From Paramyrothecium sp. XJ0827 (taxonomy: Eukaryota > Ascomycota > Sordariomycetes > Hypocreales > Stachybotryaceae): 64,000 nt of DNA. Below, piece after piece: positions 1 to 64,000 of this stretch. How positions within the stretch are numbered: position 1 is the stretch's first letter; every line of letters starts with the position of its first letter. The position numbers and the translations under genes were made by a program. A model generated the notes under the pieces. It ran no database searches, was not told the DNA's origin, and worked only from the letters and a program-made list of their open reading frames with translations. Location of the stretch: the NCBI GenBank assembly GCA_020881915.1, contig JAJFPB010000002.1:682001-746000 (forward strand), given 5' to 3'.

Positions 1-588
1 CCTGCCATTTAACTGAATTTCGTGGTTAGACCATCCACTCTCCTCCTGTCAAACTTGTGAGCTGTAGGTCAGTACTTGTGGATTAGTACTTGAACACCGG
101 CTGGTATTGTTGAATGACCTTATTTTTGTCCGCCATGTCTATGGAATCAAAATAGAGTTTTGAGATATGATGTGCTCAACGTCCGTACATGTGTGGCAAT
201 TGCTAATAATAACCACCATTTGGGCATTTTGGGCGGTTGTTATTAATCAATGTTTCTTCTTCGGGACGGGCCCATCAGGTAAGCGGACTCCCGCTGGTGA
301 CAAATCCCGGGCTTGTTCCGAGCCAGAGCCCAGGGCATTCCAGAAACCCCACCGAATCTCTCAGCGTCTTCTGCGGGGCGCATACAAAAAGCCGCCGAGA
401 CGCAACTCACTCATGAACCAGCCTCTATTGAGCATAACCACTGCATAGACATTCACAAAGCGCCTTACCGCGACAACAGAGTCATTTACTCGAGGAAGCG
501 CAGCCTGAATAAACAGCCGCGCACTCAGCATCTCACAACCATCCCTACCCCTACTCCTCCCACCACAAACAACAACCCACAGCCCACA
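1..588. other. Upstream region of the thioredoxin gene
   Basis: No gene is supported here. The last 100 bases before the thioredoxin start are rich in C and A with few G, typical of a fungal 5' leader. An ORF from 313 runs in frame into thioredoxin, but its upstream part has no family resemblance and is probably untranslated leader. Confidence 0.5.
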
Positions 589-981
589 ATGGCCGACGAC
601 AAGGTCCAGCACATCACCTCGGCCTCGCAGCTCGACGAGCTCTTCGCCAGCACCACCTACGTCGCCGTCGACTTCTTCGCCGACTGGTGCCCCCCCTGCA
701 AGGCCATCTCCCCGGTCTTCGCCAGCCTCGCCGGCCAGCACGCCCACCCGGGTCAGCTGGCCTTCGCCAAGGTCAACGTCGACCACGTCGGCGAGGTCGC
801 CGGCCGCTACGGCATCTCCGCCATGCCCACCTTCATGTTCTTCAAGGAGGGCAAGCAGGTCGCCGTCAACGGCCAGAGGATGATCCAGGGCGCGGACCCG
901 AGGAGCCTGGGCGCCGCCGCCGAGAAGCTGGGCGGCCTGGCCAAGAAGAGGGCCGCCGAGGCCGGGGCCCCTTCTTCTTGA
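589..981 (+). CDS. Thioredoxin with WCPPC active site
   Basis: Single-exon gene, 130 aa. Thioredoxins reduce disulfides in cytosolic proteins and are recycled by NADPH thioredoxin reductase. The fold signature is clear: VAVDFFADWCPPCK around residues 25-38, with redox cysteines C34 and C37, a central KVNVDH strand, and the cis-Pro loop SAMPTFMFFK. There is no signal peptide or mitochondrial presequence, so a cytosolic or nuclear protein is likely. The ATG at 589 is chosen because the conserved fold begins about ten residues later and the preceding in-frame sequence is leader-like. The oddity is Pro for Gly in the usual WCGPC motif, plus a basic, Ala/Gly-rich tail of about 25 residues. It could be a thioredoxin-like protein with altered redox potential rather than the main Trx1. 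Confidence 0.92.
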   Translation: MADDKVQHITSASQLDELFASTTYVAVDFFADWCPPCKAISPVFASLAGQHAHPGQLAFAKVNVDHVGEVAGRYGISAMPTFMFFKEGKQVAVNGQRMIQGADPRSLGAAAEKLGGLAKKRAAEAGAPSS

Positions 982-1205
982 ACAAAGCCGCCTTGGAAGT
1001 GGAAGAAGAAGGGATGTGCAGAGGCTCAGCATGTCGCAGAACTTGTTTAGATTATGACTTATTAGCGGTATCATGGATTCGAGCTCCGTAGGCATGGAGT
1101 ACCAGCCACGAGTTGAGTCCTTTTGACAATGACAGACAAATTTCCAAACCAAGAGTAATATAAAAGATCCATTAAACACAAGGTACCATTTATTTACATT
1201 ATAAT

Positions 1206-2615
1206 CTAAGATCGTAGATATTCGCACACCGTTTCTGCCCACCGAACGCTACCTTTGTATATCCACATACCCGGTGCATTGCCTGACTTCAGCCCCTCGA
1301 TCGCGTCTGCGACTGCCGGGCCAGAGCCTTCCTCTTTAATCTCACGAATGGGGTAGACGTAGGTCTTGAACGAGAAGAGCAAGGACTGGGTTTCTGGGAG
1401 ACGTGAGAGCGTCTGCAGTTCCATCCTGGCAAATGTCTATGCATCGAGATTAATAAAAACCGGCCAAACAAAAAGTGATGGACAGTGTCAAGGTGCCTCA
1501 CTTGATCTAGATCTACATTGGTGCTTATGTTTTGTTGTGGTTTATTACCGACGGGGTGAGGATCGCAGTCGAAGAGATTGGGATGCGTCTGTATGGACCA
1601 CTGCAGTCACTGTCGTCAACAGGCGGTACCTCACGTAGACGTTGTAAAACTTACATTCATCCGTTTAACATTCTTACCGACTTCTACCTTGCCAAAGAAG
1701 CGCTCCATGCTGGGCCCAATCTTATCGAAAGAGGGTACGGGCTCATGGATTGCCTTGAGGCCCTTTCCAAGTTTGTGACTCGGGTCGAAGCCCATTGGGA
1801 AGCAACACATAAAGGCAACAGTCTTGTGGCCATCGGGGGTGTCTTTCATTAAAAAGATATCCTCTTCCACGGTGGTCCCTAGGATCCGAAGGCCAGCTAG
1901 CGGATCTTTCGGGGGCGTTGTGGAGAATGAGCGTCCTGTGACAAGGTTCTCGAACGTCTTGCCCTCGTCGGACAGTCTGAACATGCTGGGATAGCGACGT
2001 GGCAAGTAGTCTCTGAGTAAATAGACGTAAAGTTCCTCGACAGCATCTTCGCCTCCCGGGACGTAACCATGAACTGTCCGGTTGTGCTTCCTGATCAGGA
2101 GTCCTCTCAAGGTGACTCGATCGAGGTAGTCCTTGTCAATGGTGATTAAGTCGGCTGGATCATCAGCGCGCAGGCCTGAACTTGTGTGTGAGTCTATCTC
2201 AATTCTGAAGAAATCATACAAAGTAGCGGTTCGGAAGGTATACCCATTGTGATATGATATATCGGCTTAAAGGGTCGAAGCTTGCGTGGCTCTTGTCGCT
2301 TCCAGTCGAAATCCTTCAAAGGCTTAATCGTTGAGGGTGGCCATGACGTCGGCTGTGTTTTTTCAGGTTCCGAAGCATAAGAACCCGTCCGCTGCCGTCG
2401 CTGGCTCCATAGCGAAGACTGGGGATTCTTTAGCCTTTCGGACCGTGATAACCGGGATGTCGTTGGCACATATAACATACCTTGGCAACGAAGGTCCAGA
2501 CGGCGAAGCTGGCCGTGGCCACGAGCACGGTTAATGGCAGCCACGCCACAACGTCATCCATTACATGCGAGACGACCAACATGCTGTGTTGAAAGAGAAA
2601 TCGGAAAGCAGACAA
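1206..2615 (-). CDS. DUF3445 / heme-dependent oxidative N-demethylase-like membrane protein
   Basis: Five exons on the minus strand: 2615-2481, 2418-2244, 2175-1655, 1600-1502 and 1436-1206, with introns of 62, 68, 54 and 65 bp. All are GT-AG and keep frame, giving about 386 aa. The family match is strong: RPFKPIYHITMG, then DPADLITIDKDYLDR, then LPRRYPSMFRL, FFGKVEVGK, WSIQTHPNLF, the ELQTLSRLPETQ block and the final GNAPGMWIYKG motif. Bacterial relatives (HODM alpha subunit) are heme enzymes that N-demethylate small amines; the substrate of fungal members is not known to me. A hydrophobic segment near residues 24-42 suggests an N-terminal membrane anchor. Starts at 2582 or 2561 are also possible. 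It converges on the thioredoxin gene. Confidence 0.88.
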
Positions 2616-3916
2616 GAAACGACAAGCTGTTCAGACAAGGAGATTGAAGCAGAGATAAGGATCTGCTCCGATGGCCCAGGTCATGCTGCATCTCCTATCT
2701 ACCCCTCATTGGTTGACTCAATGGCTATTGTTCATCTCCTTGGCAGTGCGGAGCCGTGATCCACGTTACTGTCTCCATAGCTGCTTAATCAGCCCCCACG
2801 TACATCTAGATACTCTAATAATTGTGTATCTACTTAGTTAAATAAAGTAGTCTAAGGTATAAGAATAATATAGAGATACTTCTATTATAATGCAGAAGCC
2901 ACTGGATATGATGTAGCGCTAGATCTTATACCTTATCTTATTGGATCAGATCCTTGAAAATAACATGGTTTACGGCTCCGCACTGCCAAGGAGATGCAAC
3001 ACAAGCAGCACGATGTCTTAAAGGCGATGGAGAGCTACCATGTTGGAGATTTTGGGATATTGGCAACTCTTACATCCACTTCTTTAACACACCTCTCTCC
3101 ACCACTGGGAAATTTACAACTTTTTCCAAAACCCCACTACCACAAGAGGTGGTTCCGAGCATCTCCTCTCTGGATTCTTGAATAGAGACATCGACAAGCC
3201 AAGTGCGGTACTCTTCCATATCGAAGAGCACGCGACAGCTTGCAACTATAAGTTGAAGCTTTTGGAAAGGTTCAAGTTGGGAATCACTCGAATAGAGTTC
3301 TCGTCCATTCCAAGAACTTCGAAACAGCCGGAGGAGATAGTATTTCAAACTAACACTGAGAAGAGGTCGACCGCAGTTTCAGGAAGCGGTGGCGGTAGAG
3401 ACATGTTCTCCATGCCATATGTTGCCTCCTTAATAGTCCTTGTTAGATAAATCAGAAAGAGCATCGCGGAAGATATAGGGCAGTTAGTTCTCACGGCCAC
3501 CGAAGTGAGCCGCCCACCAATCGTGAGCACAAGGCTCAAGCTTGCTCTCAATACCACAATACACATTTCCACCCATACTTCTAACTTCCCTATCACTTAT
3601 AGGGTTAGATGCAAGCCTCAGCCAACAGCCGTGGCTGTGGCACAGACTGTTCGGCACAACGGTCAGCTATGGTGCCAGTCCGCCGCATCAAGAGGCACAT
3701 GATCGCGTAGCTTCGACCGAGTTTGACAGAGACCATATATCGATACCCCGCCTGGATCACGTGAAGGTAGACAGCTCTGCCCATCTAGTATAAATATGCA
3801 TAGAAGCCCTTGAAAAACCCCATCCATCCATCATGTAAGAATGGCTGTTAAACCAAACCTGCCTTCATTTTACTAACGCGACACCGAGTTTATCATACAA
3901 CTGGGTCCAGTTCAGT
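2616..3916. other. Intergenic region, AT-rich in part
   Basis: About 2810-2950 is strongly AT-rich. Overlapping minus-strand ORFs of 80-92 codons (3070-3348, 3345-3596) resemble no family I recognise and may be relics. The right end contains promoter-like sequence and a probable 5' leader intron of the next gene. Confidence 0.4.
3789..3796 (+). promoter_or_regulatory. TATA-box-like element (TATAAATA)
   Basis: TATAAATA lies 121 bp before the ATG at 3917. The spacing suits a core promoter if a short leader intron is removed: a GTAAGA donor at 3833 and a TACTAAC branch-like site near 3868-3874 lie between it and the ATG. Confidence 0.45.
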
Positions 3917-4860
3917 ATGGCTCGTACGAAGCAAACAGCGAAACGATACGGGAAGCCGATAGTCAGCTGGACGCGATTCCACTTACCGCAGTCGCAGGAG
4001 TGGCCTACATGGTCTGTAACGCATAGCGATGTGTATGCCGGCCCGCTCGCGAACGTGAAAGGCGTCCTGAGGGCATCATTGGGAAGGAGAGTTGAGAACA
4101 CTGAGAAAGCTGCCTACATCATTGGTGAGTCTCATTGGCACGGAACACACCAACCTATTTCTGGACTGAACCATCTTAAAAACTAGTCTGGCATACCTTA
4201 GATGACTTGAAGCATTTCCAGGCTTCTCCTGCGTGCGCTGAGTTTCTGCAGAATCTCCCCGAAGATGATAGCTCCCAAGCATCTGTCGAGTCGGGCGCGG
4301 CCGCGGACGAAGGCACACCGTCGTGGATGCCGGCGGCGTCGCGGTTCCTCACATTCGAACACATAAATGAGTTTCCAACAGCGGAACTAAAGGGCCGCGT
4401 CACATTTACCTCGTACTTAATACCGCGCAAGGATGACTCCATCAGGCGGGAATGGTACCATGACGTGCACAGCGCGCTTGGTCACTTCTTTCCACCTGGC
4501 TCCGAATACATCGAATTCAATCGCGAATTTAGGTGGAAATCTCTCATTATCTATTTCTGGCTGCTTACCGAGGACCAGTGGGTGCAAGAAAAATTTGGGA
4601 AACTGGAGCAGCCCCAGCAGGACGGGCAGGGCCGTACAATCATCTGCGAGTTTCGCCTCTGGCCTCGGGCAGTCGATGGCCCTCCGGAGCAGGAGGGGTC
4701 AGCCAGCAACCCGGAGGCGAGGGCATCGTGGGATCAAGCCATTTCCAAGGCGATGCCTCCAGTCACGTCTTGGGAACAAGAGAGGTGGGACATCCGCAAG
4801 GTGCCACATTTCGGCTCCTCCGAGGAGTCCGATTCGGAGGACCTTGAGCTCCAAGACTAG
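3917..4860 (+). CDS. Dimeric alpha/beta-barrel-like protein with histone H3-like N-terminus
   Basis: Two exons (3917-4124, 4187-4860; 62-bp GT-AG intron), 293 aa. Around the splice site the sequence reads RASLGRRVENTEKAAYII, then VWHTLDDLKHFQASPACAEFL. This resembles stress-response and antibiotic-monooxygenase alpha/beta barrels of fungi, although no catalytic residue can be assigned. A second half (about residues 120-270) has conserved-looking aromatic stretches, and the tail is acidic (SSEESDSEDLELQD). There is no signal peptide. The first eight residues, MARTKQTA, equal the start of histone H3, then diverge (KRYGK). The ATG is the first in this frame after an in-frame TAA at about 3835, and acceptor-like AGs lie just upstream, so translation should start here if no further coding exon exists. 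The enzymatic role is unknown. Confidence 0.75.
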
Positions 4861-5091
4861 GTGGAGATAATGGATATGGCGAAGAATCAGGCATAGAAAA
4901 CCAACCAAGAACAAAAATTCATACTCAAGATGCATTCTCATTATCCTGCCATTACTTGACCCATGATTATGTTTCGAAGAAAGAGGCACACAACTACTCC
5001 TAGCTCTGGCATGTATACCACCCAACCAGTGTAGAATTTCTTATCCAGAGACACGAGGTGCATGGGTGTTTCTATCCGCCTCTGGCTCTTG

Positions 5092-6365
5092 TCAGGGCGT
5101 GACGGCGCCGAAAATTCTTGGATTTGTACCCTGAAATTCGAAATCCCAGTTTGACGGGATCGACCAGGGATTGTTGCCATCGGGCTCTCCATACAGGTGA
5201 TTCATATGGGCGATGAAGAAGACGAAATTTTCGGGGTTTCTGCGTTGGTCCGTGGCCTTGAAGTTTATGCATTTGCCGAGGTCAACTGCCAGTCCCGAGT
5301 CAATACGTGGTTCGCATCTGCATTTAGAGGGTATAGGACATGAGAACTGGGTACTTGCCTTCCTCCTTTGGTTTGCTTTTCTCTTGTAAGAAATGACCTC
5401 CGCGTAGAAGGTGAAAAATCTCATGGAGGAACGTGGCGCTCCTTGGGATCGCCAGCGCAAGGTTTGTGCCGGCTCCGAGCAGATTGCTCGCGTCTCTGTA
5501 ACTAACTGGCTTCGGGCTCGTGTCAATGGCATAAGGACATAGGATGACACTTCCAATGTCAACGCCAGGTTTAGCCTCCCCTTCAGGGCCTCGGGTGAGT
5601 GGTGTAATGTAAGCGGTAAGGCCGAGGTTGTCCCCAGTGCAGAAGTCGGCACCAGAGTCTGAGAAATAGTAGCCGTTCAGACTTGTGCGATCGCCAGCCC
5701 ACCATGGCTTAATGCCTGCGGTGCTAAGCCGCTTTGCGTATTCGGGCACGCTGCTGATGGGGATGAGGTCACCATCATCATCGATGATGTTTTGACCCTC
5801 AAAAGTCACGGCAATGTCGCCTGAATCTTGCTCAACAAGGAAAGTGCTGTCACAGAACAACCAGTATGAGCTCTGAGGATATATGATTTCTCCATTCTTT
5901 GTTGCCCGGGTGAAAAAGTCTTTGACATATTGGATTTCCTCTGGTCATGGGGTCAGTCGGGTCGGCACTCCTGGGTTGAGGAGATGGGGGCTCATGAATA
6001 AGAGAAGATGATGTTGCGACAACCACCTTTAGAGTAGGGGAGTTTCGCGACGGTGAGTACTTACGTCTGACCGCTACGACAGAGGCAGACTTGGTCGTGC
6101 TGCCAACCTTGACTCCGAAGAAGACTGACATAGCCGCCTGTACCCTATCCTCAGTTTCGTAGTTATCGATGGCGATCAGGGCCTCCTCGATACTGAACTC
6201 GATCTCCTGGCGCCAAGCGTTCAAAAGGGCCAACCGATTATTGCAGCCACCCTGGTTAGTGCCAGGGTGAACAGTAAAGATCTCTTCAATCGTCGCCGCA
6301 ACAGCGGGGGACGGGAGGGCGATGAGGCATATCGCCAGGCCAAGAAGAAAAGAAATTCTCGCCAT
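5092..6365 (-). CDS. Secreted zincin-like protein (HEXXH)
   Basis: Minus-strand gene in three exons: 6365-6065, 5940-5359 and 5285-5092, about 358 aa. Residues 1-23 form a signal peptide (MARISFLLGLAICLIALPSP, then AVAA). HEIFH at about 273-277 is a zinc-protease HEXXH motif. It is followed by DLGKCINF and NPENFVFFIAHMNHLYG, the pattern of fungal secreted zincins in which an Asn-rich aromatic helix follows the metal site. The first intron is a clear GT-AG. The second is best explained as a GC-AG intron (AAG/GCAAGT donor, 73 bp); a 37-bp GT-AG alternative would also keep frame but is unusually short. The third metal ligand is not evident, so activity is inferred only. The gene ends about 230 bp from the convergent barrel gene. 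Confidence 0.72.
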
Positions 6366-7482
6366 ATCGCGTACGTCCGACTGGAGGTTGCCGGCGTTGG
6401 ATGACCCTTCCCTGGTGGCCCTCGTGGGCGAAGAAATCGAAGAGGGACGGAAAAGGGCGAGGGGGGCAATAGTGTTGGTGGTTGCGAGATCGCATGGCCC
6501 GAGAATAGCAAACCCTGACACAGTCTCGTTCATGGAACTCTGGCCGTGACCGAGTCAACTCCTCCGCCATCGTACGAACCGCAGCCCTGCAAGAAGTGAT
6601 CCCGACGACAGGCCGGCAAAAGTCACCGAAGTGGTTGCATTGCTAGGATAGGATTGTAGAACTTTTGTAAATTCCTCCTCCTCCGCCTCAGCAGTCAATC
6701 ACACGTCGGCAACGCACGCAAAGGATATCCGAACGCTCCGGCTCAGGTATTGTAGTACAAAAGTTGAGAGGCGTTGGCACCTTCCTATCTGAGAGATGAC
6801 ATGCTACACGAGGGGAAGACTGAATGCAACCATTGAACATGTGTGCCTGTTCAGCATCCTTCGCTGCTTATGTCCTTCACCTGCGAGGCTATGGACCCTG
6901 TTGCATGGACTCGAACTGCTCTGCCGCTCACCCAGATATAGGGGGTGCACAATAATAAGCAATAATAATAAGCAAGGCTGCAGGGTCCAGGAAATAGTCA
7001 CGGGGCGTGGGCAACATTAGGGACCTTGCAGTGCCCTTCCAGGTGAGGTAGTTCGAGGCTCTGGATTAGCCGAATAAGTTTGTGTGACAGCCGATTATCA
7101 ATCAGGCAGCTCTGAGGCTCCTTTTCATGCAGTGAATATAGTGAGCTTATGTCTGATGTGGGTGAGATTGATATTGATCCTACCATCATGCGATGTGACG
7201 CTCGAGTGTGATGGCAAGTCAGTGTGATGGCAAGTCAGTGTGATGGCATGTCATTTTGATGATCTGTGACTTGAAGTACCCCTTCAGAGTCCGAAGTAGT
7301 GGAATTGAAGCTCAAGTCCCTAACTACAAGAGATTATTCTGTCCCAGCCCCATAAGCAGCAGCAGGATGGGGTCCTAAGCGTAACCAGGATAACGAATGC
7401 TCCATAATCGATCGCCAAGGAAGCGTGCGTGAGCCTCCCCCGCATATGCCGAGACGCCAATCCCATGTCCGGGCCCCGCTCC
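6366..7482. other. Intergenic region with a short tandem repeat
   Basis: No gene is supported. The region serves as upstream sequence of the zincin gene and downstream sequence of the small secreted protein gene. It holds a 16-bp tandem repeat described separately. Confidence 0.5.
7206..7253. repeat. Three tandem copies of a 16-bp unit
   Basis: GTGTGATGGCAAGTCA is repeated three times head to tail; the third copy has one change (A to T). A 14-base part of the same word recurs near 15311. Confidence 0.9.
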
Positions 7483-8043
7483 CTACACACCCGAAGCCAC
7501 AATCTTGACCAGAATGCCATCCGTCACATAGCCCTTGGGGTACGTCGACCCTGCATAGGTGGGGTGAGCCTTGTTGACCAGCACCCCGAGGGAGCCGCCG
7601 TCACTGCCGCAGCCGAGCAGGGAGGCAGCCTGCGCGGCCTCGTCGGCGTTGGCTCCGCCGTCGATGGTGGTGGCAATGTCGGCAAACATCACGCTCGTGT
7701 TGACCGTGGTGTTGATGTGCTTTCCAAAGGCCTGGGCAGTCCCGTAGGCGTAGAGCAGCCACTCGTCGCAGTCGGGCGTGTCGGCCGCGGCCATGCTGAA
7801 CAGGCGGCCGGTCCGGATCTGGGCGCCGTAGGCGCGGAGATAGTCCGCGATGAATTGGACGTCCGCGAGGTCAACATCCTGGGGGATGTTGTCGGGCGCC
7901 GTGTAGCAGAGGCGGGCGGGCGTCTCTGTCTCGTAGCAGATGCGGGAGGCTTGGAGCTCGGCCGAGCCAGGGGCAGGGCCAGTGGCTGCCATGGTGCTGC
8001 CGAAGAGGGCCAGCGGCACGATGGTAGCGAGCTTGGAGAACAT
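7483..8043 (-). CDS. Small secreted protein, four cysteines
   Basis: Single exon, 186 aa. The first 20 residues (MFSKLATIVPLALFGSTMAA) form a signal peptide. The mature part has four cysteines in the contexts RICYE, RLCYT, PDCDEW and LLGCGSD, enough for two disulfides, and NTT/NTS sites for N-glycosylation. I do not recognise a catalytic motif. Size, secretion and even cysteine number fit the class of fungal secreted proteins that includes candidate effectors, but nothing here proves a host role. It has no detectable introns, and codon use is GC-rich like other genes in the window. Confidence 0.75.
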   Translation of the reverse strand: MFSKLATIVPLALFGSTMAATGPAPGSAELQASRICYETETPARLCYTAPDNIPQDVDLADVQFIADYLRAYGAQIRTGRLFSMAAADTPDCDEWLLYAYGTAQAFGKHINTTVNTSVMFADIATTIDGGANADEAAQAASLLGCGSDGGSLGVLVNKAHPTYAGSTYPKGYVTDGILVKIVASGV

Positions 8044-9140
8044 CTTGAGGACGCGTGTAATGTGTTATGGAACAAAGAGAGTCGGGTGCTTTCTTGTGAC
8101 GAGTTCTGGGTGGCAGAGACGTGACACTGGTGGCCAGCCCAAAGACAAAAGGAGACATGTCAACTTATAACTAGCAAAATAAGCATCGACACCACTGTGA
8201 GCAAGCATAGGATGCCTTGCTGCAGAACAGACGGTACAGAGTAGTATCACGAACCTCGGCACAGTTCTACGTTCCACGCCTTCCTACTCGGAGGCAGCCC
8301 TATCCTTGCCATGCCGCCCGCCGCTGTTCAGAGCCTGCGTGTTGCCCCCTTCAGTTAGCCGTTCGTCGAGAAACAGGCCATCCACAGTAGCCTAACAAGG
8401 AGTTGACCGCCTGTGATCCATTGCCATTGACAATAGGCACCATCACGTCCGCTTTCGTGGCTTGGTTACATTGACCCACAAGGATTACTCTCGCGGAGGA
8501 GCTTTTGATTCATGTCCTCGACGTATTTGAGAGGTTGGAAGGATCCGGGTCAAATGACGGCAAATTGATCTTTGGTTCCCAGGGACAATTCTCAGCCCCA
8601 GCCCTGGCATAGCCCCCAAAGCCGGGCGAATGCAACTGTCGGTATCATTTAGATAGTGCGTCCAAAGGTCCATTACTCCGGAACCCCGCATCAGCAGGCA
8701 TGTCATGCCGCGAGGCGTGAAGGATGGTTGGGTACCATGACCCTTAGATGAAGACTTCATGCAGTGTGTAAGACTTTGGGACGTTTGACTGCACCGAATC
8801 CTTCTGCAAGGGGTCGGCGTCTAGTGTCCACCCGCACCACCCTTAGGGTCGGTTGTTTTGCGGCGGAAAGTTCGCAACGGACGCACTGCAGAGTACGCCG
8901 GTACAGTAAGTGCAGTAAGTGCAACAAGGCTGCAGGATGAGCTCGGGATAGGTTGGGATCGGCTCATGATGGACGAAATTGGGAAGCGTGGGGCCGCATC
9001 CAGAGCTGCTTCTGCTTCCTGGTGAAATGAGGGAGGACGCCCTCTCCCTTGGTTATGGCTTTCTCGTCCGTCACCGCGCTTATCCGCGTCTCTTCAGTTA
9101 GTTGAAGTCAGTACTGGTACTACTGAAGCGGTGCATCACC
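8044..9140. other. Intergenic region between divergent genes
   Basis: This is shared upstream sequence for the small secreted protein (minus) and the GH55-like gene (plus). ORFs are short and unlike known families. No repeat or RNA gene was seen. Confidence 0.5.
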
Positions 9141-12100
9141 ATGGCGGTCTCAAGGCTCACGCTATTGCTGGCCTTGCTGGCGGCACAATGGAGCCTTGTG
9201 TTGTCGGCCAATACGACTCGTGGCTCAAACGATACCATCGAGCTCACTTACGACCCACGGGTAAGTCAGATTACTCTTGGCTAGGCCAGAACGCATTGCT
9301 GATGTTTCGCTTGATAGCCTGCGCCGGCATATATGGTTGACAATCAGCGCAACTACTACAAGTCTGCGCCCGACAAAGGAACGCAGAATGGTCCGGTGTG
9401 GGCCTACTCGGGTAGCCTGGATAAGTACTTGGCCAACCTTCGAAAGGGGAGAGTGCTCCGTGGTGGCTTTGACGATTCCAACGGGACGAAGCTCACTAGC
9501 TTCGAGCCCTCGGATAACCAAAAGCGTCAGTCTTCTGAGTTTTGGCTCAAGAATCTGGGACCCCTGGGAATTGTAAGTCGGCCATTTGCGTCAAGGAGCT
9601 AGGGCTGGACAGCTACTGACGGGAACTACAGCAACCGCACGCTGGCGGGGGAGACTACCAGTTCTTCCGGAATGTCGTTGACGACTTTGGCGCCGACAAC
9701 AAGGGAAACTCAGACACGGCCGAGGCGCTCAACGCCGCTTCGGCCAGCTGGAACAAGAACTCGGTCGGCAGCGACAAGACCCGATGCGGCGAGAAGTGCG
9801 GCAACACCTTCTCGCAGGGCGCCGTCGTCTTCTTCCCCGGCGGCACCTACAAGATCTGCTCCCCCGTGATCCAGTACTACTACACACAGTTCGTGGGCGA
9901 CCCCAACGACATGCCCATCATCAAGGGCTGCGACACGTTTGCGGGCATCGCCTTGTTCGACGTGGACCCCTATGTTCCCGGCGGATCGGGGCGGCAGTGG
10001 TACATCAACCAGAACCAGTTCTTCCGCCAGATCCGCAACTTCAGGTTCGACCTGAGAGAGATGCCCGAGTCGACGGCCGAGCACGACCAGGACCTGGTGC
10101 CCACAGGCATCCACTGGCAGGTGTCGCAGGCCACGTCGCTGCAGAACCTCAGGTTCGACATGCCCACCACCAGGACCACGACCGCCGTCGGCATCTTCAC
10201 CGAGAACGGCAGTGGCGGCTTCGTGTCTGACCTCGAGTTCAACGGGGGCAATATTGGCTGGCGCGCGGGTTCGCAGCAATACACGGCGCGTAACCTGGTA
10301 TTTAACAACTGCAACACTGCTGTGCAGATGGTCTGGGACTGGGGCTGGAACTGGCAGCAGATCACGGTCAAGGGCGGGTCCATCGCCTTCAACATATCAG
10401 GGGTTGGTGGCGATACTGGCCAGGGCATCGGCAGTGTATCCATTATTGACTCTACCATCAGCGATGTTGATACCGGCGTCCTGACCAACAATCTTCCGCA
10501 GTCGCCCAATATCGTCCTAGATAACACTGAGTTCAAGAATGTGGCCAACCCAGTGAGGGCAGCCGGCGGAGGCACTCTATTGTCCGGAAACTCGGAGCTG
10601 TGGGCCACGGGCAAACGCTACGACGGCGACAAGGGCTCGACACAGACTGGCGATGTCAAGGCCCCGGCAAGGGGGAAGGGCCTAAACGATGCCAACGGCA
10701 ACCTCTACGTGCGCTCACGGCCGCAGTACGAGACGCTCGGTGCCGGCTCGTTCCTGATAGCCACCACGGACGGCGGGTGCAAAAACGACGCCACGGGCGA
10801 CCAAGCATCCTGCATTAACAGCTTCCTCCGAAAAGCTCTCGACCAAAAGAAGATTGCCTACTTCCCCGCTGGAGTCTACGCAGTCGGCTCCACTGTTAAC
10901 ATCCCGACTGGCTCTGTTGTGCAGGGCACCCTGTGGTCGCAGATATTAGGATCAGGTTTCTATTTTAGCGATATGAAGAACCCCAAAATTATGGTCCAGG
11001 TCGGCAACAAGGGTGACATTGGCAGCATGGAGATCACCGAGATGATGTTCTCAGTACGTGGTGCCACGGCCGGCGCCATCATGATGGAGTGGAACGTCGC
11101 AGCCTCCAAGCAGGGAGCGGCTGCCATGTGGGTACGTCTATAGCTCTTCACGCTCTTTCATCAGCAAGGAGCCAGCTAACCCCAGCTCTAGGACTCGCAC
11201 TTTCGAGTCGGCGGCGCCATAGGTACCGACCTAGATCTGAGCAAGTGTCCCAAGTTCAGCAACAATGCCGACTGCATCGCTGCCTCGCTCATGTTCCGCG
11301 TGACGCGACAGGCAAACGGGTACTTTGAGAACGTGTGGGCGTGGGTGAGCGATCACGACAATGACAAGTCCATCTTCAACAAGCCCGACTCGAGCTCCAC
11401 TCAAATCTCCATCTTTGGAGCCCGCGGCATGCTGATTGAGTCCGAAGGCCCTTCGTGGTTCTACGGCGGCGGCTCCGAGCACTCTGTTCTGTACAACTAC
11501 CTGATCAGCGGGGCCAAGAGCCTATATATCGGCCACTTTCAGACCGAGTCGCCCTACTTTCAGCCCAAGCCCAGGCCCCCGGAGCCGTTCCGCGCGGCGG
11601 CCAAGTTCCCTCACGACCCTGACTTCAGCGAGTGTGAGATCACGGCCGAGGTATGGGATGATCGCTGCAACTATGCCTGGGGCATGCAGATTATCAATTC
11701 CAAGGACGTCATGATCCACTCTGCAGGCCTGTATAGCTTCTTCAACGAGTATTATCAGGATTGTATCCCCACCAATAACTGCCAGGACCGCATTCTTGAG
11801 GTCAAAGGCTCGACTGGAGTCGTCATCTTCAACTTGTTTACGGTAGCTACGATCAACATAGCTAGTGGCATCGACGATACCGAGATCCCTCAGTCAGATA
11901 ATCAGCGCGGTTTCACCACAGAGGTCAGCGTATGGGTACCGTTTCCCGGGGACGACAATGTTGACATCGTGTGGGTTGACACGGAAGTGTGGGATAAGCC
12001 TACAGTGAGCTGCCCGGGCAAGTCTTGTATGATCATTATCCCTACCAGGTCGCTGGGATCATCTACCACCATCCGCCCCAGTAGTTACATAACCTCGCTG

Positions 12101-14098
12101 GAGTTTGGAGGCTTCTCCGGCACCACCATCGGCGGTGTTGCAACGACCATCTTCGTTACCACAACTACAACCTTAACCCTTTCGGTTCCTTCCATTGTTA
12201 CCGACGGCATTGCCTACTCCAACGTTAACATAACGACTTCGGGAGTAGCGCCTATTACTATCTACCCCAGCGTAGATATCTCGCCCGTTGTTGTAACATT
12301 GCCAGATGGGCAGGGCAGCTCGACTCGTAGAACCCTCACCCTCCCGCCTTGGCCCCAGATCGACGGTGGTACGGGCGTTAGCTTCACGGATCCGGCCACT
12401 TTGCCCTCAGATAGCGGCTCGGGCCTTCCAACCAGCACCACATACTTCACTCCTATAAGCAGCCGCATTACCGTGAACGGCGCCACGGTGACGACTGTGA
12501 CATTCCCGGGCTCAAGTGCATGGATTACTATCCAGTGTCCTGCCGAGACATCCATCGTCTTTGCGACGCCGGCAATAGCTATTGGCACGACGTGTACCGA
12601 TGAGGCTGACCGCACCTTGAACTTTGCATGCCCAACGACTCGGGTTCTCACTTACCTTGGTCCTGCCACCGCCGTGGCTACCGTCGACTGTTCCCTGGTG
12701 ACAGCCTGGAAGACAGGGTCTGAACCTACCAGCAGTGAGCTTCCCGTCTTCACTCGCTGGCCTTCGTATGGAAGGATCGAGCCCGAGGAGGAGGAGAGAG
12801 ATGAGCCCGAAGGCGACGACGACGGCGTCCACGTGCCCTGTGCGTCCTGGTTCTTCTTCTTCTGCATTTCGTGGGGACAGACGCGCATCCGGTCCTGGTA
12901 CTGGATCCTGCCACCAGGTATTTACGGGCCAGGACCGCCTCCCGTCGGCCTTCTCAAGCTCCCGCCCGGCATCAATATCCGCGGAAATCTGCCCAACTGG
13001 CCTAAGATCACCATCGGGCCGGACCACCGGCTCACAACGGACAGGGAGCCTGAGTGTGAGAAGAAGACGGCTGAGGCCTGCACGACGACGCACTTTGTGT
13101 CTGAGGGCGTGACGACGTCGTCGACGACGCTATGCGAGACCGTCACCGGTTGCTCCATCACCCTGTCAGAAGAGAACACGGACGTCATCGACGGCCAGAC
13201 GGCGGCGCCTATTGGCGACTGGAACGCCGAGGCCTGGGACACCGGGACGATGGGTGCCGAGTTCACGAACTCGGTGTTCGCAGCGGCCGAGTCGCGACTC
13301 AAGCGCGAGAAGGGCAGTGCGGGAGGGACGACCATCTCCTTCACCTCGGGCCCCACGGCCGGTCCGTCGTGCGCCGGCGGATCGACGGCGTGCGGCGGCA
13401 CCATCTGCTCGGGCTACTGGTGCGATCCCACGCCCACCGGGCCGCCGCCGGGGTTCCACGACCCCAAGGACCCCAACTCGGATGACTACACGGCGTCCAC
13501 GACCAGTATCGGCGAGACGACTTCCACTACGTCCAAGCCTCCCAGCCAGCCGACAACGCCCCTGACGCGCGGCCCCATTATCTGCTTCAGCGAGTCCGAC
13601 TTCCCGGGCCACGCCGACATCAACCCGGGAGACCAGGACAACTTCTCCAATGACTTCAGCAACCTGCGCGGGGATGTCGCTGACGACTCCATCGGGCCCG
13701 GCTCGGCGCCGTGGGAGCTCCGCAAGAAGGACGGCGACGACATCAACTACTACTTCAAGGCCGAGTGGGTTCAGGGCTGCGTCACCACGGTGGAGAAGCA
13801 GAGCTTCGGCTTCCCGCTCGGGTCACCTAGCCTCATTACCGCGTACCTGCTGGTCCGCGAGAACTTTACCAAGTGTGAGTAGCATGGTTCTCGGTATCTC
13901 GGCGCAAAGAAAGTCAGCTAACAGGCCCTTTTAGGTAACAACGGCGGTGTCGGCGGAACATGTCAGGTCGGCTGCCTCAAGTACACATTCGAGGGTGGCC
14001 GCGGTGACCCGCCGTCTGACGAATGTGACGACTTTGACTGCCGAGCTTGCGGCGCGCCGTTTGAGGACCCGAAATGTCAGGAGTGTTGTCGAGGTTGA
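9141..14098 (+). CDS. Large secreted GH55-like beta-1,3-glucanase with long C-terminal extension
   Basis: Five exons (9141-9260, 9318-9572, 9632-11131, 11192-13874, 13935-14098), all GT-AG and in frame, 1573 aa. The signal peptide is residues 1-23 (LLLALLAAQWSLVLSA). Residues of about 125-800 match the double beta-helix of GH55 exo-beta-1,3-glucanases: QFFRNVVDDFGADNKG, GAVVFFPGGTYKICSP, NQFFRQIRNFRFDL and NLVFNNCNTAVQMVWDWGW. A second helix follows, with SCINSFLRKALDQKKIAYFPAGVY, GSGFYFSD and YNYLISGAKSLYIGHFQTE. The remaining 750 or so residues are Thr/Ser/Pro-rich linkers, then a region starting ICFSESDFPGHADINPGD, then a Cys-rich end (CRACGAPFEDPKCQECC). Usual GH55 proteins are roughly 750-950 aa. 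The likely role is cleavage of cell-wall or callose beta-glucan outside the cell. Confidence 0.88.
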
Positions 14099-16177
14099 GC
14101 CTCTCTGCTAAGGAGAAGAGGGACGCGAATATGCCGTCAACCTGCACTTGTTGTGTAAATTGTAGACTGTCTCACCAAGAGTATCATAACTATATCTGCA
14201 TTAGGCGGTCAAGAAACATCTTAATCGTTAGATTTGCATCCATTGTTGATGAATAACAGGGGCTATTTATAGAACTCTAGATCGACAGGAGCAAATATAC
14301 CAAAGATAAATAAATAGGCCAGATGGTATTATATCGGTGAATAATATAATCAAGATGGTCAGCAATAAGCGGATAAGTAATAACCAGACGCAGTATGCGG
14401 CGGTAATGGATCCGAAGCAGGGAGCAGTTATCTGGAGAGCTGTGTACTTGGTCGACACTCAGTGAATGCCTGTTCAGGAGCGGGACTGCCAACTACTCGG
14501 CAAATGTCTCAATAATCACAAGGGCACAATCGAAGAGGTATAGGAACGGTAGCCCAAGCAGCTTTGCAAGTGCTGTTAAGGAAAAGAAATGTAGAATATG
14601 CCGGGCAGGTGATGAGTATATCTTTATCCTGTTAGTGTAGAGAAACGTTGTACAATGATACTGAATCAACTCTGCCACCTGCAAATGGCTCTCAGTGCAC
14701 ATTTTTCTTTTCTCATTGACTTTGGATTTTCTCCGCATCACACAGTAAGGACTTGAACCCTCCGTATCTGGGTCTGTAGCTTAGAGGCGTCGGCCAGAAT
14801 TGCCGAAACTTGGTATGGATCTCGGTTCTGAGCATTTTGGTTGGTAAGACCAGTGCCTAAGACTATTTGGGTAAGCTGGAAGACAAAAATTGATAAAGGA
14901 AAAGGTGCAAGTTATGAATGCTCTGCGGTGCGACAATCTAATGTGAAAAGGCGCCGTTATCGTGGATTCACCGACTCTGGTCTCATACCAGGGTTCACGG
15001 TCAGCACAGTCAGTACCGGAATGTTGTAGCAATGGTCAAGCATATCTGAATATTTGAATTGTCTGGATAAAGTCTCATTAGATGACTCTTCATCGTAGGC
15101 CGTATTTTGCCATCCCAGTGGACCTTGTCGATTCTTGCTCTCCGAATTGCCTACACCCCCCACAGCTATGACTCTCCTGCTATCCCGACATACAGCTAAC
15201 TAATGGGAGAAAGAACAAAAATAAGACTCCAAAGCTGGACAAACCAGGCTGAAAAACATCCACTAGGGACATTGATAGCTAATAGGGTTACATCTGCATC
15301 GCGGCATTCATGTGATGGCAAGTCTGTTGCTCCACCCTTCCTTAAACAGGTTGCGTGAACAATCCAGTTTCAGGGATCCTACCGTTCATGACCTCTTACA
15401 AAATCATTCTCATATGCTAACAACTAGAGCTTCAAGAGGACTTGAACGGGCATTCTCTCCGGCTCGCCCATCAATCCTTCTGCTAGCGACTTATCATTAT
15501 GACGTATTAAGGTAGACAATGATGGCTTGCTAGGCTGCCTATTGGACGAAGCCACCATGGCGGACAATGGATTGACCTCGGCAATCAAAAGGTTGACAGT
15601 CTAGGCGAACTTCACGACGCCAAGGCTGTCTGCCCAGAGCACTCTGCAGAGGGCCAGAGAGTAATTGAGGGAGCCCAATGCGCAGCAAGGCAGTAGTGTC
15701 ATTGGCCAAAAGTTATTAATAGAGAGAGAAGCTGAAAAATCCCAAATACCGGGAAGAGTAGGTTGTTATCAGCGATCTAGACCGGGTCGGACAAGCTCAA
15801 AGCCATACTAAGAACGGCTACTACCGTGCATTAAGAGCATTAAGAGGCATAACTGCCGCCACGAAATGTGCTAGAATGAGATCTAATAGGCCCAATCTGT
15901 GGCTGAGCCGGTAAGCTTTTGCACCATTAACGTTGTATCTATGAAGGACAGTCACAAGTTTACATCTCTTCCCACTCAACGTTGGTGGCTGAGAAGCTAA
16001 CGTCCTGCCAATTATAACCTTACTTTTATGACGGGATTGTCAGCCTTATTACTCTGCCGTCTCCCCCATTCTTCCACTCTGACTGTTCTCTCTCCTCATG
16101 GTGATTGCTTTTCATCGTCAGGGCTTTGCTGGCGTACCTCTAGTGAACGTCTCCCCCCCATTACATCTATTGGCCGG
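14099..16177. other. Long intergenic region
   Basis: Only short ORFs are present. Two stretches (about 14745-14765 and 15425-15445) contain GGACTTGAAC words like the reverse complement of a tRNA T-arm, but neither has a matching acceptor or anticodon stem. The last few hundred bases are probably promoter and leader of the Gln/Ala-rich gene. Confidence 0.45.
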
Positions 16178-17086
16178 ATGGAAACCAAGATAAGCAACCA
16201 ACAATACCTGCCTACAACCATGGCCAGCCCAACGGAACAGGGCGTGCCACCCTGGCCAGACCCGGCGCAGCAATTCTACGGGTCTCAGCAGCAGCAGTTT
16301 CCAAGACGTAACAGCGGCGGCTTGATGAGGACAATTGGACGGGGCCTCAAGAAAATCGACCAGGCCCTTGGCGATGCGGTGGTTGATGCCCGCGCTCAAG
16401 CCCAGGCCCAAGCGCAGCTGTACCAGGCAATCCGAAAACAGGGCGTTGCCGCACAGCAACCTCAAGGCCAGCCCGCGGGAGGAGGCTTCGGCGCCGCCTT
16501 CGGGCAGTACGCCCCGGCTGTTCAGTTCCAGCAGCAGGCTCAGGCCCAGGCTCAAGCTCAATCTCCGATTCATTCTCAGGCTCAGGCTCAGTCTCCGGCC
16601 ATATCTCCGGTTCAGTCTCAGGCTCAGGCTCAATCTCCGGCTCCGGCTCAAGCTCAAGCTCCATCCCCGAGCCAGGCCCAGCCTCGAGCCCAGCCTCAGC
16701 CCGAGTGCGAGCCGCAGGAAGGTTCACTGGACTGGATGAAGCTGCAAGGCCGCAAGGCAGACCAGCTGGTCGCCGAATACAACGCCCTTATTGCCTCGGG
16801 CGAGCCCCCCGACAGTCCTCGGGCCAAGGAATTAGAGCAGCGCCGGGATACGGCCGTCGCCTTCGCCACCCGGCTGCTCCAACAATACGGGCAAAACTGC
16901 ATGGCCCAGATGCAGGCCGACCGGGAATACTGGCAGACGGCCAGACAACTGCAGACCCAAGCCCATATGGGCACTATGGCGGGAATCGCCAGTCTTACTG
17001 CTGGCCCGTACCGCAATCGAAGCCACAGCTACTTCGGTGACAGCTCTTACTACTCCGATAACCCGAATGACTGGACTTACCTTTGA
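16178..17086 (+). CDS. Gln/Ala-rich low-complexity protein
   Basis: Single exon, 302 aa from the ATG at 16178 (or 288 aa from 16220). An upstream in-frame ATG at 16028 would add 50 residues lacking conserved character. After a basic segment (RRNSGGLMRTIGRGLKKIDQ), residues of about 70-180 consist of QA, QAQAQSP and APAQAQ repeats. Then comes a charged helical part (MKLQGRKADQLVAEYNALI, ELEQRRDTAVAFATRLLQQY) with coiled-coil potential, and a Ser/Tyr-rich tail (SHSYFGDSSYYSDNPNDWTYL). There is no signal peptide or recognised domain. The repeat is encoded by CAGGCT/CAAGCT-type hexamers, prone to length change. Function is unknown; a scaffold or aggregation-prone protein is possible. Confidence 0.65.
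   Translation: METKISNQQYLPTTMASPTEQGVPPWPDPAQQFYGSQQQQFPRRNSGGLMRTIGRGLKKIDQALGDAVVDARAQAQAQAQLYQAIRKQGVAAQQPQGQPAGGGFGAAFGQYAPAVQFQQQAQAQAQAQSPIHSQAQAQSPAISPVQSQAQAQSPAPAQAQAPSPSQAQPRAQPQPECEPQEGSLDWMKLQGRKADQLVAEYNALIASGEPPDSPRAKELEQRRDTAVAFATRLLQQYGQNCMAQMQADREYWQTARQLQTQAHMGTMAGIASLTAGPYRNRSHSYFGDSSYYSDNPNDWTYL
16535..16702 (+). repeat. Coding hexanucleotide-type repeat (Gln-Ala / Gln-Ser-Pro)
   Basis: Imperfect repeats of CAGGCT/CAAGCT/CAGTCT, with interspersed TCTCCG, encode the QA-rich part of the surrounding protein. Confidence 0.8.
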
Positions 17087-18109
17087 TGCTGGGAAGTGGC
17101 TGCTATTATGAATCCGGACGGAAAACAAAAAGGTTGTTTAATGATGCTTGGCAGAGCTTTATTCAACCTTTTCCTGTCTCTTACGTCATGCTTCAAATAG
17201 GATTGAAAGGAGGATCTCCAAGCCATGTTATGAAATTCGGCTTCATGCGGAAGAGGCAGGGCTCGATGTTATTGATCTATGCATGCCGGAAAACGCTGAC
17301 GATGAGAATGAGTACCTTTTCCAATTGAAATCATATTCCTAGGATGTACAGGGGATTCTGCGAAACTCGGCACCCGTTGGGCTTTCTCCTTGTCGAACAC
17401 ACGTTTCGTAGACGTGGTAAATAACCTAATTCTGCCTGCAAAGAATGCAGAACACGTGTCTGATAGGACCTCTGGATTATAGCGTTAGCTACGCCAGATG
17501 GCAAAGACACAGACAGGATCAGCATTAGAATGCCCGACTCTTCCTATTCTCCGTCCCGGATGGCGTCTTCCCCGACAGACATTCGCCCCCGAATGAAAAT
17601 CTTTGAGGGACGGGTAATCATTGCAACTATCTCGGAAAGCGGGTCCTAGGTGATGCTTACTGTGAGTCGAACTTGTCTTCGTGGTCATGGCCAGACTCAA
17701 GGCCATCATGACAGTGAAGAGAGGCCCAGTGTTTGTTGTTGTTGGGGGCTCATACGACATGCAAATATTTCCAGGCTTTCGCTGGGGATCCTGCTTTACA
17801 TGTTGAATAAATTATAGTCACCGCTTAATGATACATTGAAGGTTTTGTTCCAATACTGGATAGTGGCAGTTGCGGCCCGCTGTTGGGAACAATCGTCATA
17901 CTCACCTGCACTCTCATGTTATAGCCCATGCTACCTATAAATCCGAATCCATGCCCCAGCTTCTGCATAACCCCCCTTGCGGCTGAAGGCGGAGAATGAC
18001 AAATCGTCTGACAGCCCCTCTCGCTAATATCGACTGGGACCTATATCTTGGCTCACCGATAGTTTGGCCCAGCGACTGGAAAACCGCCTTGCTTCCGCAA
18101 TTATTCGCC
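17087..18109. other. Intergenic region
   Basis: No supported gene. A TATAAAT element at 17936-17942 lies 174 bp before the next start codon. Confidence 0.5.
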
Positions 18110-19484
18110 ATGGTTCGTTGGATTCCCAGACCGACCAATTTGGCCCTCGCCAGTCTCGTTGCATCGATTTGTGTTGCTGCCACTGCGACCCGTGATTGCC
18201 TCGGAGCGAATGCAATTCACCCTCTTTGCCAGTCGAATGAGACGCCATACATCCGTGACTTCTTCTACGTTGGGGGTCGCAACATAGAAACGGCGACCGG
18301 TAATGTGACGGTGGATCAGATTTACGTCGAAAAGCTCGTGCCCGCTCGTGCTACGCAGAAGAAAACATCCCTCGTTTTCTTCCACGGAGGAGGAACTTCG
18401 GCAGTGAGTTGGCTGAACACACCTGATAATAGGTACGGATAACTGCCGAAGTATACTGAGTTCCAACTGATCAGATGCAGGAAAGGCTGGGCGTCCTACT
18501 TCGTCGCTCAGGGGCATCCTGTGTATCTAGTCGACGCATACTCTGGCGCGCGCAGCGCTGCGAACGACTTTTCCTCCTACGTCTTCGCAACTGGAATATC
18601 CAGCGAGAATGCAGAAGCGGGATTCACCGGGCCATTTGAAAAGCACACGCAATGGCCAGGCACAGGCCTGGCACACAACAATGATTTAGTGTTTGAGGCG
18701 TTCGTGAAGGCGCTCATACCGTGGACGTTGAGCTTTGCGGCTCAGGAACTGGCCATGCGCTCTTCAGGGTGTGAGCTGCTATCTCTCATCACACAGACCA
18801 AGGCAGGAAGGAAACGCGACAAGGTCGTGCTGATATCACACTCTCTTGGATCCTTCTACCCGATTCTGCTATCCAACGATTGCCCCGAGCTCATCAAGGG
18901 CAGCATCAACTTGGAGCCGGCCACAATTCCCTTCTGGCGGTACAACTTGGGCAGCGTAGGTGGAGTGCCCCAAAGCCCGTGGGGTCTGACATTCTCCAAG
19001 CTTTCGTATGACCCACCAGCGGGGAATGCCTCCGGTAAGAACTACTTGACTCATTATTTCAAAATGTTTTAGACAGCATGAAGATCCGGAGCACGTGCCA
19101 GCTGAGGTCATTGAAAAGCTTTTTTCTCTAACGGCATTCCATCTCATTTTGCGACCAAAAATGTAGGCTGACTCTTACGCAGAGCTCGTCACAGAAGTCG
19201 TCGGCGTTGATACGGTCGAGCGCCGAGAGTGCCACCAACAACGCGAGCCTGCCCGCAAATTACCGAACATCTCTGGTGTGCCATACTTGGCAATTTCGGG
19301 GGAAGCAAGCTATTTCAATGCGCACGGCCACTGCATCATGAATTACTTGCGCCAAGTTGGTGGGACCCCGGAGTGGATTCGGCTTGCTGATATAGGCATC
19401 AGAGGGAACGGGCATTTCATGCATCTGGAATTAAATAATCTTGAGATTGCCAGAGTGGTTGAGAATTGGATCTCGAGGGTCTAG
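18110..19484 (+). CDS. Secreted alpha/beta-hydrolase (esterase/lipase-like)
   Basis: Three exons (18110-18432, 18481-19034, 19183-19484; introns of 48 and 148 bp), 392 aa. The signal peptide covers about residues 1-24 (LALASLVASICVAATATR). Hydrolase marks in order are the oxyanion loop VFFHGGGTSAVSWLN, the substrate-cap region, a nucleophile elbow SHSLG (Ser near 229), the GEAS strand end expected near the acid residue, and GNGHFMHLELNN with the probable catalytic His. The second splice was chosen because it restores PPAGNAS-ELVTEVVGVDT and avoids stops. The nearer acceptor at 19166 also gives an open frame downstream but does not match phase. Related fungal proteins are annotated as secreted carboxylesterases or lipases; the substrate cannot be read from sequence. 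Confidence 0.85.
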
Positions 19485-22392
19485 GGCGAATCGATCAGTA
19501 ACTTGCATAACGGCACTCTTTAGTAGGTTATTCAGTGGTGGATAGTCTCGATCAATTGGCTGTGGATTTCGCAGTTATATCATTCAATCTCGTGGAGGTC
19601 ATTCAACATCCGCAGTTCCTCCAGTCGTGCTAATAGTCCTCGACTTTCCTTTGCAAGTGGTCAAGGTGACAAGGCCGGCACCTTTACATCTGAGCCGTGA
19701 TGGCGAGACTCGGATTTCTTTGGGATTTCAAAGCATTGAAAAATAGATGAAACCTACAAAGCCTATATTTTTGAGCTATTAATGCTATATCGATTAGAAA
19801 TCCTAACATCTTAAACAAGAAATAGCTCACTTAAGCAGCTTCAAGACGTCGGAGAGCCTGCGGCAAAAGACTTGATATTGAACTCAGATTTGCTTCCTTG
19901 CGAGCAGCAAAAAGTACACTTCCTGACTTGCTGGAATATGAATATATCATCATTGTTCTTTGCATTGTTACGATATGGGCAACACCCATCCAACCCTTTG
20001 CATCTGGTGAGAGCTACAGGTAAACATGCATGAGGACGAGGGGAAGTCCTCATTATGTATTTTGTGTGAAGACGAGGCTTTGGCCAGACTCTCTAGAAGC
20101 TTTGACATCAAAGTTTGCAATCGACGTCTGCCAGCGCTCAAATTCATAGCATGACCCACTCTTGATGCGTTGCGCAATATTCTTCCATCAGCCAGCAGCG
20201 TATATATAGAACCTCTTAAAGCTTAACGACTTGATTCAAACTGAGCCTTCAATACGCTCACCGTTTGCGTACGGTTGGGGCTTTGGATCTGGAACTGCAG
20301 CCGATGCCTGAATTTTTGAACTTCTGTCCGCAAGCAAAGCAGCCGAGTTACAATATCTGACGTACCTTGGTGCACGACGATTTAGCAGGATTTGCAATAC
20401 ACAGCGTGCCGTTTCGGGCGACGCTTCGTCGTCCACTTCAATAGTATCCATGTTATTGCAGACGAGGCTTTGTGTGTAGACCTCTCCATTGAAATGATGC
20501 GCAGTATCATTAACACCTCTAAAGCACATTAACGTAATACTCTATGTAGCTTCTGCATTAAAGTCCCACATTCGAGGTTCCCAACAGCCAACCTTAGACA
20601 GGTTATAGTTTACATGAAGCATCTATCAAGGTGATCATCATCAAATCATGGCACGGCGGATGGAAGCTTTCTGCGGATCATGCAGATTTGGGACAGGGTT
20701 TTCGGTCCTCTTCAAGTCTATGGTGCATACCTTTTACTTTCAGATGCAAGATTAAAGGCCTTTATGAGTAGATTTTCGAACTCATACCGAGAAGGTGTGA
20801 AATTGAGGACTTCCGGGGGCACACAACGTGTTCACGACCAGCGGGCCCGAAAGTAGCACTCTGTTTCACCCATGGATAAGACTGTTCTGCCCTACAAGCC
20901 GGGGAAAACATTCCCCGTTTTTTCAACAAGCTTATTGCCCTTTCTTGCCAATTGATCAGTAAGGGGAAGCGATGACATCAGCCTGACCTGAACCGCGCAA
21001 TAGGGCTTATCATCGGAGTGCCAAGAGCATGTGAACTCGTCATCTGAGAGGACCTTTCTGACTACAATCGAGCCTCTTGCGCTTGGCAAGTGCCGAACTA
21101 AGCAAAGTAGGCGTGTTCCATTGAGGTCCATCCCGGAGATGTGGTTCAGGCTGGGGCTTTGTTTCTCTTGGCAAACTAGTCTAGCACCAAGGCGCGGATC
21201 GGCCAATTTGTAATATGCTTTCAAGGAGAGAATGCCAAATATTTTGCTGGGTTTTATGGGGGGAGGGATTGAAAACTCGTATTGATGAGTGAAGGCGACT
21301 TCAAGTGGCGGCAGCCAGGGGGCCAAGGCGTTGAAGTCGGCGTTGATTAGTAGGAATTGCTTGGATTACAGTCATATGCTTGTTTTTAACCTCAGCCTCA
21401 TGGCTCTAGACGCCGGTGCCGGGACGAATAGCGATTCGCCGCGGCCCTACTGGGGAAGAGCAGAAGAGGGTGGTATGCGATCGGAAGGTAGCGCGCCCGT
21501 AGAATCGAAGGGAGAGCTATGATAGTCTGAGGCTCAGCCACACTGCGCATGCCAGTCCATTACTCGGGTCTTGGCAAAGCCCACCCAAGGAAGGCAAAAC
21601 TCTGAATGATGACAATTACCTGTCGAATGTCGAGCATAGCAAGATGAGAAGAAAGAGGAGGAAACTGGAGCTCCCGGCGGCCTCTCAATTCCTCGCCGGG
21701 GCTGGAGAGCCGTCCTCTGCAATGGATCGGGACCGCGACGACTCTGTCCGTTTGTCTTGGAAATGGAGCCTGGATTGCGGCAGTTGACGCAGCCGTGCGA
21801 TGTATGACGATCGCGAGCTCGACCCCAGTTTAGCGCGGCCGATCGTCCACGGGTAGCAGAGCTTGGACGAGCTGCTGTCATCCCTACAGGCTACAGCCAA
21901 ACTTAATTCAGATGCCCCTACGGAAAAAAGCCACGCTCTTGGCACCGTCAACCAATGACCTAGCGCCTTGGGCTCCCCCGCGCAGGGTTGCGTGCAAATC
22001 ATGCTTCCAAGACAGCATGGAGGAGACGTCCTAGTGGGGTTGGTCACCGGGAAGGGTCACATCGATGCGGTATAGCTCAATGTCTCATTTGCACGCTGGA
22101 CGGTGAGGGTATGTCGGATGGCGAGCCATCCGGCTTGGCCGCCGCGATCCAGAGCCAAGATGAGGTAGTTTGCATTTTTTGTCTTGAAGCTTTGAGAGGA
22201 GCCCAAAAAGCCCGACCATGACGTTGACGGTGAGTTCAAAGGGATATAAATTCCACGGCTTGCTGCTCTCTTGTTCATGATATCTCATTCAGCAAGCTAC
22301 AGTACTCATCACAATCTTGTACTCCCTGCAATCCCCTTCAAACTATTCTATCCCATCGTTAAGGTTCACTCTTTCGACACTCCACATCTACA
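19485..22392. other. Gene-poor region
   Basis: Nearly 3 kb without a gene I can support. Minus-strand ORFs at 20892-21326 (144 codons) and 20236-20529 (97 codons) have no recognised domain, signal peptide or plausible splice partner. They could be orphan genes or decayed remnants. Confidence 0.4.
22245..22252 (+). promoter_or_regulatory. TATA-box-like element of the CHRD gene
   Basis: TATAAATT lies about 140 bp before the ATG at 22393, followed by a CT/CA-rich leader. Confidence 0.45.
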
Positions 22393-23030
22393 ATGAAGAC
22401 CTCCGCCATCCTCGTCGCTGGCCTCGCCATGCTGGCCCAAGCAACCCCGACTTGGCACAAGAAGGGCAAGGGTGGCTATGGTAAGGGTGGCTATGGTCCT
22501 TTCGACTTCACATCTACCTACACAGTCTACGCTACACCTGATCAGGTCGTCGACACGACCAACACTTTCACGGGAGGTCTTGAAGGGGCCAGCGGAATCT
22601 ACCGCTTTGGCATCAACTCTGACGAGAACGTCATCTGCTACAAAATCATCCTCAAAAACTTCCGAGGCAACTACCAATCACCAGCCCAGACAGCGACGCA
22701 CATTCACCAGGCAGATCGTGGCAGATCTGGCCCACCTCGGTACGTTTTACTACCGGCAGCTTCATGCGCTCCATCATCGTTCTTCGAAGTAAGCTAATAG
22801 CTAATCTGCGCAGCATCGCTTTCCCCAACCCAGTCGGCCCTGAGGGCGGTCCTCGTATCTCCATTGGGTGCCTCCAGGGACCTTTCAAGACCGGTGTCCT
22901 CGCCAATGGTGTTGACACGGGAGACAACTTCCACGTCTCCCAGATTGAGGACAATCCCGCGGGATTTTTCGCCGACGTGCACTCGAGCCTCGCGGTTCCA
23001 GGCGCTGTTCGCGGCCAGCTTGACGACTGA
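22393..23030 (+). CDS. Secreted CHRD-domain protein
   Basis: Two exons (22393-22739, 22814-23030; 74-bp intron), 187 aa. The signal peptide is about residues 1-18 (MKTSAILVAGLAMLAQATP). Next is a short basic Gly/Tyr repeat (GKGGYGKGGYGPF), then a CHRD-type beta-rich domain: FTGGLEGASGIYRFGINSDE, VICYKIILKNF, THIHQADRGRSGPPRIAFPNP and an ending VHSSLAVPGAVRGQL. The histidines in ATHIH and the FADVHSS end are typical of CHRD proteins, a family first described in chordin and common in secreted fungal proteins. Its biochemical role is not established. Joining the exons (CG + C) restores the PRIAFPNP core, which strongly supports the splice. Confidence 0.85.
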
Positions 23031-24095
23031 GATGCTGGGAATGGCCGTGTATTGAAATAAATGGGAAATGAAGTACTAAGGAGCAAACGCACAACCGTGT
23101 TTGGAGAAATAATGTGGGGATATAATGGCCATATAATAGCCTAATTCTAGAGGATAATTGAATGAATGAAGAGTTGATTCAGCATCTTCCCAAAACCTAC
23201 AATAATGACGTTCCAGAAATTCTTTAGTTGAAGGGGAATGCGTACTTAAACAAAAAGTCATTTGTTGACGATTCACCAACCAGAGAATTCTGATCAATGA
23301 GGTTATTACTCAGTGTTGGTCCGTCATCATTGGTACTTGTGCTTCTATTTTCCTAGAGGCTTAGAGTTGCCTATCACAACCAAGATATTTTCGTACCCAA
23401 CATCGAAACTTAAAGCCCTTTCCAACAACATAGTGCACGGGGCTGTGCCTTTGCCGCGCTGCGGAGCTGGGGGCAGAAAAACCACAAACCCGGACTCTCG
23501 CAAAGTCCCAAGTTCCAGCTCACTGCGGCGTGATCTGGGGCTCATGCATGCACCTCGAAAGGGGTGGCTGTGGTGGCATGCACGGCCACCCACGCATCTC
23601 GATTACGGCTGCTTTGGGCCGTGGGCAACGTGCTTTCACGGGAGAGAGAATAAAAGACCTATTAAAAAAAAAGATCGCCTGCTCCGAAAAACATGGTATT
23701 ACGGGCTTGTGCTTTGAACTGCCCCACTCGCGTGTGCGCTGATGTGATTTGCAAGGATGCTCAAAAATAAAGACGGGCGCCGGGGAAACATCGCGCACAT
23801 GCAGATGCGGCTAGCATGGGCATCACGAAAGTCCATGGCCCTGTGAAATAGCAGATGTCGTCAGTGTGGCGGCAGTCCTTCTGAGTTTGATATAGTGAAC
23901 GATTCACGTCGCGGGCTGAGTCTGGTGTCCTTGAGTATCAACATCTCGGCCATGCTATTTTGGAACCAGAGAATCGAATGAAGGAAAACGGCGCTCGGCA
24001 TACACATAATCAGCATCTTATATAGCTTGTCCTGTGTAACCTCTGCCACGTAACCTCCCAAGGTATACCCAGTGATTGAACCCGTGGCGGCATTG

Positions 24096-24136
24096 AGACA
24101 CACACACACACACTCATGCATGCACACACACATACA
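24096..24136. repeat. Imperfect CA microsatellite
   Basis: ACACACACACACACAC, a short TCATGCATG interruption, then ACACACACATACAC. Alternating purine-pyrimidine throughout. Confidence 0.9.
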
Positions 24137-25587
24137 CTGGGCGGAGAATTAGAAACCCCTGCTGGTGGGATGCTCACTACCACCAGCTTGGCAGCTCTGC
24201 CCTATCGTACCACCATAAGCAAGCAGTGACGTTCGTGAAACCGGGCCCGATTGCAGGGGCCTACCTAGTTACCACGCGGGCACGAAACACAAACGTGCCG
24301 ACAATCCTTGAGGGTTGGCGAACCAGTGGGTCGTATCCCCTCCTCCTGTAGAACGTTTCACATAGAATCCGGGGCAGGAAACACGAGGTCGGGAGAACAA
24401 GTCATGTCGTGTCAGCTTATCGGCCAAAAGCTGCCCCAAGCCATCAGCTTATCCGCGAGGCGCAAGGAGCTCCGGCGGCTACTACATATAGCTGGCCACG
24501 GATCAGTGAGTGAGTGGTTCGCGTCCAGGCGGAACTAGACATCGAGCCTTTCGTTGCGGGCGCACGTCATCGTCGTGATGACTCGGGCCCCGGCTCGCAG
24601 GGAGGAAGCGCGAATGTTCGGCCTCTGCGCGCGAAATCCGGGTGAGGCACGGTGGAGTTTGGATACGGCGAGCATGGACAATGATGTAGGGCTGTCTGGA
24701 GAGTCCTTGGTCACGCCAAGACCATAGGCAAGGGCCCGGCATTTGAACAGTTTTCTGAGCCATTGCTCGCTGCCTCGATTGTGGATTCTGCAGCGGCCAG
24801 GCTGCGCCCCTTCACCCCTGCTAACGGGAATATCCTCCCCCAGGCAACCTGGGATTCTCGACTTCCGCCCGAGCATGAGATCATTTTAGAAGGAAAAAAA
24901 AAAGAAACAGACACCACCAACACATGAAGGGTCGACTCATCCCTATGTGGTCTCCTGATACCTAACAAGCGTAGCAAGGCAGCAAGGTTACAGAGTGAGT
25001 CGTCCGGCGGATGCAACCTTGCAACGAGCGTTGGTGCAAGACCCAAGCCCCACGGCTGCAGGGGTGACGAATCAGAGGCGCTCGAGCGCTTGTCAGAGAG
25101 TGATGTTGGTTGTGTAGTTCCAAAGAAATCAGTCATATTGCCCGGCCCCCGAGCGCCCATGAGGTCGCAATCGAAGCGCATGGTTCGAATCACAGCCCCA
25201 ACGGCCCTCTCGATTGGCCTGGAAGCCGGATTCGGTCCCGCTCGTGCTCTCGAGCGACGTCGCCCTCGCCCGGCTGATTGGCCGCGAGCCGAGCGGATAG
25301 GGGGGTTTGCCAATATCACGAGCCCACTTAGCCATGGCGGCCCCCAAACAAGCGACCGCTTATTTGAACTTGGGGTGTGATTGTGATTGATTATTGGCAA
25401 GGCATTCATCCAGTAAAGGAGCGACTGACCATTACAAGGGGCGAATTGACTGCCAACAGCATGTTGGTTAAACCATCTTTGCTCGCGGAATCCCAATTCA
25501 GTATATGATGAGAATAACTGGATTTACAGTTACACTCTGATAGAAAAGTAGCCATCTTTATTTTAGGGAGGCTCTGTGGACGCAGTC

Positions 25588-25595
25588 TATATAAG
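25588..25595 (+). promoter_or_regulatory. TATA-box-like element (TATATAAG)
   Basis: It lies 238 bp before the 50-aa Cys-rich ORF. The sequence between is C/A/T-rich and G-poor (CATCGCCAACTAACACTACTC), as expected of a long fungal 5' leader. Confidence 0.4.
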
Positions 25596-25825
25596 ATGTT
25601 GTCAAGTCTTTGTGCTCTTGCTCTATCTTCATCACTCTTCTCATAACTCCACAAGCCAGAGCTTCTTCTATACTGCTCTGATACATCGTCATATATCACC
25701 AAGACCATCGTCTGCTTACACCATCGCCAACTAACACTACTCGACCAACCACCCCGGTGCTCGGGAGCTTAGCCAACCTCGGAGCAGAGCAACAACAAGC
25801 GCATCGCCAACAAACAACCGGCAAG

Positions 25826-25978
25826 ATGTGCGAGATTGTCGATGCCGTCTACTCTTGCGGATGCTCCGCTGGGAGTGTCCTGCGCCTGCCGCGCTGCCGC
25901 CGCTACCCCAAGTGCGCAACGTACTACGGCGGGAGGAGTGACGTGCTCTCCTATCCCTGCCCTTATCACAAAACATGA
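25826..25978 (+). CDS. Small cysteine-rich protein, 50 aa
   Basis: Starts MCEIVDAVYSCGCSAG and ends SYPCPYHKT, with six cysteines in 50 residues: C2, CGC near 11-13, PRC, PKC and PCP. There is no signal peptide, so a cytosolic metal-binding miniprotein is more likely than a secreted toxin or effector. I recall similar short fungal proteins beginning MC-x-x-(V/I)-x-x-x-Y-x-C-G, but cannot name a family. Support is the ATG context (GGCAAGATG), a TATA-box and long C/A-rich leader upstream, and GC-rich codons. The stop is at 25976-25978. An alternative spliced form with a longer C-terminus cannot be excluded. Confidence 0.55.
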   Translation: MCEIVDAVYSCGCSAGSVLRLPRCRRYPKCATYYGGRSDVLSYPCPYHKT

Positions 25979-27587
25979 CAACAGTGCGGCGACCACGGTC
26001 TCGAGACGTCGTTCGCCTCTCGACACCGCGGGCCGAGCCGGAGAGGCATGCCAGGAGGACATGTACCAACAAACATTTAGACGGAGACGTTTCATTAGAG
26101 GGAAGAGTAGAGGGGCCTGTAGCAACACTGCTGCTTGGGACGAACAGGGACGCAACGGCGTACTATACCAGGGTGCACAGATTGGGACTTAGAACGCATC
26201 ATTCACATGACATTCATTACTTTTCGTATTAATTACAAACGCTCTTTGCGTATCTATTGCAACCTTGACTCCCTCCAAGTCCCAACTCCAGCCTTGTTTC
26301 CTTGATACATTCACGTTCAAAGACGAAAAACCAAAGTAGCCGTCCGTAGGCCGTTGCATGAAGTGAAGTCCAGCGCGGCTAAACATTAACTAGTAACTTG
26401 ACCTGCGTACTGTTTAGGCGACACCGAGTGACACAAGACGTGATGTGCCCGAGCCCGTTAGCGCTAGACGCCGCAGCCGGCCATGTGTCTAGAATCAAGC
26501 CGCCGCAGAGTCTGCTTCATGTCCGAGGAAACGCGGCTAACCGTCTAGAGCCGCTGACGTTTGATGAAGACAACAGGCCTCTCCGGGCCCAAACCAAAGG
26601 TGGATATACGAAGCGCGCACAGCCACAAGGGGAGCTTTGACCGGCACGCGAAACCTGCAGGGCTAGCGATCCTCACCTTCAGCCGGCGGGGAGAGAAAAA
26701 AAAAAAACAAAGGCTTGAAACATTGTTGGCGGTGAGACGGAGACTTGCCGAGCGGCTTGGCCGACTGCAGACGCAGACGGGAGCGAAGTTGATCCATGCG
26801 CCGGATGGGGGTCTGGAAGCTAGGGGGCCTAAGATTAGCGAGATGTTGGCGCTGAAGACCAGACATGGCTCATTCCTGCCAGGCATATTCCGTTGTGTTA
26901 GGCCCCCAAAAACTGCGCGCATTGTTGCTTGCGCGAACCCGCTGCTGTTTCCGACCCAACTTGCTTGTTTAACTGAGGCCGTGGGAGGCGCGCGCCCCCC
27001 GGTTGATCGGCGCTGCTCAGCATGGGACGGCCGCTTCCCACTGCTCCCCGGGGGCTCCCCCCCTCCTTCGCTGGGTTTGGAGATGGGGCCCTGAAGGGTC
27101 CTTGCCGGGCAGGCGAAAGATCTTCCAATTTCCTCTAGCTTCTTCCAAGGATCATCCTCTCTCTAGTCTCAGTTGTGGCATGCCAAGCGAGCGATCGCAC
27201 TGAAGCTATTCGAGTTTGGGTCAACGCGCGAGCCCGTCCGCCAAAATGCAGGTTTGTTGTGCTTGACCCGGGGAAAAGGAGTTGTCGTGCTGTAATACTC
27301 CGATGCCAGAGATTAACTTGCTGCGTGCTCTCGAGCCATGTGTTTCTTGCAGCGTCCCGGGTTGTCGGACCTTGCCACGAGGGTTGCGTTCCCGTACAGA
27401 TGCAGGGGGGAAAACGCCTGCCTGATTTAACTGTGTGTAAGTCATGGAGCACGGTGTGCGCATCCGATGACAATCACAGTGCTCTTCTTACTCTTGCGTC
27501 ATGAAACAATCGCTTGATTTAAGTCTAATTATATATATCGGTCGCTATTCGAAAGTACCCAAGGAAATGCTTTTGTTCTGCCCTTTA
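25979..27587. other. Intergenic region, GC-rich in part
   Basis: No supported gene. 26500-27130 is GC-rich with overlapping ORFs on both strands, the longest 177 codons, none with a recognisable domain. Confidence 0.45.
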
Positions 27588-28918
27588 TCAGTGCATTTGG
27601 CTCAAGCTTGACTCTCCGCTACTCAGCGAGCCGCCCACCCTGCCACCAGCACTGGGCGAATTCGGGCCAGTTATGGACATGCCGTCGTGTCCGTAGATAA
27701 AAGAGCCCTGATCAATGAGGGTGGTTTCGTCTTCATGCTGTAGGCCGATGTTGGCCTTGTGATCCGACGGCTTTGCCTTCATGCTCTCCATTTCGACCGT
27801 GGTGGTGACTGTCGCCCAGACCTTTCCTTGTTCCGCGTCTGCTCGCTCGTTGCCATCATTCATCACCTTGGTGCCTCGTCGAGTGTCTCGTGTGCTCGAT
27901 TGGGCGTAGCCGGAGACGCCCGCATGCTCGTGCGAGGAGCTCTTGGCCACCTTGGCAATGAGCGAAGCCATGGACATTTCGATATTGAGCTTGACAATGT
28001 AGGCCAGGGGGTGGAACTGCATATATCTGCAAGGAAATAATAATTAGGATGTGGTCTTCATCGGGGCGAGAAGCTTGCTTACACAAAGGTGTTGTCGAGG
28101 CTCATCATGGCAATAATGAGCACGTCCATGCTGAGCGAGAAGCCGATGATGAAGATGTTAAAGGTGACCAGGCCCTTGTACTTCAGCAGGCCGCGAGACA
28201 CCAAGTTCTGGTTGACGATGCGGATGAAGAGGATGTTAAGGCAGGCGTCGACGACGAGATAGATTCCCTTTTCGCATCGATCCCATACTTCGTTGACGTG
28301 GATGTACGTCTCCGATATCTGCATTCGCGCCGGCACCCATATGCAGTAGACAGAAATGTTGATGACGGTGATGAGGATGGCAACGCCGTACTTGATGCGC
28401 CATATAAACTTTTTGTCGGAAACGAGAATCGCGCAGCGATTGATGATAATCTGCAGGAGGAACTGGACTTGGAGGGCCCACAACGTCACTGTTTTGTGGA
28501 ATAAGTGGTCAGTACGGAACAAGCACAGCAGGGCAGGATACGAAAGGTCAATGTGGCGACTAACAGATCGAAAAGTAAAAGGCAAAACTGTTCGGCCGGT
28601 TAGCGATACACTCATCTCCAAGAGTCGAGGATACAAGGGCGGCTGGGCTTACCTTGGTGGGATGACACCCATGAGATGCATGAAGCAGATGATGCCAAAC
28701 GCCAGGCACACAGCAATCTCGAGCCAGATCATGATAACGTATGTGTTGCGCAGGACGGCCCATCCTCGTCGCTTGATGACGCCTCTCGTCTGCTGCATGG
28801 CCGTCCATGTCGTCAGCCAGCCGATGCCGAGGGTGAAGCCCCAGGCGAGGGACGCGATGACAATGTCATTTCTCGTGACCGGTTCCGGCACGAAGTTGTC
28901 CGGCAGGAGGTCCTTCAT
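27588..28918 (-). CDS. Seven-transmembrane fungal membrane protein
   Basis: Four exons on the minus strand: 28918-28653, 28587-28565 (only 23 nt), 28488-28083 and 28026-27588, giving 377 aa. The joins restore VIPPSFAFYFSILTLWALQVQFLLQIIINR and NTFVYMQFHPLAYIVKL, so the micro-exon is well supported. Hydrophobic helices occur around DIVIASLAWGFTLGIGWLTTW, VIMIWLEIAVCLAFGIICF, FAFYFSI, YGVAILITVINISVYCIW, GIYLVVDACLNILFI and VTFNIFIIGFSLSMDVLII. The ISETYIHVNEVWDRCEK loop is a hallmark of a fungal-specific integral membrane family often labelled rhodopsin-like, though no retinal Lys site is evident. The cytosolic tail (about 110 aa) is Ser/Gly-rich. The ligand is unknown; a receptor-like role is inference. 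Confidence 0.82.
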
Positions 28919-31900
28919 GGCGTTCCTTCTTCCCTTGGAAAGCGAGATTGCGTGGTGGTCAAGGAAACGACAGGCACTCTTTGGGAAGAGGAGGACTTGG
29001 CCCGGAGCCGAAGGAGGTGCGGAGGATCTGAGTGATCTCAGATGCAGGAAGACATGTAGGGCAAAGGTGACGGTTGATGAAGATGTGGAAACCAGTTTCT
29101 TTCATATGGATGGAACACCTTCGGTCCCGTTCGTTCAAGAAACCTGGAGCACATGCCTAGCGGTTCCATGTCGCTTTGACGAGTCAGGCACGAAATCTTG
29201 GCGACACCAAGGGCCGTTTAGCTAGAACGGCCATGCTAGTACGCCCTCACTTGTCTCTCACTCCCTCTCTCACCTCACCTCACCTCACCTCACACACGAC
29301 CTGTATTGACGTACGCCTACCCTCCGTGCGCCAATCCGTCGACCCTTCACCTCATGCCAGAAGAAAACCCCCCCTCTTCTTCCCGACCAGGGGACCAGCG
29401 TGCGACGGTCTAGCCAGGAACGCGCAGGGAGCGACTAGCGCTGTGAAACGAGCCAATGGCCGAATCCGCGCTGGGCGGGTTCCTGACTCGGCACCCGGTT
29501 GTGAAGATGCGGCCTGTAGCGTTTCCGAGCTCGTTTGGGCCCCAAAGGCGCGGCGGGCGTCGAGCGTACGGTTGCCTCCCGAGAGCAAAAGGGCAGCGGC
29601 GAGGAGAGGAGAGGTGAGTAAGCGGTGGCAGCGAATCCCTGGCTTAGCACGGCGGGCCTTTGAGTTCGAGCTAGACGATTGCCGTGGGTTGGCGCACCTC
29701 CACCGGGATGAGCGCTGGACCGGGTGATTGGCTTCCCAGCGGCGGTCCTTTCGTAGTAGGCACTACTTAAATTGGGCAGTGAAGATCCCACCGCCTTGCT
29801 GCTGTGTCCCCAGTCCCCCAGTCGGGTGGAGGTGCGATCTCCCCGTGGCCCGCATTACTCTGTGACCGTGGCGTCGGTGCTCGAAGCTTGGTCCCGTCAA
29901 TCATGGGGAAGAAGCCTCAAGCTCCCCTCGACTGCACGAGTCAACCACGGGCCAGCTTGTTTTCGATATCATGTGAAAGCAGTGCGAAAAAGAAAAGAAG
30001 AACCGTTTCTTTAACACTTCAACACCCTTCTCGTAAAAACTCCCAAAGCTTCCACCTTCGGGACTCGACGCCGCGTCCTCCTAGACAAGGCTAGTTGCAG
30101 CCAAGTGAGCCAATCTCTTCAGCGCCTCGGGATGCCACGGGAGCCGGTGCTTACGGGCTAGCGGGCTAGCAGGCGTAAAGCCTAGTTGGATTGGCAAGTC
30201 GGAGAAATCGATCACCTTTCAATTTCCTATCCTCGTAAGGGCCCCAGCCCAGGAAGGGCGATTGGCGCACTAGGCAGGGATCCAGTGCACCCCGCGTCTG
30301 GGCTAGCAACTCGCGATGACATATCGAGGTTTGGGCACCCTTGACCGGCATATCCCTACAGTGCAGAGGCGCATTGCCCTCTCCTGCCAAGCGGGAAACC
30401 GTGGCTTGGGCAACGCTTGGGTTTTAGGGTCGTTGACGTTTATGCGTCCAGGGGTACCAGGGCCCTAAGGTGGCAAAGTCGAGATGAAAAAAAGACCAGC
30501 GTTCGATTCTCGATTCCCGATTGTTATCTGTAAGTCGATGTTGCGAATGGTACAGCTGTATGGACCAAGGGAAACCAACTGCCTCGAGTCGAGACTGATT
30601 CCCAACTCGACGGGATGGACAACCATCTGCCGAGGCTGGGGTCTCGTGCACCACACAAGTCATGTAGCCGGAAGCTTCGCGTGCCAGTCACCAGCCAATG
30701 CAGGCATGAAGTCAATTATTGTATCATGATGATAAAAGCCCAACCGCGGGCCTCTCGATTGCTTACGGCATCATGTGCTCTAGTAATGTCCATGCAAGCT
30801 GGTGAGCAAAGACACCCCATGACCGCAAAACCACTAACCGCTAACAAACCATTATGAGAACCAATGACCTTGAATCATGGTTTTCTTTACTAATTCTTGG
30901 AAAATAAAATGATTTTAATATTATAGAAGTAGCCAAGTCCTCAAGTTTATCATACATGTAATTAAACTTTTACTCCTCTAGGCTTTTCGTTATACTATTG
31001 GGAGTTGAGTTTCTGCCATCTTGTCCTAGAAGTGGGTTCGAGATTCTAGCTGCTGGACCCTGTCCGTCGTCGATCAGCCATCTCTACGGCAAAATCCGAG
31101 AAACTGGCAACGGGCCCCATGGCATTTTAGTTTAATTACCTCCATGCGGCCGGGCAATTGTCGGTTGAATAGTTCAGACAAACGGTCGACTTGGACATTT
31201 CTTTTCCCTACGGTTGGTACCGACGCCCGTGCAGGCTTTCCGCTGCGGTTGACGTATTCACCAATATGTACCTGTCTCAGCTTCTTCTTCGCCAAACCTT
31301 CTGCCTTGTTCCCTACGCAAACCATTTCCCTTTTGGCAACGCCGGTGCGACAGCGGGTCCCTCTTGTACCCACCCGCTAAAGAAGCGAGCAGGAAGATTG
31401 CCGAAGCGGACGCCTCCTTTGAGACAGCCCCATCGCCCCACACGATCGCTGGCTCCGTTTGAGGTTCCGTTCGGCAGGGAACTGCCTGACGCACCATGTT
31501 GCCAATCCGCGGGCCAGATGCCTACTTAAGCAACCCGTGGCCTAGCTCGAGGTGCTGGAGGAGCCTGTGAGTAAAGATGTGCTGCGTAATCCATGATGCT
31601 GAGGTGCAGGTTTGAGGCAAAATGATCATCCATGGTTACCAAAAGGACAGGCTCCTATTGTTTAATGGGTAGCTTTTCCAGATGTTCTAAGCATAATAAT
31701 GGGTGAATCTGTGAGGGCTAGTTGAGGAGACAAAGATATGATGAGTCTGATCCAGCCATGATCCATTCCTGGCCACTGTTCCCATGGAATAATGGGTTTT
31801 CAGGGTGAAAGGGCATCTTTCGAACAATCAAAGCAGTTTTTTGACAGCTGCTACACTTCGTATGGACAACATGTGAGGCCTCCACTTAGCCTTCAGTCTA

Positions 31901-32877
31901 CAAGACGGCAGCTGAATAATGATGTGGGTATCGCCCAAAGAACTAGGGGAAACTCGGAAGCAAGGCCGTTGTAGTCTCGAACCTCCAACTTCGAAAAAAG
32001 ATAACAAAATAATCCGCAACCCCTACGAAACGACGAGCTTCTGCAGGGACTAAGCAAATGAACGACTACCATCGGAAGCTAGGCATGTGACAAGATGCCC
32101 ACTCAGGCACACAAACAATTTCCAACCGTCCACGCGGACGTGCACTAGCCCAGGGTCTAATATACCATCAACTTCAGATTATTGTACTGTGGTCCTCTGA
32201 TCCTGCCCAAGCAATCATCCTCTCCATCAATTTCCTTTTCGAGTTAAGATGCCATGTATAAGAGCCTTAGGAGGTGTTCGCATGCTTGTCTAGTTTTGTG
32301 GTCCGAACTTGGTTCACAGACTAAAGGAAACCCCGGCAAGCGTTGCTCAGCCGCAATTTCAACTGTCGAGTCCAGGCTTGTCTTTTGGTTTTTGGTTCGT
32401 TGAGATTGTTATCAGAGGACACAAGTCTTCCTTGTTAGTCAGTTTCAAGCTTGACTTGCCAGGATTGTTTTGGGAAGTTCATCTTGGAGGTCTTGGCAAT
32501 GCACATGAGCTCTTGGGAGTGCGATATCGAAATGCATAACATGAATTCAGCTACTGTGGTCGCGGCTTCGGATGTGAGCACGCAATGTCGATCTACAAGG
32601 CATTCCAAAGGAAATGTGTCCTTCGATCCAAGTTGCTCCGCTCCTCCGAAGTCACGGCGATCCAAGTATTGGGACCCTGGACATTGAACTACCCCAAGCT
32701 CTGGCCCCGTGGCAAGCTCAGCGCCCATGAAGGCGGCCATTCTTAAAATTCCAGAACTCCTAGCATCCAGTCTCAAGTAAATTCCCCTGGATCTTTGCAA
32801 GCAAACCTCCTGTATCCAGTAAGTTCCCCTTCACACGTGTCCCGACCATGTACTGCTTATGCCAATACGGTCACCAC
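28919..32877. other. Largest gene-free stretch, about 4 kb
   Basis: Only short, mutually overlapping ORFs. Contains a CACCT repeat near 29271 and an AT-rich patch at 30880-30990. I see no transposon ends, tRNA or conserved protein fragment. Confidence 0.45.
29269..29296. repeat. CACCT pentanucleotide repeat
   Basis: Four perfect CACCT units (29271-29290) flanked by CT and CA dinucleotides, located upstream of the seven-helix protein gene. Confidence 0.85.
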
Positions 32878-34231
32878 TCAAGCATTCAGTGTTGCCTGTC
32901 GATTTCGAGAAGCAAACGCCTTTACGACTTCTTGCAGCTGCGTGACTGCTCCGTAGAGCGTCTTGAAAGCCTCAAGGCTCCGCGCGTTGGCGTCGTACAA
33001 GAAGGTGCCCATGGACCTAGACCAGGTCGACTCCTCCTCCACCCTTCGTTCCACCAGCTCCAGCCGCTGTTCCAGGTAGCGGATACGTGACTCGTAACTT
33101 TCACGGTCCCTATCCACCAGAGCTCTGTTACCCACATCCCAAGAGCCTCCGAGGCGAGCAGAGATGCTGCCCGACGTCTCTGATTGCAGGCGTTGGTTCA
33201 GCAACTGCGAGCCTTGTTGAAGAGAAGCCTCGGTTTCTTGGAGTAGATCAAGCGCAATTCTCTGTGAAGCAACACTGAGAGCCGACATGTACTGTTCGAT
33301 ATTTGTGTCCGATGCAAACTGGTCAACCACCTGGGCAGTTGTTTCTGGGGCTTGGGCTTTCTTGCGTCGCTTCTTTGCGTCATTAGCCGCAGCGCCCTCG
33401 TTCAGGGTGGTTTCTTTAGCTGCTCTTTTCTTTCGAGGAGCAGTAGCTCCGTCATCAATTATCATGGTTGATGGCTTTGGAGCTGACATTCGAGAGTCGG
33501 GGTCGGGTTTGATTATGATGCAGTCTTCATCGGATGTAGAAGGAGAAGATGGCCGATCAGCAGAGACGTTCTCGGCTTGACGTCTAACAAAAAAGCCATC
33601 AGCAATCATCCATGAAATGAGGATAGGCAAGCCACCGTTGACGAGAACACAACAAGAGGACTTACGTGGATAAGGACGGGCGAATATTGTCGCCACCGGT
33701 GCCACCACCATTCAGCCAGGTCTGTAAAACGGATGGGGGGTTTGGCTCGGGAATGACCAAACGATGAGAACCTGCAAGAAGATCGTTTATCCGATGTTCC
33801 ATCATCTCTGCCCAAGATGAGCGTTTTGAAGCCCACACTACTTCCAGATTGTCTGGAAGCGGCGGCGCCGTGCATGGGTGTCTGATCCATTCGTCCACCA
33901 ACCGCATGAGGAGGTTCAAAGGCTTCTGCTCTCCGCACTCCAGATCTCGGACTCGAGCAGCCGTGTAGAACTCGCAGACTCCACGAGCCAGTATTGCGTT
34001 GTTGTGCGGGTCGGAGCATCCCTAATCTGCCTGCACGAACACCCAAAAGGTCTCGGAGCCTCGTAGGCTAGAGTAATGATTCAAAAGCCGAAAAAGAAGC
34101 GCCAAGTTACGCTTGAGCGACTTGCCAGGTCCTAGACATTTCTTGGAAAAAGGAAACTTCAAGAGTGCCTTGAAGTTCTCGGGTGCAGGGACTTGATCCG
34201 TCGCGAAGCCAGGGATGTCAGGCATGAACAT
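32878..34231 (-). CDS. Nuclear-type coiled-coil protein interrupted by an in-frame TAG
   Basis: Two exons (34231-33666, 33583-32878; 82-bp GT-AG intron) encode 423 codons in one continuous frame, except for TAG at 34024-34022 (codon 70). Before it the frame reads SLRGSETFWVFVQAD, and after it GCSDPHNNAILARGVCEFY; both sides look like coding sequence and no intron fits around the stop. The second exon has basic clusters (PRKKRAAKE, DAKKRRKKAQ) typical of nuclear localisation and a C-terminal coiled coil (IRYLEQRLELVERRVEEE). I do not recognise the family. If the stop is real, the downstream part could start at M 33919, or the gene is a recent pseudogene; readthrough or a sequence error are alternatives. 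Confidence 0.6.
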
Positions 34232-35025
34232 GGCGACGGTAGAGATTCAAAGTGAAATGCGAAGCGATGAAAGAGTCGAGTATGTTGGGCTTCACACCAA
34301 CGAGAACGAAGTGAATGAGTGAAATTAATTCCGCGCAATGGTCAAAAAGAACAAGAAAAAAGGGTCGTGTCAACAATGTTCGAAAAGTAAACAAAGAAGA
34401 GCGGGTGGTGTTTGCAGGTGACGGCCAGTTTCCCACGGCTGCGTGCATGAGAGCACGATCACCTGACATAACAGCACGCGTTCTTCCTCTCTGTCTTCGC
34501 TCTTGGTCTCATCACTGAACAGCTCCGATATCCGACCGGAAAGTCGTTGGCTAGTCTTCTACCGTGGTCCGACTAGTACCGCCATTCTCTCAGCTGAACT
34601 TGAAGGTCCATCGCATCCACACAAGATAATCACTGCAATGAAGCTAGCACGGAACAAGCAGATGCATTATACAGCAAGCGAGCGAATTTCTAGTCGACTA
34701 TGTCCTTTTTCTTCACATTTGCCTCGAGCAGCAACACGTGGGCCTCTGCCGTTCCGAGGAATTCGCCTCTTTCATCCGCATCGCTTGCCAAGCCTCATGC
34801 TTTTAGACCTCGGCACCCCGTATGCGTCAGAAATACCAACGATGAAACACACTCGACGGCATTGGGGTGCTGTCCTTGCTATCACAAACCGCCAAGATTG
34901 CAAGCCTACGCGTACGCGTGTGCAGACACAACCGCTCCGTCAACCACATCCAGCACAAGCTTCGAGCACAGTACACTTCGTTTACCAATGAACCAGATCA
35001 TTCTAAATGCCGCTGTTATGCTATT
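34232..35025. other. Intergenic region
   Basis: Upstream of the coiled-coil gene and downstream of mdm20 (both minus). Plus-strand ORFs here run antisense into mdm20 and lack family features. Confidence 0.5.
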
Positions 35026-38000
35026 TTACCCCCAATGCACCTCCCGCCAACCCTTCACGTTCATGCTCCAGCTGGCCACCAGCTCCGCCACCGCCGTGCT
35101 CCCCACAAATTTCCCAACGTCCGCCTCTTCCTCAAACACCCACTGCTTGAACCTCTGCATAAAATCCTTCTTCGACACGACCTCGTCGTACAGCCTCGAC
35201 GTCACCGCCTTTCCTTCCTTCAGAACCGCCTCCGCAGCCGACTGGAGGCCCTTCATCTGGGCAACCGCCTCCTTGGGAATGCTGGTCTTGCCTGACCGAT
35301 CGCGCTCCCGCTCGCGGTCGTTCATGGTGAGGATCCACTTTGCAGCAATATGTGCTGCGGTAGCGGCGTCTCGAAGCATGGTGATATTGTGCAATGAGGA
35401 GAGGACCCCAACAATAGAAGAGACCTCACTGTCCTTGGACGAAGGCAGGCTAAGACGGATGTTCTCCAGGGCGATCTTCACCGCATCTGTCAATCCGACG
35501 AAATCCTGTAGGTGATCGGCGGAGACGATCAAACTGGTGCCAAGTGGCAGTAAACCACTGAGCAGACCGATAATCTCAAAGTAGGACACTTCCAGCGCGG
35601 TGCAAGAAGATTGAGCTCCTGGAAGGAACTTATGCAGCGAGTTGCAAAGCTGACCCATCGTTTCTAGAACAAACACTTGATCCGAGTTGGAGTTGGCCTT
35701 GTAGGATGCGGGGGGCTTGTACGTCAGGACATCGTGGAACGCCTCGGACAGGAGAGACAGGTGAGCTCGACGGTTCTGTCATGCGTTAGCAGTGTTTCCA
35801 GTCAACCTTGACACCGCCCTACTCACTGATATAGGAGGCCCCACACGGAGACGAGCATAGGCGGGTGTTGAACTGCTCGAATCCCACGAAGGAAATGAGC
35901 CGTAGTCGAGAGCCTCGGTAAGTTCCAGGTCATCACTCACGTCCGCTATTGAAGTTAGCCACTTGTAGCGAGATGCTCTCTGGCGATTGGTAACCTACTA
36001 TATCGTGGATCTTGGAGGAATTCTCCATATGGCGTTCCGAAAAGCCTCTCTGTCCGGGACTCCTCGACCAAACTCATTGCGCGTGTACAGCTAGACCGGA
36101 GATTCTCGATGTACTTGGGAACGCTTAGGACACTTGTGTAGCTACCCGTCTGGAACGCATCAATGAGTCTCCGCGGCATCCGCAGCTTCAAAGACGTGGT
36201 GTAGTGGGACGCGAGCATGTCAATGAGTTCCCAGCCCCAGTCGTCAGCCGATGAGATGATCGCCGGCGCAATGGTGGAGAGTCTGTCAAAAAAGAGTGGT
36301 GCCAGTGAATCCATGATCGTGCGCTTGACACCCAGGACATCCCAAACTTCCCGTGTCCGGGATCCAGAGCCAACAAGAATGTGCAGCTGAACAAGGAGCA
36401 GAGAGAGCAGGCTATGCTTTGGAGACGCCGAGAGTTGCTTTTCCAATACGAGCAACGCACGCAGGAGATGGCGGGTCGATGTGGGGTTTGGCGCCGTATA
36501 CAGCGGCTTACCGTCCTGCGTGGCGAGACGGATACTGCAGTAGGCGATGAGAATCGCAATCTCAGGCAACACTTCGCTTGAGAAGGCATGGTGTTCCGAA
36601 GCCGATGGCGAGAGAGAATTGTGCAGTTCGAGCGCCGCCCTGGAGATTGTGCTGAGGCATTGGGTACAGGAGGGTGCTGAGGAAACCGCATCACAGACCG
36701 CACACTTGTGACCAGGCTTCTCCGGTGGTGCAGGAGTGTAGATGGAGAGGCACGAAGAGACAAAGTACTGCAGCTTGAGGGCAAGCACCTTGATCCTTGC
36801 TACCTCGACTGGGATCTCGGTCTCGGCGGTCAATGAGGGCACAAACTCGTGAGCGACGTACTTCATCGCTAATGGCTCGAGCTTGTCTACGAAGCCCTTG
36901 ATATCATCGAAGCATGCGAGAGTATTCTTGTACTGCCGAATGTAGGTCTGCAGTTCTCGAAGGCGAGGGGATGCCGCTTCACCGTCCTTTAGGTCCACGT
37001 CGTCGTTGACGGTAAGGCTGAAAGCAATAGATACTTGAGCAAGCTGGAGGTTCCGCGTGTAGATTGGTCGGATATGGGTGGATTTCCGCAACGTGTCGAG
37101 GAGTTCTTGCACTTCCTTTTGTGCTCTGGTGAAGTTAGCATGCGGACGTGCGCAGATTTGCTGGGATGAGTAACGTACTCCGTATCCTGGTTGGTGGTCT
37201 GCTGGGCTGCCTCGATGAATTGCTGCCAAACAGCCCAGTCACATGCCAGAAGATGAGGCTGGCCGTTCTCGTCCGCTTCGGATAGGCATTCCTTGCACAA
37301 AGAGTACAAAGCGTCCCAGTTGCCGTTATTCTTGTGTCTCGTCGCAACACGCATGAAGAGCTCCTTGCGCCCACGGCGGAATTGCGTCTGAGGAGAGAAG
37401 ACGGCGCTGGACAGCAGCTTCTGGAAGTCGCTGTCAGAGCCGTGACTTTCGACAATCTCATAGAGCAGCAGGATCTCCTCTTCTGTTTGGATGGTTCGAG
37501 GTGAGAGCTTGGCGGCATCCTTGTTGTCGCCGGCTTGCTCCTAGACCTGGCGTCAGCAACGGGTAGCTGGCATCTGCGATGAGACTTCACTGTACCTGCT
37601 CCGCGAGCTGCGCAGCCCGCTCAATTTGTCTTTGAGCTAGAGTGCCATAGAGCTTCTTCTTGTCGGCGGGTGCCTGAGAACTCGTCTAGATAGGCGTCAG
37701 AGATCATTCAAGCATGTGGCAGGGGATCCCCTAGCTTACTGCAAGGAGGTGAGTGATGGCAATGTTCCAAAAGAGCAACATTCGCTCCTGCGGGAAGGAC
37801 CGGTCAAGCACGGCAGCAATCTTTAGAGGTCAGTAAGATGGCCAGCCGAGTTGAGCTTGGGTTGGTGCTGCGGCTCACCTGCTGGGCGTTGACGAGATCC
37901 CAATGCAGCAGACATGACTCTAGTGACTGGACGGCAGCATTGCGATCCTTGGGGGAGGCCTTGACAGCGCGGACCCTCAGCGTTCCGAGAGACTCGGTGT

Positions 38001-38369
38001 AGTCGCTCTCGGCGATGAAGGCCAGGCTCGCCCACTCCAGCAGGTTGATGGCATCCACATCCTTGACCACAACGTCGTCCCTGATGAACTGCCAGACCTT
38101 GGACACAGCCTCATACTTTGATCCCGGGTCGTCGAATTGGCTCTCTGCGCAAATCTTCACAATCTGTTGCCGCCGCTCAGTCAGCCACCTGCACGGAAAG
38201 CCGTGTGCGTTGGGTGAAAAGGGTTCCTGCCCACCTCGAAATACTGATCGTTGAAGGTGCGGGCGCGCTTCTCGGCCAGGCGGTAGACGACCTGCCAGTT
38301 GCCGTCGTGGAAGGCCGACTGCAGCTGCAGGTCAACGCCGTTCTTCAGGCGAGGGCGTTGCTGATTCAT
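35026..38369 (-). CDS. mdm20: N-terminal acetyltransferase B auxiliary subunit (Mdm20/Naa25)
   Basis: Eight exons on the minus strand (38369-38235, 38163-37879, 37820-37740, 37685-37596, 37540-37179, 37125-35999, 35945-35827, 35775-35026), all introns 51-71 bp GT-AG, 982 aa. Mdm20/Naa25 is the ribosome-bound auxiliary subunit of NatB, holding the catalytic Naa20 that acetylates Met-Asp/Glu/Asn/Gln N-termini; the complex supports actin and mitochondrial inheritance. Family marks are the N-terminal LQSAFHDGNWQVVYRLAEKRAR tetratricopeptide-like repeat, NAQQIAAVLDRSFPQERMLLFWNI, FIEAAQQTTNQDTEAQKEVQELL, and a C-terminal helical region with DDLELTEALDYGSF. A CAVC-x9-CTQC pair lies mid-protein. The start at 38369 precedes the repeat by only a few residues. 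cox23 lies 409 bp upstream on the same strand. Confidence 0.9.
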
Positions 38370-38778
38370 TTTGCGAAACCGCCTTCAAGATTCGACGATT
38401 TTCATTTTGTTTGGAGGGGCTCGCGACGTGCCACTGAAGCATCGATGGAGGGGCATTGTGGTGTGGCGCAGCAGCAGCAGCAGCAAGGTACCTACCTCAA
38501 GTGTCGATTGTGGCGCACCGACCTGGAAGTGGAATCCACCAACCCGATCCATCACCAAAGAGAGAATCGGCTTCCATGCAGGTGCAGATGTCCAGTCAGT
38601 CTTATGTCATCAATTATGCTAGAGAGGACATGCTTTGCTACATATGTTCCGTATTTTACAATCATTTTACACCGGCTACCATGCTCGAGTTCGTCCCAAT
38701 TCTGCGTGTCGCCTATCCCTTGAGATGTGTTCCGCCAGAGAGCCGAGAGTCGCACAACCGTACGAGCCTGTCGCAGGG
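38370..38778. other. Spacer between cox23 and mdm20
   Basis: 409 bp holding the cox23 3' end and mdm20 promoter; a CAG triplet run (about 38468-38484) is the only feature seen. Confidence 0.5.
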
Positions 38779-39210
38779 CTACCACCAGCTCTTGGACTCC
38801 TTCTTACGTTTTTCGGTCTACACAGTGGGTCAGGAAGCCGTCGAGGCATCAAAGGCAGCGGCCTGTCACGCACCCAGGCCTGCTTGCAATCGCGATATGC
38901 TCTGCGCGACACCGTCAGCATCCCCTGCCCGCCGAGCATCTAGTGTTCGATCGAAACGTACTGGAAGTATTCGCCGCACATTGACTTGTCGCCGTTATTT
39001 CGAAAGAGGCATTTGTAGCTTCGCTGGGCCGCTTCCTGGCACGGATCGTAGTACTCGCTTCTCGATTTGCTAACAGTCCGAACATTGTCAGTCCAAATGG
39101 CCTGTAGCGCAGGGCGTAAGGCTGCTCGATATGGGGCCTTACTTGGAGAACTTCTGTTTGGTCTCGGTGTTCCAGGGCTCCTTGTTGGAGTCCTCCGCGT
39201 TCGACGCCAT
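38779..39210 (-). CDS. cox23: Mitochondrial twin CX9C protein Cox23
   Basis: Four very small exons: 39210-39143, 39069-38962, 38901-38874 (28 nt) and 38817-38779 (39 nt). Introns are 73, 60 and 56 bp, all GT-AG and in frame, giving 80 aa. The spliced protein starts MASNAEDSNKEPWNTETKQK and contains EYYDPCQEAAQRSYKCLFRN followed by GDKSMCGEYFQAYRDCKQAW, ending EKRKKESKSWW. The cysteines form two CX9C pairs (C-QEAAQRSYK-C and C-GEYFQAYRD-C), the helix-loop-helix fold oxidised by Mia40 in the intermembrane space. Cox23 is needed for copper handling and assembly of cytochrome c oxidase. No single ORF reveals this gene; the match of every splice to the family makes it secure. Confidence 0.93.
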
Positions 39211-40500
39211 GACGCAAGCAGTAACGACTGAGGCTGTTGGAGGTTCGAAAGCTCCCGCGAGGATGGGATCGCGAGGATAATCCTCGGTATCCGCTTATCT
39301 TATCGGACCAAAATCCGGAACGCCACAATTGAGTGAGTCGATGTAAATGTATAGGGTAGGCGAATATTCTAAGAACAGTACTGCACGAAGCAAAGGTTCA
39401 ATAAGTTTCCGCGATGTTCGGAATAAAATATGTTAGGAATGACGTTAAACTGAGTACCATTTGCATCTTCATAGAATACAGAAGGTACAGTGCGGAAAAT
39501 ATTTATGCTGTTGTTTAGGTGGAACGTGCCTTCTGTTGTTCCTATCATCCGCACAACTTTTCGGATGCGTGCTCCAAATTGGCTACGAATAAAAAAGAGT
39601 AAAACCGCCGAAGTTAAGGACAAACGCTTTTTTGAGCTTTAATCTTATTTAACAGGTAGTTGTGGCCGTGAAAGCCTCAATCGCGCTTGCAATACCGATT
39701 TCAAGGAGGGCAATCTTATGGACAGCCTGCTGCTTCCAGGTTACCAACTACAGCATGGCAATTTAATATTCAAAGATTGTCCAAGGGGCTATCGATTCTT
39801 TGGGGACAGCAGTCAATAGATTTAGTGCTCGAATTGGTCGTGGATAATTAAAGACAGGAGTTTGGAGTCAGATAGCTAAAGTATCTGCTCTGGATGCCTA
39901 AACAACTTGTCGCTTTCGCCGAAGGCTCAGCCTCAAAATTTAACGCGTGGTCTGGCATCTGGACCAAAAAACCACCGTTCTTGGTAGCTTCTGTCCCCCC
40001 AGAAAAGGAACGCGTAATTGCACAATTTCTTGCAGACGGCTCTAGTGTGACACGCGAACAACGATACTAACAAGACAAGCAGGGCCCGGGTATTCCGCTT
40101 TCCACAAACAACGAGGCGTTGAAATCAATCAGGCAACAAGGTAGTCTCGGAGCAATATACCCTGTGGAACTTGCGACAAGGCACGGCTTAGCTTCTTGAA
40201 AAAAGCATGACCGTTGGCGTCGGCTGTACATTCACGGACTTTCCTAGCGATGACTTCGCTTACAACAATTCGGCAGATTCTTGCGGGGACAGTGTTTTAA
40301 CTGGGCAGGCTCATATTACAGCCCCATTCATTCCAAATAATGTGCATGGGATTACTTTCTTAGCTGGGGGAAAACTTCCAGAAATGAGGCTGTGTACGTG
40401 GGTACTGCCATCAGCACGGCATGTGCGGACTCAAAGTCTGACGAAGCTGACGACGAGGGCTCAGCTTTGGATATTTGGAATGATGAAGCTTTGAAGCATT

Positions 40501-40515
40501 GAAAGAAAGAAAGAA
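40501..40515. repeat. GAAA tetranucleotide repeat
   Basis: Three perfect GAAA units and a partial fourth, in the cupin promoter region. Confidence 0.8.
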
Positions 40516-40542
40516 AGAATGATTGACAATGTTTACCCTGGC

Positions 40543-40549
40543 GAAGTAT
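40543..40549 (+). promoter_or_regulatory. TATA-box-like element of the cupin gene
   Basis: TATAAAG lies 119 bp before the ATG at 40668, with an A/C-rich leader between. Confidence 0.45.
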
Positions 40550-40667
40550 AAAGCGCGGTTCAAATCCTCCAATTATTGAATTATCAGCACTCAAAGCATT
40601 AAACAACCAAACTCACTACTCAATAGCATCCTCTACATACTTGAACGACTTAGACAAAACAGCAATC

Positions 40668-41495
40668 ATGTTCTCCGATTCAATCTATCGCGGCGTTGCT
40701 GTTGCCCTTGCACTATCCTCGTGTGCAAGTGCGGCACCTTCCCAGGCGCCGGCAAAGACCCCAGCTGGACTCAGTTTGACTGCTCAGCTTCAGCTTGCTG
40801 ATACGTGAGTAACACCCGGAAATATTGAAAATGATTTTGGATCGGAGGAATGGCTAACAATTGGATAGCGCTGTTGATCGTTATCGACTGCTGCCCAAGG
40901 ATGAGGACTTCATCTTTGATTTCAAAAAGAGTTCCTTCCCATTTGCCAATCGCAAGAGCTTTCCCGCTCTTGTCGGCAGCGGATTGACCTTGAGTCTTAC
41001 GGAGATCCCTCGTATGTCATAGAAGCCTTTTCCATTTTTGAAGTTTGGTCCTGACCCTGGGTTGCAGCTTGCGGCATGGCGTCCCTCCATATTCACCCAC
41101 GAGCAGCCGAGGCTTTTGCCGTTGTGTCTGGCCGCATCATTGCCGAATCGGTTCCCGAAGTCGGCGTGTTAGATGATAAAAACAAGACTCGTGTCATCCG
41201 TGCCGAGCTTGGCCCTCACCAGATGACCATTTTCGCCGCCGGTGCATTTCATGTGCAGGTCAACCCGGACTGCGTGCCTGCCACCATTATTGCTGCGTTC
41301 TCCTCTGAGGACCCCGGATCGGCCTTGATTGCGCCTCAGACCTTTGCTTTGAGCGACGACATTGTTGCTGAGACCTTCGGGAACAGCATTGCTGGTCAGG
41401 ACATTGAAAAGGTCCGAAAGGCGATTCCTCGTGGCCCAGCTTTCCTGGTCGATGAGTGCTTGGCCAAATGTAAGCTGCCAAAGAACCGGGTATAA
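40668..41495 (+). CDS. Secreted germin/spherulin-like cupin
   Basis: Three exons (40668-40804, 40869-41011, 41068-41495; introns 64 and 56 bp), 235 aa. The signal peptide spans about residues 1-23 (VAVALALSSCASA). Germin box 1 is visible as GMASLHIHPRAAEAFAVVSG, with two metal-ligand histidines and the glutamate in the usual order. Box 2 appears as IFAAGAFHVQVNPDC with the third histidine, but the normal Pro of that box is Ala. Two cysteines near the ends (PPCGM and DECLAKC) may form disulfides. Fungal members include spherulin-1-like stress proteins, and some germins are Mn oxalate oxidases or superoxide dismutases; which activity applies here cannot be told. Joining exons restores TAVDRYRLLP and EIPPCGMASLH. 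Confidence 0.88.
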
Positions 41496-42114
41496 GGCGA
41501 TGTACACGGCGAGAGTGGATAGCGGGCGGTGATACATGTACTGTAACACATTGTTGTTTCGGAGTGGACCATGATCTCAAGCAATTGGTAGCACTTGAAG
41601 GCGGCGATGTGCACTTTTTTCTTTCCCTTCGATAGGTCTCAGACTTGATTTACTACTACACTCGCTTTACGTTTTATATAGATCAAATTGGTATCAATGC
41701 CTTTTGAAACCGTTGACCGAGCCTCCGTGTCATTTTGTCATGCTGTTTTGTGATAGGCGCAGTTCACCACCAATCAAATCCACGATTAATGAGCCGCTGA
41801 GAGAAAGGTACCCGAAAACACGGAAATTAATATAATTCCAAACCAACGAAGAATACGGTGTGGACAAAGAAAGTATTCTGAAACTATCCAATAACGAGAA
41901 TGGAATAAAATTGAAGCAAAAGAGTATCATGAAGGAGTACTTGTAGACAATTAGATCTTGTGGTGAATTCTACAAGGGGTGGTCAATGTACCAAGTACTG
42001 GGCATTCCCTTAAAGTACGGTTGCCTGGAAGACGGCGGGGTAAATGAACTCGCTTCTTACAACACCAAACGCGAGGATAGGACTGGCTTTGCGCTAGCTC
42101 AAGCGAGACCAAGC
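41496..42114. other. Intergenic region
   Basis: No supported gene; AT-rich in 41750-41950. Confidence 0.5.
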
Positions 42115-42847
42115 ATGGCTGAACCAAATTCAGATTGGACGGTTGAAGCTGCCCTGCAAGCAATTGGCTTTGATGGCTCTTCTCCGCTGGCACTCGGTCT
42201 GCTTGCCGGGCGCTTGAAGAAGGTCAAGCGCGCAGGATGGTTGAGATTCGGAATCGAGTAAATGATCCGCGTTCGCTTCTATCTGACTTACACTAAGCCC
42301 CATCAGTGCCGAATCCGTCGCAGACCACTCGTATCGAATGGCCTTCATCGCATTGAGCCTACCTTCCGACATCGACCGCGCCCAATGCATCCAGCTGTGC
42401 CTGGTGCACGATCTTGCCGAAGCCATCGTGGGCGACATCACACCGATGAGCAAAGTACCCAAGGCAGAAAAGGTGCGACGGGAGGCCCTCGTCATGGACT
42501 ACTTCGCAGAGAATTCGGGACCAGAGGGCCAGAACATTCGTACCTTGTGGCATGAGTTTGAGGACGGCGCCTCACCCGAAAGCCGTGTCGCACAAGACAT
42601 TGACAAACTCGAGATGATGCTTCAAGCCATTGAGTATGAGAAGCAGCTGGAAGGGAAAGTCGACCTGGGCGAGTTCATGGGCGCGAAGCGGAAACTGAAG
42701 ACTTCTGTGTGTATTGAATATGCGGAGAAAATTGCAGCAGAACGCGAGGCATTCTGGGGTGGCAGGACACACATTAGGGGGGACTTGGAAGACGGGGGAA
42801 TGTCCGAAGAGCAACGCAAACTGCAGGATGCGTACTACGCTCAATAA
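42115..42847 (+). CDS. HD-domain 5'-nucleotidase-like protein (HDDC2/Ygk1 type)
   Basis: Two exons (42115-42257, 42307-42847; 49-bp intron), 227 aa. The order of motifs matches HD-domain phosphohydrolases of the HDDC2/YfbR type, which remove phosphate from deoxynucleoside monophosphates: LAGRLKKVKRAGWLRFGI, AESVADHSYRMA (His about 55), VHDLAEAIVGDITP (His-Asp at 82-83), and a later ESRVAQDIDKLEMMLQA with the final Asp. These four residues are the expected metal-binding set. There is no signal or membrane segment, so it is cytosolic. The splice (GA + T) restores the GIDAESVADHS junction. Ygk1-like proteins in yeast belong here. It is a housekeeping-type gene between a secreted cupin and a serine hydrolase. 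Confidence 0.9.
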
Positions 42848-44023
42848 GATGATTCGTGTTTATGCAGTCAAATTACCTCTGCTCCTTCAACAAGCCTGAT
42901 GGCCAAGTAAAAGTCCCGAGAGGGAAAATCTGGATACATGCGGTTGACATGGTCACAATCTGGGCTAGGGGACCTGCATCAGTCAAATTTTCTTCTTACT
43001 TTGTTGAACGAAAAAGCCGCTTCGTTTCGATAACTACCCACGGTCTGGCTCTGGTCAGATGACATAAGTTCGGTTGAAGGCCGTTAGCATTACCGAATGG
43101 AAAGGGCCAACATTACCCCGTGGCCGGTGTTTCCGCGGCCATCCAAACGTGAGGCTGCTTCGCGTGGCTTCAGATCGACAGTGGGGGAACGCCGCTGTCC
43201 TGCAAATTCCTGCTACTTTGGGCCTTACCGAGAAGACGGTGAACTCGACACTCCTACACCACGTGTGCTCTCAGGGTCCTGATTAATAATGTTCTTCCCT
43301 CGTCTGTCATGTTGATCGGCATCAGATTGGGCACCAGAGAACCTGAAAGATGCATGGGCTGAAAGCCACATACCGGGGATGCGGCCTAGGCCGCTAAATA
43401 TGCTTAAACCCTTGCATAATCGGCTACCAAAGACGTCGCCGAGCATGGGTCCGAACATGGAAAAGCCTAGGGGTGGCAGCCATGCTGAAAACGTGCGTAT
43501 TTGTGATGCTCAAGTAATTGGACGCCACTGCTTGGCAGGTTGATTTCTCGGCCTGTCCTTGTTCGCCAAGAGAAACACCGAGTTTGTGCTTATCCAAGAA
43601 TTTCTTGTCCTAAAACCAAATCATGTTTCTCCATTATGAAGGGTCTTGTCTAACGCTTCAATTGTCCAATTGTGTTCTCTGCCAAGAATCAGGGACCTCC
43701 CTTTGCAAATCTTGCAAAACCTTGTGACAGCAACATCCCCCTCAAACATCGTATTCTTCGCGGCGGATACGTTATTCGGGTCCGACAAGATGCGCATCGT
43801 GATCATTGTAATGGTTAGTGCAATGGTTAGTGCAATAGTTAGCGCGTGTGATCTTGTTGAAGTGGTCGTAAGAGTCATAATTGCGAGTCGTTGAGGTTGA
43901 ATGTAAATGCGTATAAGTAGAGCCGCAAAGTGCCGTTTGTAGAATGGATTCCAATGCCTCACGACAAGCTTGGAGTCAATCGGCCTTTACCATAATATTC
44001 AATCTTGCTCTTGGTTCGCCAAA
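42848..44023. other. Intergenic region
   Basis: No supported gene. A short direct repeat around TGGTTAGTGCAATGGTTAGTGC at 43811 is the only pattern seen. Confidence 0.45.
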
Positions 44024-45331
44024 ATGGAAGTTTTAGACGAAGTCCTCCGCGCCTACACCGTTGGTGAAGGTCAGACCAATGTGACCGACGTGTTGCTGGG
44101 TGTAAGCTTCATGGTAGTCAATGCCACAGGTATGTTGCGAACCGTGATGTGTCTGATTCTGTGCAACAATGCTAACTCAGATATGAAGGCATTGTCTATT
44201 CTGGTTCTTCTGGTCGACAAGGCTTCGATGTGAACTCACCCCCTTACAGCGTTGATACCATGCCATGGCTTGCGTCTATGACAAAGCTCCTCACCATTAC
44301 CTGCGTACTTCAACTGGTCGAAAGGGGTTTGGTCAGCCTATATGAAGACTTGCGTGTTCGTGTACCGGAACTAGGAGGCCTTCAGATCTTGAACGGATTC
44401 GATGACGACGGGACACCTCAATTAGAGAACAACACCCGGCCGGTCACTCTTCGGTGAGCATAATAAGGTCTTGAATACAGTAGCACTTATTAACTCAAGC
44501 ATCACCAGCCACCTACTGACGCACACCTCTGGATTTGCATATGATATCACTGACCCTGACTTGATGAGGTTCTCAGAGGTCACAAATCGCACGGTTCACG
44601 CTCAAACTTGGTCCATTGAGGGATTCACATCGCCACTCAAGTTCGCGCCGGGAAGCGGTTGGATCTATGGTATCGGCGTCGATTGGGCAAGCTACGTCCT
44701 GGAAACAGTGACCAACAGAACCATCGCGGACTATATGCAAGAGCATATTCTAGACCGCCTTGAGATGGACTCTACAACGTTCGACCCTGATAACTTTGAC
44801 GGTTTCGAAGCTCGTGATCCCGAAATTGCTGCTGGTTCCGAAACCAATGTTTACGATCTTGTCCCCGGAGTCAGCATAATTCCGGAATCGCATCCTATGG
44901 ACAGCGGCGGCGCAGGCTTGTTCGGCTCCACGGCTGATTACGCAAAGCTTCTCTCGGCAACATTGCGAGGCGAACTTCTGGAGTCTTACACTCAAGAGCT
45001 CCTTTTCAGGCCCCAGCTTACACCAACCGAACACGAAGCTTTCATTGATGCTCTTTCGCACCGGGAATGGGAAGCATGGGTCCCAGAGATGTACCCATAC
45101 GGTATTCCCATGGGACAAAGCTTGGCTGGCGTTGTGAATCTGGAGGATTCTCCCGGACGACGACGACAGGGCAGCCTCATGTGGAGTGGAGCGACAAATG
45201 GACGCTGGTGGATAGATCGCGAGACAGGTATTGCGGCCGTGATGACTACAGAGCTGCAGCCATACCCTCATCCAGGTGCTCTGGAGCTTTTTCGACACCT
45301 GGAAGCTCTTGTCTATAGGCATTTGGTATAG
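44024..45331 (+). CDS. Serine beta-lactamase-fold esterase/transesterase (LovD/EstB-like)
   Basis: Three exons (44024-44129, 44189-44453, 44509-45331; introns 59 and 55 bp), 397 aa. The fold is the class C beta-lactamase type. SMTK (Ser65, Lys68) is the catalytic S-x-x-K, preceded by IVYSGSSGRQGFDV as in LovD relatives. RHLLTHTSGFAYD follows, then FAPGSGWIYGIGVDWASYV with a possible Tyr base, MDSGGAGLFGSTADYAK, and SLMWSGATNGRWWIDRETG. LovD is a fungal acyltransferase of lovastatin assembly, but many relatives are plain esterases, and no polyketide or peptide synthase gene is near, so a biosynthetic role is not supported here. The acceptor at 44187-44188 was preferred because it restores NATGIVYSG. 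There is no signal peptide. Confidence 0.88.
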
Positions 45332-46327
45332 GCCCTAGATCCAAAACGATGTGGATCACTTAAATGGTGCTTCCGGACACACAAGGAGATAGACATAGAA
45401 CTTAGAGCTGTTCCCAACGTTACTCTAGACAATTATCTACTATATGCTTGAATAGGGACCCAAGCCATAGCTGAATACTAGAATTGATGGTTTAGATCCT
45501 TAAGTGCGTTTGACCTGTTTTATTCGAGATTTCCACCGCTGTCATAATCTAACTATCTCAATTGCGCTTCGCTCGATAAAGGGTTGGGAACCAGACAACA
45601 GTCAATGTAGCAAATGTGTATGGCATGGCTTGGTTCCGAGCCATGACTAAGAAGACGAAAGACTCTCTCTTGGCTGGAAATTGTCTACTCAACCTCAAGG
45701 CCCAATCGAAAGCCTCAAATACAATCTCATAGCCATACCTCTCATAGTCAACGTAATAACTAATATCGTTGCGGCTGAAGCGACGACTACTGACTTTCTT
45801 GCATAATGCATAGTGAGAAATGACCTTGCGAGCCTCATATCACGAAGTCAGCATCTGTGGACTCTAGTAATATGCTCAGATTTAACAAGTGCAGAATATG
45901 GCAATTGAATAACAATCCTGAAGATGTTTAGCGCTGGGTGTTTGCTATCGGAACTGGCCATCCAGATAATTGGCTTCACTGTGGATCAAACCATACAACT
46001 ATCAGTAGCAATGTCCCGATGTAATGCTCAACTATGAAGCCACCCATTCAATCCAAAGCCTTAAGGCGCGTATCTAGATGGGATATTCTTTCTGTCTCAA
46101 AAAGCCTAGAACTTTGACTTACTGTCGGTTACCTTGAAGTGAAACCTCCTCCCCTGTAAGGGTATCTTGTCTCTTTAAGAAAAAGCGCAAATATACAATC
46201 TTTTGAGAAGGGGGCTTTCACAATTTAGCTAGAAATAATACAATAATCAAGAGGAAAACAATTGAAAAATAGCTCATCCCTTTGTTCTGATGCATTCTTT
46301 CGCCTTGTTTTCTTTGATGGACCCTCC
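45332..46327. other. Intergenic region between convergent genes
   Basis: AT-rich, no ORF of interest; it holds the 3' ends of the serine hydrolase (plus) and the GTPase-patatin gene (minus). Confidence 0.5.
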
Positions 46328-49300
46328 TTATCCCTGCCGCTGCCTTGCTTGGCCTGAGCGGAAGTCATGTCGCATTAGTTGCCTGGGGAAGCCACTTATA
46401 TTGTACATGCGTCTTCGGTCGAGGATACCCCGCAAGTCCATTGATATTCTGGTCATAGTATCCTCAGTCGGAACGTTGATGACGACGGGAACGTCTTCGA
46501 AACGCCCATGGTGTTGCATCTCGGTAACTTCGACCGGTATCCGACGCTCATTGCCTCCGCTTGCATCGTTTGCGATCACGAATGTCGCGGGACTCTGGCA
46601 TGTCGCCAGAAACGCCCCCAAGGCTTTCAAATGCGAGATATCATTCAAGAAACGACAGCGGATGCAACCGTGGAGTTCAATGGAGGACGGTTGCGTCCGT
46701 ACCTGAACTGCGTTGCCCTTGCGCTCAAAGTAGAAGCAGCTCGCGATTAACGTGCAGACAACCTCGTTGATATTATCACGTGCTCCGAGATTGGTCTCAA
46801 TCCAGCCAACCACGTTGTTTTGAAGCGACTGAATCTTGGAAACGTCATCCATAGGTGGAGGTTGCTCGCCGAGATCTGGATTTAGGCGAAACATCCGGCC
46901 TCTCCAGATCGGATCATGTTGTAACGGCTCACTCCAGCGTTTCCACCGGTCCTCTGCATCCAGGTTGAGTTTGATTTGGTTGCTAATCATGGTGAAAACG
47001 GTACTGAGAAAGCGCTGTTTCTTGTAAGGGGTATCTTCTCGCTCTTTAATAAACTTCAACGAGCCGTCGTCTTCTTGATTCACATGCTTTGGCAAGCCTG
47101 TGCCCAGTGATAGCACTACATCTGGTACAATTTGCTGATCTTGGGAAATTGCTAGCCTGCGAGTCTCTTCAATGGCCAAGTATATCGGGTTATTGTGTCG
47201 GAGAGCCCCGTCTAAAAGCTCCGGAAACCGATGGGAAGACGAGTTTGGTGGAACCACTTTTGCAAATGGCTTGAAGAACCCCGGCGCTGCGGAGGTTCCC
47301 CGGGCACTGTAAGAGAAGCGTCAGCCATCTCAACTACTTTCAAGCTCAATGAGTGGAGGGTCTTACGCTTCCCAAACTTTGAGTTCATCCTCTGGTCGCT
47401 GTGTTCTATATCGTTGATAATCCAGTTTGGATCCTGAGGACGTTGAAGACGTGACTTGATAGCTGCGGACGTTATAGTTGGATAGCACATAGGCTCTTTG
47501 ACCAGCCTCTGAAACAGCCGTGACCGCGACCTTTAATCGCCGGATACCATTCTTCTCTCGTTTTCCAAACAGTTTGTCTTGCCCGAAGGCAGTGCGGAGA
47601 GCATCCTGGAGTGGCCTCGTTTCGTACCTGCTCCGTTTTATAAGTACCTCCACGTACCGAAGGCCTTGAATTTTCTGTGCTCGTCTCTTTGTGAAGACCT
47701 TGGAAACGAGATTTTTGAACTTTTCAATGCATTCATCCACGGACCACATTTCGTGTCCAAAACCAAGGGATATAATGCCGCCAGTGCTGTCGCAGGTTTG
47801 CGGTTAGACTTGTCAAGTTGATTGATGTAAATCGGGTGTTACCTTGTTCCGACAATCAGATCAAAGAGCTGCTGTAGCGGAATCCCGATTCGGTTCTCTA
47901 TAGCTTTGAGCACACAGAGCTCGACTATTCCTCGAACGCCGCCACTATTGAGCATGCCAATTCAGATTAGCGGCGCAACACAACACTGAAAGGCGCTCAC
48001 CTACCCATCAAGCACCAGTACTCGGAGCCCTGAATGTGCTGGATCCATGTATATCAAAGTAGGCTCCCTCATGAATCCATGATTCGATGAAAGGCATTTC
48101 AGGGGACACTGATCAACGACAACCTGTTGAAAGTTATTCAAGGTCCCGAAGTCTTTCGCGCACTCAAGACAAATGAAGTGCCCGCAGGCTAACTCATGGT
48201 CTGGACAGTTGGATAAACAGCAGAGGCAAATCGAATTGCAGAACATATCACCTTGAGACATCAAGTCTTTGTAGAACGGCTGCATCGTCTTGCTGTGAGC
48301 AAGCGCACGTGCTTCCCTTGAATTGATGGTGTCGTCCCACATCGAGTCTCTCTGCATATGCACCATGGAGATCAAGACCTTTTCGTGCCAAGCGAACTCT
48401 TGAGGAACGAAGCTGTGCTCAAACAATCCCCATCTCTGTAAAGTCATGAGACCAGATTTTGCGCGGTGCTCACCTCCGTGGATTGCTCTTTTCTGCTCGC
48501 ATTGGAATCGGGGTTCCAAAAGCCATGGGTTCGGTTCAATGTGGAAAGTGCACGTAACGTCGTGGTTGAAATATTTATTGATGACCGACTTGCACAAATC
48601 GTTGTAAGATGAACGTCCTCGGGCCAACGGCCTCGAAGTCTCGTCCAACCCAGGCTGGCGTTCGATTCCTAATGACGAAATGTCGGCCTTGAACCAGTCC
48701 TCGGGTTGACCTGCACGAGAAAAACTTAGTCTAGAGCTTTGAACAACGTCTCTGGAAAATACTTACCGAATCGCCGATTTCTCGCAGAATCCAGCATGAG
48801 ACACGATGCCACCATGTGAGTTAGTCTGTTGAAGAGTGGCTCAATTTGTCCTTGCAAGTTTAATTTCTGGCCAACGAGCCGAGAAAAGAGATGCAAATTG
48901 TCGGCCATGGTCTCTGGTGGAGGCTTGTATTTTAGAGATGCTTGAACATAATCAAACGGTTCGTCGAGTGTCTGGGAAAAATGATCGAACGCCAGCGACA
49001 AACATAAGCCAAACTCATCCACATCTGGAAGCATTCGGTTGTCTTTCTTTTTTATGAAGGCCTTATTGCAACAACGAACAATTAGGCTATATAGGTCGTC
49101 ACGCTGATTAGAGAGGAGCTGATAGCGACTCTTGTCTGGAATTCGTAGGACATGGACACTGGAGTAATAACAGCCGAAAAGCTCATCCATGTCGGAAATG
49201 CGGAAGTTGGCAGATTGCCATTTTCTCACGTATGCTTGGAATGTCTTGTTCCTCTTGATCTGCGTGTTCATAGACCTGAAAAATTCATCCGTTGATGTGA

Positions 49301-50367
49301 AGTGGCTCCAGAGACTCTCTGGGGTTGAGTTGTTGCACTTGTTGAGTGCAATGATAGCATGTGGCTTACTAGGCAGGTTGATGGACTTGGAGTAGTTGGT
49401 GTCGGCCCAGATCAGGAGTTTTTCGACGACGTCCTCCATGGTCCTGTAGTCAACACTCAGCCATCTGTTTAGATCGTACTAACTATGCCTCGAAACCATG
49501 GAGTGCAGGGACTTACTTTGGGTTATTCAACACGAACACAATAACATCAGAGAAAGCGTAAAAAATCCGCGGATACATCTCGGCGACGGCGTATTGTCGT
49601 TTTGCAGTCTTCTCATGATTCGGGGCGTCTCTCCGAGCCCATCTCAACACCCTCTTTGTGCCAGGGATCACGCGGCGGAAGACGCTGTTTCCAGTCAAAT
49701 CATTTGTGGGAACAGGCTTGCGTTTGAGAGAAGATGCTTCAGAGTAGCGGCTACTGGCAGTAGCAATCGGGTCACGCTCACCACCGTCAAAACCCTCGCA
49801 ATCGGCGAAGAGTATAGGCTGGGTGGCGGAAAAGGTCTTAGGGTCAGCATAAAGGTGTACGTCCGCCGAAGTAGCAACTTCGCAATCGCTGCGACCTAGC
49901 ACAGGGGCCGCCAATAGATTCTGGCCGTTGTTGGACCTCTTGAGGTCGATGAGAAGTCGGATAAGGGTGCTCTTTCCAGCGCCAGTCTGGCCCACGAACG
50001 ATACAAGTCCAGGATAGCGCGCTGATGTTGTTTCGGACGCGCTGTCCATCATTATAGCAGCATAACGCCGATATTCGGACAAAACTGGCTCCCCGCCCAT
50101 ATCTCGATCGAGACCGAACCAGGTTGTGTCTTGATCATCCTCATGCTGTTGTCTTTCGTCATCTTCGTCTTCTGGCTCTGCCATGCATTCATTCACACTC
50201 TCGACTATCTCAGGATCAACCCTCTCGTGAGGAATACCGCCAGGTCCAAGTGAGTTCTTGTCCTTGTGTGCCCGCCGGCGCACCCAGCATGACTCGCAAT
50301 AGTATTCGTTGCAACCGGTGCAGAAAACAAGGTCATCCTCCTTATCGCATTCACAGGTCCTGGACAT
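46328..50367 (-). CDS. Zinc module - P-loop GTPase - RING-like - patatin phospholipase protein
   Basis: Six exons (50367-49517, 49443-48767, 48710-48005, 47944-47843, 47786-47367, 47306-46328), introns 56-73 bp GT-AG, 1244 aa. In order: a Cys-rich zinc motif (CECDKEDDLVFCTGC, then YYCESCW) at residues 5-28; an acidic linker; a GTPase-like domain with P-loop GQTGAGKS at about 126-133, DCEG at 189-192 and NKCN near 318; a RING-like segment (CLCC, CPDHELACGHFICLEC) at about 670-700; and a patatin domain with VLDGGGVRG, the nucleophile elbow GTSTGG (exon 4/5 junction) and DGA in LLDGALRHN. Patatins hydrolyse membrane lipids. The layout of sensor-like part, nucleotide switch and lipase resembles fungal NLR-type immune proteins, but with a GTPase instead of NACHT. 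There is no signal peptide. Immune function is inference. Confidence 0.87.
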
Positions 50368-51528
50368 GGTAAAGACCAAAAAGATAGATTGCTGGACTGA
50401 CGAAACTGGCTGAAAGTGAAACCACTGGAGTTGCTTGGTGTTGAATAGAAAGTTTGTGGAACTTGGTTTCGCTTCAATTGTACTTCTCACTCTTTATATG
50501 CGCGAGAAAAGCCACAAATACAGGACAGAAAGGATCAAAAGGAAGGGCTTGCAAAGTCTAGGTGTCTTGTTCTTATTTTACCGAAGGCTTGCAGCTTGCA
50601 GGATCAGCCGAGACAGGCTGGGGCCTGATGGCGGCGAGAAAGGAATGTTCCCCATCTAACAAGGCACCCAACCAGCACCCTGTTTGCATCACTTAGCCTT
50701 GCCACTCGTGCTTAGTAGACATGAACACTTGTTATTCAGGCAAATATTTGCACATTTCAGTGCATTTTCGGGGGCTGCAACCTAAGGGATCGTAGGTGAA
50801 ATGTCCGTCTAGCACGCGGTGTTGTCACAGATATGTTGGTGCTGAGTGAAGTTGACCAGCCATGACTCCAATATCGGGTGGATCAACGTCATGGCACATG
50901 GGGAGTGTTGCACCGTCGTCTATTTCAGCGAGTAATGCGCATCAGAAGAAGCCACACTGGTGAAGGCAGCAGGGGACCCATGCTTGCCTAGAATGGCCTT
51001 GTGGGTGTGCTACCCCAACTCGCCCGACAAGGCTCTGGGAGGTAGAAATTAGACTTCGCTGGCCACAAGGCCCCTTTCTGCCTGGGCAGCATGCGGTGTG
51101 ATGGGCCGGTCAATAACCTGATGAAAAACAGGCTGCGAAAGCTGACGCTCGTGCACATGATTAGTCCACGCTTCTGTATTTGAGGCGTTTTGATAATCTG
51201 AGGGAAATTTAGTTAAGGTATTACATGAATTAGAGCTACCATTGCCTAAACGCATTGAGTACCGAGTGTAAGTTGTTATGATAGTCGTAGTCTTATAATC
51301 TCTTAACATTCATTATCCAAAATCAGCCTGTTTCCGTAGACTTTGGGGTACTTCAGGGAGGCTGTATGGGGGCTCGCCCAAGTTGATGGAGATATAATCT
51401 TGACGCTGCAGTCGCTCTGCAAAAGCGTGTCGATAGCTGGATAGCATGCTACAGGAACGGGGAAACTACCGTTTAGTTGAATAGTGCTTAGGAGCGATTT
51501 GTCCAGGAATGTCTTTTACCTTGCCATC
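50368..51528. other. Intergenic region
   Basis: Promoter side of the GTPase-patatin gene; no other gene supported. An 86-codon minus ORF (51049-51309) is unrecognised. Confidence 0.45.
50492..50498 (-). promoter_or_regulatory. TATA-box-like element of the GTPase-patatin gene
   Basis: On the minus strand TATAAAG lies about 125 bp before the ATG at 50367. Confidence 0.45.
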
Positions 51529-52452
51529 CTAGCCTTGATTAGCATCCGTTTCACGAGCTGCCAGAGCAGCAATTGCTGGACCTTCTTCCGGTTCCGAAAT
51601 CGTGTTCGCACCATGACCTCTAGGCTTCCCCCGCCCGATGAGCGAGTTGTCCATGGGCTTTCCTGCAAAGCTCAGATGGTTATAAAGACAACCGAATGCC
51701 ATTGGCGATACATGCTGAAATACCAGCGCCATCGGCTTGCGCGGGGGTCGCTGACGGGTAAATTGCCACAATTCAATGGATTCGATAGATGCAATGACGA
51801 GCCTCTGTCTAATTCTCTCGGGAAGGACCACACCTTCATTATACATCTGCTCACGCGGGAACGCCATGAGCCACATCGCCGTTAAATGGAGGCGTATGGC
51901 GGTCTCGACCGCCCATCTGGATCGTATACTTAGGTCGAGGCCAGAAAGATATATTTCCTCGATTTCTTGACGATGCTGATTCATCCAAGCTTCCCGGTAT
52001 TTGGCCAAGGCCTCAGTTCCAACATCGGCAGGCTCCGGAGTTGTAATTATACCGTGACCAATGTAGTTCATGTACGAGCCCTGATTGAGGTAGGCAACCT
52101 CAATCTGATCCATATGCTTGGTAAATTATCGAAGCGCTGCACCCAGCACTCACGGCCGCGTGGAGGAGGTGATCTGGGCCTGCACTTATGTGCTGTCGAC
52201 AGCCGAGGTCACAGAGATGAGGAGATGGACCTTCTGGGCCTTGGGGGCTTTGGACAAGGAATTGACGGAAGTGTAGTCGACCGGCATGACTCTATGGATC
52301 TTGGCAACTTGGTCGATCGCGCGGAGCCAGATGGGCGCGTTGATCGAGCGAGACAGAATGAGGACATCCCATGAAGTATTGGCGAAGAAGGTGGTGACAA
52401 TTGCGCGGCCAAGACCAGATAAGGTGCCGCCAGCTAGTGCTAAGGTAGGCAT
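51529..52452 (-). pseudogene. Degenerate NmrA/isoflavone-reductase-like gene
   Basis: The 5' part is convincing: MPTLALAGGTLSGLGRAIV (Rossmann GGTLSGLG loop), then WDVLILSRS and VHLLISVTS. It then hits TAA (after VDST, about 52184) where relatives continue. The next frame reads DHLLHAAVSAGCS, a typical NmrA helix, so at least one frameshift follows. Another shift gives KHMDQIEVAYL and then GSYMNYIGHGI, missing the usual 15-20 residues between. After LDLSIR the frame no longer resembles the family. The several independent lesions make a non-functional copy the simplest reading. The TAA could come from a C-to-T change in CAA. An intact NmrA-like gene is present at 61453-62669. Confidence 0.62.
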
Positions 52453-52991
52453 GCCCAGAAGAGGATGGCAGAGAGTCGTTACGGCTATGAATGAAGTGGT
52501 AGCTCTGGCAGGGTGCAAAATAGAGTAGGTAGGCAATGAGGGGCATAAGTATATGAGAATATTGCTTACAAGCTCGAGCGACAGGCAAGGCGAGATTTAT
52601 AGCATCATCAACTCCCTTACCCCGGCCTAACTGAGGGGCCGGCCGCGGAGCGCCGACAAGACCGGTCTATTCCGGTCCGGGGTGTAGAGGCAACAGAGTG
52701 CTTGACCGAGCAGCCCGAGATCCCGAGAAATAAGTGGGATTACCACTTCCAGCGAGACGCTTTCATCGCTCAAGACACACGGCTCAGTTCAAGATTCCGA
52801 GGACCGAGGAACAATGCGTATCATTTAAAGTCTTGTAGAGTCCGAGACTTCCTTTAAGGACATGAAGTGTGAATACTCTCGTGATTTTCCTGTTCTTTTT
52901 TACATCGAAGCCTTTACGTTTTGCCCATCAACATCTAAAGTACCTGCTGGGTGCTCCTGTCTTACACTTTGGGTTTATCTCTGTTTCCATG
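52453..52991. other. Spacer between two pseudogenes
   Basis: No gene supported. Confidence 0.45.
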
Positions 52992-53335
52992 ATGGCAGCC
53001 CCCAAATCCAATTTAACATACTACATCTTCGGCGTGCTAGAACCGACCTTGCAAATTATCGGTTTCGTCCTTGCCTCATTGGCCCCTCAGCACTACGCCT
53101 GTACGCAGACGCCAACGCCAATCTCGCACACTCTGCTGCCTTCCGAAAAGATCCTCACATACTGGGAAATCGCTTCCTCCTTATGGCTATCCTAGGTCTT
53201 AATATCATGAATTCAGCAAGAAATCCCGTTATCATGGCGATGTACTTGCCAGCCTTATGGTGGGGTGATCTGGGTCACATTGGTGTCACGGCTTGGCGTA
53301 TGGGCTCCCAAATGTTGCTGACTGTGAAGGCGTGA
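52992..53335 (+). pseudogene. Frameshifted small membrane protein (DUF7704-like)
   Basis: The first frame reads MAAPKSNLTYYIFGVLEPTLQIIG and continues through a hydrophobic helix to LLPSEKILTYW. From about 53160 the family-like sequence continues one frame over as LGNRFLLMAILGLN and ends WWGDLGHIGVTAWRMG. Together these match the four-helix fungal membrane family with the YYxFGVLEP start and GNxxLLxAxLGL core. No intron with proper sites explains the shift, so a small deletion near 53155-53165 is likely. The family's role is not known. A sequencing error is the main alternative to true decay. Confidence 0.55.
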
Positions 53336-54970
53336 ACATTGATGAATTGGGCAAGTCTGGGGTTTCCAATCTTCTTATTCACAATGCGAAACTTGTATTT
53401 TCTTGGTAGTTTATAATCTTTTCCCAGAGTCTAAATTAGTATTGCGTCCTTGGCTTAGCCCTTCTATCTCAGGAGAGATAAGCTACTGACTCTAGTTTCT
53501 TTGGCTTTGCGATCATTTATCTACGAGGAAGGATGCGAAACCCATCATGTTTTTGGAAGCTTAGAGCGAGAGCGGGCCTTATTGGGGGAAATCAATGGGA
53601 GGTAGGACTGTAGTGGGGGACAATCTGCTTTAATTCTAGATTGGCACTCCCACTGGCGATTATCCGCCTTGCATACACCCAACATTTGTACTTGATCCTT
53701 ATTAGAGTCAATCTGCGCCAGCTGGAACGAGCATCTTACTTTTACAATCCGGGTTTGAGGCTGTCTTGGCCAACGCACAGCAAGAGCTAGGAACCAATAT
53801 CGCTTCGTTCGTGGAGGAGAGCAGGTTGGTTCATGACTTCGCGAAGAGCACCACGCCACTGATAGAATAAGCAAAAAAATCCCAGGCAACGAAAACACAT
53901 TTTCTCATGAGGTTATGCAAGGATGTCATATCCGTACGCTTGATTGCCGCCCAGGTCTTTCCAGGATTGTTGAAGAGCGACTCGGGTCTGCATGCCCCCT
54001 GGAAGAGAACTATACCCCACTACTACGCCTCTATGGGATTTCTGGTCTTTAAGCATTCGTCTGGGTCTAAAAATAACTATCAGGAGACTACTACTGCTAC
54101 TTAGCTATCACGCCTCTCTAGCAATCCGGGCTTACCAAAGTGAAGCTCGCCACTAAAGAGAAGAAAGGAGGCTTGCCGAGTAGGTAGCAATAATAAACCC
54201 ATTTTTATTTCGAGTTTGAAAGCCTTCAATGATGGCGCAGGCCTCCCGTTGTTGTTAGTTTGTAGTTAGAGATGCAGGATGAATACCAGGTATATTCCTT
54301 GGAATTCTAGATAAATTTCGGCGATGTATCTTCTTTCGGACCTCATGTCAGATTATGACGACATTAATTCCTTCCAATACTTCCCAATGGGGCCGACCAC
54401 CTGCTTCTGGCCACAATGCCGCTGTAATTGTGTACATATACAGGGCTAATACGAAGCGCAGGATTTTTTTTAGTTTTGTTATCCAACAAGGAGAGAAGTC
54501 TTTACTATAGCTATGACTGTCCCTTAACGCGGGAAACAGAACGTGCCGTCCGCAGTCCAGTGCAAGTGCCACCCCAATCAGAAAGGGGTTGATCAAACGT
54601 GCAATGATATCACTGAAATCGGAGCTCCGGGACCATAGGGCACTTCTTGGCTAACAAATCCGGGCGATGGGGTCGATATTAGAAGAGTCCAGCCATCCAC
54701 ACCGCGACTCCGCTCTGGTAAGCCAATCTTGTTCCAATTCATCAATTACTACGGTTCTCCTCGTAACTGCCTTGTGTCTGGAGTCAATTAACGTCCACGT
54801 TTACCGACTCGGCCATAAGAACAGCAGCACCGCAAAGCCATGACCATTTTCCAGCCTAACCTGACCTTTCGGGATGGCGGCCACCAAGGTGTAGGAGTAA
54901 GTTGTCCCAGTTGTGCCTCGAGTATTACTTAGATCTCCTCGCTCGCGCCACCTCGACCTGACGACTGACC
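53336..54970. other. Intergenic region
   Basis: No supported gene in 1.6 kb; stop-rich in all frames. Confidence 0.45.
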
Positions 54971-55444
54971 ATGAACACACAGTTCCAAGTGCAGTCGGAG
55001 AGCTGGATGTACCAGGCCGACGCGTGCGGGCGGCCACCTGCCGAGGTGCAGCAGCGTTTTATCTGCGCGACATGCTTCACTGTCCGTTCACCATACATTA
55101 CGGGTTCGGCCGGCGGTGATTGGGACCTATTCTCGGCGTGCTGCCCCTTCGGCGCCGCGCCGACACCCAACAACACGATCTACTACTCGGCGAGCAACTG
55201 CACTTCAAATTACTGCATCACCAGCGACGAAGGGCTCGCCAACGGCTGGGACGAGTGTGTCAAGGATGCGGCGCGCACCAGCATTAACGCGTTTGCGAAT
55301 GAAAGCGTTGAAGAGGCGTATTGCGGCCGCTGCGAGTTCCTAGACCACGACTTTCTAAAAAACGGTCTGGTAACGAGCAGCGCCTCTGCTAAGGGGACGG
55401 GAACGTTTATGTTATTTGGGCTGGTATTAAGTGCTATGATTTAA
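54971..55444 (+). CDS. Ten-cysteine protein with GPI-anchor-like C-terminus, 5' end uncertain
   Basis: The 157-codon frame has ten cysteines (DACGR, FICATC, SACCPF, SNCTSNYC, DECVK, YCGRCEF), sequons NNT, NCT and NES, and a C-terminal SSASAKGTGTFMLFGLVLSAMI stretch like a GPI signal. Such proteins are extracellular, yet the ATG at 54971 gives no signal peptide. CACAG at 54978-54982 could be a splice acceptor, with a GTAAGT donor near 54897, joining a frame from 54840 in phase, but that also lacks a signal. Either upstream exons carrying the secretion signal were missed or the gene has lost its 5' end, as might be expected beside the decayed genes to the left. No catalytic motif is seen. Confidence 0.5.
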   Translation: MNTQFQVQSESWMYQADACGRPPAEVQQRFICATCFTVRSPYITGSAGGDWDLFSACCPFGAAPTPNNTIYYSASNCTSNYCITSDEGLANGWDECVKDAARTSINAFANESVEEAYCGRCEFLDHDFLKNGLVTSSASAKGTGTFMLFGLVLSAMI

Positions 55445-57482
55445 GATAATACTGCTTAAAATTAGCTAATAGAATCTGCAAAGCAATCGGCTTCTAAGTA
55501 GTTCTTAAATACCCTTATTTGCTATTTAACCTTACAGCTTTAACTTACTTTATACTGCCTCTAGTCTCTCTCGGCCTAAGGAGAGTACCGTGCGTTCCAA
55601 TTTCTTGTACTCTTCACGCGAAACGCCTAACATGCTCACCAGCCGGTTTCTCAACCGAACGGCCATATTAAGGACAAGGAAGGAAAAGATATGGTGGGTT
55701 GCAAATTGACCGCTACACTGCCTTCATATCAGTTCAGCATCATCTACAAGACTCATGTTACAGGATGATGCTAGGTCCTTTGTGGTGGCTTCTTCACCAA
55801 GCTCAACGACCAGACTATCATTTGGTATCGCGCTTTCCTTTGCCAGTCGAGGATCTCTGTATCCATTGGAAAGAGGGCCAAAATGTCTTTGCAAATAAGA
55901 CGTGGTCGAAGGAATCGGCAAAGTCCTCGCCGCGAGACACCAAGATGTATGGTTCCGTGCTGCATCTCTGGTGCCGCAGGAGTTATAGTCAATTATGACC
56001 TTACCGTTCATTACATGGAGTGTGAACCATTTCTGGGTCTTCATACGAGAAGTCAAAGCTCTCAACACCCTAGAAAACAGGGCCCTATTGCAACAGCTAG
56101 ATGCGAATGGCATCAATAGCTGGCCACAGGGGCGACCTCGGAAAGGAACAACTGTCCGATGGGGTTGTCGGACATGCAATGTAGCTGGGACTTCTGCCAT
56201 CAGCCAATTTCTTAGGTAGCTAATGTCACTAGTTCTTTCCAGGTTTTAATGGTTCAGACCCAGATCCGATACGCCCGTGTTGACTTCGCGCACTAAGGAG
56301 ATATATGCTCGATAAACTTGCTTGCCGAAGGTCGGAGTCTTTCATCATCTATTGCGGCAAAGAAGCGGTGAGGGCGTTGCAATGTATGGCTTGACATGGC
56401 GTTAACTTAGAAATTGGAGACATGCCCGCTCGAAATGTTACTAGCCGTAGGTGGATAGGGGCCAAGTGTCACGGCCAGAACGGAGGATCGGGAGATGGCC
56501 AACCCAACCCCCCCCCCTTCCCGCCCCCCCTTCCCCGGATAAACTTGATTAACGAACACATGGCAAGAGGCCCTCTGGGGCAATGGGACGTAGGACTGAA
56601 GGAGAACGCGTCAGTACGCTTTTCCAGGACCGACGAGGCAATCTCACGGTCCTTTCGACCCTGGTCCAGACAAGGACTGGCGATAGGGTATCTCGGTCCA
56701 ATGTGCAATGATATAGATGGGGAGGACTCTACGGGACATAAGCTAGGATAGTTACAAGCTATTAACAATTATCTAACACACAAGTAAATGAATTATAGAC
56801 TTGACTACTACAATCTACTTACGCATTACTAGACGTAATGCCCACTGAACTATATTGCTTAGTATAACGCCACGACTTACTGCAGACGGACCAGCCTACC
56901 CTGCAAGTTCATATAGTTGGAATAAGTCCAACCATTCCACCAAGACTTTTCAATACTTGGAGTGTGGTTTTATTGAAGTGGCTCATGAATTGAGTAATAC
57001 CTATTCGGGAGTACTTAGATTAGACCAGTGGGCAATTAAACGCAGCCCCATAAACTGAGTGGCAGCCTCAAAGATCGTGGCTTTAGGGCTGAAAAAATGT
57101 GTTTCCGAGTCTGACGCCACAGGCCTGAGCTGATCTGCTGAGGAATGTATACCCTTAGAAGCCAAGCCTGCTATGCAAGGTCCAGTCTAGACCATCATCG
57201 ACCGAACAAGATACCAGGCGGCATCAGGCTGCATGCCGTCCGCTCCCAACGAACGCATTGATCGCCTTAAACCGATGCTGAACCTACCATCAGCCGTCCT
57301 CATAACTCTTCCAAGTAGAATCTCAGTCGGCCACAGAGAGTCAGACTCTGGTCTAGGCCACGGAAGAAACCTTATCTGCCGGAAAGCATCAAAACTGGGG
57401 GCAAGGCATATATCATTGAGGCGCCTTGCTTGAGCTATACATATAGCAAGGCCGTCTCCTCCATCCTTGGAAAAAGTCGAAT
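55445..57482. other. Gene-poor region with C-run tract
   Basis: 2 kb without a supported gene. Opposing ORFs at 55699-56200 overlap antisense and resemble nothing known. A run of C blocks is listed separately. Confidence 0.45.
56499..56536 (-). repeat. C-run tract, potential G-quadruplex on the minus strand
   Basis: Five blocks of three to ten C separated by one to two bases (56503-56505, 56508-56517, 56520-56522, 56524-56530, 56533-56536). The minus strand thus carries G-runs meeting the usual G4 pattern. Confidence 0.75.
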
Positions 57483-59223
57483 ATGACAACCCCGACAAGA
57501 AGGCCAGACGACCTCATTAAAATCACTTGTTTTGAGCCATTCATATTTCCAATGGATTCCTACAAGCCCATCTGCTTCACGAAGATTCTTGGAGTTAATG
57601 ATGAGGAGGCCATCCCTCCTAAGGGGAGTGTCTCCAAGGCACTCGAGGAAAACCCAAGAAATGGGTCTCTCGCCATTCCTCCGGCGCCGACAGCGCCTGG
57701 AGGCCCCTTGGGTCTCGCTATGATGACTAGGAAGTTCTGGAGGCCTGGTCGCGAACTCAAGATTGGCTTCCAAGGAGGAACACAATGGCAGAAGGTTAGC
57801 TGGACCTAGACTACACATAGGGTCATCGATTCACTAATAAATACTCTAGGATAAAGTCAAGCAGTATGCTCCAGAGTGGTCCAAGTACGCCAACATCGAG
57901 ATGACTTTTGTCGACTCAGGAGACACGGACATCCTCATCGACTTCAATCCTGGCTTGGGATCCTGGTCATACCTAGGAACAGACTGTAGTTGGTACAGCT
58001 CTCAGAACCGGCCCTCAATGAACCTGGGCTGGATCAATGACAACAAGTCGGAAGGCGACATCTGCCAGGTCATCCTTCATGAGTTTGGGCACGCACTCGG
58101 GGCCGTCCATGAGCATGAGAGTCCTTATGCTCAGATCCCATGGAATAAGGAAAAGGTCTACCAGGACCTTGGAGGCCCGCCGAACAACTGGAGCAAAGCC
58201 CAGGTTGACCAAAACATGTTCACGCTCTACACACTCGAAGACACTCCGGCAACATGGTTCGATCCGGATAGCATTATGCTATACTACTTCCCAGCCAGCT
58301 GGACAACGAATGGCAAGGGCACGAATTACAATACCAAGCTATCCAACCTTGACAAGGCGTATTCCAAGTTTTGCTATCCGGCTGACGCCTATGATGCCGG
58401 ACAGTACAACACCATAGAGGTCCGTCCTTGGGACAAGCCGCAGCTGGAAAACGACAAAATCATATACTACTACAAGAAATACGATGATGTGCCGCAGATC
58501 CCAATTGGAATCACATCCCTTGACATTAACCAAAAAGGCGGTATCCGTATCAGAGCTTTCGCTAGCGAGGCAACAACGGAGAAATTTAAAGCATCTCTGC
58601 AGAGCTGGTCGGACACCACGCTCTATTCGGCCTCCATGACCTGGTTGGAGAAAAGCTCGAGCTTCAGCTACATCCAGACTGGCGTCTACAACACAACGGA
58701 AACACGTCCCTGGGACAAGCCGCAGCTCACGCAGTCGAAGCGTATAAACTTCGCCACGCCCTTCAACGAGCCGCCCAAGGTCATCACCTGGCTGCAGTCC
58801 CTGGACATGAACGAATCCAAGGGCTGGCGTATCAGGGTGTACCCCACCGACGTCGACACCCACGGCTTCACCATCCACGCTGACTCGTGGGCCGACTCAA
58901 TCCTCTACAGCGCTGGCGTCACCTGGCTGGCCTACCCTGCCGACCAGCCCGGCGTCACCAGTGGCAAATTCAGCACCACGGATGTACGCCCCTGGGACAA
59001 GCCGCAGGCCGAGAATTCAGGGACATTCAACTTCCCGACGGCATTCGCAAAGACACCCAAGGTCATTATGGCCATCGATTCGCTCGACTACAACGAGAAC
59101 AAGGGTCTGCGCCTGCGTCTGAGTACGTCCTCGGTCACTAATACAGGCATCACCTGGCATCTGCAGAGCTGGTGGGACTCCATCATGTATAGCTCTGGGG
59201 CCTCGTTCTTCGCTTGGACTTGA
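57483..59223 (+). CDS. Metzincin metalloprotease with three H-type lectin repeats
   Basis: Two exons (57483-57794, 57850-59223; 55-bp intron), 561 aa. The catalytic domain has HEFGHALGAVH (ligands His181, His185, His191; base Glu182) followed by EHESP, as in astacin-like and related metzincins, with a Met-turn at DSIMLYYF. Three similar modules of about 90 aa follow. Each opens with RPWDKPQ, carries a Gly/Ile strand (ITSLDINQKGGIRIRAF, WLQSLDMNESKGWRIRVY, MAIDSLDYNENKGLRLRL) and closes with SWxDxxxYSA/SSGxxW, the H-type lectin pattern known from GalNAc-binding discoidin-I and snail agglutinins. No signal peptide is visible at MTTPTRRPDDLIK. The lectins probably direct the protease to glycans; unconventional secretion or cytosolic defence is inference. 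Confidence 0.86.
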
Positions 59224-60087
59224 CCGATCAGCAGCCGGTCGAAGGTCTTCAACAGCCCTTCAAGCAGCCTACATAGTAAAGAGTGTGATATGTGTAGGAT
59301 GAAGCAGCATAACATGAGTGCTCATGATGTTCTGTACATTGTAAATCCACGAATATGAGAGCAAAATAACCGAGACAGTTGTATTGAATATTGCCAATTC
59401 GCCACGAAAAATGCTACTTCTCACTCCAAGGACCGAAGACAAGTTCGGTTCGAGCCCTAGCTTAGGACCGTATGTTAACACTTACGGGCATGAGTTACGT
59501 CACCACGGAGAAGCTTGAATGAAAAGAACTCTAATGGCAAGAATCATTGGCTCCAGTGCCAAAATTGTGAGGGGCATCCTCCGCTACGTAGCGTTGACAT
59601 CCGCAAAGTAAAAGGCGAGGTCAAACCAAGCTGCGACATCGTAACCAGCTGTTAGGTTCATAGCTTACTCCCCCCAGAGAAGTATAGAGGATAAAAGACG
59701 TGTTATTGTGCCCGAGATGTAGGAGTTTCATGTGTACTGTGCGAGTTACTCTAAACACTAAGTAAAAAGCGAGCAATTTTATGCCCAGACGTTCCATGTC
59801 AGATTTATGAGTTGCATAATATTTGGAAGTTCTCGCACTATGATTGGTTGCTTCCATGCAGTTGGTATTCGAAAGATGTGCGCGACTTTGCACTGTTGGT
59901 CTCCAGCCAACATGCGGTCCCATTATCAATCCTTCAGACTTACAGGATAAAGTGCAAGTCCCCCTCTTCCTTCAAGCTTGGGGAAAAGTCACATCAACAA
60001 CGCACAGGAGAATACACATTCTGCCGTCATCAAACAGATAAGTTGACCTAGCAATTCTCTGGTAACCTGTTTCCGACATTACAAACC
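59224..60087. other. Intergenic region
   Basis: No supported gene or repeat. Confidence 0.5.
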
Positions 60088-60987
60088 ATGGCGCCTAATC
60101 CACCCAAACCGATCCGAGTATACATTACTCGTGAGTAGTGTTCTTGTGCACCCTGGAAGCAGTCATGGATACGTGAATGAAGCGCTAATGCTGCCTGATA
60201 GCCCCCGGCCCAAATTCTTGGAAGGTAGCAATCAGCCATGGTCACCGTTTGCGCTGCCCAAATGTGGTGCTGACACATTACATAGACATTGTTTCTTCTT
60301 GAAGAGCTAGGCCTCAACTACGAGCTTGAACCGTTCAGATTCGAAAAAATCAAGGAAAAGCCTTTTATCAGTATCAACCCGAATGGTCGTGTTCCGGCCA
60401 TCGAAGATCCCAACACTGGTCTTGTCTTGTGGGAATCCGGCGCCATTAATCATTACATCGTTGAGCAGTATGATGTTGAAAAACAGCTGACATACACCGG
60501 CCTCCAGGAGAAGCACCTGGTTAACCAGTGGCTCCATTTTCAGATGAGCGGGCAAGGCCCGTACTACGGTCAATGCGGCTGGTTTCAGCATCTGCATCAC
60601 GAGAAAGTCCCCTCTGCTATCGAGCGCTATGCGAATGAGATAAAGCGTGTGCTCGGCGTAATTGAGCGCGTGTTGAACGAGAGGGATTCCCAGTGGCTTG
60701 TTGGAGACAAGATGACATTTGCTGACATGGCCTTTGCGCCATGGAACTTCCGACTTAGTGAGGTTCTGGTGCAATCCTGGGATGAAGTGTGGGAAGGACT
60801 TCCGCGCACACGCGCCTGGCATGAGCGAATGGTAGGACTGCCCTCTTGGAAACGATGCATGGAGATTCGTGCTCGCCTCATGGACGAGCAAGGTCTTCAG
60901 TGGAATGGAGTGCCCAAGGGCATTGAGACGTTTACCGCGTACGAAGAGAAAATCGCCGCCGGTGATTATTCTACGGCGAAGGAGTAG
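60088..60987 (+). CDS. Glutathione S-transferase (Ure2p-like)
   Basis: Three exons (60088-60130, 60202-60224 of 23 nt, 60286-60987), introns 71 and 61 bp, 255 aa. The micro-exon restores VYITPPGPNSWKTLFLLEELGL, the thioredoxin-fold start of Ure2p-like GSTs. The cis-Pro motif NPNGRVPAIEDP and the WESGAINHYIVEQYD helix complete the glutathione-binding domain. The all-helical C-terminal domain includes VNQWLHFQMSGQGPYYGQ and DKMTFADMAFAPWNF with its conserved Asp cap. Such enzymes conjugate or reduce electrophiles with glutathione in the cytosol. An NmrA-like gene and a Zn2Cys6 regulator lie just downstream, so a stress-inducible detoxification role is plausible. The start at 60088 is the only ATG close to the first strand. 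Confidence 0.92.
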
Positions 60988-61452
60988 CTGCAGCTTGTAG
61001 ATGCAAAGCACAAGACTCTAGGTCTCATGAAATTGATAAATTCCTCCATCATGACGTGCTGACATTCAAGAGACCTATTGCGGTGCAGTGGCATAGAGAT
61101 GTGAGATTAAGTGGGAGGCTTTGCAAGGGAAACACCATACCTAAATTATCTGTCGATTAAGAGGAGGCTATGACATGCACCGTTTTCAATCCAGGAGCCG
61201 GAGACTGATCATGCGATTTCTCACAGATATTTCCGTCTTTATGAACGCATGCTATGCCGAACGGAGAGTGCTAACTTGGGAATGTCTGAGCAAACTCAAC
61301 CAGAGATTTTATCAGGTTGGAGAAATTTAAGCACTCAAATAAAGGAAGTAGAGGGTGTTAATTTCCCTGAGTAGAGTTAAAACCTATGGTATGTCCTTCA
61401 ATTGTCCCGTCATTGTCCGGAATGACAGAACGGGAGAGGGTTGCGGTATCGT
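60988..61452. other. Spacer between convergent genes
   Basis: 3' ends of the GST and NmrA-like genes; nothing else seen. Confidence 0.5.
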
Positions 61453-62669
61453 TTACGGCTTCCCTTCCCATACCTTGGTAAGAAAGGCATCGGCTTCCGT
61501 GAACTTATGATCCGGAAACAGCTGGTTCATCTCATCAGAGGAGTCCCATGCCCCACGTAAGCTGCTCAGAAGAAACCCAATCAAAACCGTTTTCTTAAAA
61601 GCCTCTGCCTGATCACCCTGAACAGAACGATGAGATGCTTTAAGAGTGGCTGTTGTTTTCAAGGTTCCTGCTTCGAGGTCCTCAACCTTTTCTTTGAGAA
61701 TCGCGAATGGGCGTCCTGCGATATGTGAGCAAGCTGATACTTCCTGCAATGAGAGAGAACATAATCACCTCTAATCTGACTTCCGAGCTCAATGATTTGT
61801 GAAAAGGTAAGTCTGTTGCCTCTAATGCCTCCTACTTTGGGCCATGTGCCCTCATAATCGACTGCTCGAACAACGATCGCTGCGAGATCTGAAGCGGTGG
61901 TGAGGGTAATGACTGCGTCTTCGTGGCCATCGACCACAACAGCACTTCTTTCTTCAAAATCGAATGCGAACTGCAGTGGATCGACGTATTTTGTGGTCTG
62001 GTAGGGATAGGCCAAATAATCCAAAAATATGCCTGGCTGGAATAAAGTGTATTCGAGAACCTTGATGATTTATTAGCATTGTATGCCTGGAAGCACCCGA
62101 GATAATTACCTTTCCTGCTTTGTTCACCTCCTCCAGATATTCTCGAATTTTCTTTTTTCCTTCAATCCAGGGCATGCAAACTGTACCCGAGCTATCGTAA
62201 GGTGAGCCACTGTCCACTCGGTGCACTAGTCCATGAAAATTCACCTTCCAAACTCGCTTGGGGCAAAGCGCTTGACACCGGCCGTGATCGCGGCATCAAT
62301 GAGGTTCCGTTGCGAAATCTGACCTGGGTCGGAAAGTGTCTGCACGAAGGAAAGGAGCGTATGGGTACCCGCAAGGACTTGAGCTAATTTCTCTTTGTCG
62401 TGATAGTCGATTGAGTGCCAAGCCACTTCGCGCGCTATGGGTTCTGCAGGTGCCTCCTATAGATATCATGCATGAGTAAACAGAAGCTTCAGCCACGGCG
62501 ATCGGCCATACCTTTCGGCTAAGAACAATGATTTCGTGCTTTCCTGCGGCAACGAGAGCGTCTATAATCTCTCTACAAACCTCTGTTCACCCGTTAGTTG
62601 CCAGTTGCAGAAATCACAGACTTGTTTTATCTTACGGCCGGAGCCACCAGCAACGGCAATCTTGACCAT
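61453..62669 (-). CDS. NmrA-like NAD(P)-binding protein (isoflavone-reductase type)
   Basis: Six exons (62669-62636, 62582-62512, 62456-62245, 62191-62110, 62060-61769, 61715-61453), introns 49-55 bp GT-AG, 317 aa. The protein begins MVKIAVAGGSGQVCREII, the Rossmann dinucleotide loop, and continues HEIIVLSRK, VKRFAPSEFG, PGIFLDYLAYP and LTTASDLAAIVVRAVDYEG, all typical of atypical short-chain reductases related to NmrA and isoflavone reductase. The last intron was placed so that IRGRPFAILKEKVEDLEAG is restored; nearer acceptors give stops or a 35-bp intron. NmrA itself senses NAD/NADP and regulates nitrogen genes, while relatives reduce phenylpropanoids. The gene is divergent from the Zn2Cys6 factor, suggesting joint control. 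Confidence 0.9.
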
Positions 62670-63245
62670 GTTGGGGGATGTAAAGGAAGAACACTGATGT
62701 ATGATGTTTGTGAAAGAGTGATTGTCGTGGAATCGCTGTCTGTCTTTGGATATTTTCTGATCAGAGGGTGATGCCCCCTTTTGTATTCGGACTTGACCTC
62801 TCATCCACGCAGTCGACAATGACATGCACCTGGTGCGGTAAGCCATTGCTTTGCTAACCCATTGCTCCGCGGGGCAACCAAACCTGCAGATTTATTGCCG
62901 ACACTGAACGATCAATGCAAGGGTTGGGCTCTAAACTTGTATGGAGCCTGTGTTCAAGCTTCTGATTGGCTCAACATGGATGGACCCCCCACTTCAAACA
63001 AGTCGGAATGGTGAGCACGTCGGTGCACCTTTTTACTCCGCCGCGGCGGAACGTTCGGCTGCTCCAAGCTTTATTCATCAACAAAAGCACCAGGATGGTT
63101 CATCGCTGCAAGGTGATATGAGCAACGCAACCCATAGCCATCCTTGAAATTACTATTAGTTTCTATACCTGATTGCGCTTGGGGTATTGTCGGGGCCCCG
63201 GACTTCCGGATCTAAACGAATATTATTGCTGAGTCAAGCTGCGCA
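62670..63245. promoter_or_regulatory. Divergent promoter region of the NmrA-like and Zn2Cys6 genes
   Basis: 576 bp between the two start codons, with no ORF of interest. GC-rich palindromic words such as GCCGCGGCGGAACG near 63041-63054, and CGG/CCG triplets near 63193-63210 (GGGGCCCCGGACTTCCGGA), are possible binding sites for Zn2Cys6 factors, which favour paired CGG. Confidence 0.4.
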
Positions 63246-64000
63246 ATGTCCGCGGACGAAATAGCCGGAGCGCCGACCGACGCATCGCCAGCCAAGAGAC
63301 GAAAGCTCCGGAAGGGGACGCAGAGTTGCTGGGAATGTAAACGTCGGAAAATTAGGTGCACAATCACGACCTCTGCGGGTTCATCATGTGATGGATGCAG
63401 AAGTCGTCAAACCGAATGCGTTGGCCAGGAGTTCCCTGACGTAGCTCGGCCGACGATCAAGATCACTTCGTCGAGTCAAGCCAAGGATCCCAACCCGAGT
63501 AACACCAGCACATCAAACGCAAGGACTAGAAATGGCCCTGAAACTGAGAGGCGTCTGAGCTCACAAGTAAGTCCACAAGGAACAATCTTTTGTCAATTTA
63601 CTAATGCTAAAACAAAAAGACCCCGACCAGCGGTGAATCCCACGAGATCATACATGCACTGACAACGAACGTTTATATCTCACAAAACTATCGGGGCGAA
63701 CCAGATGGAGACTTCAACAATCTAGACGCACTATCCGACGCCCTCCTTGCAGTGTGGCCTTGCGAACATGATCTCGACTTGATATTTAGTGTCCCCGTCG
63801 ATCTTGCGGTACTATTTCACGGCATAGTCTGTCTTCCTTACGCTCGATTCTATTCTGATCACATGACATCCCCCCGACATATATTGACGTCTCCGCGGAA
63901 GGGGTCTCATCCGGTGATGATCGCACGAAAACTCTTGTTACTCGGCACCCTGTTGCAAGGCATACCTTCAAGCGCTAGCGAGAAACTTACCGGTATGCGC
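63246..64000 (+). CDS. Zn(II)2Cys6 transcription factor, cut by the window end
   Basis: Exons 63246-63566 and 63620 to the window edge (53-bp intron); 234 codons are visible and the frame is open at 64000. The binuclear cluster is complete: CWECKRRKIRC then CDGCRSRQTEC (C28, C31, C38, C48, C51, C58; spacing CX2CX6CX9CX2CX6C), preceded by a basic AKRRKLRK nuclear signal. The second exon has the start of the fungal regulatory domain: LSDALLAVWPCEHDLDLIF, MTSPRHILTSPRKGSHPVMIARKLLLLGTLLQGIP. Zn2Cys6 proteins bind CGG repeats as dimers and usually control nearby metabolic genes. Its position, divergent from the NmrA-like gene and close to a GST, suggests those as targets; this is inference. Confidence 0.93.

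Follow-up and report, generated by a model that had tools for sequence, protein, structure and literature searches.

SNAG tails, which are carried by animal transcription repressors, share little sequence with histone H3. The SNAG domain of GFI1/SNAI1 is described to bind LSD1 as an H3-tail mimic, with a short N-terminal tail standing in for the H3 tail and recruiting an H3K4 enzyme (PMC5896174). The 1VRT3 residues of PAF15 fill the site of H3 1ART3 in the PHD finger of UHRF1 with a similar micromolar affinity, as that source states (PMC11187062), where the VRT motif of PAF15 and DPPA3 comprises three residues in animal proteins and the motif of DPPA3 is internal. The N-terminal AKER tail of Shugoshin 1, which pairs with the BIR domain of Survivin, is likewise presented as an N-terminal H3 mimic, in this case of four residues and for a reader of H3 phosphorylated at T3 (PMC9253516). 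N-terminal H3 mimics are already known, and in the cases consulted the resemblance to H3 spans three or four residues or lies in shape; in the portions of the three sources available, none of the SNAG, PAF15 and Shugoshin cases is fungal, and none is said to copy at least seven residues (PMC5896174, PMC11187062, PMC9253516). Among the titles and abstract openings listed, from a search lying mostly outside subscription journals, none concerned a fungal protein other than a histone with an ARTKQT tail.

The locus described below belongs to a family that differs from the SNAG repressors in carrying 7–10 residues identical to H3 on an enzyme-like barrel in fungi, and from Shugoshin 1 in that T3 is poorly conserved. 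The family, which has received little study, consists of non-histone proteins which keep up to 7–10 H3-identical residues in organisms fit for knockouts and peptide pulldowns.

Gene model and predicted fold

The barrel gene was examined in the window, meaning the whole 64,000-nucleotide stretch of Paramyrothecium sp. XJ0827 DNA that was analysed, and comprises two exons encoding a product of 293 aa, with the ATG at 3917 opening the frame. The coordinates 3917..4124 proposed for the H3-like protein by the first-pass annotation are exactly those of exon 1. The features of the locus and of its two neighbours are as follows:

3789..3796, + strand: TATA-like box TATAAATA, identified by eye, with the start ATG 128 bases downstream of 3789
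3835..3888, + strand: possible 5'-UTR intron, by eye, with GTAAGA at 3835, TACTAAC at 3871 and AG at 3888 or 3915
3917..4124, + strand: exon 1 of the barrel gene, with the ATG, the H3-like leader and the first part of barrel 1
3917..3967, + strand: leader, 17 codons before the start of the WTRF domain, an unordered tail in the model and coil by DSSP to residue 14
3920..3940, + strand: ARTKQTA codons, equal to histone H3 residues 1–7
4125..4186, + strand: intron, GTGAGT...AG
4187..4860, + strand: exon 2, the remainder of the tandem ABM-type barrel protein, with an acidic C-terminus and the stop
5092..6365, - strand: HExxH (HEIFH) metallopeptidase-like protein, secreted-looking by eye, with three modelled exons (6365-6065, 5940-5359, 5285-5092), the second intron being GC-AG
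7483..8043, - strand: secreted-looking 186-aa protein, weakly KP4/Ecp2-like, with secretion judged by eye from the N-terminus

Removal of the putative 5'-UTR intron would keep the ATG at 3917 and add no residues to the protein. Two short upstream frames were also observed in window 3833-3876 (+), namely an ATG-TAA at 3833 and a frame of 11 codons plus stop at 3841, and both could be removed by the possible intron from 3835.

The model of the barrel protein exhibits a tandem ABM-type (dimeric alpha+beta) barrel with an unordered N-terminal tail. Residues 1–10 have a mean pLDDT of 51 in this model, with no secondary structure to residue 14 and the first strand from residue 15, so the tail is exposed or unordered by prediction. 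The model matches solved tandem ABM-type barrels, bearing out on predicted structure the alpha/beta-barrel identity given to the protein at first; anthrone oxidase-like 5f9p and PenE 9kdp share the tandem ABM-type barrel at an identity of 11%, and their alignments start at model residue 11, so that they hold no aligned counterpart of the H3-like tail. By sequence, the ABM family (PF03992) scored 18.3 bits for the window protein against a gathering threshold of 23.1, which is below the cut-off, and was matched at E 0.01 or better in 12 of 39 members, and no hit better than E 0.028 came from running the family profile against the sequences of solved structures. The lack of a histone fold after the tail, claimed at first from the reading frame, was borne out, since Pfam reported no histone family in the barrel protein (the weak ABM match being the only one) and the model is a barrel.

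Conservation of the leader among relatives

A first search with the single sequence yielded 63 proteins and a profile search yielded 120 family proteins, these 63 included; all the members with species names among the 120 are fungal, and the named species are, we take it, ascomycetes. The profile behind the 120-protein search was an alignment (A1) of the window protein with 38 of the 63 first matches beginning with MAR, the other 25 being left out; its invariant MAR columns arise by this choice of rows, and it may favour MAR-like relatives. In the same alignment, 37 of the 38 relatives align across the intron junction without a gap, with P0028 gapped there. Together with the window gene and its paralogue in the same genome, the 120 proteins make 122, from which 33 without a domain start near the N-terminus (fragments or models starting inside the domain) were left out; from the remaining 89 rows, P0023, P0057, P0092 and P0100, which have no full leader, were dropped for the 85-row counts, and P0004 was trimmed to its inner Met for the leader counts. 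Extra length was observed in the gene models of P0068 (with short-chain dehydrogenase-type Pfam domains), P0021 and P0004, as fusions or as real sequence. In addition, a short stretch at C13:3805121-3805210 (-) of the same genome resembles only the C-terminal WERWDIR end of the barrel family (E 0.03) and is possibly a gene remnant.

The leaders of the 89 rows start with MA in 82, MAR in 75, M-ARTK in 47, M-ARTKQTA in 22 and M-ARTKQTAR in 13, and 85 of them are 16–21 residues long, Met included. The first-pass annotation had set against its own reading the case of orthologues aligning from PIVSWTRF onward without any H3-like leader; this outcome was not met with family-wide, although some leaders are not H3-like and 4 of the 89 rows have no full leader. 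Since the window gene matches H3 only through A7, positions 8–10 lie outside the selection of the other 21 ARTKQTA rows, which nevertheless carry the match further, with R in 13 and K in 7 at position 8, R in 12 and K in 2 at position 9, and S in 8 at position 10; P0016 matches H3 through K9 and P0029 through S10. The absence of H3 K9, noted at first for the window protein, extends to the family, where R is usual at position 9 (R in 34 and K in 8 of 85 rows), and the modal family leader is H3 1–10 with K9R. The ARTKQTA rows are down to 34% identical in the domain and occur in both main halves of the domain tree. Of the 85 rows, 15 lack K4, with S4 in its place in a Colletotrichum group; the paralogue in the same genome reads ARTRKTAR, with R for K4; the losses at the other positions, out of 85, are 31 for T3, 42 for Q5, 41 for T6, 36 for A7 and 43 for R8. 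In some relatives the leader is basic but otherwise quite unlike this one, AIVKKTQQQLRQERKR being an example.

Differential rates of change were observed along the leader when the 85 rows were placed on a tree built by a quick method from the domain alone, which is unrooted and has 30–31 of its 86 inner branches open or starred. The changes numbered 3 for A1, 9 for R2, 26 for T3, 12 for K4, 29 for Q5, 33 for T6, 27 for A7 and 30 for R8, followed by 40, 43, 47, 35, 40 and 30 at leader positions 9–14, and the median of the 197 domain columns was 16 changes. Taken singly, A1, R2 and K4 are the only leader positions to change less often than the median domain column, and T3 and Q5–R8 exceed it; the constancy of A1 may come partly from the start-codon context. 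As a block, 22 of 85 rows share ARTKQTA, the modal 7-mer of leader 1–7. This level is reached by 5.9% of the domain seven-column blocks (median 2), so the heptapeptide beats 94% of blocks, whereas the modal seven of leader 8–14 is held by 0 of 85 rows. In sets thinned by identity, from which the window rows were excluded together with three gene models of unusual form, the exact heptapeptide was retained in 13/51 (<70%), 7/29 (<60%) and 4/18 (<55%), and the modal leader opens with the identical 10 residues in all three. The block counts and the thinned sets together indicate that the tail, unordered by prediction, is conserved as a unit more strongly than most of the folded domain, and, with the counts for leader 8–14, that the constraint weakens where the H3 match ends, the consensus being H3 1–10 with K9R. 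ARTKQTA is in this respect kept in the relatives more than the adjacent leader sequence. Exact ARTKQTA underwent 19 changes on the domain tree for 22 rows, indicating that it was often gained or lost.

These counts support the H3-tail mimic on a non-histone barrel protein that the first-pass annotation had suggested, and the reading that we consider slightly more probable than not is a tandem ABM-type barrel protein whose H3-tail copy is functional and docks on H3K4 readers or enzymes. The initiator Met would be removed, given the small second residue, leaving a free A1 N-terminus, and the free tail A1-R2-T3-K4-Q5-T6-A7 would project from the barrel. H3K4-type readers would then bind it, PHD fingers first and the arginine pocket of Swd3/WDR5 second; Set1/COMPASS would perhaps methylate it; and the tail would dock the barrel on chromatin complexes or compete with H3 for them. 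From sequence, docking on H3K4 readers seems the most likely of these steps and methylation of the tail is possible, and we infer Met removal, the free amine, reader binding or methylation, and action in the nucleus on the same footing. In PHD-H3 complexes the tail pairs as a third strand, with the A1 amine and the R2 side chain anchored and K4 discriminated (PMC10124903, PMC3214078). The conservation ranking of A1, R2 and K4 fits PHD reading and is what such a reader would impose. Candidate partners in the same genome include at least 16 PHD places and 4 SWIRM places over the cut-off, and the COMPASS-type enzyme MLL4 methylates the peptide ARTKQTARK in vitro (PMC12551112). Reading of the Survivin type, through phosphorylated T3, is less likely because T3 is poorly kept. 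With R usually at the K9 position of H3, the family shows the K4 side of the tail and lacks the K9 mark; K9R would spare the barrel protein from H3K9 writers, and with K9 missing, K4 reading and K9 reading are separated here by nature. Should the tail prove to be read or methylated, fungi would have a client of H3K4 readers and COMPASS that is not a histone, part of the H3K4 methylation signal obtained with antibodies could come from a protein other than histones, and chromatin would be linked to a barrel of metabolic type.

The K4 losses in 15 of 85 rows, the R4 of the paralogue, the 19 changes of exact ARTKQTA on the tree, the differing basic leaders, the possible share of start-codon context in the constancy of A1 and the internal motif in the gene model of P0004 speak against a strict mimic reading. 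By the strongest of the rival explanations, a basic leader was kept for another purpose (organelle targeting, a barrel lid, or nucleic acid or lipid binding) and its identity to H3 is coincidental at the level of the family. The leader is basic indeed: acid residues occur among the nine positions that follow Met in just 12 of 85 rows. Subfamilies also exist with a leader that is basic without being H3-like, and A1 and R2 are retained in most rows without K4. The probability of ARTKQTAR arising by chance from the leaders' own composition is, however, about 1.3e-8; order is kept and not charge alone, as the modal 7-mer counts for leader 1–7 and 8–14 demonstrate, and the basic leader is short, at 16–21 residues in 85 of 89 rows. 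We regard this explanation as rather unlikely, though worth serious weight.

The three-gene cassette

The gene with the H3-like tail and, on the opposite strand downstream of it, those for the HExxH protein and the KP4/Ecp2-like protein form a cassette that is present twice in the genome. Each of the two neighbours gave two genome matches at E 0.01 or better, both beside a family member, and their second copies adjoin the second family member at C8:4.20 Mb (C8:4199500-4209000) in the same order. Beyond this genome, 96 family proteins lie on contigs of at least 10 kb, and for 18 of these the contig equals in size that of a secreted-protein relative; the contig sizes were copied by hand, the source gives one contig per cluster, and the secreted-family row P0147 (no contig) was left out. 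Locus tags two apart were observed in five species, namely Phlyctema, Pestalotiopsis, two Colletotrichum and one Trichoderma. The other 78 of the 96 exhibit no such link among the matches listed, and the members of the two families are on different contigs, in the matches listed, in Colletotrichum liriopes, Xylaria flabelliformis, X. telfairii, Nemania sp. NC0429 and Phialemonium atrogriseum.

Pfam gave no match for either window neighbour or for five secreted-protein relatives, some relatives of the secreted protein being labelled Ecp2 effector protein domain-containing by the source, and a search of PDB sequences returned nothing for the metallopeptidase-like protein at E 1. The predicted model of the 186-aa secreted-looking protein has a pLDDT of 82.4, and Zt-KP4 (8acx) fills ranks 1–7 of its structural matches, which are weak, with a best E of 0.014 and none under 0.001.

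The linkage of the three genes suggests a joint role. One explanation in these terms, compatible with the mimic reading, makes the barrel protein the intracellular member of a secreted antagonism cassette, for instance as a self-protection or control factor, with the H3 tail tying the cassette to chromatin state. The paired genome matches, the 18 linked proteins with the five species of neighbouring locus tags, and the weak structural match between the secreted protein and Zt-KP4 speak for it; the 78 family proteins without such a link in the listed matches, the five named species with different contigs, the weakness of the KP4 match and the lack of a Pfam match for both neighbours speak against it, and we deem it unlikely. 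Both cassette neighbours look secreted by eye, which does not point to a chromatin role. Returning to the mimic reading in its widest form, a new class of fungal H3-tail mimics, with a K9R tail, an oxygenase-like barrel and a three-gene cassette, might use the tail to draw in H3K4 readers or COMPASS, or to titrate them, and in this way link chromatin state to the barrel or to the cassette. This is offered tentatively, as an idea that could well be wrong.

Relation to the true H3 gene and the start of the frame

An ATG followed by ARTKQTA is expected 0.0023–0.0024 times in the 51.8-Mb genome on both strands, and it was found at 2 places, one in the barrel gene and the other, C12:2731798, in the true H3 gene; leaving position 5 of the pattern free returned the same two places. 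The N-terminus after Met is identical to the ARTKQTA of this H3 gene, so the identity to H3 through residue 7 read from the window stands, and two places against an expectation of 0.0024 agree with the earlier view that a chance match is very unlikely. A chance match was ruled out by this expectation together with the composition-based probability above.

Gene capture, in which recombination gave an ancestor the opening codons of H3 and the tail then persisted with or without a chromatin role, would account for the identity to H3 from residue 1 and for the match of P0029 through S10. Against it, none of the 89 rows has an uninterrupted H3 match past residue 10, the barrel gene and the H3 gene of the same genome have silent differences at 5 of the 7 ARTKQTA codons, and the first intron of that H3 gene is about 25 codons in and not at the end of the shared stretch; capture is accordingly considered quite improbable. 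The silent codon differences also indicate that the motif of the barrel gene is no recent copy of H3, an origin that was ruled out, and the tail likely arose by convergence and not by recent copying of H3.

The weakest explanation, and one hardly credible, is that the start codon is wrong or that the match arose by chance in the window alone. In its favour, P0004 is annotated with 115 residues ahead of MARTKQTA, making the motif internal in that gene model. Against it, no earlier ATG stands in frame between the in-frame TAA at 3836-3838 and the ATG at 3917, which carries A at -3 and G at +4 and is downstream of the TATA-like box; the chance expectation is as low as given above, and 85 of 89 rows start 16–21 residues ahead of the domain.

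Other genes were also observed in the window. A haem-dependent oxidative N-demethylase alpha-like protein (PF11927, E 2.2e-53) is encoded upstream of the H3-tail gene at 1631-2266 (-), a non-catalytic subunit of N-terminal acetyltransferase B (PF09797) at 35955-37238 (-), and a protein with H-type lectin repeats joined to a weak metzincin-like peptidase match at 57850-59223 (+).
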